From contig CM073327.1 in assembly GCA_037043015.1 (NCBI GenBank), positions 4,818,727-4,882,726 of the forward strand: a DNA stretch of 64,000 bases. The letters are read 5' to 3'. The position numbers and the translations under genes were made by a program. Positions within the stretch are counted from its first letter, which is position 1; the number at the start of each line of letters is the position of its first letter. The notes under the pieces are model-generated. The model was not told the origin of the DNA. It did no database searches and saw only the letters and a list, made by a program, of their open reading frames with translations. This document shows positions 1 to 64,000 of this stretch, one piece after another. This DNA is from Bryum argenteum. Its lineage: Eukaryota; Streptophyta; Bryopsida; Bryales; Bryaceae.

Positions 1-2550
1 CCGTTCCTTGTCACTGGAAATTTTCCCGGTTCATCGAATCCGGTGTATGAAGGCATTCGTTGGAGAAAATTGGAGCTGCACGGGTTGCTGAAAAAGCGAG
101 TGGTGACTGTGCAGTGAATGCGAGAGTGTTGTCGAAGCAGCCGCACGAGTACCTTCGCATGGAAGATCTACCCAAGGCATGGGACTGGCGAAACGTTAAT
201 GGTATGTAGTAAATACTCGTGGGGTGCTTGAATGCTGTCTTTTGCAAGATCATATCCGTATTAAGAAACCCTGTTTGTGATGATCTTTACAGGGACGAGC
301 TACGCAACTCGTGAGTTGAACCAGCATATTCCCGTCTACTGCGGTAATTTCAAAACCTTGACCTCAATCTCCTTACTTTTTTGCTCTCCTTACCATTTTC
401 ATTTAAAGATTTATTTGTCACGACCTTAAAATGACTCGTGAACCTTCGATTGCATCGGACAGGATCGTGCTGGGCGCATGCAGCTTTGAGTTCGTTGGCA
501 GATCGTCACAAGATCCTTCGCAAAGCTCAATGGCCTGACATTCAGTATTCTGTGCAAGTGTGAGCACTCTTACATCGTCAACTCATGAATTTGAAAGATG
601 AAAGATCTCACCCTATGTTAAATTTCAAAACACACCATCAAAACACATCCAGAATTCCATAAATATGGCGATATCCCAATCACCACCGCACTGTAATATC
701 ACATTCTTTTTCTGGAGGGCTGTCCTGAAACATTGTGGCTCAAAATTCACATATCTCCAATCACTCTGTTCGTAACCTTCCAACCCACCCTAAACTGCCT
801 GTATGCGAAAAGGATTGGGCAGAGAAAGGATCAATCTTAACAATGATGAATTGAAATCACGAACAGGGTACTGAACTGCGCGACTGAGATTGCGGGAAGC
901 TGCCACGGCGGTGATCCCATGGGCGTCTTCCAATTCATGCACGACCGTGGCCTGCCCGAAGACACCTGCCAGGTAATTAAACCCGGCCCCATGATTCCTA
1001 TCACGATACTCATTTGTGTTTCTCACAAATCTATAACGGCAAAGGTTCTGTTGGTTTGACAAAGATCTCATTTGCATGCAGCTTTACAGGGCACGAGACG
1101 ATGAATGCACACCGATCAACATATGCCGCAACTGCGTGCCCCCAGTGGGCAACTTCGACAGCTGCACGGCAGTATCGGACTATCCCGTCCACTTCGTCGC
1201 CGAGTATGGCCGAGTGAACGGAGAGAAGAACATGGTGAGTACCGCACATTCAATCTCTTGTTTCTTCAGAGAATGATACCTTTCGTGGTGATAGTTCTAA
1301 CTATCATGGTGGCCCGGGCAGATGGCGGAGATTTACGAGAGGGGTCCAATCGCCTGTTCGATCGACTCCACGCTGCTGCACTCGTACACCGGTGGCATTC
1401 TTATCAACACGTAAGCTCTATCAACTTCGAAACGTGCTAGTCCTCAGTGTACAAGTACCGTGAGGGAAAAGGTGAAAAGAACCCTAAGAAAGGGAGTGCA
1501 ATAGAAAACCCTGAAATCCGATGCAAACAATCAGTCAAAGGACAAATTAAGCTAAGTCTAAATAACCAGAAAGAAGAGATTGCGTTCTGTTATTCAGAAC
1601 TTTCCACTCTAACGGCGTACCTTTTGCATAATGAATGAGTCAGCGAGTAAATGGACACAGCAAGCTTTTCTTGTTTACTGAGGAGTTTTGCGGCTAATAT
1701 CTGACATTGTAATACGAATGCTGCAATATTATTGTGAAAAGTTGGCCGTAGTAAGTAATGCAGCATGTGTTGGGGCTGTTGGCAGGGATGAAGCTCATCA
1801 CGACCACGTAGTAAGCGTGGCTGGGTGGGGCGAAGAGAATGGCATCAAGTATTGGATCATTCGAAACTCCTGGGTATGAATCATGTCTCACTTCCCTTTT
1901 GAAATGAATAACATTCTGTATGTCCAGATCACACACTTTGTATGTTACTGTAAATTCTGAGATCATTCTGTAAAATCCATATTGTTAGTCACTTGCCTAT
2001 CATCTGCAGGGTTGTCGTCTTATTAGACAAAACTCCTATTCATTTGTCAAACACAATTTAGATGAGGTGTACATTAAGACATTTTCAATGTATCGAATGT
2101 ACATCTTATGTGAAATTGCGTTTGACAAATGAATAGGAATTTTGTTTGATAAGACAACACTGATCATGTGATGTTTTGTGAGTATCAGTTTGCATGCTAA
2201 AAGCGACTGGACTAAAGCGACTGGACATTCATACTCGTTGGTAGAGTAGCCTTAAAGTAGACTAAGAATTTGCAGATGATAGCATAGTTACTGTCACCGA
2301 CAGTGCTTATGTGAGATTGATTCAGTGTTTTTTGCATTTAGTGTGACAATTTTTACCGACAATCATTGAGTTTGTTTGATTGTTTGATTGTTTGATTGTT
2401 GGAGTGCTGCAGGGGACGTACTGGGGTGAAGGTGGATGGTTCCGATTGATACGAGGAGTGGACTCTCTCAACATCGAGGAGTTTTGCTCATGGGCTGTGC
2501 CCAAGGACGCCGGCCTCTGCTGGTCCGCCCAAGGCTCCATCAAATGCTGA
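1..2550 (+). CDS. Cathepsin X/Z-like cysteine protease (5' end missing)
   Basis: Papain-family (C1A) lysosomal/vacuolar cysteine protease of the cathepsin X type, which removes C-terminal residues. Exons by frame and splice sites: up to 201, 293-343, 463-559, 867-972, 1082-1234, 1322-1410, 1786-1873, 2413-2550 (stop TGA). The mature N-terminus reads [12 protein letters not shown]. It is followed by [14 protein letters not shown], which holds the HIP mini-loop insertion characteristic of cathepsin X just before the catalytic Cys. The catalytic His is in [10 protein letters not shown] and the Asn in IIRNSW (exon 7). The last exon ends in a Cys-rich tail, [14 protein letters not shown]. Most of the propeptide and any signal peptide lie upstream of the window; only a proregion stretch ending in KQPHEYL is visible. 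No internal stop or frameshift is seen, so the gene looks functional. Seen: motifs and splice sites. Known: the HIP loop marks the family. Vacuolar location is inferred. Confidence 0.9.
2011..2158. mobile_element. Fold-back MITE in last cathepsin intron
   Basis: A 148-bp imperfect palindrome in the last intron of the protease gene. The left arm starts GTTGTCGTCTTATTAGACAA and the right arm, reverse-complemented, starts GTTGTCTTATCAAACAAAAT. Both arms share CCTATTCATTTGTCAAAC and end near a TGTACAT core. No clear target-site duplication is visible. Its size and structure fit a MITE, but the superfamily is undetermined. Confidence 0.7.
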
Positions 2551-2582
2551 CTCTCTGAATCAAAAGCCAGCCATTCCCAATG

Positions 2583-2845
2583 CAGGTTTAGGGCGCCATT
2601 GTCAAGGCAGGGATCGGAGCCATTGTCAATGCAAGGAGCCGTTATGAAGGCAAGGAGCCGTTATTAAGGCAGGGAGCCATTATTAAGGCAGGGAGCCATT
2701 ATCAATGCCGGCAAGGCAGGATCCATTCCCGATGCAAGGAGCCATTGTCGTTGCCAGGATCCATTCCCAATGCAAGGAGCCGTTGTCGATGCCAGGATCC
2801 ATTGTCAATGCAAGGAGCCGTTATCAAGGCAAGGAGTTATTCTTG
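2583..2845. repeat. Minisatellite, about 19-22 bp units
   Basis: Imperfect tandem units built on AAGGCAGGGAGCCATTAT and the variant AATGCAAGGAGCCGTTGTC begin about 30 bp after the protease stop codon, so they probably fall in its 3' UTR. Unit length and sequence drift across roughly a dozen copies. Confidence 0.8.
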
Positions 2846-2920
2846 TTGCTGTGGACATACAGCTTGGTCACCTTCACTACATTCACCGAACTTTCGATCG
2901 TATATAACAAGGTACTAAGC

Positions 2921-2929
2921 TATATATAT

Positions 2930-3003
<74 letters not shown>
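2921..3003. repeat. TA dinucleotide microsatellite
   Basis: About 80 bp of nearly pure (TA)n with two interruptions. The adjacent open frames are low-complexity translations of this repeat, not genes. Confidence 0.95.
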
Positions 3004-3005
<2 letters not shown>

Positions 3006-4557
3006 TGACTATGTATGGAAAGGGTTGTGTATTAATATGTGTATTATAGCTTGGTGGTATTGAGGATGGGTTTGTAGTGGAGGTGTGGTTGGAGGGACGG
3101 ATTCTTTTTATTGATGGTCATACTTTGGTAACTAGAAGATTACTATTGTTCTTGTATAAACGTTTTACATTATTAATTTTCTATCCCATTTTTGTATCAG
3201 TTTATGCATAAGATTATAAATAATTTGTAGGTGGAGTCTCTTGTGCTAATATTGGGTGGTGGTTTAGATAGTGTTGTGTGAGTAACTTACATGTCATAGT
3301 TGAGGTTATGTTCTTGACATGACAAATAGTTAGTGTCTATTAAGGTGGAGATACCCATACCCGACAAGTTAAGGCGATTGGCACAGTACCAGTAAGATTA
3401 CAAGCTGGGAGAAATTTTTCGAAGGAAGGGAAATAAGGTTCATGAAGATTGAGCATTTTTGGAATTTTTTTTTGCAAAATTGAAATTATCACTATTTTCT
3501 AAGGTGAAAAGTTGATCCAAATAGGTAACCAACGTGTAGCTTCACCAATAACCGATAACATGAAGAGCAATTCTCGAACACAGTCTACTAATACCTGTGA
3601 TAGGAGATCATTAATTTCAGCTAACATTACTCCCTAGTAACTGGAAATAAGGGAACTAAGCAGTAATCTTCATGCGGGAGCCAGCCTGCGCTGTCAGTCA
3701 ATTTACCAATATTAAAAAAAATTGTCCACATTGGGTCATGACTTGTGCAACATTCGGGAAGCCTATATGCTCAGCATGGGGGGCCTCTCGAGTATGGGTA
3801 CCTCCACCTTAACCCCTGAATTTCCTTCTGTTTTGGGGAGTTTGAAACCTCAAAAGTGCAAATCTCTACCTTTGTGCATTCCCAAGAATGTGAATGAGAT
3901 TTTTTGATCTTATATAGAAAATTAAAACTACGTGGGGCACTACTTAACATCAAATTTTTTGGAGAAAATGGTTGAATACATGATGCCAAGTGAGATTCTA
4001 GTGTAATAGGGCCGCTTTTCACACGGTCAAGCTCCTCTGCAATATTACACCTTCATTTTACATCATGCACATGCACATTTTAAGGTAATTTAGGAATGGG
4101 TTTAATTATTGTGTAACAACTTCGTACATAGGTTTAGAACGTATAGCTTATTATGTCTAACACTTAACGTATAACTAGGATGTGTTATGTGTTTATAACT
4201 TATAATCTATACATGCTAGATATGTTTTACACTATACGTTATAAGTCGTTTTAAATTTATGGAACACGTACATTTGATGAAGTTGTGCACCTTTGTTAGG
4301 CGGGTGTACAAATCTTACATTGGATATTATCTTAGCACTGAATATATTTTATACGTGGTTTATTAATTCAAAAATCGGTTTTCACTTTGCATCCATTACA
4401 GCTACAATTACAACCTACATTTTGAAAGTATGGAGGATCTTCATGTTTTATTCCATGGAGTACTATCGCATAAAATATGATGTGTTGTATCTCCATCCAA
4501 GTTGGTATATCACTACTTTTTTTAGCGATTTTGATGAAGATGTATAAATGATTCATG
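3004..4557. other. AT-rich intergenic DNA, no gene seen
   Basis: No splice-consistent or conserved coding stretch is visible. Near 4100-4270 there are short self-similar AT-rich phrases (variants of AACTTATAATCTATAC), suggesting old repeat decay. Confidence 0.6.
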
Positions 4558-4785
4558 CACCACAAGCCTTGGCTTGGTGGTCAGGGCTTCGGCCCCGAAT
4601 GAGGAGGTCGTGGGTTCTATTCCCCATGCCGGCGTGGTGCTCGCCAATATAGTTCACCCAACAATTGTGGGGGGTCCTTAGACCTTGTTGTATGGGTACC
4701 TCAAAGTCCTTTGGGAGGATACTATATCAGGTATCCTCAAGGCACTTGTAACTAGCTAGAAACTAGCGTAGTTTTAGTGTCCACT
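4558..4785 (+). mobile_element. tRNA-derived SINE, copy 1 (3'-truncated)
   Basis: Same family as the intact copy at 21220-21581. It carries a pol III A-box-like TGGCTTGGTGG and a B-box-like GGGTTCTATTCC at tRNA-like spacing, then the shared body through GAAACTAGCGTAG. Similarity stops near GTGTCCAC, where the intact copy continues, so this copy lacks the 3' third and the TCTA tail. Confidence 0.8.
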
Positions 4786-4894
4786 TTTTGCAGTCTCCCG
4801 CACCTTACACACTTTTTCATGTCATTGTAGAACTGAACTATCCCATAAACAAACTCTACATCTTACCAACATCCATATTTGAAATACTACTTAG

Positions 4895-4934
<40 letters not shown>
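4895..4934. repeat. Poly(A) tract of 40 A
   Basis: An uninterrupted run of about 40 A on the + strand, about 110 bp after the truncated SINE. It could be the tail of a retroposed sequence, but no source ORF precedes it, so origin is open. Confidence 0.85.
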
Positions 4935-4936
<2 letters not shown>

Positions 4937-5441
4937 GTTGGGAGGACTTTATACATTACTATTGGTTATGTGCTTTTATTCTAATGTGATTAAATTATCA
5001 AAAGGATATTACAGAAAGGGTATACGTCAAGCAGTAAAAATTGAGCCATAATAGGAAGAAATAAAATTATGCTCCAACATCAAACTTCTAAAATTTGGAG
5101 TGATTGCCAACCACCACATAAATATAAATCTAGATTTATAAAAGAGGCTTATGACCACCTTCTATTTTGGCAAAATGGCCTCGAGGCCTTTATGCATGGA
5201 AGAAACCACTATGATGCTAATCTTATTGTAATAAATGCTCTAGTAAATAAGTATAGTATTTCCACCCAACTTAATAATTCATTCTATCAAGATTTCTATC
5301 AAGCTTAGTGGAAATAAGACACTTGTAGTGGAAATACTAGCTTAGAGCCCAATGAAAATACCCACACTTTTTGTTACTATAGTCGTGCCTCATGTTATCT
5401 GGTTAGAAGATTTCATAATCTCATGTTCCAAGAAATGCATG
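4935..5441. other. Intergenic, no gene seen
   Basis: Open frames of 70-90 codons occur here but show no conserved motif, plausible start context or splice structure. AT-rich spacer between two SINE copies. Confidence 0.5.
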
Positions 5442-5612
5442 CACCAGAAGCCTTGGCTTGATGGTTAGGGTCCATGGCTCCCAATGAGGAGGTCGTGAGT
5501 CCTACACCCTGTGCCGGCGTGGTGCTCACTATCATAGTCTACCCAAGTATGGTAGGGGGTTCGTGGACCTTGTTGTATGGGTACCTCAAAGCCTTTTGGA
5601 GGGGTACCAAGT
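5442..5612 (+). mobile_element. tRNA-derived SINE, copy 2 (truncated, diverged)
   Basis: Begins ACCAGAAGCCTTGGCTTG and keeps the A-box-like and B-box-like segments (the latter decayed to GAGTCCTACACCC). The body is similar to the copies at 4558 and 21220 until GGTACCAAG, where the match ends. More diverged than the other copies. Confidence 0.75.
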
Positions 5613-5650
5613 TGAGCCACACCAGTGACTGGGTTAGTAGTCCCGCCATT

Positions 5651-5754
5651 GATCTTCGAGCATACATACAAGGTGGGTTAGTAGTCCCCCCATTGATCCC
5701 GCCATTGATCTTCGAGCATACATACAAGGTGGGTTAGTAGTCCCACCATTAACC
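5651..5754. repeat. Tandem 56-bp duplication; third copy at 6727-6775
   Basis: The phrase GATCTTCGAGCATACATACA followed by AGGTGGGTTAGTAGTCCC occurs at 5651 and 5707 (period 56) and again at 6727, about 1 kb away. The outer copies bracket the 5755-6726 segment in direct orientation. Confidence 0.85.
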
Positions 5755-6726
5755 CCTAAACCCCGGAGCCTATTTTTAGCAGAAAAGCACATTTCCATAG
5801 AAAATCGTCATAGATGAAAATCAAGAGAAGGTATTAAGATCTCAACCGTACAAACTTGTAACAGACTTATCGAAGATCATGTGGACCAAAATTTGAGTCA
5901 TGAGGCCTTATAGATCGGGAGATCATAACATATTAATATCAAAATCAAACTGCAAAATTTCATCATTTTCACTTTGAGGTGGAAATGCTACCAATATACC
6001 TATTGCAATGAAAAAATCACCAACTAGAAAGATGTTCACCTTCATCTTAATAAGTCCTTTACCCAACAAAAATTCATCAAAAAAAAATTCTTGGCTCAAA
6101 TAAAAGCCATGCAATGGTAAAAATTACCAAACATTTTACAAAGGAATAATAGTCCAAAACTAGACCCTTTGCATTCAATTTCATGCCTTATCTTCAAAAC
6201 ATCTTCGATCTTGTCAAGGTTTCTACCACTTAGACTAGACTCTAATTGGAGGCCATCCCAAGAAAGTAAGTTGAAATCCAACAGTGAATGAGGGAGATAT
6301 AGCTCCTCAAATATCATCCATTTTCTCACTTTTTCTGTTGACAAAACATCATTGCAAATCCGATAGCAAAATCATTTGGATCAAAAAACTTCTCACTACA
6401 AAGTTGTTAAGAATCACCTTAAGATCATGACCATGAAAGAAAAAATTCATGAAAAACTATTTTTAATTTCACATAATTGGCTTGCAATGGTAATACATGC
6501 CCCATGCTTGGAAACCCAAAAACAAGAGTTGTCTTCACTAAAGTGCATTCCATTAATTCATACTTTATCGTATGGGCTTGAAAATTTTACAACACAAACT
6601 AGACTTGATTTGGAACCTAATCCAAGTGATTTCATCGAAAAAGGACCTCGGATGAAGAAGATATGGCTCTTCAAAGTTTCTGATGTACATCCAAAATGTC
6701 GTTTTGCGTTAAAGGGTTAATCTGCA
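5755..6726. other. Segment bracketed by direct repeats; degenerate ORFs
   Basis: Several 60-115 codon frames occur on both strands (for example + 6376-6720 and - 6096-6344). None has a recognisable domain. The segment lies between direct repeats and may be a decayed mobile element, but no protease, reverse transcriptase or transposase motif is visible. Confidence 0.4.
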
Positions 6727-6775
6727 ATCTTCGAGCATACATACAAGGTGGGTTAGTAATCCCGCCATTGATCTC

Positions 6776-7249
6776 CGGGCATACACACAGGGATAGGTCG
6801 AACAAACACTCTATTCAAGCGGGCCTTCAAATAAGTTGAAGTTTCTCTTCTTCTTTCCAAGAAATGCTTGAACCAACTTTTGACTTTACATAGAATATCC
6901 AAATCACTCATACCTCTAATACTTTCCCACGTGCAACAATTGGAATAATAGGAGAGGAAAATTCTCCATGGCCACTTGGCCAGTAAGCGTGTTAGAAATT
7001 GGGATATGAACATGGAGCTGCAGCACTTTCCAAGCAAAAAATGGATCAATTTGCTCATAACGGTAGCACCTTGTAAGGTGCCTTTGTGACTCTTTCTCAA
7101 TATCCGGATTCCTGGGTGGGCACCTGATTCCTAAATTTGGCAACTTATAACTAGTTCAAGGGAGGAGGCTCCGACTATGCTAAGCACGAGGTTGCTAAGC
7201 AAATTGAGGAGAGAGAGGTCAATGGCATCCATTTCGGAAAATGTGTCAA
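6776..7249. other. Degenerate ORF region, no gene assigned
   Basis: Overlapping minus-strand frames at 6753-7100 and 6916-7143 (115 and 75 codons) are the only long ones. They have no recognisable motif. Possibly the tail of a decayed repeat. Confidence 0.35.
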
Positions 7250-7795
7250 TTTATGGTTTGTAGATTGGATCATTCTCAAATTTATGTTTTTTATGGTAAG
7301 TGGTTGAGAAATCGCTCAAATTGGTATGTTAAATGGGGAGTTCCAATAAGGATCAAATTTGGAGAATGTGCAAGCTATGTTGAAGTTTGGAGCAATTGGA
7401 ATCAAAACTTTTGGCGGTTTAGTCTCAGAAAATCTTAGAAAGAATTTTTGCCGGGCTTAATTGTTTTTGGTTTAATTCTGCCGGGCTTCGGCTCTGGCTC
7501 TTGTATGTGTTTAACTTCGGTAAAGCATATATTTTCCAAGAAAAAATAAAATAAAATCAAAACTTAGTTTTTGGATTGGTATTGAATTAGTTATAAGTTT
7601 TATAAATTTATGGTATGTAGAGTGAATCATTCTCACTTTTATATTTTGGGATTTATGGTAAGTGGTTGAGAAACCGCTGAAATGGGCATGTTAAATGGGG
7701 AGTTCCGATGAGAATCAAATTTGGAGAATGTGCAAACTATGTTGAAGATTGGAATAAAATCTTTTTGGATTACTATTGAATTAGTTATGAATTTT
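7250..7795 (+). repeat. Two-copy direct repeat, period about 357 bp
   Basis: A 190-bp unit starts at 7250 (TTTATGGTTTGTAGATTGG) and is repeated at 7607 (TTTATGGTATGTAGAGTGA). Both copies share TGGTAAGTGGTTGAGAAA, TTAAATGGGGAGTTCC and TTTGGAGAATGTGCAA. The copies are about 85% similar by eye. No coding potential is conserved between them. Confidence 0.8.
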
Positions 7796-8948
7796 GGAAG
7801 GGGAACTCAACCTGAAATTTGATGTACAATGAGGTTACATTGAAATTCAAAGTTGGAAGCTAGAATGTACATCATGCTTGGATTGGTCTAGTGAGTGGTT
7901 TGTGGTGGTGTGTGGGTTTTGAACCACTTATTATATATATAATTGTATGAATTGTGAAAATAGAATCTATAAATGTTTTAAAGAACTAGTTCAAACTATA
8001 TACCATGAGAACATTTGAAACTCAAAATTAGATTTACTTAGATAGGTTTTACCTTCAATGTCTGCCAACCACGGTCTATTGTATGAGAGTAGCCCTCTCA
8101 CTTGAGTGGCATGGCTCTCCACCATCACTTGGCACCTTTCAGTGAGCTAGGTTGAGTACCCTCTCCCAACCTCCTTATATCTCTCTCTACCACCCCAAGT
8201 CTTCTTGAAAAACATAAACAGTTGTAGACTCTTTAGGCATATAATGTCATGGACTGGATGTATTGTTGACATTCAATAATACTATGACTATTTCAAAAAA
8301 GAAAAAAACTCAAAATTAAAAGTTATAGTGTACTTCCTACTTTGTATGTGCCCAATGAGCAAGGTTAAACATGTGTGCATTTTGAGTCTCACCTACCTTA
8401 CATGTGTGCTATTGACAACCTCTATACAACAACATGATCAATAATAAAGCATGTCAATTGCTTCAATACTAAATTCTTGATGAGTATAGAATAGTATTGC
8501 ATAAAGACTTTAAACCAAAAGAATCTATGCATTGCACCAACTTTGATAATAGGAAGCTCGCAAACTACCTTAGTTCATTCAATATAACCATCTCAAGAAA
8601 CACACATGCAACATGTGCTTATCATCAACTTTGGGTGTGACTTATATCCATTTTTCAAAAGATTCTTTGTGAGACCCATGTACTTTGTACCACAATTCAC
8701 ACGTGTCTAACAAACATCATAGAAACATAGCCCAATCACTTTCAAGCCTTTAGGAAAGATCAACTACCTCACATTGTGCATATTATTTTTTGAATATTTT
8801 TTAACATACATCAAATACAGGTTGTCGAGATGGAAGAATATGTTACAGAACATGCCAGTCTCTCAAAAGAAGAAGAAGAACTCCAACCCTATTACAGGCA
8901 AACGTGTATAAGGTGTCCGTTCAACCTATCCTTGGATACTTGGAGGCC
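7796..8948. other. Intergenic AT-rich, no gene seen
   Basis: No conserved or spliced coding structure seen. The last 130 bp contain a phrase (GGTGTCCGTTCAACCTATCC) with a relative near 25977 (TCCGTTCCACCTACCC), hinting at another dispersed repeat. Confidence 0.5.
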
Positions 8949-9273
8949 TATGGTAGAGCAGCCAAAAATGGCGCAGTGCCGAAAATGGAGCCCTAGTAAT
9001 CTTCACTGTCACGTACATAATAGCTTCTCCTTACAATAGTACCATGTACACTCTGCAAAGATTGTAGGGCGTCACTTTAGGGCACCATTTTAGGAACACC
9101 TATATTTCCATCTTTAAAAATTCATTACTCACTGTAGAAGAGTCGAAAAATGATGATTCCACTTGCTCTAGTTTTCTACTAATTTTCCCCATGCACCAAA
9201 ATTGCGTGCACTCGCAACATTCCAGTAGATTTTCTGTGCTGAAAATTGCGCCATTATAGGACACCTTACCATA
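8949..9273. mobile_element. MITE copy 1, TA target duplication
   Basis: 325 bp including flanking TA dinucleotides. The left end reads TGGTAGAGCAGCCAAAAATG. The right end, reverse-complemented, reads TGGTAAGGTGTCCTATAATG, so the ends form imperfect terminal inverted repeats reaching a shared AATGGCGCA. A close copy is at 16981-17304. The TA duplication and size fit Stowaway/Tc1-mariner MITEs. Confidence 0.8.
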
Positions 9274-10945
9274 ACTGATACTTGAGAGAAGCAGTTGAAG
9301 CTTATCCTGACAGTAGTCCTGCCAAAGGCCTTTTGGCAACTTACAGAAATATCGGCAAATTTCTCATGTTTGCTCTGACATGCCGGGTAGTCCCCACCTC
9401 TGCATTTTTGTATTACCTTTTTCTCAAGTACGGACGGAGAATTCAAATATCTTTAGACTTGAAGAAGATTTTCTGACTACAAGTGATAATATCAACTTCA
9501 AAAGCAAGTGAATTGTACATACATTTCATTGAAAATTGCTCCTTCAAAAAGTAGATTTTGAGACATGAAAAACGTGAAGTTTGACCCCTAAATTTCCTTG
9601 ATGCAAATCGGTGTAAGTCATGAAATTTGACTAAGCTCAAAGAAATCTCAATCTAAACATCATTTAAAAGATTCAACCATAAGATCTTAAAGTTCACTTG
9701 ACATTCTTCTCACATGCCAAATTAGAACCGTTCATTCTTCCTCATTTGTGAGATTACAATGGTCAAAGTTGGCTGAGTTTTTCAACCTCCAAAACCCGTT
9801 ACGGGGTTTAAGGAAAGTGAGGGGTTAACATGTTGACGTTCAACAACACTCTGGTTTTGAATGGTGTGAATTGCTTGTGGCATAAGATCTACAGTCTTCA
9901 TTTTATAAACTTACACTTCATGCATGCAATTCTACTGAACCTCAATTTTGTTAAAATGGCACTATGCCATGTGCCATTTTGTCACACCAAATCTCACATG
10001 GAATGTTATATTCTGTAATATTACAACTTTTTAATAATATCAATCCTTTATATACATTGTCACTCATTTTCCATAATTTCACCTTCAGATTATGTTATAT
10101 CACATGGTTTTTGAACTGCAATTCAGAAAGTTGAGGTGTGCCATTTTAGCGGCATAACGCCATAATTTTAATGGAATTGGGGATACTGTTGATGAACATT
10201 ACTGTTTCAAGTTGACATGTTGATTTCCTTTCGACACTTCTATGTTATGTTAGCTCCATACTCGTTCCTTTGAGCCTCCTCCATGTGCCATCCATTTCAA
10301 TACATTTTGTCTCAACTCGCACAAGGATCAAAGATTTCACTGATGTTTTCACTCCCGAGAAATGAGAGGCTCATCTTTCTATGCACAGACGGAGCGCAAA
10401 GAATCAGTCCTTTTGAGGAGGAGGAGACACACTCCATGGTCAGCGCACTACTCTAATAATGTTGAGTAGTGCCGTATTTGACCCCACAAAATAGTGTGAG
10501 AAATAGTGTTAAGCTTATTTCGTGGAAAAAGTGTGAGTTCCTGAAATAGAATCTTGACTGAGCAAAATAGTTAATCCGTTATGGGAGGATATCAACCATG
10601 AGATAATCTAGCATGCAGTTGACCAGATTTGAGATAACCAGTGGACTAGTGGCGCAAGTATATCGCAAATCTAGTGTACTGTTAGATTATTCAAGATATG
10701 CACCAAGAGTGCCAGAATGTAGTCACCACCACTTGGTTAATGACAGAGGGTTCTTACCAAATACCTGCCTGATTCTCATGGAGACTAATCAAAGTCTGAG
10801 TCTGTAGCCGACTGGTAGCTGAAAGTCTGTTCCAAGCGTGCACCGCGTTTCAAAACGCCGTCCCGAATTGGGCACGCGCTACACGTTCCAACCAGCTTTC
10901 AGTTCGATCTGTGCGGGACACTGAGTTACTTGCTGCCGCTTTGAG
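9274..10945. other. Intergenic DNA upstream of the oxidase gene
   Basis: No supportable gene. AT-rich up to about 10.6 kb, then GC rises toward the oxidase promoter. Confidence 0.5.
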
Positions 10946-10953
10946 TATATAAA
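10946..10953 (+). promoter_or_regulatory. TATA box candidate of oxidase gene 1
   Basis: TATATAAA in a GC-richer context, about 250 bp upstream of the oxidase start codon. Position and sequence fit a core promoter. The transcription start is inferred about 30 bp downstream. Confidence 0.5.
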
Positions 10954-11037
10954 TCATCTGTTGCCGGTACTGGATGCTACCTACAGCATGAATCTTACGT
11001 AATCTCGGTATGCATGAGTCTTAGCTACATCAACTTG

Positions 11038-11182
11038 CTCGCTCTCGCCAGTTGAGCGTAGCTGATCGAGCTTCTGCAGGTACGTCGAGCTCGGAGAGCT
11101 GGCTGGTAGATTTTGAGGTGCGGCGGCTCGCTTTAGCCAGTTGAGCGGAGCTGGTGTACATCTAGCTCGAGCTGGCTGGTGA
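11038..11182 (+). repeat. Imperfect duplication in oxidase 5' leader
   Basis: Two related blocks contain GCCAGTTGAGCG followed by TAGCTGATCGAGC or GAGCTGGTGTAC, and each ends with GAGCTGGCTGGT (11038-11112 and 11129-11182). They lie just before the start codon and would be in the 5' UTR. Confidence 0.6.
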
Positions 11183-11202
11183 ATTGTGAGCTAGCTGCGG
11201 CG

Positions 11203-13672
11203 ATGGAGATGGCTGCTGCGAGGTGGGTTAAGGTTGCAGTAGTACTACTAGTACTGGTGGCTATGGCGGCGGTGGCTGTGGAGGGCAAAGTGGTGGAGGA
11301 GACGATGGTGGTGGGTTTCCTTAGAGCGGCGCCTGATTGCTTCGAGAAGACCATCTTTGGTATCAATGGCAGCTACCCTGGTCCCACGATTCGTGCGCAG
11401 CAGGGCGATACGCTCAAGATCACGTTCATCAATCATCTCCCCACTGAGGGAATCACCATGCACTGGCACGGAATCCGCCAGGTTAGCCTTCACTCATTCC
11501 AGTACTAAGAAGGAGACGAAGTCCACAGTGGTAATAGTAAATAGTAAGTGGTCAGAATTCATGCTCTGTATAATGATGCTGCTTAAATTATTCAGCTCAA
11601 ATCTGTTATAGACTCATCTTATTTACTCAAAATGATGCAATAGTACGATTTTGAGCTCGTACTTTCGAGTAGGATATTCCACTGGATTGTTGAGAGCTAG
11701 ACAGAACTTCAAACCTGAAGTGCCTACTCGGCTCTGCTTCGACATTCCATAGAAAATGGCCACGAATGTGATTGCTGATGTGCATTCGGTGTGCAGTTAA
11801 ACAGCTCGTGGGCGGACGGAACAGCGCAGGTCTCGCAATGCCCCATTCTTCCAGGCGAGAGCTTCACGTACGAGTTCATCGTCGACAGAGTAAGCACCCA
11901 AGCCATCGATCGAACTACCGATTGTCTGTAGCTTGATCGAATAGTTTACTGCAAACTGTAGAAAGCGTTCAGGATCAATCCGTCGAACTAACGATTCTCT
12001 ACATAGCAAATGGCTGACAGTGGGTTGTGAAATGCGCAGCCGGGGACGTACTTCTACCATGGCCACTTCGGGACGCAGCGCGCGGCGGGATTCTACGGCG
12101 GGCTCATAGTGGACCTGCAAAGTGGATGGATCGAACCCTACTACTACGACGCGGGCGCGGAGCACATGATCATCGTGAACGACTGGTGGCACAAGCCCAT
12201 CATGGACCAAGAAGAAGGCTTGGAAGCCATCCCCTTCAACTTCGTCGGGGATCCGCAGTCCGTGCTCATCGAAGGTCGCGGCAGATACGACTGCAGCGCC
12301 ACCAACCCAGTGACCAACGCCAGTGTCCCCGAATACAAACCCGTCAGCCTTAAATGCAACAACACCGACCCCCGCTGCGCTCCGCATGTCTGGAAAGTGG
12401 AGCGCGGCAAAACCTACCGCCTCCGCCTCGCCTCTGTCGCCTCCCTCTCCTCTCTCAACTTCAAAATCGAGGTAAAGGCTCTTACCGATCTAGCAACCAT
12501 AGATTGTCGGTATCGATCCTTGGACTGATCGATTCTTGGTTTTCTGTCAGGGGCACAATATGACGGTGGTGGAAGCGGATGGACACAATGTCGAGCCATT
12601 CACAGTCGACAACCTGGATTTATACTCCGGAGAGACGTACTCTGTGCTTGTGCACGCCAATCAGCCGCTCGATAACTACCACTTGGGTTTGAATGTGCGT
12701 GGTCGCACTGACAAAAACACCCCCACTGGACTCGGAATTCTGAACTACAACGGTGCGCCTGCTGTGCAACCGATGACACCGCCACCGAAAGGACCCGTCT
12801 ACAAAGACTTCAACGCGAGCATAGCGCAAGCGAGGATGTACAAGGCCATGATCAACAACACAGACCCCACTAGCCACCCTTTCGACGAAAAGAAGTACAA
12901 TGTCACTCGCAGGATCACCATGCTGAACACCCAAAACACGTACAAAGGTAACACCACTCTCAAGTCCACCATCTTCCCTGCTCACTTTCTCCTCCAAATT
13001 CCACCCTCTTTCTTTTCACAAACTGCCGCCATTTCCACGATAAACATGTTCGTTTGCTCGATACTGAGCAGCCAGCCACGATTATGTGTGTCAGGGCACA
13101 CGAAATGGTCTATCAACAACGTGTCGTACGTGCCACTACAAACGCCGCTGCTGGCAGCACTGGTGTACAACATCAGCAATTCATACGACACGACACCGCC
13201 ACCAGAGAACTACGCAGCGGGGTACGACATCTTCAACCCACCCAAGTACACAGAGACCACCGTTGGCAGCGGGGTGTACATGTTCAAAACCGGCGATGTG
13301 GTGGAGCTCATCATTCAGAACGCGTGCAGCTTGAATCAGAATGACTCCGAGATTCATCCCTGGCATCTGCACGGCCACGACTTCTGGATCATGGGGTACG
13401 GCGATGGAGTGTATGATCCCGTTAATTCCCCCAAGACCTTCAATCTCGTCAATCCGCCTGCAAGGAACAATGTGGCCGTGTATCCGTTCGGGTGGACGGC
13501 CATTCGATTCAAGCTTGATAATCCTGGCGCCTGGCCGTTCCATTGTCACATCGAATGGCATTTTCACATGGGTATGGGCGTAATGTTCGCGCACGGAATC
13601 GATCAGGTGAAGAACGTCCCTGCTTCGACGCTGGGATGTGGGCTCACGAAAACGCTCTTCAAATTGCCCTAA
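11203..13672 (+). CDS. L-ascorbate oxidase-like multicopper oxidase 1
   Basis: Secreted blue-copper oxidase that oxidises ascorbate or similar substrates and reduces O2 to water in the cell wall. Exons 11203-11481, 11797-11889, 12040-12471, 12551-12947, 13095-13672 give 592 aa. The start is the first ATG; an upstream in-frame GTG at 11179 is not used. Residues 1-28 form a signal peptide with core [13 protein letters not shown]. Copper ligands, in order: HWHG (exon 1), YFYHGHFG (exon 3), [10 protein letters not shown] and [13 protein letters not shown] (exon 5). These are the four conserved clusters of three-domain oxidases, and the length is typical. The paralog at 14115-16493 faces it tail to tail. 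The last intron (12948-13094) is 147 nt, a multiple of three, and has no stop in frame. Ascorbate oxidase rather than laccase is inferred from overall resemblance, without alignment. Confidence 0.9.
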
Positions 13673-14114
13673 GTAGGGACGTTAATGTCATTCATTGTAA
13701 AATAGCAGTGGGTGCACTTTTCGGTTGAGACTGAACAACCGCAGTCATCATTTTGTCGATAGATTTATGTAGAAAGAAGTGCCCTTTTGTATGTTGCATG
13801 AATATGAAAAGGAAAATCATGAGACGATTTTCAAAAAAAGATTTGTTACAAGAGCTCCTTTCTACCTCTCTTCACCTTGTTTGTAAAGCCTACCAGTGAT
13901 GCTCAAGGAAACTATTCGTGTGTTTCGGCCCTGAACATAAATAAAGAATGAATCTGCAGATGAGAAATCTACAGCATTTGTCAGAAGAATGACATTAACG
14001 TCCCTACCTGATACTTGCACACCGGCACATGAACATGAACTTCGATGTTCAGCCGCCACATACTCTACCGACACTTCGGCCAAGCTTCGATGCTTCACAG
14101 CACTGTCTGTCTCT
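13673..14114. other. 442-bp spacer between convergent oxidase 3' ends
   Basis: Probably shared 3' UTR and terminator space. It contains a perfect 19-bp inverted repeat (TAGGGACGTTAATGTCATT) at 13674-13692 and 13988-14006. The left arm begins one base after the stop codon of gene 1. Confidence 0.7.
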
Positions 14115-16493
14115 TTAAGGCTGGAATTTGAACAAAGCTTTGGTGAGCCCGCAGCCAAGCGTGGAAGCAGGAATGCCCTTGGCCTTAACTTGATCGATTC
14201 CATGCGCGAAAATTACGCCCATACCCATATGGAAATGCCATTCGATGTGACAATGGAACGGCCAGGCACCAGGGTTATCAAGCTTGAACCGAATGGCGGT
14301 CCACCCGAACGGATACGTGGCCACATTGTTCCGTGCCGGCGGATTCTTTAGATTAAATCCAGCAGGCGACTTCACAGGATCGTACGCCCCATCGCCGTAC
14401 CCCATGATCCAAAAATCGTGCCCGTGCAAATGCCAGGGATGAATCTCCGACACATTCGCCGTCAAGCTGCACGCGTTCTGAATGATGAGCTCCACCACAT
14501 CGCCCGTCTCGAACTTGTACACCCCGCTGCCAATGTTCGTCTCTGGATACGGCGGTGGCTTGAAGACGTCGTACCCACTGGGACCGTAATCGGGTGGCGG
14601 TGCCGCATCATAGGAGCCACTGATGTTGTGCACCAGTCCTGCCAGTAGCGGTGTCTGTAATGGCGCGTACGTCACGTTGTTGATCGACCACTTCGTTTGA
14701 CCTGCACCAGTGACACCAACGTGCTCAGTATCGAACCAACACGCTGGAGGATGATAGCTACCTTTAGTTGTAACTTTCAATGGAGGATGATAGCTACCTT
14801 TGTACTTGTTTTGGGTGGTGAGCATGGTGATCCTGCGAGTGACGGCGTGCTCGTTTTGGTTGAAAGGGTGGCTAGTGGGGTCCGGGTTGTTGATCATAGC
14901 CTTGTATCGCTTGGCTTGCGCTTTGCTCGCTTCCATGTCGTTCCAGGCGGGTCCTTTCGGTGGCGGTGTCGTCGGTTGAATGACTGGCGCGTTGTTGTAG
15001 TTTAGTATTCCGAGGCCCGTGGGGGTGTTTACGTCGGTGCGGCCACGCACATTCAAACCCAAGTGGTAATTATCGAGCGGCTGATCGGCGTGCACGAGCA
15101 CAGAGTACGTCTCGCCCGAGTATAAGTCGAGGTTGTCGGTTTTGAACGGCTCGATATTGTGTCCATCTGCTTCCACCACTGTCATATTGTGGCCCTGCCC
15201 AAGACCAAGAATCGATAAGGCCAAGGATCGATACCGGCATCCTCAGAGCGTACAATTGCAAGTTTGATGCTTACCTCGATTTTGAAGTTGAGGGAGGATA
15301 GCGACGCGACACTGGCGAGTCGGAGGCGGTAGGTTTTGCCGCGCTCCACTCTCCACACATGCGGTGCGCAGCGCGCGTCTGTTTGATTGCAGCTGATGCC
15401 AAGCGGTTTGTATTCCGGCACAGTGGAGCAATTGTATCTACCACGCCCCTCTAGCAACAATGACTGCCAAATGCACGCTTTCTAATCAATAAAAGCGAAG
15501 CGAAGAACTCTAAGCTTGTTGTGGGGCTGGTGAGAAGAGAGTGACTGTTTCACCTATGATCTATCCTTATGATTTTCGAGCGAATCCATACAAGGTCCTA
15601 CTTAGTCACTGTGATTTACTTATTTCCTACTTAGTCACTGATGAGTAAGAAACGACTGGGGCACTTGAGCGGAATCTATTCTGATGAGATTGGTTACCTG
15701 AGGTTCGCCGACCCATTTGAAGGTGGTGGCTTCCAAGCCTTCTTCCTGATCAATGATCGACCTGTGCCACCAGTCATTCAAGATGATCATGTGCTCGGCG
15801 TCTTGGTCATAGTGATACGGCTCTTGCTTGTTATACGGCAGATCAACAATAAGCCCTCCGTAGAATCCCGCCGCGCGCTGCGTGCCGAAGTGGCCATGGT
15901 AGAAGTACGTCCCTGGCTGCCCGCACGTCACATCCCCACCTCAATCAGAACAAGTTCTTAACCCTTTCCAAACTCCACTAGAATCCGCAACAAGCTCGAG
16001 ACACAGAATCGATCGACAGACTCTTACTTGAACCATGCATGAACACTTACTCTGTCGACGATGAACTCGTAAGTGAAGTGCTCGCCGTGGAGGATCGGGC
16101 ACTGGGAGACTGCAGCTGTGCCATCGGCCCATGGACTCCCAATCTGCAACACACAGTCCACAATAATGTACGTCAAACTGTCGGTACTTCGAGGTTTGGG
16201 GTTTAAGGTACGCCATATCCATTCACCGAACGGACCTGACGAATGCCGTGCCAGTGCATAGTGATCCCCTCAGTGGCAAGGTGATTGACGAATGTGATCT
16301 TGAGCGTGTCGCCTTGGCGAGCACGGATCATGGGCCCGGGGTAGGAGCCATTGATGCCGATGATAGTCTTGGCGTAGCAGTCTGGCGCCGCACTGACGTA
16401 GCTCACTACTAGCGTCTCCTCCACCACCGCAGCCTCCACCATAGCCACCAGCACTGATAGTACCACAATCACCCACCACTCCGCCATCGCCAT
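14115..16493 (-). CDS. L-ascorbate oxidase-like multicopper oxidase 2
   Basis: Paralog of the oxidase at 11203-13672, on the opposite strand. Exons (5' to 3'): 16493-16236, 16143-16051, 15916-15698, 15463-15275, 15194-14798, 14701-14115; 580 aa. Signal peptide core VIVVLSVLVAMVEA. All four copper clusters are present: [35 protein letters not shown]. It has one more intron than gene 1 (15464-15697, after the GEPQ codons) and lacks about 8 residues of the NPVTNA-type loop next to that position. The last intron (14702-14797) is 96 nt, in frame and stop-free, with an internal repeat of its own donor region. The frame is intact, so it is probably functional. Product assignment is as for gene 1. 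Confidence 0.9.
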
Positions 16494-16980
16494 TCCAACA
16501 ATCACTACTGATTCCTCAGCTGAAGCTCCATTGGCAACGATATAATCCGCGCACTTCGATTAATGCTGGTACCTGAACTAGCTAGCTGGTTGATGATCCT
16601 GGGCAAATGAATGGATACCTGTGCTGCAATAATTCTCTACGCGTGATTGCGAGAGGTGAGCTAACCACAGTATGGGTGGCTCCTGGTGCGCACAGTCGGG
16701 CTGTCAGAATGCAGGTCGGTTGGATTTTCAACCTGCACATGCTCATGCCACTGTTGTGAGCTTCTGCGAAGCTTTGCAGAATTTCAATGAAGTGTTTCAA
16801 ATATTCACTGGCTATGGTCGTATCCCCATGTCGGCGTTGCGTGTGTAAGAAAGTGTACGTACTCAATGCTCTTGTAACTCCCTTTTTCTTTGGAATATGC
16901 AAGGACAGATTCTTCTTTACGTCTGGAGTCTTGGTACAACCATTATGGTCAGTTACTAATTTTTTTTTGTCAAGGAGGCA
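16494..16980. other. Upstream region of oxidase gene 2
   Basis: Promoter space of the minus-strand oxidase. A weak TATA-like ATTATAT (minus strand, about 16541-16547) lies about 50 bp upstream of the start codon. No gene seen. Confidence 0.4.
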
Positions 16981-17304
16981 TATGGTAGAGCAGCCCAAAA
17001 TGGCGCAGTGCCGAAAATGGAGCCCTAGTAATCTTCACTGTCACGTACATATAGCTTCTCCATACAACAGTACCATGTACACACTGCAAAGATTATAGGG
17101 CGTCACTTTAGGGCACCATTTTAGGAACACCTATATTTCCATCTTTAGAAATTCATTACTTACTGTAGAAGAGTCGAAAAATGATGATTCCACTTGCTCT
17201 AGTTTTCTACTAATTTTCCACATGCACAAAAATTGCTTGCACTGGCAACATTCCTGTAGATTTTCTGTGCTGAAAATTGCGCCATTATAGGACACCTTAC
17301 CATA
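16981..17304. mobile_element. MITE copy 2, TA target duplication
   Basis: 324 bp including TA on both sides, over 90% like the copy at 8949-9273 by eye. Same terminal inverted repeats (TGGTAGAGCAGCC at the left end, GGACACCTTACCA at the right). Confidence 0.85.
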
Positions 17305-18097
17305 GTATGACAAAGATTGTCATTCAGACAAGGTTTCTTCTTTTCCTGAATGTGAAGAAATTCCTAGTATTTTTCATATGAACGTAGATTAGGAGTTTTA
17401 AAAAGTAAATGAGTGCGAGGGGACTGATGTGCCTAATTTTTATCAAGGACGGGTCAAAGGGTTTCCAAGCATTAGCACATGTTTAGAATTGTCATATAGA
17501 TGGGATATAGATGGGGGTGGCTTTTAGTCTTCTACACATGTGGATTGTGAGAAGGCTTGTTGAATGACTTAGACTTTGTACGACCGCGTATTCAACTTTC
17601 ATCCTTTTTGTGTTCCATATAGTTACATGAAACATGAGAAGACTTATTGTACGGCAAGAACTTTGACCATCTGCTTCTTTGCATGTCACCTTTTTTCAAC
17701 CTTTGAATCTAAGGTCCTTACTTCTACTCATGACAAGTTCAAAGCCATGTTCCATATTCCCTTGTCAAGAATCAATTGATGACTACAAGTCGAGTTCTCC
17801 TTGAATATCATTAACATGCAAATAAAATATAAATAAGAGTCTCGCAAATACACACACTAAGTACCAAAAGTGGACACTTCAGAAAGGTGCTTGCTACCAA
17901 AAATCACAACAGTGGAGTGAAAGATTCATATCAAATTGTGGAGTGCAAAAGTAACAACATTCGTCCGAACTTTACAAAGCTATACCGTCCATGATAATGA
18001 CGGAAGCGCTGTTTCTAAAGTGGGAATTCGATCATGTAAACAAAGAGAAAGCTAAAGAACACACAACAGCACTGATCGAGAGTGCTTTCTGATGATA
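17305..18097. other. Intergenic, no gene seen
   Basis: Includes the probable 3' UTR of the minus-strand gene ending at 18098. Short open frames only. Confidence 0.5.
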
Positions 18098-19964
18098 TTA
18101 CAAATGACGGTGATGCAAGCTAGATTGAGAAAAGTCAGGAGAACGGTGACTGTCCTTGGGCTGGTGTGCTTGATGCTGGCGTGCAAAGAACTCCTGAATC
18201 TCTTGCGGCGTCATGGCTGAGCCTCCTGAACTCTGCGCCTCGTGCATCTTCGCTTGCAACTATCAATGGCATCCCCACAACAACCATGTGAGAAAACCTG
18301 TTATCATACTCATACATGGGAAAACAAGTTATACTTTTAGCAATAATGGTTCACTGAGGTGTTTCCCAGAGACTTCTCATAATCATGAATAAGGAAAATT
18401 TTAATGTATGATCCCAGAAATCATTTTTATCAACTTCATTTGAGGTCGCAAATAAGACTGGAATGGATGGTATAAGATCAAGTAATACCCCTTGGAGAAC
18501 AGCTTGTTGTTCACCCACAGGGAGTGTTCGAAGCTGCTGTAACGTACTCATTTGCTGCACAAAGGCGACAAAAGCTTAGTTGACATACACCACCTTATCT
18601 TCAGAAATACTGAAATAAAGTATCATATCAGAACAGCGAGACTAGAAGGTCTCGACTTGAGTTTTTCTGCAGTCTGAGTGCCTTTTAAACTTGCAACAGA
18701 CTGTTAGAGTTTCTAGGCTCTCACCTGTTGTTGGAATTTCTTAACCTCTTCTGTTTTGCGTGCAAATGCTTCCGGTCCCAACTCCGCCTCTTCACAGGCC
18801 ATCTCCTCTCTGAACAGTAAACGTTTAGATGATAATATCGAACAAATGAGATGAAAGTGAGTTTTCTGCAATGCTTACCGTGATACGAACTGATAGAATT
18901 GAATCATCAGATCACGATCATTCGCATACACAACGTTCACCTTTCCTAGGCAATCAATCCCGAACTTTGGATCTGCAAAACCTCATCAAATATAAATGTT
19001 AACAGAAGAGTCCATGGAATATCCACATTTGCTTTCAAAAATGGATAAACGCAGGAATCAAGAACAAAGCAAACGAAGGTCACCTACACCCATCTTGAAA
19101 AAGAGCTCCTCCTGAATTTCAGTGGTCACATTCACTGCTTCCTGCGACACCCCGATATCTTGATACGATTATGATAACAAACAACACAAATCCCATCATC
19201 GTGGATCGCTTCGATACTAAATGATTCATAAACTCTCAAAAGCCACATAAGACTAGCACATTCTTAAGATGATAGCCAGCAATCTATGGCAACAGATGAC
19301 TACTTACCTGTTTCGCTCGAACAGCATCTGCAATGCGGCGTTTCGTCTCTGCAAAAAGAAGCACAACTCAGTGATAAGAGAAACGCAACTAGGGTTTGGC
19401 AGCAAACACAAGGTATGCAATAATGAGGTTCACTTCTTTCCAAGGCTTATATTCTTTTCATTTGCGTCTCTATGACCAACATCGACGTTCATGCAAAGCC
19501 TTGCGGTAACGGGAATTGAATACATACGTTATCCTTACGACCCATACGGAATCTGAAATGGCTCTCCTTCACCTCCAATGAATTTGTGGGACATTGAAGT
19601 CATGATAACCCTATTGAGACTTTGAAGATCTTCGTGAGGTAATCAAGAAACTACTCAATAATCCACGATCTGCAGTAGATTCTTTCTGCCATCTCTTTTC
19701 TTTACAATTGCCAGTAAGCAGTAGAAAAGGCCGACTTATCGACGAGGTTGTATAGATACCAGATGAGTGTGCTCTTGCGGAGCAAATAGAACCAACAAGA
19801 GTCAATGAGAATGAGATGGGTGGCTGACCAGGTTGATCAAGGACGTCAGAGAAGTCGCGAAACAAATCGCGAAGCTGCTCTTTGGTGAGCATGCCTGTGG
19901 ATTGCAAGTCGGATTTTACTCCTCCGAACAAGCTACCGCCCCAGTTGAAGTAAGACGACGCCAT
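18098..19964 (-). CDS. Conserved protein of unknown function (211 aa)
   Basis: Seven exons with consistent phases (5' to 3'): 19964-19829, 19348-19308, 19141-19090, 18972-18879, 18809-18725, 18554-18489, 18259-18098. The joined frame is open and starts MASSYFNWGG. Mid-protein stretches such as KFGIDCLGKVNVVY and DLMIQFYQFV look strongly folded and alpha-helical. The C-terminus is polar and Gln-rich (EIQEFFARQHQ). No signal peptide, membrane span or catalytic motif is seen, so a cytosolic or nuclear protein is likely. I believe proteins of this pattern are conserved in plants but cannot name a function. Exon joins are hand-set; short exons 2 and 3 are the least certain. Confidence 0.75.
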
Positions 19965-20378
19965 TGCTGATTGCTAGCTCATTCATTCCCCAAAACACCC
20001 ATGTCAGCTACTACTACTACAATTCGCAGACAAACCCTGCGACAACAACAAGATTCGTGTAAACCTAGAATTTCACGGCACCTTTGCTTTCCAATTGTTA
20101 GATGATTGAAATGATTAGACAGGCGCAATCGTAATCGGAACCAACTTACATTCAGATCGGTGCGCGGATTTCTGTCACTCTGAGCGCTCCTTCGAACTTC
20201 TCTGCAATTGTCGGTAGCGTGCACCTCCGACGCCTATTTCCGTCGTGCAAATGCGCTCCATTTTCGAGGGTTTTATTTATTTTTTTATTTTTATTTTTTT
20301 TTTTTTAAATTTTTTTTTATAGAATAGAGGGCCGCTTCCGGTATACTCGTTCACTTTACTCACAAAACATATGCACTA
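19965..20378 (-). other. 5' region of the 18098-19964 gene
   Basis: Probable 5' UTR and promoter on the minus strand, ending in a T-rich run near 20270-20310. No separate gene supported. Confidence 0.4.
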
Positions 20379-20681
20379 CACAAGAGTTGTTGATTAGTGT
20401 CACAAATGCAAACAGTAACACTAAATGTTACACGTCACCGAAGTGTTAAAACACTAACTGTCAAACCATAACATTAAATGTGAGAGCATGCAAACTTTCT
20501 TGCAAATGGAAGAATGTCTTGAAAGTGGTGCAATTGGTAACTTGAAGAAAAGACAAGGGACATTGATTGCAATAATAGCCCAAAGTGAACACTAATCTTT
20601 AGAGAGTTGAGAAATAGTGTTCTTTACCAAAAATTACTTGTTACACTATTTTCCATGTAACACTAATTAACAACTCTTGTG
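20379..20681. mobile_element. Stowaway-like MITE with TA duplication
   Basis: Flanked by TA (20377-20378 and 20682-20683). The left end is CACAAGAGTTGTTGATTAGT and the right end, reverse-complemented, is CACAAGAGTTGTTAATTAGT: a 20-bp terminal inverted repeat with one mismatch. Interior about 260 bp with no ORF. Family differs from the 8949/16981 MITE. Confidence 0.85.
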
Positions 20682-21208
20682 TACTATAGAAGCTTCAACT
20701 TATTTTGGAAAGACACTTCTAGATATATAAGGGTTTAAAGTTTTCAAAGCATAGAGTAGTTTTTGATAGGTGGACAACTAAATCTACCTCAGAACAAGTT
20801 TACACCTCTTATATAGGGATGAATGGAGTTTGGAGGACTTTTCAAAGAAGTCTTTGTAAGAGAGATTTTTTCTTTTTTTTAAGAATGTTCTGTATAGCAT
20901 GAGCCCCCGACAAGAGGGTATTCTGCCATGGCTCCTGCGGAGTAACACACTTTCCACTTTTGGCTGCACTGGTTTGACGGAAACTTTTTGGTTTTGTTTG
21001 CCCGGTTTGACGAAATTCGTAGGATTCACTTTTATACATTCTGCAGCATTTATTTTTTGTGTTGCCCAGGATTTTTTTTGTAAGGTGAGAATTGTAGAGG
21101 GCGTTATGCCGTAATCCCCTCTCTCGAGCAGGCATCATGGGACAGGAGCTCCTTTCAAATGAACAGATCTGAAACCAGAAAGTGTGTTAAGAACACAAGA
21201 GATGTAAG
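20682..21208. other. Intergenic, no gene supported
   Basis: Open frames of 70-100 codons overlap on both strands around 20784-21138, without conserved motifs. Confidence 0.4.
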
Positions 21209-21219
21209 TATGGACCTTT

Positions 21220-21581
21220 AAAGGCACCACAAGCCTTGGCTTGGTGGTTAGGGCTTAGGCCCCCAATGAGGAGGTCATGGGTTCTATTCCCCATGCCGGC
21301 GTGGTGCTCATCACTATAGTCCACCCAACTATTGTGGGAGGTCCTTGGACCTTGTTGTGTGGGTACCTCAAAGTCCTTTGGGGGGATACTATGTCAAGTA
21401 TCTTCAAGGCACTAGTAACTAGGCTAGAAACTAGCGTAGTTATAGTGTCCACCCTCGAGAGGGGGAAGTAGTATCGTTCTAATTTCCCCTTGTCCGGTGG
21501 CCATCGAGATATTAGCATTACGAACGGACACTTCATTCACGCCGGCCCCTTAGAAAGGATCGGAGTTTCTATCTATCTATC
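21220..21581 (+). mobile_element. tRNA-derived SINE, full-length copy 3
   Basis: 362 bp flanked by the 11-bp duplication TATGGACCTTT (21209-21219 and 21582-21592). A-box-like TGGCTTGGTGG at 21237-21247 and B-box-like GGTTCTATTCC about 33 bp further on, as in tRNA promoters. It ends in a short (CTAT)n tail. The head, body, tail and duplication together are diagnostic of a SINE mobilised by LINE machinery. Truncated relatives are at 4558 and 5442. Confidence 0.9.
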
Positions 21582-21592
21582 TATGGACCTTT

Positions 21593-22737
21593 CATACAAT
21601 TTTTCTTTATTATTTTAGAAACTCATCACGACAAATTCTTGAAAAATTATCTACTAATCAATCAAGTGATATATACAAAATATTCACCAACAATAGAGCT
21701 CTTATTCCCGGTTTGTCAAAAGTGGCATGAGTGATTGGCATCTCAGAAGAATTCATTGCTAGTGTATCATCAATAACATTGGTTCAGAATGAAACAGGAA
21801 AAGGCAATCCAGCAAGGAGCAACTCCAAACAATTCAGCTTGCACCTGGGAAGTTTTAATGTATCAATTCATCATAAATGTGTGAACAAGGCATCTTTCTA
21901 CAATTACTACTCATACATGCCATATGGGTTAACCTTATTAGTACTGCCAGCAAACTTGATACACAACCCCTCTTAGAAGAGCTGCAAGTCAGTCCCTGTA
22001 TTCTCACCCTCAAATGATGATAATGAACCTATTTCTACGATCGCTCCCGGCTGTAGGAGAGATTGATCCGGACGTAAAGCCTGGAAATAGAATGCAAGAA
22101 GAAAGAAATGCAATCCTGTGCAATGGATATGTCAAGATAGTACCAAAGTGATGACGAAGGGATGGAAAGGGACTGCCTCCGTCAATGGACTCCAAGAACA
22201 GAATGACGCGGGCGATTGTCGAGAATTGTTAACGACGCTGAAGCATCTACAAGAGCAGCGCAAGAAAGACGAGGGACAGAGGAGGAAGCAATACCAGCAA
22301 TGCAAAGCTGCGCAAGAACAAGCATGCACATAAATCAACGAAAACGAACCAGTTGACTGATGATGATTCAATTAAATCTAGCTCAACAAGGAACAAGTTA
22401 TGTTCATGTGGCTGTTTCTGTGGCTTTCACAGTAAAATCATATTCTACAGACTGCTACTTGACTTTGATGGTCTCCGTAAAAAGTCTACAAAAAACACCT
22501 CTGCCCTGAGAGCAAGAGGACTGCGGCACTCAAATGCGGATAATTGATCCTCATCTTTGTGAAAGAATTGATCCTAATCTAGTGTACTTGAAATGTACAA
22601 ATGTCTGATCTACAACTGAAAAATCGAGAGTTCCTGAGGAGTAAGGAGGTGATTGCCTCCATTTGCTCTGAATATAGGTACATTTTGTGAGCTCAATGGC
22701 AACATGAAGGGAGTCGAGCCCCGGAAAAGAATGGTAA
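21593..22737. other. Downstream of GT47 gene; no firm gene
   Basis: Probably includes the 3' UTR of the minus-strand glycosyltransferase. A plus-strand frame at 22118-22333 encodes a Gln/Lys-rich, coiled-coil-like stretch (LKHLQEQRKKDEGQRR), but with no clear gene structure. Confidence 0.4.
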
Positions 22738-24354
22738 TTACATACCTTCATGATCATAGAGGACTTGGAACATGTCCCACATTTTGAATCTTCTTTGCCT
22801 GTGGATTTGGAGCTTCACTGCGGGCAGCTTGCGCTCAATGGCCTTCCATGTCATGTGGACAGCATCGTCAGGCTTCGTGGGATGCTGGAACTGGAAATGG
22901 TGCGCCACTTCTTGCAATCTCTTCCACATCTTCGTCCAATTTTCTTTGCTTGTACCTCTCAGCAGATTGATCAAGAAGTGCGGCTTCAGGGAGTCGCTGG
23001 CTTTCACAAACAGACAGAAGGTTGTGTAGTCGAGAATATCTTCGAACGGCATTTCGATTTCGTCACTAATGATCACTGGAACGCAATGGCTGACGATGGA
23101 ATCAAACAAACGATTCGAGGAGGGCGTGTCTCCGGCTAAGTTGAGACAGAACTTGGAATTCTGCATGCCGTCAGTCGCACTTTGGAAAGCGGCAATGGAA
23201 GTATTTCCTGCTTCGAAGTGTACACCTGGCTCGTCTTTCATCACTTCGTACAATTGTTGTCTGATAATTCCACCCTGCACCATAATTTTTAGTTCTAGTC
23301 CCGTTAGTGACCTAATATCCTCTAAATTTCGCTAAAATTTTGATTAAATCTCCATGGTACTTGAGGTCAATGTCAAAGGGGTTAATGAGGGCCAGACCTC
23401 TTTCCTGACGATGGTCCCTTGGAAGTACAGAAGCGTTTTTCGGCTCTCAAAGTGATCGGTGGTAGCAGAATCAGGAAGACCGTCCACCATGTGCATGTAA
23501 GGAGCAACTATGTCCTTGGTGATATTCGCCACCGAAGGATCTAAGCGACCGAAATCCGCCACCACAAACATAGCATTATGCAACTTATTCCGGATCGCAT
23601 GCATACTGTTGGGATGGTGGATCACAAACACATGGTCGACACCTCCATTGGCCAACCACGCCGGATGCCCTTCCAAAAACTTCAGCAGCTTCCCCTGCAA
23701 GTCCTCGTTTATTTCTCGTTTATATGTCTCCTTGTTTCTTGTGTATTTATTGTAGCTCAGGGACGCGAAGAACGGCACGAAAATCACATCAGCCGATTTC
23801 CAGTCATCCACTCGGTACGCTGTGCAAATGCTTCGACGATCATTCCATTTTGAAGTCAGCAAGTCGGTTGTGAGCCAGTACTCCAAACTGTGCTGTTGGT
23901 ACAAACCTTCGTAATACGGCGGTATCTTATTTTCGCCCGGCCAGGAATCAAATGGTTCCTCCACAAGCATCCCGTAGTGAAACTCGGGTTCAAGATCGTA
24001 CATGAAAACCCGAAGCGCGGCCTCGTTCGGATTGCACCCTGGAGGCGCAGGGGGACGTAATAACTGATACGGAATTTTACCACCCGGAAAGGAACTGTTG
24101 CTGAGATAGTGCCTGTAGTTGATAACGACGATTACGGAAGCGATGAAGACGATTATCAGGAGGTACTGTTTGAAATTCCAACAATCTCTCCTCCATGATC
24201 GAGTCATCCTTCTATTGGATTCAATATCGTCATCGAATCTTGTCGGATCGATGCCACGCGGTGTATCAGGAATTAGCGGTTTATTTTCTCTCATTGTTCC
24301 CCGGTTTACCAGCTGGCTTTCGCTCCTGCACAACTGCTCGTCAGCTAAATTCAT
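22738..24354 (-). CDS. Exostosin-family (GT47) glycosyltransferase
   Basis: Golgi type II membrane glycosyltransferase, probably acting in cell-wall polysaccharide or glycoprotein synthesis. Exon 1 24354-23398 and exon 2 23274-22738 give about 497 aa. N-terminal cytosolic tail, then one transmembrane anchor around residues 62-82 (QYLLIIVFIASVIVVINY). The exostosin domain follows, from LRVFMYDLEPEFHYG. GT47 landmarks: DVIFVPFFASLSYNKYTR, HVFVIHHPNSM, then the nucleotide-sugar half with FCLNLAGDTPSSNRLFDSI, HCVPVIISDEIEMPF and a terminal helical part (NWTKMWKRLQEV). The stop used here is in frame right after a GTATGT donor-like site at 22745, so a further small 3' exon is possible. Family is clear; substrate cannot be told from sequence. 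Confidence 0.88.
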
Positions 24355-25106
24355 TGCTACTTTACCAAGAACTCTCTTCTACAGTCTACACTCATCGGAA
24401 CCAATTTTGATTCAACGCAGACGCCTTGTGAATCGATCCTCTATGCAGCAATCCGTTCCTCGCCGGCATCATCGCCACTTGCTTGTTGCAGCTAGTACTA
24501 ACCGGTGGATAAATAGTCTGTATAGACAGACTATCTTGCTGCTCGAATTGGCCATTTTCGTTAACACACCAAATCAATGAGGGTAAACTTCCTCCAAGGA
24601 CATAGAGAGCACCACACGAGGTCGAGCTCCACTAAAATTCGCCAGGTAGGAAGCCATCAAAGAACTTCAACCACAAATGCCTAAACAGCTAGTGACATAA
24701 CAAGCCGAATACGGCTACCACAAAAGCCAAAGCGTACGCTAATTTTCACTCATCTCTTCGAGAGAGCTCGTGATTCACAATCACGTGTTCTGTGCCTCCT
24801 AAAATAAAACAAAAATAAAATTTCAATGGCAATCCTGCAGCCATAAGTCATCAAACTCTCATGAAACCTTCGACTCACAAACACGTCTACTAATCCACTC
24901 GCTAATCAAGATCCTGGCTCTTCAATCAGATACAAACTCCGCGCTCACCTCATCATTTCTCACAAAACAACTTCGATCGGTTCCGTTTTCAGCTACAAGT
25001 CGATCCAATATTGATTCTAACGCAAGATTCACGGTATAGCGATGCAAATTGTTCTAAAATCTACCGAGTATATAGGGCAAGAGATCGTAAAAGTTCAAAT
25101 CAGAAT
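24355..25106. other. 5' region of GT47 gene, no gene seen
   Basis: Leader and promoter space of the minus-strand glycosyltransferase. No element boundary or coding exon could be supported. Confidence 0.4.
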
Positions 25107-25402
25107 GCGGAAAGCGTAAATTCAGTTTCGAAAGATGCAGCAAATGTGTGTGATCGTCTTCACATAGACGGGGGCTCTCAAGACTTAACTCCGAAGTCTC
25201 CGGACCAAGACCCCCCGTTCCAAGACCCCAAGGAAGTCACGGTCAGCTCGTCCTCGTGATGACTGCGACGTACGATACGTCCGACGAGGATCTGACGGAG
25301 GATACTGTGCATCGGGCCTGTCCAGTGGACGGCTGCGATTAATTTAAAATTTAAATTTGCGCGGGCCGTGCACCACCATAATGTTTCTGCGTCTTTCTTC
25401 TT
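25107..25402. repeat. Duplicated 296-bp segment, copy A
   Basis: About 97% identical by eye to 31309-31647 in the same orientation. Both copies contain GACTTAACTCCGAAGTCTCC and the AT palindrome AATTTAAATTT followed by GCGCGGGCCGTGCACCACC. Copy A has one unit where copy B has a 41-bp tandem duplication. Function unknown. Confidence 0.85.
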
Positions 25403-27488
25403 TTGTGCTTTTTATCATTAGAACATTCTAGAGATATATGCAAGTTTTACAAATACAAAGTTGTTTACAACAATATGGGTACAGTGAGCCTTAGACTTTT
25501 ATCATATTCTATTTTTTGGGATCACTTTTGGTTGACACGAGAACTATCCCAAACATACACTCGAGTTCAAAAGGATGTTACAAATAAAGTATTCATATTC
25601 GGTACCAAAACAAGATATTATTGTCTATGGTGATCACGTCCATGGTGATAAGGTTGGATGGTTGACATTGAAAAAAGAAGAGGAGTGAGAATATGCAGGT
25701 AGGAGGTGTACTTTAAAAGGGATCACAGGAATGATGTTATAAAGACTATACACAATTTTATTCTAGTATATAAATATACTTTAATACAAGTGAGATAGAT
25801 GTAACATATTAGGGGATAACCCTTATACACCGAGCCCATTTGAAAATACAATGAAAATTATGCCTCTCGAGCATGCTTGGGCATTTAAGGGTTAAGATGT
25901 AAGAAACTTCTAAGGCACAAAGGGTTGAGTAAGAAGAAGAAGAACACTAAACCCTTATGGATTGGCGTGAATATAATGTCCGTTCCACCTACCCTTGATG
26001 ACATGCCCACGGAAGGTTGGGTGTATTAGCTTCGTTCACAAGCTGCTAGTGGCTTACTTCACCACATCCAAGTTTGAAAATAAAGTCAATAAATAAGTTG
26101 AATAATGGAGGCTCAATAAGGCTATGCCAGCTTCTTTTCTTTCGGAGCAATCTAAAACATGCTTCCTTTTTGCATGGTACATGGTTTGCAATATAAGTTT
26201 ATAGAAAAAGTGGAAAAGTGGAACAACTTGGAAGACCAGTGATTAAATACTGTTGCAGTATGAGTAGAATCTAATCTTCTACCTGAAGACTGAGGAAAAC
26301 AATTTCTGTAAAAAAATTTGACTGTAGAACACAAATTTTGACAAATATCTAGACTGCTCATTTTCTATGAAAATGAGATTTTGGAATATATGCAGATTCT
26401 TGCAAACCATTTTTTAGATCCTACAAATATGAAATTCAATTGTCATCTGGATAATCTGTGGAGTTTTGAAGAAATTTAAAATGCACACTACGGTTGTACC
26501 TAGAATTTTACCACACTAATTGTAATAATAAAATTAAAAACTAAAAATGAATCTAATACTACAGATAGACACGTGTTTTTTCGATTTATGTGAGTAGAAA
26601 TGCTCATCTTAGTGGTTGTGGTTCCATCCCATACATCCCAATTTATTCTATATCCTCTCTTCAATTTATTTTATATCATCTCTTTTGATAATAGCACTTG
26701 TGTAATCAAAAGCAAGTTATTTACATATCACTACTTTAAACCCACTGTTAAGTACTACAGGCTTAATAGTGTGTTTAGTGTGAGGCACGGTAATAGCAAA
26801 CATCACTCTAAATATCAACATACCTATTTATAAAAACACTAATTGCAAGCATCACTCTAAATATCAATATACCTATTTATAGAAACATAAATATATGGAT
26901 TCTCGCACTATCTATGAAGGATAGTAACATATTGACATTTTGATCTTTTGAGATATGGATATTAATTGTGAGTAAGGAAATCAATTTGAGATGAAAGAGT
27001 TTAGGGTTTTGAGTTAGGATTAGGGTGGCGCACATTAATTACCATTAAATTGAAAATTGATGTTAGATAGGTAGTAGGGGTAAGCACATTATTGATCACC
27101 TCACACTAAATACACTATTTAGAGTAGAGACATTGTGGTCCCTACAAGATGTGGAACGTACTAATCTCTAATACACTAGTAACTATGCAACCACAATACA
27201 ATGAATCACACGAATCATGATTGTACCACAAATCCCATCCAACTTGGATGAAAATTGTATTGATAGCACGGTCAAACTAGACAAATGCCCCAAGATTAAC
27301 GTCCAATTCTGGATTGAGAATGATTTAGTTATGGATTCTAGAAGTGGAACCTATAGATGTACCCAAAACTGGTCAACCTAAATGTACATCATGGATACAT
27401 CAAAACACATATTTAGAAGCTATATTGTACCTCTTGCTTGAATAGGTCTATAGAACGGTTTGAAATGTTGCATGGATTTTGAGCCACC
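25403..27488. other. AT-rich intergenic DNA
   Basis: No gene seen. At 26799-26890 the phrase CATCACTCTAAATATCAA is repeated with period about 47 bp. Confidence 0.5.
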
Positions 27489-27622
27489 TACCATCCATCA
27501 TTCCCTCCTCTTCTTCTTCTTCATTCCCTCTTCTTCTTCTTCTTCATTCCCTCTTCCTTCTCATCTTGCTTTTGTCATTTTTACTCCCTCTTCCTTCTCA
27601 TCTTGCTTTTGTCATTTTTACA
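27489..27622 (+). repeat. Pyrimidine-rich tandem repeats
   Basis: (CTT)n runs separated by CATTCCCTC, then two copies of a unit starting CTTCCTTCTCATCTTGCTTT and ending TGTCATTTTTAC. Low-complexity; local open frames are repeat artefacts. Confidence 0.85.
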
Positions 27623-27862
27623 TTTTTCAGCTGCCGTACACGAATTTGGAGCATAATCCATGAAATCGAGGTTCTTCGCACCACTGACACGGAATCCATC
27701 AAGCCACATGAGGTAACCAGAATCTATAAGCGTCACTGCACCAATATGGTTCACGAGTATTCACCATCGCCACCCAAAAAGCGAAGCGCCTCATCTTTTT
27801 TTCTGACAGCAAACGTCAAATCGCTGCCCTTGTCACATTCAAGCTTGCTTACGAACACACGT

Positions 27863-28243
27863 TCAGAATCGTTCAAGCCCTCCAATCAAACTGGATGTGA
27901 CAGCCTTTGGGGTGGGACACCATCCTTGTCGATCTAGTGCACAGAAATCGATCCTGGGTTTAATGGCGTTTCTCACCGTGAGAATGCACTGCTCAGATGG
28001 CTCGTAGCGGAGTCGGTCAATGAGTCGCTCGATTTGTCGAGTGATGCTGGCGATGGGGCCGGGGCTTTGATCGCGGATGAATTCCAGTTCGGGTGCGCGG
28101 TCACTCTCCATCGACGTGCCGGAGATCAGACTCAACCCCCGTCGGTCCCACTTGTTCTGTTCGGTGCAGAGTCTTTTTGAAATCAAGCTAAGGTAGGAAA
28201 GCGTGAAAATGTTGGGAGTAGGTGTGATGAAATTGCACTTCAA
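27863..28243 (-). CDS. Possible exon or small ORF of unknown function
   Basis: A 126-codon minus-strand frame. Its C-terminal 80 residues look protein-like (PGPIASITRQIERLIDRLRY, VRNAIKPRIDFCALDRQGWC). A start within the frame (MESDRAPELEF) is plausible. No family recognised, and it may be part of a decayed element. Confidence 0.25.
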   Translation of the reverse strand: MKCNFITPTPNIFTLSYLSLISKRLCTEQNKWDRRGLSLISGTSMESDRAPELEFIRDQSPGPIASITRQIERLIDRLRYEPSEQCILTVRNAIKPRIDFCALDRQGWCPTPKAVTSSLIGGLERF

Positions 28244-28503
28244 GAACGAGGTAATTTGTTTTTGGATACGGAGAAGAAAACGTTAAGGGATGGGGGGCGG
28301 CATTCTGCTAGAAATTGGCGCAATTTGGATGCTGAATCTGCCGTAGGGGCAGATTCTGCAACTGATACCGTATTCAAATACGTATTAGTATTTCGTAATC
28401 ATATTTCGTAATCATATTTGGTATTCGTATTCAAATTCTTGTGATATCTGGATGTCCGCTTGCTTGAATTCATGGTCAAAATACGCCCCCCCTCCCTTAA
28501 CGC

Positions 28504-28538
28504 CAGAGAGTGGGCCGGGGGAGGCACATTCCAGCTCC
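28504..28538 (-). repeat. 35-bp block shared with 44181-44215 (inverted)
   Basis: Reverse complement reads GGAGCTGGAATGTGCCTCCC then CCGGCCCACTCTCT. The plus strand at about 44181 reads GGAGCCGGAATGTGCCTCCC then TCGGCCCACTCTCT (two differences). Surrounding sequence is not similar. Confidence 0.6.
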
Positions 28539-28687
28539 CAGCTCGGCCAAAGGGTCGCCCTACCGGGCTCCCCTGTGGCCGCGCTGGGCACCCTCCGCCT
28601 ACCTTCAATGACAATCAGTGTTAAAGATGGGCATTGTAATTTGATTGATCAAAGAATTTCATGTAGTGAATTGCGAATTCACAATAA

Positions 28688-29038
28688 TGGCCACTTCACA
28701 CTATGATCGAAGGTTGAGAGGTCGTTGATTTCCACCAATTAAATTGCAAGAAACCATGGTTTTGGCCTCTCGACCCTCCACAATAGAGGCCAAAGTCCAA
28801 AGGCCGTGGACCTTCAAAATGCTTACATGGCAACACTTTTTGACCAAGATGACGACCTCTCAAGAGGAAGTTTGGGTCCTACGGGAATGGAAACCCAAAC
28901 TATGGTCGAGAGGTCATCGATTTCATTTCATAAAAAAAGAAAACTATTTTTATGCCTATTTTTAGTAGATTTCTTTGGACTCTCAACAAAGTTTGGACTC
29001 TCAATCCCACGACCTCTCGCCATAGTGTGAAGCGGCCC
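28688..29038. mobile_element. Tourist-like MITE (PIF/Harbinger type)
   Basis: 351 bp flanked by TAA on both sides (28685-28687 and 29039-29041). The left end is TGGCCACTTCACACTATG and the reverse-complemented right end is GGGCCGCTTCACACTATG, 16 of 18 identical. Internal GAGAGGTCG repeats extend the inverted similarity. No complete ORF. Size, ends and TWA duplication fit Tourist MITEs. Confidence 0.88.
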
Positions 29039-29041
29039 TAA

Positions 29042-29877
29042 GATTCATCATCAAAAACGATTTCAAGACTCAAGGTTCAATGATCATCAGGGATGTCGAC
29101 GGAGCTGCAGTTAAGTTAAAGTCGCATCTGTTCATCATACCCTTCTGCTGATTTTAAGAGTTTCTTGTCATCGCTCGCGTAATTCAATGGATGATCGGAT
29201 GTTCACGAGCCACGATGTGTTTCAACATTCTGGACGATCACCCAATATGCAAGGCAGAGTGCGCAAGACAACTCTCTCTAAAAGACAGCACATACGCAAA
29301 ACCAAAACTCGAGTATCAGCAAACAACGAAGAAACTAAAACTACTAGAGTCAGAGAATTCCGACCTCCAAGCAGAGCCGAAGAGGACGAAGCAGCTGGCG
29401 TGCACATTGCAATGCGAGATTCAGAGCTAAGTGGAGAATTGCACCACTGGTTAGCCAAAATGTACCCTCACATGGAAGCACTGGAATCTCAAGGTACAAT
29501 AACAGAAATTTGACAAAGTGAATTTAGGACATTCTTTTAAAAGACATATGCACAACAGTTTTGAAACGAATAATCCTTGGCATGGTTCTGATTCAGCAAA
29601 CCCTAGAACTGTAAAGACTGATGCTAGGAAACCCTAACAAATTGATCACTGGTTTGCATTAAGGAATTCTTGTGGTGTGCCTGTGTAATTTGCAATTTGA
29701 AGAATATGCACATGGGAATTTGAAATCTGGAATAATGTTTGGCATGAGTGGCTCTGCTTCAGCAAGAGTTAGACTGAGTGATGGATGATATCCTTCCTTC
29801 TTCGTTGGAACTCGTCAAGCCAGTGTCCATCACTTGAAAGTTAGTACCTCTACCTCTACCTTGAAGAAGTTCACTAG
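29042..29877 (+). other. Possible decayed coiled-coil coding remnant
   Basis: Two overlapping plus-strand frames at 29187-29513 and 29191-29430. The second contains a heptad-like stretch (YQQTTKKLKLLESENSDLQ) that looks like a coiled coil. No splice context or family can be assigned. The rest (29514-29877) shows nothing clear. Confidence 0.3.
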
Positions 29878-30505
29878 TCACTGGAATGATTCAGGGAGGA
29901 GTTGTTTAAAGTTGTGATAATTTTTGATAATCTGGACCTGGTTGGGATACTTCACTCCAAGCAAGGGCCACGCAATAATCGCTGTCTTGCAAGTCTTTAC
30001 AAGGTCCTCCAACATGGTCAAGTTGTCAAAGTGAACGGTGTCGTTGCGCAATCTGATGACTTCCTTGCCCATACGCTTGAAATCTTCCAGATCTTCCTTT
30101 GTAGGGTTTAATCCATACCCCCCAAACGCTACGCAAGCAAGCTGCGAAAACAAACAATAAATAACAAACATAAACATAAAAAACAAACATAAACATAAAA
30201 AAACAAACATAAACATAAAAGAATCAAACGTAGAAAGAATTGTGATACCCAAGAGAAGTCAACTCATTATTTGAACGTGAACTTACATGCACCAAAGGCC
30301 GCACTTCCCGACCATATAGCTGGTTTCCATCTGTGGTAGTGTCCCCTCGCCTCCGCACAGCCCACTTCAAGATCTCGGCAGCGAGGATAACGATTTCCCT
30401 GCCAAGCATCCCAATGAACAGCTCCGAATGAGTCTGGACTTTTGCCTCCATCCTTGCTAACCTCTCCTCCACCGTGGGTGGGACCATCGGGTCTGAAGTC
30501 GCCAT
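29878..30505 (-). CDS. Two-exon 160-aa protein of unknown function
   Basis: Exon 1 30505-30287 starts MATSDPMVPP; exon 2 30141-29878 ends in TGA. Clean donor (CAT/gtaagt) and acceptor (ttcgcag) with phase 0. The protein is mainly helical: N-terminal helix EERLARMEAKVQTHSELF, then GREIVILAAEILKWAVRRR, and in exon 2 EDLEDFKRMGKEVIRLRN followed by DTVHFDNLTMLEDLVKTCKT. The RNDTVH stretch fits an R-x4-H pattern. The intron holds a (ACAAACATAA)n-type repeat at 30160-30220. No family recognised with certainty. Gene structure and open frame make it credible. Confidence 0.6.
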
Positions 30506-31308
30506 AACCTGAACAAAACAGACACAAAGATTAGATACAAGAAATACAAACGAACAAAGAAGCGACGAAACCGAAAACACAGAGACAACTAATCCACTCC
30601 AAATCTCAACTCCATTCAAAACCCTAGCTCCTCCGAGCCTTCCAGCAGACTAACGCCTTTGTCTTCGCCTCTTCGCCTCTTGCTCACAATCGTGGCTCTC
30701 GACTCTGGCAACGGCAATATCCTCGTCGCACTTCTCGCTGCAAAAAACACGACAAAAACGGTATCTCTATTCAGTCTAATACAAAAGCTATAAAATACTC
30801 GAGGACTTCTAAGCTCTCCCTCTGCTATTCGCACAGAAAAGGAGATTAGGGATTACCAGCGAGTGAATCCACTTCCGTTAGCGCTGCGCTTCATATCGCT
30901 GGGATTGACGTAAACTCGTTTCACAGCGTTTTGAGGATTGGACTGCTTAATCGCCGCAGTGTTTGTCATGTCCACGCCTCGCATTCCTCGAAGTCGTTCT
31001 TTAACGTCTCGTTCACTTAAAGACCGCGACTAACACGCGTAAGACACTCTCGCTATACGAAGCTCAGTACCTAAAAAATTCCGGCCGCCGCCGCGAACGA
31101 TGATAACGCAAGAAGAACGCTCTGCTCCGTTCGACTAAAATTTTCTACACGGCCTAAAGGCTAAAACTAAGCGGAACTTGAAAATAACGGAAAAAAAGGT
31201 CGAAAAAAGAAAAAAGAAAAAATAAAAAATTAAAGAGGCGTGCGGCGCAAAGTAACTCACCACAAGTTGCACGCTCGCAAGAGACTAAGGTCGATCAGCC
31301 TATTTCCG
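30506..31308 (-). other. Upstream region of the 160-aa gene
   Basis: Promoter and 5' leader on the minus strand. A-rich stretch around 31180-31230. No gene supported. Confidence 0.4.
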
Positions 31309-31647
31309 TGCGGAAAGCGTAAATTCAGTTTCGAAAGATGCAGCAAATGTGTGTGATCGTCTTCACATAGACGGGGGCTCCCAAGACTTAACTCCGAAGT
31401 CTCCAGACCAAGACCCCCCGTTCCAAGACCCCAAGCAAGTCACGGTCAGCTCGTCCTCGTGATGACTGCGACGTACGATACGTCCGACGAGGATCTGACG
31501 GAGGATACTGTGCAACGGGCCCGTCCAGTGAGGATCTGACGGAGGATACTGTGCAACGGGCCCGTCCAGTGGACGGCTGCGATTAATTTAAAATTTAAAT
31601 TTGCGCGGGCCGTGCACCACCATAATGTTTCTGCGTCGTTCTTCTTA
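31309..31647. repeat. Duplicated segment, copy B, with 41-bp tandem
   Basis: Near-identical to 25107-25402. It contains an extra tandem copy of a 41-bp unit beginning GAGGATCTGACGGAGGATAC (31489-31529 and 31530-31570). Its right edge lies about 130 bp from the abrupt end of the NUP93 exons. Confidence 0.85.
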
Positions 31648-31774
31648 TGCAACCAATCGTCCTGCATCATGGAGACCGTGTTGAGCAATTAACTCCAGGA
31701 ATCCAACTACATTTCATCGATTCAGATCACAAGTGGCCAAACAAGGATCAGAAATAACGTTACACAGCTTCTTT

Positions 31775-33090
31775 CTAAGTGCGCAAAGCGGCCAGATCCT
31801 TCGGAAGATTCAAGTACTGCTTAAAAAGGAAACAATTCGAGAAAAAAGCTGTGTTCAACAGTTTTGAGTAGCAAAAATATGTTTTTAGACCTAGGTAAAA
31901 TTTCAAGGTGAAATTCCGAATCTCACAAATTGAAGGCTTTCGAATTGCATACAGATTACTTGTGCAAGTAGATGCAAGTGTCATCACTCACCTCCACCAC
32001 TTTGAGCATGTAGGAATCGAAGCTGCGAAGGTTATCCCGTTGCGCTTCTTGAATGGCGGAGACCATAGCCATTTCATGCACCTGCCATCCCCAATTCAAC
32101 ATTCAGAGATTTCATCTGCTTTCAAATTCCTAGGTGGCGTTTACTTAAGGGTTCATTAAAGTTCCGTCTCAAGCTCATCGCTGATCATCATTTGAAAATT
32201 GATCAGGCACGTAAGATTATATCATCAAAAGAGACTAGATGATTCGATAACACACCTGCTGCAGGTACTCTTCCACAGTCGTTGCCTCCACTGGAAATAC
32301 ATCCTCGAAGGAAGTCTGTTTGCAGAAAAAGTTGCTAAGTTACTGCCAATGGCACTAATATCACGAATTTCGTTACTCTTACTTTAATGAAAGCTCTGGT
32401 ACTCAAAGATGCCATGATCAAGCTTTCAAATAAAATTTCCATGCTTAGTGATAAGTCACTGAAAATTCACGATCAGTCAAATATACTAATTTGAGATGCT
32501 GATCAAACAAAGCAACCGACGGTGCACTGCGTAAAGAGAGCCAACAAGCGGCATCTTCTCATTCCTAAGTGGCTTGGTTGTTCAAAACCTACAAGTTTAA
32601 AGGAGCCATTACCAATGTACTTAATTTACAGCTAGGTTTTAATGGTTGAAGGAGCGTGCAGACCTTAAGTTCAAACGATTTCAGGTCCCGTGTAAGCTGA
32701 TCAGCACTGATACCTTCACGAGCGAGTAATCTGCAACACACCAGTCCTTCATAAACAAAACAATTCCCAGGCTGCAGAGACTTTAGGGTTTATGGCCGTG
32801 AGGGAAGAAGGAGAGATACCTCGTGGCAGCAATGGCCTCATTGGGAGCTTCGTAACAAGAAGTGCGAGCTTTGAGTTGGCGCGACAGAGTCTCCAATTGT
32901 TCCAAGCTTCTCTGAAACGAAAAGAATCGTAAGCATAGACATCTCAAACCCTTTAATCAATTTACTTTCGTTCACAGATGCGTACCTGAATAGGAGGAAG
33001 AGGGGCTGAAGGGGTGTAAGAGTGCAGCAGCTGCGAGGAATTGTGTAACAGATCCGCCCAGCTCCGCATATCCGTATCGCGTCCCGCCAT
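31775..33090 (-). CDS. NUP93: Nucleoporin NUP93 (Nic96), N-terminal exons only
   Basis: Inner-ring scaffold nucleoporin of the nuclear pore. Exons (5' to 3'): 33090-32986, 32911-32820, 32730-32664, 32315-32256, 32081-31992, with correct phases. The protein runs MAGRDTDMRSWADLLHNSSQ, then SLEQLETLSRQLKARTS, AATRLLAREGISADQLTRDL, FEDVFPVEATTVEEYLQQ and VHEMAMVSAIQEAQRDN, closely matching the start of plant NUP93. After LKVVE the expected continuation is absent. The only joinable exon (31816-31775) adds 14 unrelated residues and a stop, giving 151 aa against 800 or more in the family. So this is a truncated gene or a captured 5' fragment. Splice sites and frame of the five exons are intact, suggesting recent origin. 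Confidence 0.8.
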
Positions 33091-33602
33091 TGCTGTGATC
33101 GCTCTCAATCTCGAACTCAAACCACCTCCCCCTCCCCAAAGTAGAAAAAAAGAGAAAAAAAAACCTATTGATTACTGTCCTCCACCATCGCCGAACTATA
33201 AAGACCTGTAACAAAAAGAATCGAACGGAAAATTTACAATGCAAGACCCGGAAACACTAAACCCTCAAAACCCTGAGAAAGCGAGTGCATTGAGAACTGA
33301 TGATCATGCAATGTCACTTGCCCTAATCAAATTTTCGATAGGCGGGAGTTTAGACATTTCAACGTCAAGTCTCAAAATCTCCAGAAACGTAGATTTTGGC
33401 CGGGATGGGAAATTTGAATACGTGGATGCCAGGGTTACAGTGACGCCGAACGCCGCGAACAGCCGCCGAGGTGGGTCCACTAGTTCAGTTTATTCACTAC
33501 AGTTCAGGGAGTGCGTCGAACGTATTCTTCCTTTAGAATTTGCACTCTCATAGTGGTGAGGGTTTCGTAAAGGCTCGAAGAATCTGGTGTTTGATTGCGA
33601 CT
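33091..33602. other. Divergent spacer between NUP93 exons and HDH
   Basis: About 510 bp between divergently oriented start codons, so probably a bidirectional promoter region. A plus-strand 104-codon frame (33239-33553) has no recognised motif. Confidence 0.5.
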
Positions 33603-36600
33603 ATGGTGACTATTGCGTCACCGTTCTCCGCGTCGCGCATTGTTGCTCTGTCTTTGGGTCACAGGGTTGGGAATTTCAAACAATGTGAGCTTCCCTTAGG
33701 GTTTAAGACCTCTGGATTTTGTGGTTCGAGCTCATTTACAGCTCCGTTGCGGACAGTGGTAGCGCTTGGTAAGATTTTATCCCGATTCTGCACAGTCAAA
33801 GAAGTCAATTCATGTTGGAATCTGTATTAAGACGAATTCGTGGTGAAGAATTCAGTCCCACAACAATGCGAATCTTATCAATGGGGATCATAGTTTGAAT
33901 TCTAGGATGTCGGTCAGTGTACTTTTCTGAATTTGTGGCACTAACGACGGGAGACCTTGCATTCCGTACACAATGCAATTGCCTTCGTCTCTGTGATCAA
34001 TTTTGAATGGCATGAATTGCGAGATGCTCGAGTTGGTTTCAAAGTGTTGCATGTTCGTGCAGAAGCCAAAGCCTCTGTCATGGCAATGGCGCAGGCTGCG
34101 GAGACGGCGAAAGTTGCAGGACTGAAGGTGCATAAGCTGAACGAGCTTGATGATGAGCAAGTGCAAGCCCTTCGAGCCCGCCCTCGTATTGACTTCACTA
34201 AAATTTTTGATACGGTACGAATTCCTGCACGAAACTATAAGTAAAATTGTCAGAGCTCGTCAAATACTTCGTTCTCCTACAACTTTCAGGCTTCTATTCC
34301 CTTTTAACTGTGTTAACATCATTGCTCACGTTTCTCGATGGCAATGACTTCAGGTTGGCCCCATTGTGGAGAACATTCGAAGTCGCGGAGATGCAGCGGT
34401 GAAAGAGTGAGTTTCTTGAAACTAAAACCAACTCATCAAACAATGTAGTACTCAATAGTACTCAATGGCTTCTATTTGTTAATCGTAGCATGTTAGGGCT
34501 CATCATTGATTTCTGGGGTCGTAAGATCGTTCACTAGGTTCGGTGGAATTCGGCTGATGTCTGAATGAAGCATGCTCATTGTCAATCTCCCTTTCCATTT
34601 AGTACTTTGATTCATATGGAAGTTTGAAGGTAAGGTGGGGGTTTTCGGTTGCAGATACACAAGCCGGTTCGACAAAGTAGACCTGGAAAGTGTGACCTTG
34701 AAAGTTGCAGATCTTCCTGACCCTGTGGTAAGCCAAAGATTAGTGATATAGATACCATGGTTCTTAAGCATGAGATTAGACAACTTGCTATGAAGGTGTT
34801 GCTTGATGAGTCTACGTGAATTAACTGTGCAGCTTGATCCTGAAGTGAAAGCAGCTTTCGATGTAGCGTACGAAAATATCAAGTGCTTTCATGCTGCACA
34901 GCAAAAGAATCAGCACCTTCAAGTAGAGACCATGCCGGTGAGTGCCTTCAGAAGCCTCTTGTTCCTAGATATCGGACAATATTTAAGTAGTATAGATTTT
35001 ATTTTATTTTGATAGTGGATTTTGTATTTGAGCTTGGGACTTACGAGTTTCTCTTTGTTTTCTGCTCATAAGGGCGTGAATTGCAGGAGAGTACCTAGGG
35101 CCATCAACAATGTCGGTCTTTATGTTCCAGGAGGCTCGGCAGTCCTTCCGTCGACAACCCTCATGCTGGCTGTAGTAAGTTCTGCCATACATCTTATCTT
35201 GAAAAATCTTCCTATTGGTACATTTTGTTACCTTCGTTGAAAAATTGGTTTTTGTATTCTCTCTATGTACGTGTTTGTATATAGAAGAGATGGTTATGAG
35301 GTTAAGAGTTACCTTCGTTATGAGCGTTTGCGTGTTCATCATTTTGTCTTGTTGGATTGCAGCCTGCTCAGATCGCCGGGTGCAAGGTCGTGGTTGTTGC
35401 AACTCCACCAAGGAAGGATGGTTCTATTTGTCCTGTAAGTTTGACATCCTCGCAGTCCAGTCTTTTTTCTTCATCAAAATCTGTTGCCTCTTTGTCTGTA
35501 CATTATCATACAGTATCAGTCGTGTCTCCCTTGGAACGTGGCAATAGCCACTGTTATTAAATCTACTTCCCAAGGGGCTTGTGGACACGAATGTGGAATA
35601 CACTGTATCTAAGCGAGAGAAGATTATGCTTGCAGGAAGTGTTGTACTGCTGCAAGAAGTCGGGCGTTACACACATTCTGAAAGCTGGTGGAGCTCAGGT
35701 TTGTGTCGGCAGCTACCAATCCTTCTATGTCTGAAACATTGAATTCGAGGTTTGAAGCTTTCAAGGATTCTGTAGCAGTTCATCTAATTCCTTGGGTGGC
35801 TATGCAGGCTGTTTCAGCAATGGCTTGGGGCACTGAGACATGTCCAAAGGTGTGCTAAATTATCTAATTATATATCAAATGAAGGCTTAATTATCTCTCC
35901 TTGAGTAGTATAGGTCATTCGTTACTGCATCTTTACGTGGTTAGTTTTGTACATGTAGGATAGAAAGAGAAACCATCTGATTTTTTTCAATGCATGAACA
36001 GGTGGACAAAGTTTTCGGACCTGGAAACCAGTATGTTACGGCTGCGAAGATGTTGCTGCAGGTGCGTCCCATCTACTCTTCAGGAATGATGTCCTATTAT
36101 AGAGCTGGGATCGAGTCTGCGTTGCTGATGATCCTTCAGTTTTTAAGTTTGATGCAACTAGATGTTAGTTGCAGTATGGACATTTACTTGTTTGGCGTAG
36201 TCTATTCTCGGTATATCGTGGGGAGATTTTGTCGTATTGATGTTTGTACACCAGAATAGCGAAGCAATGGTATCCATCGATATGCCCGCTGGCCCTTCAG
36301 AAGTGCTGGTGATTGCCGACAAGTTCGCGTCGCCTGTTTACGTGGCTGCAGACTTACTCTCGCAGGTATGAAATCATGGTGGTTCTTGTATTATCCATTG
36401 TATGAAATCTCTCAAACGTCATGTTCACGCTTTGCTAACGTCGTTTCACTACTTTACTCTTGTTTCCTTTGAACAGGCAGAGCACGGGCCAGATAGTCAA
36501 GTGGTCCTTGTAGCAGTAAGTGAAGAGGTCGACATCGCTGCAATAGAGCGCGAGGTGGAGAAACAATGCAGGGAGCTCCCCAGGGACAATATCGCCTCGG

Positions 36601-37327
36601 AAGCTCTCTCTCACAGCTACATCGTTGTTGTGAAAGACATGGCAGAGGTGATGCTCCCCTTCGAATTATCTCATAGCGAAAGTGCACGTTCGAGATCTCC
36701 ATTCGGGAACCCCTGCTTGTTCCTTTCTGTGCTGGTCAAAAATTGCTGAACATGCCTTAGTATGTCAAAGTTTCAACCCTTGTGCATGACCTTGTTAAAC
36801 TCGTCAGCCCATTCGTATAAGTATCCGGATGATCGTGTAGTATCCTGTACTCTGTTTGTCTGCTCATGTTGATGAATGCGATGTGCTGCAGGCATGTGAA
36901 TTCTCAAACATGTATGCTCCGGAGCACTTGATCGTCAATGTGGAGGATGCCGAGCAATGGTTGGATAGTCTGGACAACGCAGGTAACTCATCGTGTCAGT
37001 GATCACGATTGTAATACTTAACCTTGAAGGAGTGTTGTACTAACTCCACAACTGGTGGCAGGATCTGTGTTTCTGGGACGGTGGACACCAGAGAGTGTGG
37101 GAGACTATGCTAGTGGCACCAACCATGTGTTGCCGACATACGGGTACGCGCGGATGTATGGGGGCGTGTCGCTAGACTCCTTTGTCAAATACATGACAGT
37201 GCAGTCATTAACAGCAGAAGGTTTGAAGAAGTTGGGACCATCGGTTGCCAAAATGGCTGAAATCGAAGGTCTCGATGCGCACAAGAGGGCTGTGACACTG
37301 CGGCTTCTTGATATTCAATCTTCTTGA
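33603..37327 (+). CDS. HDH: Histidinol dehydrogenase, plastid-targeted
   Basis: Last enzyme of histidine biosynthesis: Zn- and NAD-dependent oxidation of L-histidinol to L-histidine, in plastids. Fourteen exons: 33603-33768, 34063-34214, 34354-34406, 34655-34727, 34833-34937, 35073-35174, 35363-35434, 35636-35698, 35808-35849, 36002-36061, 36255-36365, 36477-36647, 36892-36982, 37062-37327; 508 aa. Residues 1 to about 60 are Ser/Arg-rich and acid-poor, as in a transit peptide. Conserved blocks: [58 protein letters not shown] (Zn/substrate region), [41 protein letters not shown] and [20 protein letters not shown]. Length and blocks match the family; no breaks. Start chosen at the first ATG giving a transit peptide. 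Confidence 0.95.
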
Positions 37328-37359
37328 GGATTGACTTAACAGTGAGAGTAAATTTTGCA

Positions 37360-39179
37360 TTATAACTTGTCTTCTTCTCTCTCTTCTGCTTTCTCCTCTT
37401 CTTTCTCTTCTTCTTTTTCTACTTCTTCTCTCATTTCATCTTCTTCTTCTTCTGTTGTGATATTGATTGGCTTGTTCTGTCTGGCATGAAAATCCGCTAG
37501 CAGTAACGATCCTGCAACGGGGCTCACTTTCGTCGCTAGCCAGGCTATGTGCTCGATACTAGCGAACACTTCTTCCTCCTCTTCTGTGTTGGGAAAAAGC
37601 TCCAGTATTGCGTAATTGAACCCCTTCGCTCTGTCTGGATTAAAGCCGGCCCCTGCACTTGCCTGGCCAACCGTAGGACACCTGCACGATTAATCATCCC
37701 GTCAACAATCATTCCAATCCTGTGAGTATTCCTATGGAGCCTGTAAGTTAGTATGTGTCAACTACCTGTGCTCTGAATGTTATCCAGTCAGAACATTGTT
37801 TGTGTATCAAGCCTCAGGAAAAGATCAAAGCCATGGGTTTGCAGTGAGTGTACTTGGAAGGTAGAAGCTGAATCGAGTTGTGTAGGAACCTCATGTCCTC
37901 TGCCGATGTTCCTTCCTTGATCTTCAAGAGGGTGATCCGCTTCGCGCCAATGTTTTCAAGGTATGGACCAGCGGGAATGCACTCCCAATCTACAGCAAGC
38001 AGGTCTCCAACCATGGGCTTCATCTTCGTTTGAATATCGACTTGGTCAGCATGTTCATAATATGCTTTTAAAGCTGCTCTATCCCGGTACCGCCCATGCA
38101 GAACGTGCGTATAATCACCTCCTTGAACCTGCACTTAACGACATAGTGAAAGGGTCCCGTTTTAGACGAAGGTTTGTGAGCAACAGCAAGAATCTTACCG
38201 ATAATGCTGCCCCGATTGTAAGCTCCATCACTCCATCAAGCTTCTGAAGCTCGTGCACAGCATCTAAGAGCACTTTTTTATCAACGAGATCCACATCTGG
38301 TTTTAACTTGAACATAACAATGTGCTCCACTACGGGATCTTCAAAGCGGGGGGCAGTAGACAAAAATGCCTCGTGCGACGCTCGCCGACTCGGTTGAGCT
38401 TTTTCAAGAATCTCCGCGGCCATGGTCTCTTTCGACCCCCCTCGGAACGCCACCTCCGCCGTTGTGGACGGTCTCCTCGGCCGCGAGAAATCTACTCCCC
38501 CGGACAGCGATGCCGATGCCGACCGAGAGTCTTCCACCGTGAAGCTCACCCGCGACTGTCGCGGATGATCCATTGTGTATCCAGTTTCCCCTTCAAATGG
38601 CCTCGGCGAGGGAGAGAAAAAATCAGTCGGAAAAGTGCCTTCTTCTGGCGGCGGCTCCTCCACTTGTGACGGTCTTGCTGACTTTGCAGGATCCCCGACT
38701 TGCGATAGTCGTGATGGTCGTAATCTCTCCAGAGCGGAGCCCTCCACTAGCGATGGTCTTGACGGCCGTGGTATCAGTTTTTCCGAATATTCTACCATAG
38801 TAGCATACTCTGCCTGCGATAGGTTTGATGGCCGGGGCAGCTCTATTGTGGAGTTCCCTGCTTGCGATGTTCTTGATGCCCGTGGAAGCTCCATTACGGA
38901 ACTCGCTGATTGCGATGATCTTGAAGGCCGTGGCAGCTCCATTATGGAATTTGCTGATAACGACGTTCTTGATGGCCGTGGGAGCTTCAATGTGGAACTC
39001 GCTGATTGCGATGGCCTTGAAGGCCGTGGCATCTCCATCACAGAACTCGCTGATAGCGATGGTCGTGATGGCCGTGGCAGCTCCGTTGTGGAATTTTGAG
39101 CTTGCGATGGTCTCGATGGCCGTGGCATCTCCATTACGGAATTCGCTGATTGAGACCATCTCGTTGGTCGTGGCTCCAT
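37360..39179 (-). CDS. Stress-response A/B-barrel protein with repeat tail
   Basis: Exons (5' to 3'): 39179-38199, 38128-37854, 37681-37360; 525 aa. Residues about 1-172 are imperfect 16-residue repeats of the type ELPRPSRPSQSASSV, then a low-complexity acidic/Ser-rich linker. From about residue 285 (VEHIVMFKLKPDVDL) there are two dimeric alpha/beta-barrel (Dabb) modules. The first ends near LLAVDWECIPAGPYL; the second starts GAKRITLLKIKEGTSA and includes RAKGFNYAILELFPN. The C-terminal 35 residues are an acidic Glu/Lys run (EEVEKEEEKEEEKAEE). Dabb proteins in plants are stress-inducible and bind small ligands or act as dimers. The repeat N-terminus is not part of the usual family. The gene converges on HDH, with only 32 bp between the stop codons. 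Confidence 0.82.
38665..39179 (-). repeat. 48-bp coding minisatellite (RPSRPS repeats)
   Basis: About nine 48-bp units in frame, each encoding a variant of MELPRPSRPSQSASSV. Because the unit lacks stops in several frames, long artefactual ORFs appear on both strands here (for example + 38575-39099 and - 38623-39294). Confidence 0.9.
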
Positions 39180-40440
39180 TGCGTGAAGGGATGGTAGAAT
39201 TCAAATCATAACACTCCAGCATCTGAATCCGTAGACGCGCTTTCGTGCTTGCATCCCAAACGTCGCGTGTCGTCGACCTCCTCAGAACTAACACGAACAG
39301 TCAATTTCATTGTCCTGAACTTCATGAGAGTCCCGAACAGCTGCAGCAATGCAATTGAGGAATAATTCAAGTGACGTGATCACACAATCTCGGCCGTGCT
39401 GCTGAATTCAACACCTGCTGATTGAGAGGTGCCGGTTCACAAGAGTGCGTCGAAACAGACGTGCATTTTCATTGATGCGAAACGGAAGCACTCGAAAAGG
39501 CTTACCCTCAGGACGGGAGAGAACTACGAAGACGATTTCCACTTTAGGACCACATTTTAGGATCACATGGATAGAGTGTTTCTTCCACCTATCCTTTAAC
39601 CCTTAAAAGTCCCTTGGGGATAGTATGTACGCTGTTGTATAATTAGGATTTGCTACCAAGAAGAAACTCTAAACTGGAATCGTAATAGCTCACTAGAACC
39701 GCATTAATTCAAATGTCAACTTCTTTTTTGAACTCAAACCCATTAAAGGTGTGCATTCACTCCAAATACAACCAAAATACACCGTATTCTACTGGTTGCC
39801 ATGGCACTCTCAGACCTTTAAGGGTTAATGTGTATGTTTGTAATGGTGTGATTATAAATTCCTCTTGACATTAACATTCAGTAAAAAAATTGTCTTCAAG
39901 AATGTCTTCGGAATATTTTGTTTGTAACATGTAGAATTAGACTTTTTCTTATTGATTTTAATGTCAAAAATCAATTACTACAATTCTAGTCCCATTCTCT
40001 AATGTTCTTACTAATAATATATGGCCCTTTATACTATATATATTGTAATTAGAGTATAATATGGACCTACTCTCTTGCCCAAGAGTGATTGTTATGTTGC
40101 GCTTACTTCAGGACAAAATTGGCTCGCAAATTATGATGACTTAAAATAAGCATTGGTTTTAAATTAAAGAATCTTATCATTTGGTTTCATTTTCTTAGTA
40201 TTTATGAATTGAAAATTCTTTTAGTTTATATAAGAATCCTTCTTTTCCAAATATAATCATATCTAAAATCTCAAAATCTTAGTCGTAGGTATACGTATAC
40301 AACGGGTTATGTTTATTACAACTTAATATATTTGAAGGCTTGTATCGTTTATTCTAGTGTATTATATGAACCTATTCTCTTGCCCTTTTTTCCAAAGAAT
40401 GACCTTCGAAAGATTTTTTTTGAAGAAATATGGTGAGGAG
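39180..40440. other. Intergenic, AT-rich toward the fold-back
   Basis: Includes the 5' leader of the A/B-barrel gene. No other gene seen. The composition becomes strongly AT-rich after about 39.6 kb. Confidence 0.5.
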
Positions 40441-42240
40441 ATTGTACAGTAGGGTCCAACATGGAATGGCGTTTTTGGTTTTGCAGTGGGAAAAAAATCA
40501 AGTCAGCCTACTTTGGAAGCCTCTAGAGAGCTCAGAAATTGGTATTTTACCTTGAAAATTTTACCATAGGCTTGATATCAAGTTGTTAGTATGCCTACCA
40601 AGTTTCAAAGCCAAACAATTCACCAAAAAAAAGTTATTCAAAATCTACCAAGATAGGTAGCTGTAAATTATTTTTCACTCCTGCCAACTTTGACAGCCTC
40701 CCAAGAATTGAGATCATTTTTCCTTGCTTTGATTTTTTGTGGTAGAACACAATTTGTGTTATTGATATATGGTAAAAATCTGAAGTCCAAAATATTAGTG
40801 AAAAAAAAGATATTCCCAATCTACCAACATGTGTTATTTTGCGGTATGCTTGTAGAAATCAACTCCACTCCAACCAACTTTGACACCCTCCCAATGGCTA
40901 AAAAATGGCCCATTTGCCATGAAATTTTTGTCACAAGATAAGCTACATGTTAATGACTAGTGTGCCAAAATTCAAGCTCTTACACAAAGAAAGTAGCACC
41001 TAATCTACCAACGTGTATTTCCTCCATTCGCCTCTATGACTGATTGTAACCTAGCAGGCATGGAATGACATAGTTGAAGGAGTTTTTGACCACTAATTAT
41101 CTCCCACTCTCTCGCAATAAACACTCTTAAGTCACCTGTGTTTTTAGGGCGTATTGAACCATGTTGAACTGCATCTTTCAAATCTTTCAGAGATTCTGAA
41201 TTGGATTGAGATCATGAGAGTTTGCTGGCCAATCAAGCTTCTCTAAACAATGTGCGTGCCTCCATTCTTTACTTAGTTTGCTTCTATGGACAGGAGCACC
41301 ATCCTCCATGAGTAATTATTGTGGTTTTTTCTTCATAAAATGAAGTAACTCCCCATTGTAAACCACTTCAACAAAATCCTTTGCAAAGCGCCGATCCTTA
41401 GGCATAAAAACAAGTCGTGACTTCTGCCCTCCAGAAAATGCACCCCAAATCATCAATGAAGTCCTACCACTCTTGAAAGATGGAACTATACAACTTGAAG
41501 CAAAGCGCTCATGCACATTTCTCCAAACATGAATTTGTCTATAGTTTCTACCAACTTCAAACGTGGACTCATCCATCCAAACAACTTGCTCCCACTCTTC
41601 CGCACTCCATCCATGATACTTTTTAGCAAAAGCTAATCGTTGAAATATGTGATGAGGTGTCAAAAAAGGTTGGTAGATTAGGTGCTACTTTCTTTGTGTA
41701 AGAGCTTGAATTTTGGCACACTAGTCATTAACATGTAGCTTATCTTGTGACAAAAATTTCATGGCAAATGGGCCATTTTTTAGCCATTGGGAGGGTGTCA
41801 AAGTTGGTTGGAGTGGAGTTGATTTCTACAAGCATACCGCAAAATAACACATGTTGGTAGATTGGGAATATCTTTTTTTTCACTAATATTTTGGACTTCA
41901 GATTTTTACCATATATCAATAACACAAATTGTGTTCTACCACAAAAAATCAAAGCAAGGAAAAATGATCTCAATTCTTGGGAGGCTGTCAAAGTTGGCAG
42001 GAGTGAAAAATAATTTACAGCTACCTATCTTGGTAGATTTTGAATAACTTTTTTTTGGTGAATTGTTTGGCTTTGAAACTTGGTAGGCATACTAACAACT
42101 TGATATCAAGCCTATGGTAAAATTTTCAAGGTAAAATACCAATTTCTGAGCTCTCTAGAGGCTTCCAAAGTAGGCTGACTTGATTTTTTTCCCACTGCAA
42201 AACCAAAAACGCCATTCCATGTTGGACCCTACTGTACAAT
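40441..42240. mobile_element. 1.8-kb perfect fold-back (572-bp arms)
   Basis: Arms 40441-41012 and 41669-42240 are reverse complements with no indel (paired coordinates sum to 82681) and no mismatch in the parts compared. The 656-bp spacer holds a Tc1-like transposase fragment. Outer ends read ATTGTACAGTAGGGTCC; no clear target duplication. The left arm is the natural 3' flank of the transposase (it carries the family's TCTACCAACGTGTAT junction), whereas the right arm replaces the transposase 5' half. This points to an inverted duplication of the 3' flank. Confidence 0.93.
41013..41668 (-). pseudogene. Tc1-like transposase fragment (in fold-back spacer)
   Basis: Minus-strand remnant starting at the LTPHHIFQRLAFAKKY region, so the DNA-binding N-terminus is missing. 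It keeps VVWMDESTFEVG (first catalytic Asp) and LMEDGAPVHRS (second Asp). A stop precedes the second motif, and the third catalytic position reads NPIQN, with Glu replaced by Gln. The last part matches the C-terminal MPARLQSV-type end. Not functional. Confidence 0.85.
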
Positions 42241-42801
42241 AGGGTGACATTCAAATTGGCCGTTTAGTAGTTCCAGGGATAGTGTCCTACATTGCTGCCA
42301 ACTTTGACACCCTCCCCAAAGCTGAGAAATTTTTATTTTACCATGAAAATTTGGGGACAACATCATCTTTATGTTGAAAACATGCATACCAAATTTCAAG
42401 TCCAGGAGACTTATACAAAAAAACTTAGGCAAGATCTACCAACATGGGATAGCTGTGAGAAAAGTGTCACAGCTGCCAACTTTGACACCCTCCCAAGAAT
42501 TGAGGAAATTTTTTTTGCCCATGAAATTTTCGGAGCAAAAACATTTTTATGTTGTTTGCATGTGTGGAAAATTTCAAGTCCAAAAGACCCATACAAAAAA
42601 TAATATTCCAAATCTATCAACATGTGTAGTTTTGAGAAACAAAGGGGAAACCATTTTACTACTTCCAACTTTGACGCCCTCCTTAGGATTGAGTTTTTGT
42701 TGATACATAGTGAAATTTTTGGCACAAGATCATCTCTACGCTGGTAACATATGAGATAAATTTCAAAGCCAAAAGATGTACACAAAAAAGTTATTCCATA
42801 T
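42241..42801. repeat. Subterminal repeats of the Tc1-like element
   Basis: Diverged units of about 180-190 bp, each starting near CCAACTTTGACACCCTCCC (about 42297, 42477 and 42666) and containing CTACCAACATG. The same unit occurs twice in each fold-back arm (about 40687 and 40877). Confidence 0.75.
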
Positions 42802-43811
42802 CTACCAACGTGTATGTCCTCCATTAGCGTCAATCAGTGCTAGTAACCTAGAGGGCATAGAATGACATAGTTGAAGGAGCTTTGTACCATTGACTAACTT
42901 CCACTCTCTTTCAAGAACTACCTTCAACACATCTAAGTTTTTAGGGCATTGTTTGCCATGTTGCACAACATCTTTTAACATCCTCCAAACGTTCTCGATT
43001 GGATTGAGATCGGGAGAGTTTGCAGGCGAGTTGAGCTTTTCGAGAAGGTGGCTTTGTCTCCATTCTTCACATATTTTGCTCCTATGGACGGGTGCCCCAT
43101 CTTCCATAAGCACTCCTTGTGGAATTTGACCCATGAAATGAACCAATTTGGCATCGAAAACCACTTCTATAAAATCCTTAGCAGAACGTTAACCTTTAGG
43201 CATAAAGACAAGTTGTGACTTTTGTCCTCCGGCAAATGCGCCCCAAATCATTAAAGAAGTCCTTCCACTTTTAAAAGTAGGAGCTAGACAACTTGATGAA
43301 TAACGCTCGTATGTACTTCTCCAAACATGAATTTGCCGAGAATTTTTTCCAATTTCAAAAGTGGATTCATCTGTCCAAACAACACGCTCCCACTCTTTTG
43401 CACTCCATCCACGGTACTTCTGAGCAAAAGCTAATCGTTGAGACATGTGACGAGGTGTCAAAAAAGGTTTTTTGACTGCAATTCGACTAAAAATGCCATT
43501 TTTATGTAAGACCCTTTGAATAGTACGTCTACACACTTGAGTAGGACATCATTGGTAATCTCTGAGAGTGAAGAGCAACGATGAATTTTTGAGTAATGCA
43601 CAATACTACGAACATCTCTATCACTAAGCTTTTTAGCGAGACTTCCACCGCAAGGTTTGCGCTTGTAGGTTCCATCTTCTCTAAATGTTTTTACTAACCT
43701 TGTAACTGTTCTAATAGGAACTCCAATAGTAGCTGCAATTTGAACTCCTGTAAATCCTCCCTCACTCAAACCTATGATGCGAGCACGAATTTCATCTGAA
43801 ATTGCCATCAT
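42802..43811 (-). pseudogene. Tc1-like (DD34E) transposase, two lesions
   Basis: About 335 codons, the usual Tc1 length. The N-terminal helix-turn-helix half runs from MMAISDEIRARIIGLSEGGF (43811) with LAKKLSDRDVRSIVHY. The DDE half has VVWTDESTFEIG, LMEDGAPVHRS and SPDLNPIENVW. The spacing between the second Asp and the Glu is 34 residues, the Tc1 signature; mariner-like elements of flowering plants are DD39D. A one-base frameshift lies near 43540 and a TAA interrupts the frame near 43188, where the fragment at 41013-41668 has a sense codon. Otherwise open, so inactivation looks recent. Terminal inverted repeats were not found. Confidence 0.88.
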
Positions 43812-45209
43812 AAACTTATAGAGTGCGTGATGCTAGCTACAGCAGTAGAGTAGGGATTAGAGTAGAGCAAGGGGGAGAGAAGGGAGCCAAGGTGCTGGAG
43901 CAGAGAGGAGAGAGAAGGGTCGCCAAAACACAAGCCCATATGCATACATGAAAAATCATTTTGCTCTTAATCACTCATCATGTATGCCCAATGTGAATCA
44001 ACACTCATGCATCCCACAATACAACACTCTTTGTTTTGAGGATTGTCTCAACATTCAATCTATCATTTTGCTCTTATTATGCAACCCTAGTCATTATGGC
44101 TTTCGCAGCGAAAGCAAAGGTAGAGTGCAAAGGCCAATTGTGAAACTGCGGCTACTCCAAATTCTGTAAGGGAACAAGAAGGGGAGCCGGAATGTGCCTC
44201 CCTCGGCCCACTCTCTAGTACGTTGAAGGACCGTATGTCCAATTCGGTCAATTTTTGAGTTGAGGTGAACTGCCAATTCTGCCAGCCATATTCCGCCAAG
44301 CTTGCCGATTTGATAACCATAGACAATATACTCTATTGGACATAAAATTCTTTACACTAGAGAAGTTGTAGGGTAGTGCCAATTCGGAAGTATGGTTCAG
44401 CAAGCTAGCCCTACAGGCTCGCCACTGACCTCACCATCAAATTGAAAGTCTTCTATCCAATTTATGACCTTTTTGTAAAGTGAACATATCAACTTAAAGT
44501 TTTACGCATGGGCGCACTTAAAACCAAAGAATAAAAGTAACCGATGAAGCATTGAGAGCTTTCATAATAGTATCTATTTTCATTAATTTTACCCTACTAC
44601 TATTTAGAAACTTTGATTGGTGCGACCTTTCACATAAATACCACAACTTAATTGGGAAATTCACAATTCCTTGATGTTTTTACAATACATTTTTTGAGCA
44701 CAATATCTAGTTTTATTTTCGTTCTTCATTTGTACTTCTAAAGTGAAAGGTCGTCTTACAATTGACTATGAATTATTACATTTCAATGCTAGCCTCAAAT
44801 AGGCTAATATAAAAAAGCACCAATGGTTCCCCTTGTATTGTGCCAGCTCTATCGCGAGCTCTGTCCATAACCGCAAGTTACGGGGATTTCATTCATATAC
44901 TAAATTTGCTCTCTATTCTCCAATCTTTCTCCTCCAATCCCCCCCTCGTCGGAAATCCCTCCTCACCAAACTCCACCTTCCCCTTTGTATTAGCTTTTCT
45001 GACAATCCCCTCAGAGGAGGTTACATTAGACAAAATGCCTCCTTAAAATGGATGAATAATAAACTCCTCTTCTATTATCATCCATCAAATACCACTCAAA
45101 ACTATAAAGATAATTTCACCGCAATAACCTTCTCAAGAATATTTCCACATCGCTTTCACGTGCATGATAAGTCACTGCAAAAAGGGTAGGCAAGGGGCCA
45201 AGCCCTTTC
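43812..45209. other. Intergenic, no gene supported
   Basis: Contains the 35-bp block related to 28504-28538 at about 44181. Open frames of 60-118 codons lack motifs. Confidence 0.5.
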
Positions 45210-46543
45210 CTAATGGAAGCGGAAAAAGAGGACTCCGACATGACCCTGGAGCTCGTCCAGCTGCTTGTCCATCAGCCTACTCAAGCCCTGTTGCACCGCT
45301 ATTCTCTCGCTCTGCTCTGCCGTGCGCGCCTCCAATGCCTCGATCCGCAACATCAACATCTCCTGCATCGCCAACATCTTCGCGTCCATCTCCTCGCGTA
45401 GCTTTATCTCCGTCGCTTTTAATGTTTTCTGCAATCAGACAATCGAGCAATCTCAATTCCTCGCTATGGCCTGGATGTTGTCGAAGCTTCCAGAAAAAAA
45501 GAGGTAATCTATGTCCTAATTTCACTTATGCAACCCTACCTTGAGCTATTTTATTTTTAGACTTTAAATTTATATGTGAATTATGATGTTTGTGGATGGA
45601 ATTAAATTAATTTTCTGTTTTTTATGTAATGCAGGTGATTGTAGTGACTGAGAAGAGCAGGTAGTCTTATGTATCCTGCAACCAAATCAATCAACCAAAG
45701 TTTCTTAATTTTTCGCTATGGCCTGGATGCTGTCGAAGTTTCCAGAAAGAGATGCGACCAAGTTGAGCGTAATGCTTGCAGAAAGTACAGCTGTGAATTG
45801 TACTGCAACCCTAGCTTGCGTTCTTGCCCTCTGCAAGAATTGATGTTCTGATATACTTACATGTGAACTATGATGTTTGTGAATGGATTTCAAATTGTTA
45901 AGATGTATTTTATGTATTGCAGGTTGTTTTAGGGACCGTGTGGAGGAATAGTATGCAAGATTGACATCATGATGAGGACTTTTTACATGCATCGTGCAAC
46001 CAGTCAATGTACACCGCGTTGAGCTGAGTGCTGATTCGATCGAACTTTTTTGCGTACGTTTCTCAACCACCAGGATGTTGCCGGAAGGGAGCGTTCTCGA
46101 GGTGAGTCCGAAGGTCAGCTTTGAATTGTTCTATGCATTCCTAGCTTGCGTGCTTGCGTTTTTAATATCAAGTTGACTTTTGGAGATGATTAAGGAGGAA
46201 CATTGACACAAATTGTGTCATTGACTTCATATTTACATGTAAAGTATGATGTTTGTGAATGAGAGCGGTTATTAAGCTGTGTATCTTGTACAATGCAGGT
46301 GGTTATAAGGATCGAGTTTGCAAGTGTGATGTTCATCAAGGGTTTCATCCTCCATGACAAGGTTGACACCAGGATGAGGAGATATTTTACCTTCAAGAGC
46401 TCAATTTCTTCGTACAGCTTGTCGAAGTTGTCTGAAATGAATTTGGAGTACCCGGTGAGGGTGGTGTGGATCTCAGAGGGCTGTTCTTTCGGCGTCTCCG
46501 GCTGCTCAGGCGAGCTTCCGCCGGACTCGGCCTCATCTGACAT
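45210..46543 (-). CDS. Small coiled-coil protein (about 123 aa)
   Basis: Exon 1 46543-46391 encodes a start rich in Glu/Ser/Pro (MSDEAESGGSSPEQPETPKE) followed by FISDNFDKLYEEIELLK. The terminal exon 45428-45210 encodes a long heptad-patterned helix (EEMDAKMLAMQEMLMLRIEA, LEARTAEQSERI). The two join in phase 0 to a 123-aa protein. Between them, at about 45460-45520, 45705-45750 and 46040-46090, are diverged copies of the FDxIQAIA-type sequence with stops, suggesting duplicated or skipped exons. No family recognised; a structural or adaptor role is a guess. Confidence 0.5.
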
Positions 46544-48262
46544 TCTCGGCTGTTAAGGTACTCTGTTTTTTGGTGAACGTGGTGTGACGCTCTTGGTGAA
46601 CATCCTCATTTCTGAGTTTTGGCATTCATTCTTCCTGCCAGAGAGGTGTGGGATCTGCCAAGAGTTGCCCTGTGCAGATGGAACGTGACTTTTCAAGACC
46701 TTGGGGACGCACTCCTTCCCTTGTTATGATTGCTGAGCTATAATGCTATAAGCTGCGGCAGTATTAGTTTTGTGTTCCTAAGATAAGGCTCGACCATAAC
46801 GTTTATAAAGATTGTTCGCTCCGAAGTGGTGAACTGGAAGTAATCTCTTGATCTGCAGCAATGTTATAACCATCGGCTGTTGATCCGATCATGACTGCAG
46901 TTATCAATTGCAAGCATCGAAGAATTTGTCGAAATGCATTTCATGGCTAACCTTTGAGTTCCGCACAAACTTCAACCACATGGATTTATTTTGAAATGTC
47001 TAATTTCTGACGGTGCCATGTTCCAAATACCTCGGCACTTACCATTGGATTTTTCTTCTGGCAGGTTCAGAAGAACACAAGATTTGTGCACAAACCCCTT
47101 AAATTCCCATCGAGAGTGATTACTGCCATCGTACTCAGTATCAATGGAAAGCATGAAGGAAACAGGGATCAATTATGCAATCGTACTCAGTGTCAATGCA
47201 GAGCATGAAGGAAACAGGGAACAATTATGTGATCGGGTGTATCATGGATTATTTATGTCGGGTAATCTGAGTCGAGCGCTAAAATGAAGCTGGCACGAGA
47301 TGAGAATGTGTTTTAGTGCTCCAGCAGGTTGATACTGGTACTGGACGCATCTTGTCTCCAGCGTGGGTTGCAGAGCTGACGCTGCACACCATTCAGATGG
47401 TTCTTTGTTGTAGCATCTTATCTTTAGGAATTGGAAGTTTCACCGGGACCTTCGTATGATTTCACGAAGAATCCAGACAGATGCAAACCGAGGACCGAGA
47501 CAGATGGAAACGGAGTACTGGGATAGATGGCATCGAGAACGGAGATAGACGAAAGCTATAGCTAAGACAGACGGGAAACTCGGAACCAATTTGTAGTTTC
47601 ATTGCGAAGGAAACCAAGCTCCTTTCTTCCATGAAGAGCAAATATTCGAGAATGTGCATGATTTCTGCTGCAGTTCACGAGACGGAAGTGTGTAGACTGA
47701 TGACAGCTTCAAGTTCTACGTAGAAAGGTGAGGTTCTCAACTCTTTAAGAGTGGTCTTCCTTCTCGTTTCCTAGCGTGTTGTTCATTGAAACAAAGAGAT
47801 AGCGGCCAAGAGGGAAGGTTTGCAATAATGAGAACATGATCATGGATCACACAGAATATCAACGTCAGAATACACTGCTCGTCCTTAGTAGTAATGACAT
47901 GTACTTCAAGCTCACTCAAGCTCACTGATGGGGTGATGACTTATCTCCAAAGATGCCGTACAACAAATTGCAGATAAGTTCCACAGATGAATCGACAACA
48001 GACTCTGACTAAAGGTCTGACGTGCTCGTGTGCGGTTCCAAAGATAGAGACACGTAGACGGCAAATATCAAGGACACGTACGCGCTACATGTGAGAACAG
48101 CGTCACACAATATTTTCATGAACGGAAGAAAAAGGACAGTTCATGTTTCTATGAGCAAAGTGGGCGTTCGCCCTTCATCTCTACAAAGGATCAATACTGG
48201 TAATCTACATGCAAGTCTGCTACACGAAATAACGAGCAGACAGGGGGTAAGGTTGGAAAAAG
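46544..48262. other. Intergenic; 52-bp tandem duplication at 47129-47232
   Basis: No gene seen. Two copies of a 52-bp unit (GTACTCAGTATCAATGGAAA... and GTACTCAGTGTCAATGCAGA...) share AGCATGAAGGAAACAGGGA. Degenerate GAGACAGATG/GAAACGGAG phrases follow at 47460-47560. The right part is probably the 3' UTR of the PHD gene. Confidence 0.6.
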
Positions 48263-49422
48263 CTAGAGCGAGGGAATCTGCTCACTGTAAGAACAACGAT
48301 TCCCAATGGCAGCCCTGTGAGATGCCATGAACTCTTGAACAGCCATCTTCTTCATTGCCTTCGGGTCTTTGAAAGGTAGAACAGGCGACGTGCTTCGCGG
48401 AGCAGGAGGTTCAGCCTCTGAACGTGATGATTCCTCTTTTGATAGCTCATCGTCTGCCTTGACAGAAATTCCGGTACGCATCCTCTTAAACGAGTCCTTC
48501 CGGTCCTTCGAATCTTCCGAGGACCGTTTCTGGTGCACCTTGTTCGCATCTCGATGCGATCTCGATGACTTGTGACCGGGCTTACTGAGCTTTCCATCTC
48601 CTTTCTTTCCATCACGCTTTCCGTGCTTGTCAAGATGCAGAGTTATCATCGTTCCCTTCTTGCTTACGTAATTCTCCTTGTTACTTTCAAAAGCCTTCGC
48701 ATCTTCCTTAGTCTCCACCGACACCTGAACCAGAACAAAAACCGTCGACGTCAGGATACCACGAAGTGAAACCCAACAGTGGGCGTCCGAATACCACAAA
48801 GCGTATCACAACCTCAACAGTTACTCTCAAGCAAGTACGGTAGCGCAGAGAAGGAAAATGAGTTTACCTCTTTTCGAGAGGACAAGAGCGAGAGGAGTCG
48901 CTCGGCGGGGTCATCTGGAGACGTCCACGTTGGGATCTCCTTGCACTTGGTGTGAAACGACTTCGGCTGATAGCCTGTAAATTTCCACAACTGCTGTGAA
49001 AAAACTCGGGAGACGTCCTGGAAGAGCTGCGGGTCACCACCGGGCGGTCCTTGCACATGAACGCGCTCGTGCATGGGCACTTCGTTGGCAGGTTTGCGGA
49101 GCATGTCGTTCGGGTGAAGCCCTCCGGCAACGGCATCAGAGGACGGGAGATCAGTCGGGGAGGCGTGCCGTGGAGGAGGCAGATGCTCCGGGGCTTCTTC
49201 CGTCTCTTTTTTCTTCTTGCACTTGCACTTATCGCAGACGAACGTCGTCAAGCCTTTAGGAACTCGGCAACAGGCGGTATGCACCCAAACGCCGCACTCG
49301 TCGCACTCCACCATCTCCTCGCCATCGTCGAAACTCACACCACAAGGACAATCTACCGTCCATGACTCGTCGTTCCAGTAGTCGGATTCCGAGCTCGAGG
49401 GATGGTGGGCCTTGCCCCCCAT
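48263..49422 (-). CDS. PHD-finger nuclear protein
   Basis: Exons 49422-48868 and 48724-48263 give 338 aa, with donor gtaaac, acceptor gttcag and phase 0. Residues about 25-70 form a C4HC3 PHD finger: CPCG, ECDECGVWVHTACC and FVCDKCKCKKKK. PHD fingers read methylated or unmodified histone H3 tails. A further conserved-looking part follows (DPQLFQDVSRVFSQQLWKF, then FTGYQPKSFHTKCKEIP). The C-terminal half is basic and charged (HKSSRSHRDANKVHQKRSS), with likely nuclear localisation. The start chosen is the first ATG (MGGKAHHPSSS); an upstream in-frame GTG is ignored. The specific subfamily and histone mark cannot be told here. Confidence 0.85.
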
Positions 49423-49966
49423 CACATCCCCCAACTGTAACACCGAAAGAAAATATTCTCTGCCCTCCTCGAAACCCTAGCTCCCTTCCCACCACCCAAA
49501 ACTGCCAACGAGCACGCGCTATCGCTCCTCTTCAAAAACCACACACCTTCTCTCCTCAAACTCTATCATCTACCCATTCCGACAACAACCTCTCTGCAAC
49601 CCTAGAGCGCTCCAACAATCCCTAATAGCCGAAGTGAGCAACTCTGGCGACGGCACTCTGCACAAAACGAGGAAGAAGAAGAGGAGGAGAAGGAAGAGAG
49701 GGACGGGGAAGAGAGATTGAAATGAAAATGGAGGCGGAGATAGCGCGGGCACCGAATATGAGTGAATGATCTCTCCTCCCTTGAAGGGCTGCAAAGGCGG
49801 CGCGCTGAGCACGAACAGGAAGGCGCGCCTCGGAAAGGAGGACTCGATTAGGTCTCGCGTCTGGGCCATCCTCACGACTTTTACTAATTTTGAACTTAGC
49901 TCCAAATTTTTGAATTTTTGATTGGGTCGTTACAGTGGTTTTCGCTCCCTCAAATTGAGACGTATC
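49423..49966 (-). promoter_or_regulatory. 5' region of the PHD gene
   Basis: Leader and promoter space of the minus-strand PHD gene. Purine/pyrimidine-skewed stretches around 49650-49740 and CCCTAGAG/AACCCTAG telomere-like motifs (near 49477 and 49600), common in plant housekeeping promoters. Confidence 0.4.
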
Positions 49967-49969
49967 TTA

Positions 49970-52900
49970 GGCCCAGTTTATACTTGGGGCCCGATTGAGG
50001 GCCGGCCCAAACTCTCCAATTTTCAACCAATAGGATTGCTCGATTCTCTCAAATCGGGCCCAAGGGTTTTTATACTAGGGCCGGTCCCAAGCATGAACAT
50101 ATCCTACATGGCAGCTTATGTGGCAATAATTTGGCGCCAAATCTTTGGGCCTATGTGGTGTAATCGGGACACGGTTTTCCTTGACCCGAAGATGAAACTT
50201 GGGCCCGAATGTCCACCTCCGTTGGATTCTTTCAATCCCCACCGTCTATCAATTTTTCTCTCCCTGCTTCCTTGTCTCCTGTCTATTGTCTGCGAGAATT
50301 TGCTGGAGGGAATTTGCACACGGGCTTTGCAATCAGATTGTGCTCTTCACAACAACGTCATTGCCGCAGTTGTACGTTGTTCTCTTCGACAGCCATCATC
50401 TTCTCCGGTGAGATTGAACCTCAAATGTTCCGAACCCACTTGCTGTTGCAGTAGAATTTTTAGTGCTTGCTTCGCGCCTTCTGGAGCTAGGGTTTGGAGG
50501 TGTCGACATTGCATCGGTTAAATGGAACTTCCCCAACCATTCACGCACTGTTCTCATACGTAGGACATGTGGAGCGGTAGATTGCTTATCCTTGCGCGCG
50601 CTGTCGATTCTACGCATAGCACGCATTTTGTCATTTTTTGGTGCCGTGCAGAATATTTATGTGTCAATTGCTAGAACTCGGTGCAAGTGTTCTGAAAATA
50701 TTTGTAAGCAGGTTTCATTACGTCAGTGACAAAGTTCTTGAAGTAACTCATCATGTTCATCTTGTCAGCCGGTAAAACGTGATAGTTACTGAGGTCTTAC
50801 TTTCGGTTGGATTATAGGAAGTAAAAATCTTCAAAGTAGTTGGACTGTAGCTGAAGATGTTTGTCAAAACTGTAATCTTCGAGTCTTCAGCTGATATCCG
50901 GATTTACAGGTCGAATCAAGTGCAGAATATACAGAAGTCGTTTTATGTGAATGCAAGTGATCGCGAATTACTTCGAAAACATTTGTAAGCATTTGAGAGA
51001 TAAGTATCACATGACTGGCATCACAGTCAGATGCTAGTCTGCTGGTGTCGATCTGAAGTGTTGCCGTTGCGTTGAGACTCAATACGGTCCCAATTTCTAA
51101 TGAGGGCCCACACGGTTTGGACGGTGCATATTCCTGCAGTCCCTCAATCAACCCATCTCTCCCCCCACGATGTTGGCACTCACTGCCGCAGTCAGCTAGC
51201 CTGCCATTTCTTGATGACTGACTGCAGCCATGGTTTAGGGTTATAATTGAGTTGCAAGCAAAGGAGGGGAAGGTAAATTAAATGTCTCATGGTGCATGTT
51301 GGATCGACGACGAAGATGTGGTGCTTTTGGAACTGCGTTACTTTATCAAGGCTCTTTCTCAATCTCTTCCTTGAGTTGAGCTGCTGCGTACTGCAGCTAT
51401 CATGGAATATTGCAATTAGGGTTTCGACCGTGGGAGAGCTCGACTCTGTTTTGAATGGGTTTGATGTATTTCAAGTTTCAGGCTTACCGACGATGTGTCG
51501 GTGCTGGTTCAAGAGGTCGTTTATCACGAAAGTGAAGATGATTATGAAGCAAAAGTGGATGTTGGAACGGAGATATTTAGCTTGGATGGAGGTTGTGAAA
51601 TGACACTGATAATTTTGTTGTTCATGGTGATTTTCAGATGATGGCGCAGCTTGGTGATCAGCAGGTAATCGGTCTTTCCGAATCAATTCGGTCGACATTG
51701 CATCATTAAAATAACCATTCAATGACAATTTGGGTTCATGTGTGCAGAGTAACAAAATGGCAGAAAACATTGGCGCGTCTACTTCTTCAAAGAAGAAGCT
51801 GCCCACAGAGAGATGTGTGGTCAATGCAGACGATGACATTGAGGTAGCAGCCGCACCTCCCCCCAAGAAAGCAAAAAAACAGTCGAAGTTGAAAGAACCA
51901 AAGAGTGAAGAGGAGGATTAGAAACGGAATTGGCTTGATAGTGAAGTTGAGACATTAATTCAACTCAGGGGAGAGATGCAGCCGGAGTTCCTCAAGAACG
52001 CTAAAAAACAAGGTACATTCAAATTTTTGTTGATTATGTAATTGTAAGAAATTAGCCTGCTTTACTTCCAGAAATCTGTCTCACTTGCAATCAATTCTAG
52101 TATGGTCCATCGTGTAGAATCACTTGACGAGTCTTTATGTGTTGCAATCAGCTCCATTGTGAAGCTTCCACAGTATAAGTCGTTGTCAGTCTACTGGGTT
52201 GAATTATCTTTGTTCAGTTTCGTTTTTTCATTTGTATTTCCTTTTGAGTTGCAGCTGGTTTCCAAGAACCGAAATGAAATCCTACATGAAGTATCTTAAC
52301 TCATTGCCATCATGTCGAGCCTCCCGTCATGCATTGCTCATGTGGAAGCTATGGTTTTTTTGTGTGGAAGTTCTTTTCTGGTTTTGTTTTCCCTTGTATC
52401 AGTAATTAGACTGCTTCTCTGAACTAAAGAGGTCGGCGCTGATTTCATTTCTTTCTCTCTTTGGAAAGTTATGATTTTCTATGCTTTTTTTGAACAGGAG
52501 AAACCTTGTTTTCCAGGACCATTATTGGTTTAAAGTCACAGTTAATTTTTGAAGTTTTCATTTCAATGTGTTAGAAGTGGACACATGTGGAGGATTGCCA
52601 GATGGACGTGTTTCGCTGTGCTTTACATCATGTCGCAAGAGGCCTCATACTAGTATGTTTTTAGATTCATGTCTTTCATAGTTCATTTCTAATTTCATCA
52701 ATGTTCATGTGAATTAGGAGTGAACATGTGGTTGAAGCTGCACTCGAGGCTTTTATGCCTACTTCCAAACTTCAAGAAGACACCCAAGGCTTGCAAGAAC
52801 AAGTTTGGTGATGTCCTCAGGACATACAAGGAAGACAAGCAAGCGAACAACATTTCTGGAGAGTCACGTCACACGTGCAAGTTCTATGAATCGATGGACA

Positions 52901-53959
52901 CGTGGTATCATCGAACGGAGTCGTGGTGAAACACATTTCCCTTCCATTGACGACACAGACAATCCAAATGATACTGGAGAAGAGGAGAAAGAGGAAAATG
53001 AAGAGTCAGTGCCTACTTCAACAAATACAGCAACAAAGGTGACAACAAAGATGAAATATCAAGAGAAATCTCTGGATCTTATTTCCCAGCTTGTAGACAA
53101 CAGCAAAAACATGGCTCGTAGTATGGAGGTGGCCAATGGATTCATGGGGAATCTGGATAGGCACATGGAGAAGCTTATTGAGAAGCTATAGCCCCCCATG
53201 AGTATGTATTGGCAAGTTGTACGCTTACAGGAGTGAATGTTTGACCTGTGGAGCTGGAGGATGTAATTGAATCTGCATAAGGCATTAGAAGTGATTTGGC
53301 TATTTTTGAATTGGGTAACTTGAGAAACATACTTTTTAACGACATTATTCAATTTTGTATGTATATGATTTTAATATGTGAAAGTGTATCATGTAAACTT
53401 ATGTGGATGTTATGTTATGTACATGTTATATATTTAGAATTTTAGATATAAAAATTTCAAAATAAAGGCTTATGATAAAAATAGTAATTCAAGTTCTAAA
53501 AGCATTAAGCACAATTTGTTTGATAATTTTATCCAAGTCTTTAATTACAGTTCAAAATTAGAAATACCTTCTATTTTGAAGGGTTATGTACAAAGAAATT
53601 CATTGTCGTCCTAATAAAAAATGTCAAATTTTTACTTCACATTGACTACTTCAATATGAAACAGAACACTAACAATTCAATATAGAAGTCCTAAGTTTGT
53701 TTAGAATTATTTTTACATCATATATTCACACAACCTAGCAAGAAAAACAACGTAATCCACAATTGTAAAGCATTAGAAATCATAAATCATTTTTAAACTG
53801 GGCCCAAGTAATGGGCCTAAGAAATGAGCCCAAGAATTGGGCCTAAGGAGTTTACATGCCCCTTGGGCTGGATCCCGAAGGTCAGGCCCGATTGGAGGCT
53901 GAAAGGTCCCCAAATCAGGACCGCCTTCGGGCCTCCCCTGTTCGTGTATAAACTCGCCC
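49970..53959 (+). mobile_element. PIF/Harbinger-type transposon, about 4 kb
   Basis: Flanked by TTA on both sides (49967-49969 and 53960-53962). Terminal inverted repeats: left GGCCCAGTTTATAC, right (reverse complement) GGGCGAGTTTATAC, 12 of 14 identical, followed on both sides by GC-rich GGCCCGA-containing DNA. The element contains a broken trihelix/Myb-like gene, the type of second protein these elements carry. No DDE transposase ORF was recognised inside, so it looks non-autonomous or decayed. The rest of the interior (50.2-51.6 kb) has ORFs up to about 200 codons without recognised motifs. Confidence 0.7.
51638..53191 (+). pseudogene. Trihelix/Myb-like DNA-binding gene, broken
   Basis: Exons 51638-51664, 51748-52012 and 52718-53191 with good splice sites. 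A lysine-rich N-terminal part precedes RNWLDSEVETLIQLRGEMQ, the first helix of a trihelix (Myb/SANT-like) domain. Exon 3 continues with LLPNFKKTPKACKNKFGDVL and RTYKEDKQAN, the second and third helices. The C-terminus is helical (SLDLISQLVDNSKNM). Lesions: a TAG at 51919-51921 just before the domain and a frameshift near 52920 separating the domain from the C-terminal part. Such proteins accompany Harbinger transposases and bind their ends. Confidence 0.75.
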
Positions 53960-53962
53960 TTA

Positions 53963-55284
53963 GAGTATCTTCTCCACTGCTTATTTGTGCGAGTCTCAAA
54001 TTAGGCCGCTCACTACAGTCAATCCGGTTTCTCCCTGTCAGGCCCTGTAATAGCCGTTTTCCCGGCTCTCGCGCGAGGCTCTTTTCGTCCGTTTTTCTCC
54101 CATCACCACCTTTTTTCCCCGGCTCACCGCCCATCGCGCGTTCCTATCGTCTGCCACAAGACGATAAGTACCGCGCCCCTATCGTCTATGCCTTCTCTGC
54201 GTCGGCGATATCGCCTCTCGCGCAAGAGCTTATCGCGTGACCGATATCGCAACCCGGATATCTGGTGGGTCCCACATGTGCGGCACCCTACCCGATAAGC
54301 CGTCGCCGAAACTTGGCCCCGATAGCTTAGGCGATATCGCAACGCCAACCCGATACTCTCCTCCATCCACATCCGGTTTACATCGCCCGACAGACAGACG
54401 CGTTTTCATTCACGGGTTTAATACCGGTATCGGCATTAATCATGGGCGCCGCCTAGGAGTTGATGTGACGGTATCGTGGGCAAGACGCTTGGAGGACGGG
54501 CGCTTGCGTGGGCGGGAATTGATGGCGCATTACAGGATCGGTTTAGTGGGCGGAGATTTGCACATCATTGAAATGTGAGCCTAGGAAATTGAAACGCAAT
54601 GTAGGAGATGTCAAAATGGCGAAAAACAAAGAGAGGGCGGGTTTACTCACCCATTTCCAAGCTTCGGGATTATCGCGGAAGTTCGTGGCGTTGCGCGTCG
54701 TTCGAGCTCGATCCCGAAATTCGTTCTCGTCAACCCGCTCTGTCAAAGCGGTCGGTGAGTGCGCGAACCCTCTTATTGTTTCCGATATCCTCACCTGCAA
54801 TCAACCTGTACATACTCAAAGTGTTACAAAAACAAATTAGGGTTTTTGCTTCGGTATAGCGCGGTTTTGTGTAGCGGAATTAGGTCATCGGCTTCCCCGC
54901 ATGATTTCACCTGTCCAATAAGCGAGTGTATTCGGCCTACATATCTCGGATATTTGGAAGCCGTTCACCATAATCATATCGAAATTGTATAACCAAAAAT
55001 TATATGGTTCATAGTAATCTAAATGCGATACGTGAGGTTGTCTACCACAGGATCGCATATCGGGGGGCCAAAGTTCAAGTGTGGGCGGTGTTGGGAGTGG
55101 GTTACATTGGAGTGGATTTTTAGGGTCCTGGACCTTCTTTGGCTATCAGGAAATGGAAACGTTGCGTATGCATGGAAACGTTGCATATGTCAGGAAACGT
55201 TGCGTATGCATGGACATATCGGACTTGGTTATCGTTGCGTGAGCTTAAGAACTGATATATTCTGTTGTGTTTAGATCATCCACA
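53963..55284. other. GC-rich, CGATA-rich leader of the unassigned block
   Basis: Starts right after the Harbinger element. Multiple GATATC sites (for example 54207, 54243, 54256 and 54331) and an imperfect palindrome CTATCGTCTGCC/AGACGATAAG near 54140. Open frames exist but show no clear gene. Confidence 0.5.
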
Positions 55285-56297
55285 ATGACGAGGTGCGGGT
55301 GCACGAAGAAATTAGAAGATACGGGCAGAGATCCTACACCGGGAGTCATGACTTACAACGCTGCTACAGGGAATATTGAGCAGGTGATCAAGTGCGAGGG
55401 GCATACATTCTTAGCGGTTTGGAAGCCCCTAGATGCACGGCGACAAATTATGAAGATGCATGGTCCGAATCAGACAATGGTTACGTCGTCGGTGAAGGGG
55501 AAAACGAATGTCAAAATTGCACATTGCCCGTATTGTACCTGGGAGGGGCAGAAACACCGATTAAATCTGCACAACTCCCACGCCGAGTGCAAGGGGAGGC
55601 CAAATAAGAAGTTGATGTGCTACCCCAACCTTGACATGAAGAACCAGAAGGTATTCATCGATATGGTTTTAAAAGCGAAAAAGACAAAGGATATCGTGAA
55701 TGCCGTTCGGTCCATCATGCCTATCAAGAAGGAGGACAAAAAGCCGAGAGGGACCGGGAAGAGAGCGGCCAGGGGGTGGCGTCGAGGCCCCGGAAGAAGG
55801 TCGCGTCCACCTCTCGGGTTGTTGTTGTTCCCCCGCAGACGGACGATGAGGAGGGTGGGGATTCCGATAGGGAGGAAGAAGAAGAAGAGGAGTCCACGGA
55901 CGAGGAGTCCCCCAATGATCGTGTACATCCACCTCTCGCCCTAGAAGGTACACATTCTTACAGAGGACGGGAAACTCCAACGCCGACAGGAGCGGAGAAC
56001 AACTTAGCGGAGCCGAGAGCGGTGGGAATTACCGATATCCTGCGTGGCCAGCAGGTATCGTCAAGGCGAGAAGACGATGGTGTTCAGGATATGGACTACG
56101 ATATGGGGCTGCCCCAATCGGTTGGTGATTCTAATGGACACGGTCAATCAGTGATCGTCCCACACCTTCCGAATGAACGGAGAAGCGATGACGTCCTTGC
56201 ACAGGGGGGGGGGCGGCCAATGCCAGCAGATATCGGAGTTGAGTTTCCAAAAAAGGTTGGGTTAGAGTCTGAACGTCTCGCTATCTCAGGTCTGTAA
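55285..56297 (+). pseudogene. Zinc-binding-like ORF of unknown family, one frameshift
   Basis: The frame starting at 55285 (MTRCGCTKKLEDTGRD) has a Cys/His cluster: C-x2-C (CPYC), then His residues spaced x4 and x2, and a closing Cys (SHAEC), likely a zinc finger. A Lys-rich stretch follows. Near a G5 run at about 55771 the natural continuation moves to the next frame (PRKKVASTSRVVVVPPQTDD, then an acidic EEEEEE run) and runs to 56297. Alternatively there are two overlapping genes or an assembly error in the homopolymer. No family recognised. Confidence 0.5.
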
Positions 56298-56298
56298 G

Positions 56299-56586
56299 AT
56301 GAGCTCCTGCACGAATGAGCTCCGTGAGAATGTCGATAGGAAATACGGACCTAAGATAGCGAGAACACGAGCTCCGGAGCCGGTAGAAACCACCGCCTTG
56401 TACATACTACTCCAGCATGGGTTGATATCGATAGAGGAGCTGCAGAATGTGACGTCGGAAGAATACTTGGAGCGATTGGTGAAGGATGCAGTCGGTGATG
56501 GTAAAAACGTGGAGCGGTGGCAGAGGGCTATCGAGGGGTACGTTTGCCACTCAAACCGGGATCCGCGAGTTTACGTGTCGATGTAG
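56299..56586 (+). CDS. Short ORF (95 aa) of unknown function
   Basis: The start codon lies one base after the stop of the preceding ORF. The sequence has a helical pattern (LLQHGLISIEELQNVTSEEY, LERLVKDAVGDG). It may be a further exon of the neighbouring gene rather than an independent gene; the spacing resembles a read-through of a GTAAGA donor-like site at 56294. Confidence 0.35.
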   Translation: MSSCTNELRENVDRKYGPKIARTRAPEPVETTALYILLQHGLISIEELQNVTSEEYLERLVKDAVGDGKNVERWQRAIEGYVCHSNRDPRVYVSM

Positions 56587-57074
56587 AGAATTGGCGGCAC
56601 TAGCGAGGACATGATTGAGAAGGAGGCTGCGAATCTTGGCAAGATGAGCTTGGTAAACGTGGGAGTTTGTACGGCGACAAGCGGAGATCCAAGAGTGGGA
56701 GCGGAGTGGAGCGAGAGAAGGCCGCTAAAGTCGTCTCGGATCGTGAGGCGGAGTACAACCGAAGCTATCGGAATTGATAGGGATCGATCTATCGAGTGGG
56801 AGAGTTTGACTTGGGGGCACAATTTGATCTTCCACTTCACAAGCACGAAACCAGCTTATCCGAGACCTTCTACCTCCCATGCCCTGGAGACACGATGTGA
56901 GTGAGGCACACGAAGTAGCGCAGGTTTTGAAATCCGCTCGATTTGAGCGAATATTACCTCCTAGAGAAGCCAGACTTCTGAAATGTAAATTTTTGGTTAG
57001 CGGCTCCGACCAACGGTGAGTCCACTTATCGCCTATCATTTCAAGATATGAATGATATCGTAGTAGTATGGGAG

Positions 57075-57180
57075 ACAATGAACATGATATCGGGTATCAT
57101 ATATCGTATCGTGTCTCTTTGTTTATCGGGTATAGTGTCCCATATGTTATCGGGTATCGAGTCTCGTTCTCTTATCGGCT
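57075..57180. repeat. Imperfect TATCGGGTAT repeats
   Basis: Three units of about 35 bp built on TATCGGGTATxxxGTxTC lie just upstream of the putative exon at 57220. Confidence 0.6.
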
Positions 57181-57219
57181 TCTACTGTCTAATTGCCTTA
57201 CCGGTGCCTGCTATATCAG

Positions 57220-59176
57220 GGGGACGAACATGTGCCACCCCCGCGTTGTCATATCCCGCGATATGATAGGTGATCTGAATGACCGTCACACGAACGGATG
57301 GATTGGTGCGTTCCATCTATACGAGCAATTAGGGTCCTTCATTTTCAAGAGCATCGACTACGGCGAGAGGGCGCACGACGGTCCGATGAGTGCATTTACC
57401 CTCCACGATTTGCTGCGTACGACCATAGACGATAAGGATACCCCGCTAGAGAAGTTTATATTGGGCGTTAGGGCGCGCACTATCATCGACGTCGTCACTC
57501 GTCATGAAGATGCTTTTGTGCAGAAATGGTGCTTCGTGGACCCTCATGGATATGTCCCTTGGTCGGATTTGGAGGATTGGTGCGTCATGCGAGAGGACCT
57601 CGACCTATATTACGTTGGTAGCGTCCTATGTAAGCTTCAACTCTATCCTTACATTTCGGCATATCGTGCTGTGATTCTGTGAACACCTTCAAAGTTTCCA
57701 TCTGATGTTCGTTGTTCATGTGCAGATAACCCTATCCACGATGTGCACACACCCGATAAGATTGTGGAAGAGACAGAAGATGGTTCGAAAGTGTCAAAAA
57801 GTGCTCTTGGGATTTACATATCGGCCGTCCAGGAACTTTGCGATAGTCAATGGAATTTCTGGGAGAAGAAAGATTTGCCAGGTGGGCCTGCAATATCGGT
57901 ACAGACCCGAGATGTGGAGGGTGCGCGGACACTGCTCGCCGTGCACGATGGTTTATCGCAGGGACATATCCAATCTGCATTTCAGGAAGAAGCCGTAGCG
58001 GATGTCGTGGACGAGGTAGATGGCATTGAGCGTGGCCAACCCGGTGTTGTTCCTTTAGACACAGCCGAGCAGTCCGAGAGGAAGTCCGAAGATCGGGCCG
58101 CATGTAGCCCCGAGACCGCAGATATTCCGGAAGACGGCATATCGGGCCCAGCAGCGAAGACTCAGGACTCCGTCGATTTCGTCCCTGCGAATGACGATGA
58201 TGGGGAGGCGAAGAATCGGAGGAATGATATCGTCGATTGTACGCCTAGTCGACCGACTTTGTCCATACCTCAGACCTGCGAGAGCGAATTGCAGGATATC
58301 GTGTTCCACATCGGCCCACCACCAGGACCGGATGTTTTGGAGGAAGTACTGAGGGCCCGTATGGATCCCCTAGATTCATGCGCTAACGAGGTTCCGTTGA
58401 AGGTTAATGACCTTGCGATGCCAAAGTCTGACAAGGAGGATACAATGGCTGTAGGTGATATGCCGACATCTCGTGATGGGAGCACGCAACCTACGGACTC
58501 GTCTGCACTCACGGATATTACCACTATCGCTCCCACCGAAGGCGATAGCGGCCCCACCGTTGCTTGTACGGGGTCGATGAAGATGCTTGCCGAGATGCTC
58601 GCGGAAAAGAAGCACTCGGTAGCCCCTATAAGTGTATCGGAGACGCCACGAGATGGTGGGACTGAGATGTCCGAGAGGAAGGCGATACCAAAGCAAGTAC
58701 GTCTTCAAGAGCAACTTCCGAATAAGGCAGCGGTTACCGACACTGGAGAAGAGCCTCTCGGCTGGACTCAGGTAATGGTCGATCCGACCCTTGGGGATGG
58801 GCTACATGAGCATGTAGATGACAAGGAAGCGGTAGTAGGCGATGGGGTAAATAGATTATTGCCCGCTTTCCACTTAGAGAACTTGTCCCAAATTTTACCT
58901 AGCGAGCAATGGGGGCTTAGATGGCATGTCAAAGAAAATACAGATATCGTAGGACAGGTTCCCCCAACCCTCTTCTCGTTATCTGGCCTAGATGCGCCCC
59001 CCGACATCACTGAGATACACTTACCCCCCGAGTCCGAGTCCGATGAGTCAGACTTAGGGCGTATTGGATATTCGCAGGCGATATCGACTTCCTGGAGAGA
59101 TGAGCTTTACCCCCAAGTCGAGAAAGAGTATACCGCAGGATATCTGCATATCGTGTACACTAGAGCAAACCAGTAA
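57220..59176 (+). CDS. Two-exon ORF of unknown family (about 600 aa)
   Basis: Exon 57220-57629 (acceptor tatatcag) joins exon 57726-59176 across a gtaagc...tgcag intron in phase 1. The first part is globular-looking: DLNDRHTNGWIGAFHLYEQL, RARTIIDVVTRHEDAFVQKW. The second is mostly acidic and probably disordered (ERKSEDRAACSPETAD, LPPESESDESDLG), with a few hydrophobic patches. The first exon's true 5' boundary is uncertain. No known domain is recognised. Base-word content matches the rest of 54-59 kb and differs from neighbouring genes. A mobile-element accessory gene or foreign gene are both possible. Confidence 0.5.
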
Positions 59177-59192
59177 ATTCTGGACTGTTTTT

Positions 59193-59960
59193 TGTGTCAC
59201 AGATGACGTAAATCCAGACTATACGAAATTAGTGTGGAAATGTTAACCAAAGTGACATAGTTTACGTCATACGGTTTGACGTAAAAATGTCGCGAATGAC
59301 GTTGCTTTGACGCGAGTGTCAAAAGTGACACAACCGAATTTTGAAAGAAGGATTTTGCGTCAAAGATGACAGAGGAGGAAGATCTTGACGTAGAGTGACA
59401 CATGCTAAGGTAACTTTTTGAAGGGGTTTTTTACCTCATTGTAGTTTTAAAATCGCCACGTGTAGTAATATTCAAAGTCAGCGCGTCACTTTTGACATAG
59501 AGGGCGTTTTGCATGACGTGCTCATGTCAAAACGTGTTATTGAAGACGTATAAAAAATCCTACGTGAAATTGCCTTGCTGACTTGGAATTAAATTGAGGA
59601 GGGTAAGGATGACGTCGAATATATGGGTGTACATCCTAGGGGGTGTCACTAGTGACGCCCGTGTCAAAAGTGACAGAAAATGTGTTAAAGTGTGTCAAAA
59701 GTGACATTTTGACGTGGGTGACGTGTCACATGTTCATGGAGGCTATGGTGACGTGGCGGCTAGGGTTTGACCTGGTCAACATTATAGGGGTGTCAAAAGT
59801 GACGCGCGCGTCACAAGTGACGTAACTTGCGTCTAATTGTGTCATCTAGGACAACTGACACCGATGACGTGGAGTACATTCATAATTGCCTCGGCTGACG
59901 TGGCGGATTAAGGTTGACCTGGTCAACATAGTGAGGGTGTCAATAGTGACGCGCGCGTTA
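59193..59960. repeat. CACTA-type subterminal repeats (TGACG/GTGTCAAAAGTGACA)
   Basis: Dozens of TGACG/CGTCA words in both orientations, including GTGTCAAAAGTGACA, plus a diverged direct repeat of TGACGTGGCGG...TTGACCTGGTCAACAT at about 59750 and 59895. Dense short motifs of this sort are typical of CACTA subterminal regions bound by the element's own protein. No clear CACTA terminus is proven. Confidence 0.7.
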
Positions 59961-60494
59961 GTATTAACGTGTTTAACGTTTAGTAAGAGTTTGAAGCATG
60001 TTACTTGGAACAGCCTCCGGAGTAATTTAAGGTGTTGCTCCTCATTCAGATCATTCTTCACGCGTGCTTCCAAAGTTCGTTTGACACCTTAGTTACACAC
60101 AGAAGCTCCAAAAGCAACTAGATGTACAACATGAAGATGAGCACAACATCAAGTGAAACGATTCATCAAAGTTTCATACTACAACTCAAGGGATATAGAT
60201 CGTGGTAGAAGCAATGTAAAAGGGAAGTGAAGCATGAAAGTGTTTTACATTGTGGAGCAACAATTTGTATGGGTGGTTGGGTCGCAAAGGACGTGTCGCA
60301 CACCACCTACAGTCTACTTCACGACGCTCTATGGAAAAAAACAGAAAAATGGTACTCGTTATTTACATAACGTTCTTAAGCCGTCCACAACCTATCGACT
60401 GTTCATGACCTGAAACCTATCTTCACCATCTGAGAGGGGACCCATGAGATTTTCTGGGGAGAGTAGAAGATGCTGAGAAGGTCGAGAGACATAC

Positions 60495-60596
60495 CAGTTG
60501 GAAGCTGCGTGTGGTAGCATCCACAATGAGACTGAAGTATGGAACGCCGACGTCCTCCATCTCTTGCAGGTATAGAAGCTGGAAGTCGTTCGCCAT
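60495..60596 (-). CDS. Possible exon of a CACTA-linked gene
   Basis: Minus-strand exon-like stretch starting MANDFQLLYLQEMEDVGVPY and ending at a CTG/gtatgt donor. Good protein-like composition, but further exons could not be joined. The surrounding 59961-61380 shows no other gene; the 61140-61380 part encodes an acidic Ser/Asp/Glu tail in line with the transposase below. Confidence 0.3.
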
Positions 60597-61385
60597 CCTC
60601 GCAACTGTGAAATGTGAGAGACGAATAGAAACGGTGGAAGAGAGGAGTTCAAACGACTAAGCAAGCATGTAAATGCAGCGGGGAAGAGGTGTCCAAACAA
60701 CGGAGCAAGCAGCTAAGTGTAGTGGGGAAGAGCTGAGAGTAGTCGGACATATAAGCATGCAGAAGGTACACGTTCGAATAGGAGTTTTTATTGCATGACG
60801 GCAAAAGTCGGCGCTCATCATGATTGTTGATTCATGTGAGATTTGCAATGATTGACGGTTGTAATGATTCGTCCCACAAAAATGGAGATGATATTAGCAC
60901 GATGTGACACACTGCCATCAGTGAAGAGAATCGAGATTCAAACAGCAAGCGTTTACCCCTTCCTTCTCACACCTGTAGTCTGTAGACTTCATTGATGCAA
61001 CATGTTAGGCAAAGACACTTGCATGGAGAAAAGGGACCGGACATGGGAGAAGCACGATTGCAACCAAAACCTCGTTAGTGTTGACATTGAAGACGTCACT
61101 CTTGGACGTATACGAAACAAGATTTGCGTCTTCCTTGACATAATTTGATGTCATCTGAGACGAGGCTCCCCAATTCAGAACTCACTGTCTGAAGAATCGC
61201 CGAGTAGGTGGTCCGATTCTTCATCATCATGGTTTGCTCCTACAAACTCGTCTACGTGCTTGTCTATGAAAGTGCCGTGTGATGTAAACTCCTCCTCTTC
61301 TGAGGGATCTTGTCCATGTCTCTCTAGGTTATTGGAGTGAGATGAAATCGGGATCTTTGATCGTGTGTCGGCATCGTCGTGTTCC

Positions 61386-62875
61386 TCAAAGCAAATACAC
61401 GTGCTCCACGATCGCCTCGAACTTCAACTTTGCACACCACTTTCCACACCCCATCGTCGTCAGCACAAAAACACTTGCTTGCACGTGAATGGGGAATGCA
61501 AAGGACTGGGGACCCAAAGGTGCTTTGTAGTGATCTGAAAAATTCACAGACATAAATCCGTGTTCATCTCGCTTCATTGTTGGTGCGAAGCCTCCCATTC
61601 TTCCTTTAACCCATGAACATAGAAGAACTACGGCGCACGCGTGTGCTCGTAGTCCAATTCAAGTATTTCTTCAACATGGCCTACGTACTCCTCCGTCTGT
61701 GCCCCTCCATCATCGGTGAAGGTAGCGTGCACTCCACCGTCCATGGTGGTGCTTGAAGCTTCAACGAGGCGGCAACGGAAGTGCATGCCATAAGCCTTCA
61801 TTGAACGATAAGCTGTTGCGTTCAGCGAGGGTGGTCTAGACAAATCATATGTTGTTTGATCGATACACCTCCACCGAGCGGCATGGTCGGTGTCGACCGC
61901 TGTTTTCAGCCAATCCGCAAATGGTGGCAGTGCCCTTAGCTCTGAAGACATGTCACATGGCTGCCGTCTCCTTCGCCCACGTTGTCCCCGATGGCTCTGG
62001 CGGCGGAGTGACATCCTCAACTGCTGCTCCACCTCGTACGTCCTAGAATGTGCACAACGCATCAGTGGTTCGTGCCACAATGGACAAATTTCAAAGGAAG
62101 AAAACGCATGTTAACCCATCTTAGCTCATGTTTCCAGTGACGTGAAGTTATGTTTCTGATGACGTTAATCCATGATAACTCATGTTTCCGATGACATGAA
62201 CTTCTGTTTCTAATGACGTTAACCCATGATAACTCATGTTTCCGATGACATGAACTTCTGTTTCTAATGACGTTAACCCATGATAACTCATGTTTTCGAT
62301 GACGTTAACCTATGTTAACTCATGTTTCCAGTGACGTGGGAAAAAAAACTCATGTTTCAAATTACGTAAAGTTGACACCTTCTGTAGTGCTGCAGCGTGG
62401 CAGCGTTTGTGATGACGAAGTTGTGAATCCAGTCACGAAGAGTGCGGGACATCACTCGTCTTATTCCCTTGCCCTCCACCATTTCATCGTGCATTGCCTG
62501 GTCTTCATTTGCATCCCACACTCTTCGCGATGTAGCACCGTAACGTTCCATGTACTCTGAACAGAATCCCAGTGTTTCTTCCATAGAGTATGCCTCGGCC
62601 ATGCAACCCTCTGGCCTAGCATACGAACGCACATAATCCTTAAGGGTCTTCATATATCGCTCCATTGGATACATCCAGCGGGTTTGAACTGGACCGCATA
62701 GGAAGAGTTCCTCCATGAGATGCACCATAAGGTGCGTCATGATCACCATTGATCCTAGAGGGAACTCGCGCTCAATCATACAAAGCGTCGTTGCAGCATC
62801 TTCAACATACTCTTGTTTTTTAGACGCGTTGACCGTGCGACTGCACAAGCGTCTAAATACCCTGCTCACCTTCAT
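61386..62875 (-). pseudogene. CACTA (En/Spm) TNP2-like transposase C-terminal part
   Basis: The upstream exon (62875-62379) encodes a DUF4218-type region: FPLGSMVIMTHLMVHLMEEL, GPVQTRWMYPMERYMKTLKD, YARPEGCMAEAYSMEETLGF. An intron (62378-62043) carries a 54-bp minisatellite. The next exon (62042 down) continues LPPFADWLKTAVDTDHAARW and enters a DUF4216-like part. A one-base frameshift near 61631 separates it from VVLLCSWVKGRMGG and MKRDEHGFMSVNFSD. The catalytic DDE domain, which should precede DUF4218, is absent from the sequence above 62.9 kb. So this is a truncated, frameshifted remnant of a CACTA transposase. Confidence 0.88.
62107..62340. repeat. 54-bp minisatellite in transposase intron
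   Basis: Four units starting at 62130, 62184, 62238 and 62292 (GTTTCC/TCGATGAC...ACTCAT), plus a partial at 62324. The middle two are identical by eye; the outer ones are diverged. Confidence 0.92.
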
Positions 62876-63585
62876 GATACAAGTCCTGACATCTGGGTGT
62901 TTGCATGGTTGACTGGACCAATTTTTTGGTCACAGGGCTGATTTCAGGATGACATTTTGATTGCAAGGCTCATTGTAGATAACCTATTCCTCTTCTAGGG
63001 CTTTAAATTTGAACATAGATTCTTAACTTGAGTACAAAGGAAATTATGTAATCATATACAAGGTATCTTCTCAAATTAAAGAGCTATGGACTTTGAAATT
63101 ATCACTATGGACTTTGTACAGCTCCATATACAATTGTATATGTGCCATTTAAATGAAGAAAATTATCTCATTGTTATCTTAGTGACTCACCTATTGATGT
63201 AGTGTACTTTGAAATGTCAAAAATTGATATCTTGTTAGACGATAGTGTTTTTTAAGTGGGAGTTATGGACTTTTGAAGGGTTTAAATTGACTGATAAATA
63301 GAAAAGTCCATAAAAGGTCCATAAACATGTATTTTTTGATTTTTTTTTTTTGAATACCAAAATTTTGCTTCCTCTCATGGTGGGCCACGTCTCAAGAGCA
63401 ATGAGTGCTCAGATCTGCAGCATCTCATCATTCAAGACATCTGCGGTTTAAGGGAGTAGATGAGTGATATGACGGAAGCCTCGTGGATGGATGTCCTTGG
63501 GCTGGACGAACGTAGGGTTCGTTACAGAGCTCTCAGCCGCTAGTCTTAATTTGATCAATCACCCCTCACGCTTGTGTGTGCTTTG
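62876..63585. other. AT-rich spacer, no gene seen
   Basis: No transposase catalytic domain or other coding sequence. Short repeats of TATGGACTTT-type phrases near 63086-63320. Confidence 0.5.
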
Positions 63586-63750
63586 CGTTCTATTGCTGGT
63601 GTTTGTCGCGTTCAATTGCTGGTGTTTGTCGCGTTCAGTTGCTAGTTTAGGGCGCGTTCAATTGCTGGTGTTTGTCGCGTTCAATTGCTGGTGTTTTGCA
63701 AGGATTTTAGGGTGGTTCAATTGCTGGTGTTTGTCGCGTTTCAATTGTTG
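63586..63750. repeat. 23-bp minisatellite
   Basis: About five units of GTTCAATTGCTGGTGTTTGT plus CGC, with single-base changes and one interrupted unit. The local open frame is a repeat artefact. Confidence 0.9.
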
Positions 63751-64000
63751 GTTTAGAGCACGGCTTCCGATTGCATAGCTCTTTTGTGCGTTGCATTTAA
63801 ATGCGTCTGCGTTGCATTCGGAGGTTTAGGGTGCATGATCGGTTCGATTTATGGTGGCGGTAGCGTTGCATTTCGTCTGTCTGCTGCGTTGCATTTGAAA
63901 TTGGGAGCTTGATCGATTAAGGTTTTGGTAGGTAGAGACTCAAATAGGGACGGTGTACGATTTAGACTCGCTTGTTCGCTTCTTTGTCACCGGGGTTCAT
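63751..64000. other. Window end; GCGTTGCATTT motifs
   Basis: Repeated GCGTTGCATT phrases at 63790-63895. Possibly a leader of a gene beyond the window; nothing firm. Confidence 0.4.

Follow-up and report, generated by a model that had tools for sequence, protein, structure and literature searches.

A perfect inverted repeat around a transposase fragment in Bryum argenteum marks a probable non-autonomous derivative of a Tc1-like family with long inverted ends

How does a perfect inverted repeat come to enclose part of a transposase gene, and need such a structure be young, or a silencing locus? The question is raised by positions 40441-42240 of the window, by which we mean the whole 64,000-nt stretch of the Bryum argenteum genome that was analyzed (contig CM073327.1, positions 4,818,727 to 4,882,726). 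The initial annotation read this locus as a very recent, local inverted duplication that could act like the Mu killer locus of maize. The perfect 572-bp inverted repeat that it described is confirmed: in a pairwise comparison of the arms, 40441-41012 (plus strand) and 41669-42240 (minus strand) are reverse complements at 572 of 572 positions with zero indels, and a repeat search of the window extends the same pair to 579 nt at 99%. Chance cannot plausibly give an exact match of 572 bases.

The outermost six bases of the repeat (ATTGTA; 40441-40446 and 42235-42240) are flanking sequence. The element itself spans 40447-42234 on the minus strand (1,788 bp; termini CAGTAGGG...CCCTACTG) and is bordered on both sides by TA, read in the flanks as target-site duplications at 40445-40446 and 42235-42236, the latter of which also abuts the tip of a neighboring element. 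The left copy of the repeat is the element's 3' arm, of which there are many further copies in the genome, and the right copy is its 5' arm, the inner end of which proved in the arm comparison to be of the 3'-arm type. Between them lies a single-copy spacer of 656 bp (41013-41668, minus strand) that corresponds to roughly the 3' two thirds of a transposase gene and is not open throughout; this assignment rests on 94–97% identity to the nearest other genome copies, and the ORF at 41316-41663 had no Pfam hit at E ≤ 0.1. The gene lacks its 5' third, and the missing part (~1 kb) comprises the region upstream of the transposase together with its first ~114 codons.

DNA searches of the genome (258.8 Mb in 25 contigs) gave at least 41 matches for the spacer and at least 44 for the arm, with 40 candidates scored in each, and 18 two-armed copies (the window copy and 17 from the genome) make up the comparison set. 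A land-plant host is indicated by 32 DYW-domain matches. Fuller members of the family are ~2.6–2.8 kb long and carry inverted ends of ~550 bp around a DD34E transposase, in the order 5' arm, ~650 bp, transposase and 3' arm (e.g., L044; 2.8 kb). Because the fuller copies already have them, the long inverted ends are native to the family. Open frames were looked for in L044 and L046; the transposase is a single open frame of 335 aa in the former, and its frame is broken in the latter. The L044 protein has the Pfam domains HTH_23, HTH_Tnp_Tc3_2, and DDE_3, hence two helix-turn-helix domains, and its only PDB match is the catalytic domain of Sleeping Beauty (E 8.3e-27). Its catalytic triad consists of D147 (assigned by eye), D237, and E272, with 34 residues between the last two. 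TA target-site duplications are present at 33 of the 37 readable ends of 19 copies (one end unresolved), including both ends of the window copy; at the four misses (L051, L052 at two ends, and L059) the tip is mutated or the anchor misplaced. The family's DD34E transposase and TA flanks thus bear out the Tc1-like identity initially proposed.

The window copy differs from fuller copies at a breakpoint (41666-41671, minus strand) where an inner arm end of the 3' type (CTACCAAC) meets transposase sequence (CTTTTTTGACACC; AAAAAACCTTTTTTGACACC in L045 and L051), with the three nucleotides AAC common to both. This breakpoint has six matches in the genome, all of them exact even though three mismatches were allowed, and none in the control. 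The six copies constitute a ~1.8-kb class (the window copy and the five others with the same junction, L039, L040, L041, L042, and L049); they sit at separate sites with differing flanks, are TA flanked, and have cores that cluster in a tree (support 86) and differ by 2.1–5.8%. Because the breakpoint is found six times at separate sites, the rearranged form must have moved as a unit. A new inverted duplication in situ, as initially suggested, was rejected on account of both the shared junction and the divergence of the cores, and we infer that the rearrangement happened once, elsewhere or earlier, and that its product then moved. Perfect palindromic arms of 572 bp are difficult to assemble, and one of them might have been collapsed or mirrored in the assembly; such an artefact is scarcely credible for an architecture that recurs at six places with different flanks, with slightly different arms in five of them, and that has TA on both flanks. 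The structure in the window, within a Tc1-like family whose terminal inverted repeats are long, is very probably a non-autonomous deletion derivative.

The suggestion that the 3' flank had been copied, inverted, over the 5' half of the element holds in part. The innermost arm sequence on the 5' side is of the 3'-arm type and is joined to the middle of the transposase gene; most of the inverted repeat, however, predates that event, as the ~550-bp arms of the fuller copies attest. The founder would have arisen once, when copying along the arm left the inner end of the 3' arm at the 3-nt match AAC and continued in transposase sequence. The simplest setting would be a repair, broken off before completion, of the gap that excision leaves, after which the founder may have been carried to other sites by transposase made elsewhere. 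Ds of maize is an example of deletion derivatives made when gap repair is interrupted; these keep their ends and have a few shared bases at the junction. The Bryum derivatives are like them in the internal deletion and the shared bases, and unlike them in that sequence from the opposite arm is also joined at the junction. A further derivative, L059 (G000:C7:9079400-9080190), is ~0.65 kb long and has 170 and 488 arm bases in inverted orientation, with a 4-base overlap at the join.

Comparison of arms across the family points to concerted evolution of a copy's two arms. Within the six short copies, arm-to-arm substitutions number 0, 4, 4, 3, 2, and 9, vs. 7–33 between copies; of the private changes, 37 occur in both arms of the copy concerned and 16 in only one arm, and chance would account for about 0.3 such coincidences in total. 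Across the full set of 18, shared-private sites (confined to one copy and present in both its arms) number 72 and occur in 17 copies, the exception being L043 with zero, and sites private to one arm number 109, whereas 200 shuffles of the partners gave a mean of 4.4 shared-private sites and a maximum of 35. In a tree of 30 arms, which omits L043, L047, and L050 (3 of the 18 copies, whose arms carry large indels or inserts), partners are sisters in all 15 pairs, with support of at least 91 in 13 of these and of 68 and 48 in L046 and L049. By raw distance, the nearest arm is the partner for just 27 of 36 arms, and the 5' arm of L049 (L049_5) is closer to that of L042 (L042_5) than to its own partner. 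The perfect arms of the window copy are not unusual, because those of L044 (identical over 529 compared positions) and L058 (over ~530) are also without difference. From these patterns we infer that arm-to-arm conversion keeps the ends alike; the arms would be homogenized by gene conversion within a copy, or by gap repair templated on the opposite arm. In the 1.8-kb copies, arms and cores disagree on closest relatives; exchange between copies therefore also occurs, and could mimic or blur conversion within a copy.

The direction of copying can be followed with a 7-bp marker (CTAAAAG) near the inner arm end. Among the longer copies, the marker is present in 10 of 12 5' arms and in 1 of 12 3' arms, one 3' arm (L050) being interrupted at its position; L045 has it in both arms (gained at the 3' side), and L055 and L058 have it in neither (absent at the 5' side). 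Among the short copies, L042 has the marker in both arms, and L049 in the 5' arm only. Such a pattern is expected if copying runs in both directions. L042 and L049 lie ~70 kb apart on C2 and have 5'-arm changes in common, which are found in one arm of L049 and in both arms of L042, the states that precede and follow copying of one arm onto the other. In the founder's 5' arm, the innermost ~25 bp, at least, must derive from the 3' arm, and this 5' arm may have been copied wholly or at its inner end only; L042 and L049 keep the 5'-type marker, yet later exchange could have supplied it.

Given this concerted evolution within copies, identical arms do not show a recent origin, and the initial inference from arms without indels to a very recent duplication is not upheld. 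In a comparison of 19 cores, 14 changes are private to the window copy, whose arms nevertheless show zero differences, and in 16 copies (L043 and L058 left out) arm divergence bears no relation to private core changes (rho 0.11, p 0.69), on which ground dating from the arms, in the manner of LTRs, was rejected. Alternatively, each copy might have inserted recently with identical arms that then diverged with age, without conversion at resident copies; some copies do have few private core changes, and the homogenization that is needed at some stage could be tied to each transposition. This alternative is unlikely, in view of the missing relation to private core changes and of the window copy itself; moreover, in plain cut-and-paste transposition both arms come from the donor, and thus copying is still required for the arms to be identical when the element inserts. 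Under arm-to-arm conversion, the perfect match in the window would mean that one arm was recently copied onto the other, not that the element arose recently. Several comparisons were set aside: the window copy's private changes in arms (3/568) vs. core (14/657; p 0.025), for which six copies and 19 are not like for like; the lower arm divergence of the six short vs. ten longer copies (p 0.044), from which two longer copies were left out, including L058 with no arm difference; and methylation from the base-change spectrum, the transitions (31 of 53 private arm changes) being too few to argue from.

A long perfect stem-loop of this kind is in principle a good dicer substrate, and the element would supply a perfect stem of 566 bp and a loop of 656 bp; a hairpin from a transcript of the window element is thus possible. 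The stem sequence is common to the ends of family copies, which would hold the transposase promoter if this lies in the 5' arm. Had the locus arisen as a recent in-situ inverted duplication, read-through hairpin RNA could have given rise to small RNAs that silence the family, as at Mu killer. We consider this highly improbable: the structure is present at six places and moved after forming, and the stem consists of end sequence and only the last transposase codons. Furthermore, a similar hairpin would be expected from L044, with its open transposase frame and identical arms, and could come from any two-armed copy. The Mu-killer-type role put forward earlier does not fit the anatomy of the locus, in which the transposase fragment forms a single-copy loop outside the inverted duplication. 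Mu killer of maize, as described in its source, has transposase-gene sequence within its inverted duplication (PMC3440606); the window element is like it in being a transposon-derived inverted structure that includes end sequence, and unlike it in that the transposase fragment is single and six copies exist. For Physcomitrella, the report on PpTc1 states that no small RNAs match its coding sequence (PMC4054914). As judged from sequence, a Mu-killer role for the window copy is weakly supported, and most likely the element is a non-autonomous passenger of the ordinary kind.

The neighbor on the right is a second, related Tc1-like family element (42237-44065, minus strand; 72–77% alike) that is cut at its 5' end, with its upstream region partly lost; a search of the window as far as 46500 revealed no 5' arm. 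This element stops at 44065, and fuller copies continue to a 5' arm. Among three copies of the second family that were examined, L060 has a perfect inverted repeat (604/604), L061 has 3 mismatches in 582, and L062 has 11. The second-family copy at G000:C8:16017070-16018366 consists almost only of its two arms, 8 bp apart. In the window, the two elements meet back to back at one shared TGTACA (42226-42245; the only match without mismatch). TG stands outside the TA at 29 of 37 readable ends, which indicates TGTACA as the preferred target. Because the element ends begin with CA, insertion into TGTACA recreates TGTACA on both sides, and elements can therefore come to lie back to back, as they do here. 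In the genome, 20-base two-tip junctions around one TGTACA were found at 38 sites, with each site counted on both strands, vs. 1 for the reversed pattern; the 38 are an upper bound, in that a single amplified junction could account for seven sites that are almost the same, and two more are the ends of L041, with flanks that merely resemble a tip. A six-base duplication of TGTACA was rejected in favor of TA: L042, L046, and L047 have TGTACA at one flank only, and their ends stay CAG...CTG.

Another tip, TGTACAGTGGGGTACAG, has 334 matches in the genome vs. 2 in the control, often as inverted pairs ~944 bp apart (e.g., G000:C1:1630155-1631098 and C2:334306-335249), and probably belongs to a high-copy non-autonomous family. 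Elsewhere in the window, a frame at 38115-39179 (minus strand) has imperfect 48-bp (16-residue) repeats rich in PRPSRPSQ, and adjoins a stress-response A/B-barrel (Dabb) domain at 37814-38134.

In both families, the arms also contain direct repeats 176–190 bp apart (40625-40654, 40676-40704, 40801-40830, and 40866-40894 in the first; 42290, 42468, and 42657 in the second), a spacing close to the nucleosome repeat; these possibly provide several candidate transposase binding sites. Long inverted ends with internal direct repeats are a feature of animal Tc1-like elements with IR/DR ends (Tc3, Minos, and Sleeping Beauty), from which the Bryum elements differ in having several repeats at this spacing and a plant host. 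Closer to hand, PpTc1 and PpTc2 of the moss Physcomitrella share the DD34E transposase of ~335–338 aa, CAGT...ACTG-type termini, TA duplication, and a land-plant host (PMC4054914); these elements, however, are 1,584 and 1,709 bp long with 33-bp inverted ends, unlike the fuller copies here (~2.6–2.8 kb with ~550-bp arms), which lack the short ends described there. Among the literature matches listed, no plant Tc1-like family with long ends was found. In Drosophila mojavensis, the report on Galileo (P superfamily) describes long inverted ends that are 98–100% alike within a copy, as well as copies with ends extended by inverted copying, and its authors propose conversion (PMC3573991). The Bryum elements work like Galileo, and resemble Foldback/Galileo elements in that the long inverted ends of any one copy are alike, but with a Tc1-type transposase and TA they are not members of that group, for which a P-type transposase and 7-bp duplication are described (PMC3573991).

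Tentatively, one process may both keep the ends alike and make the non-autonomous forms. A gap left after excision would be refilled from the sister copy with either arm as template; complete copying would homogenize the arms, and overrun or a jump would yield derivatives that carry arm-type sequence in new positions, such as the 1.8-kb class, L059, and the 604-bp arms of L060. In addition, insertion into TGTACA would seed the elements' own back-to-back landing sites.

A perfect long inverted repeat around a piece of transposase thus need be neither young nor a silencing locus, and end-to-end identity cannot date elements of this long-ended kind. The families described here add long-ended Tc1-like elements to land plants, in which the moss families so far described have 33-bp ends (PMC4054914), and their set of copies is tractable material for the question of how inverted ends stay alike.
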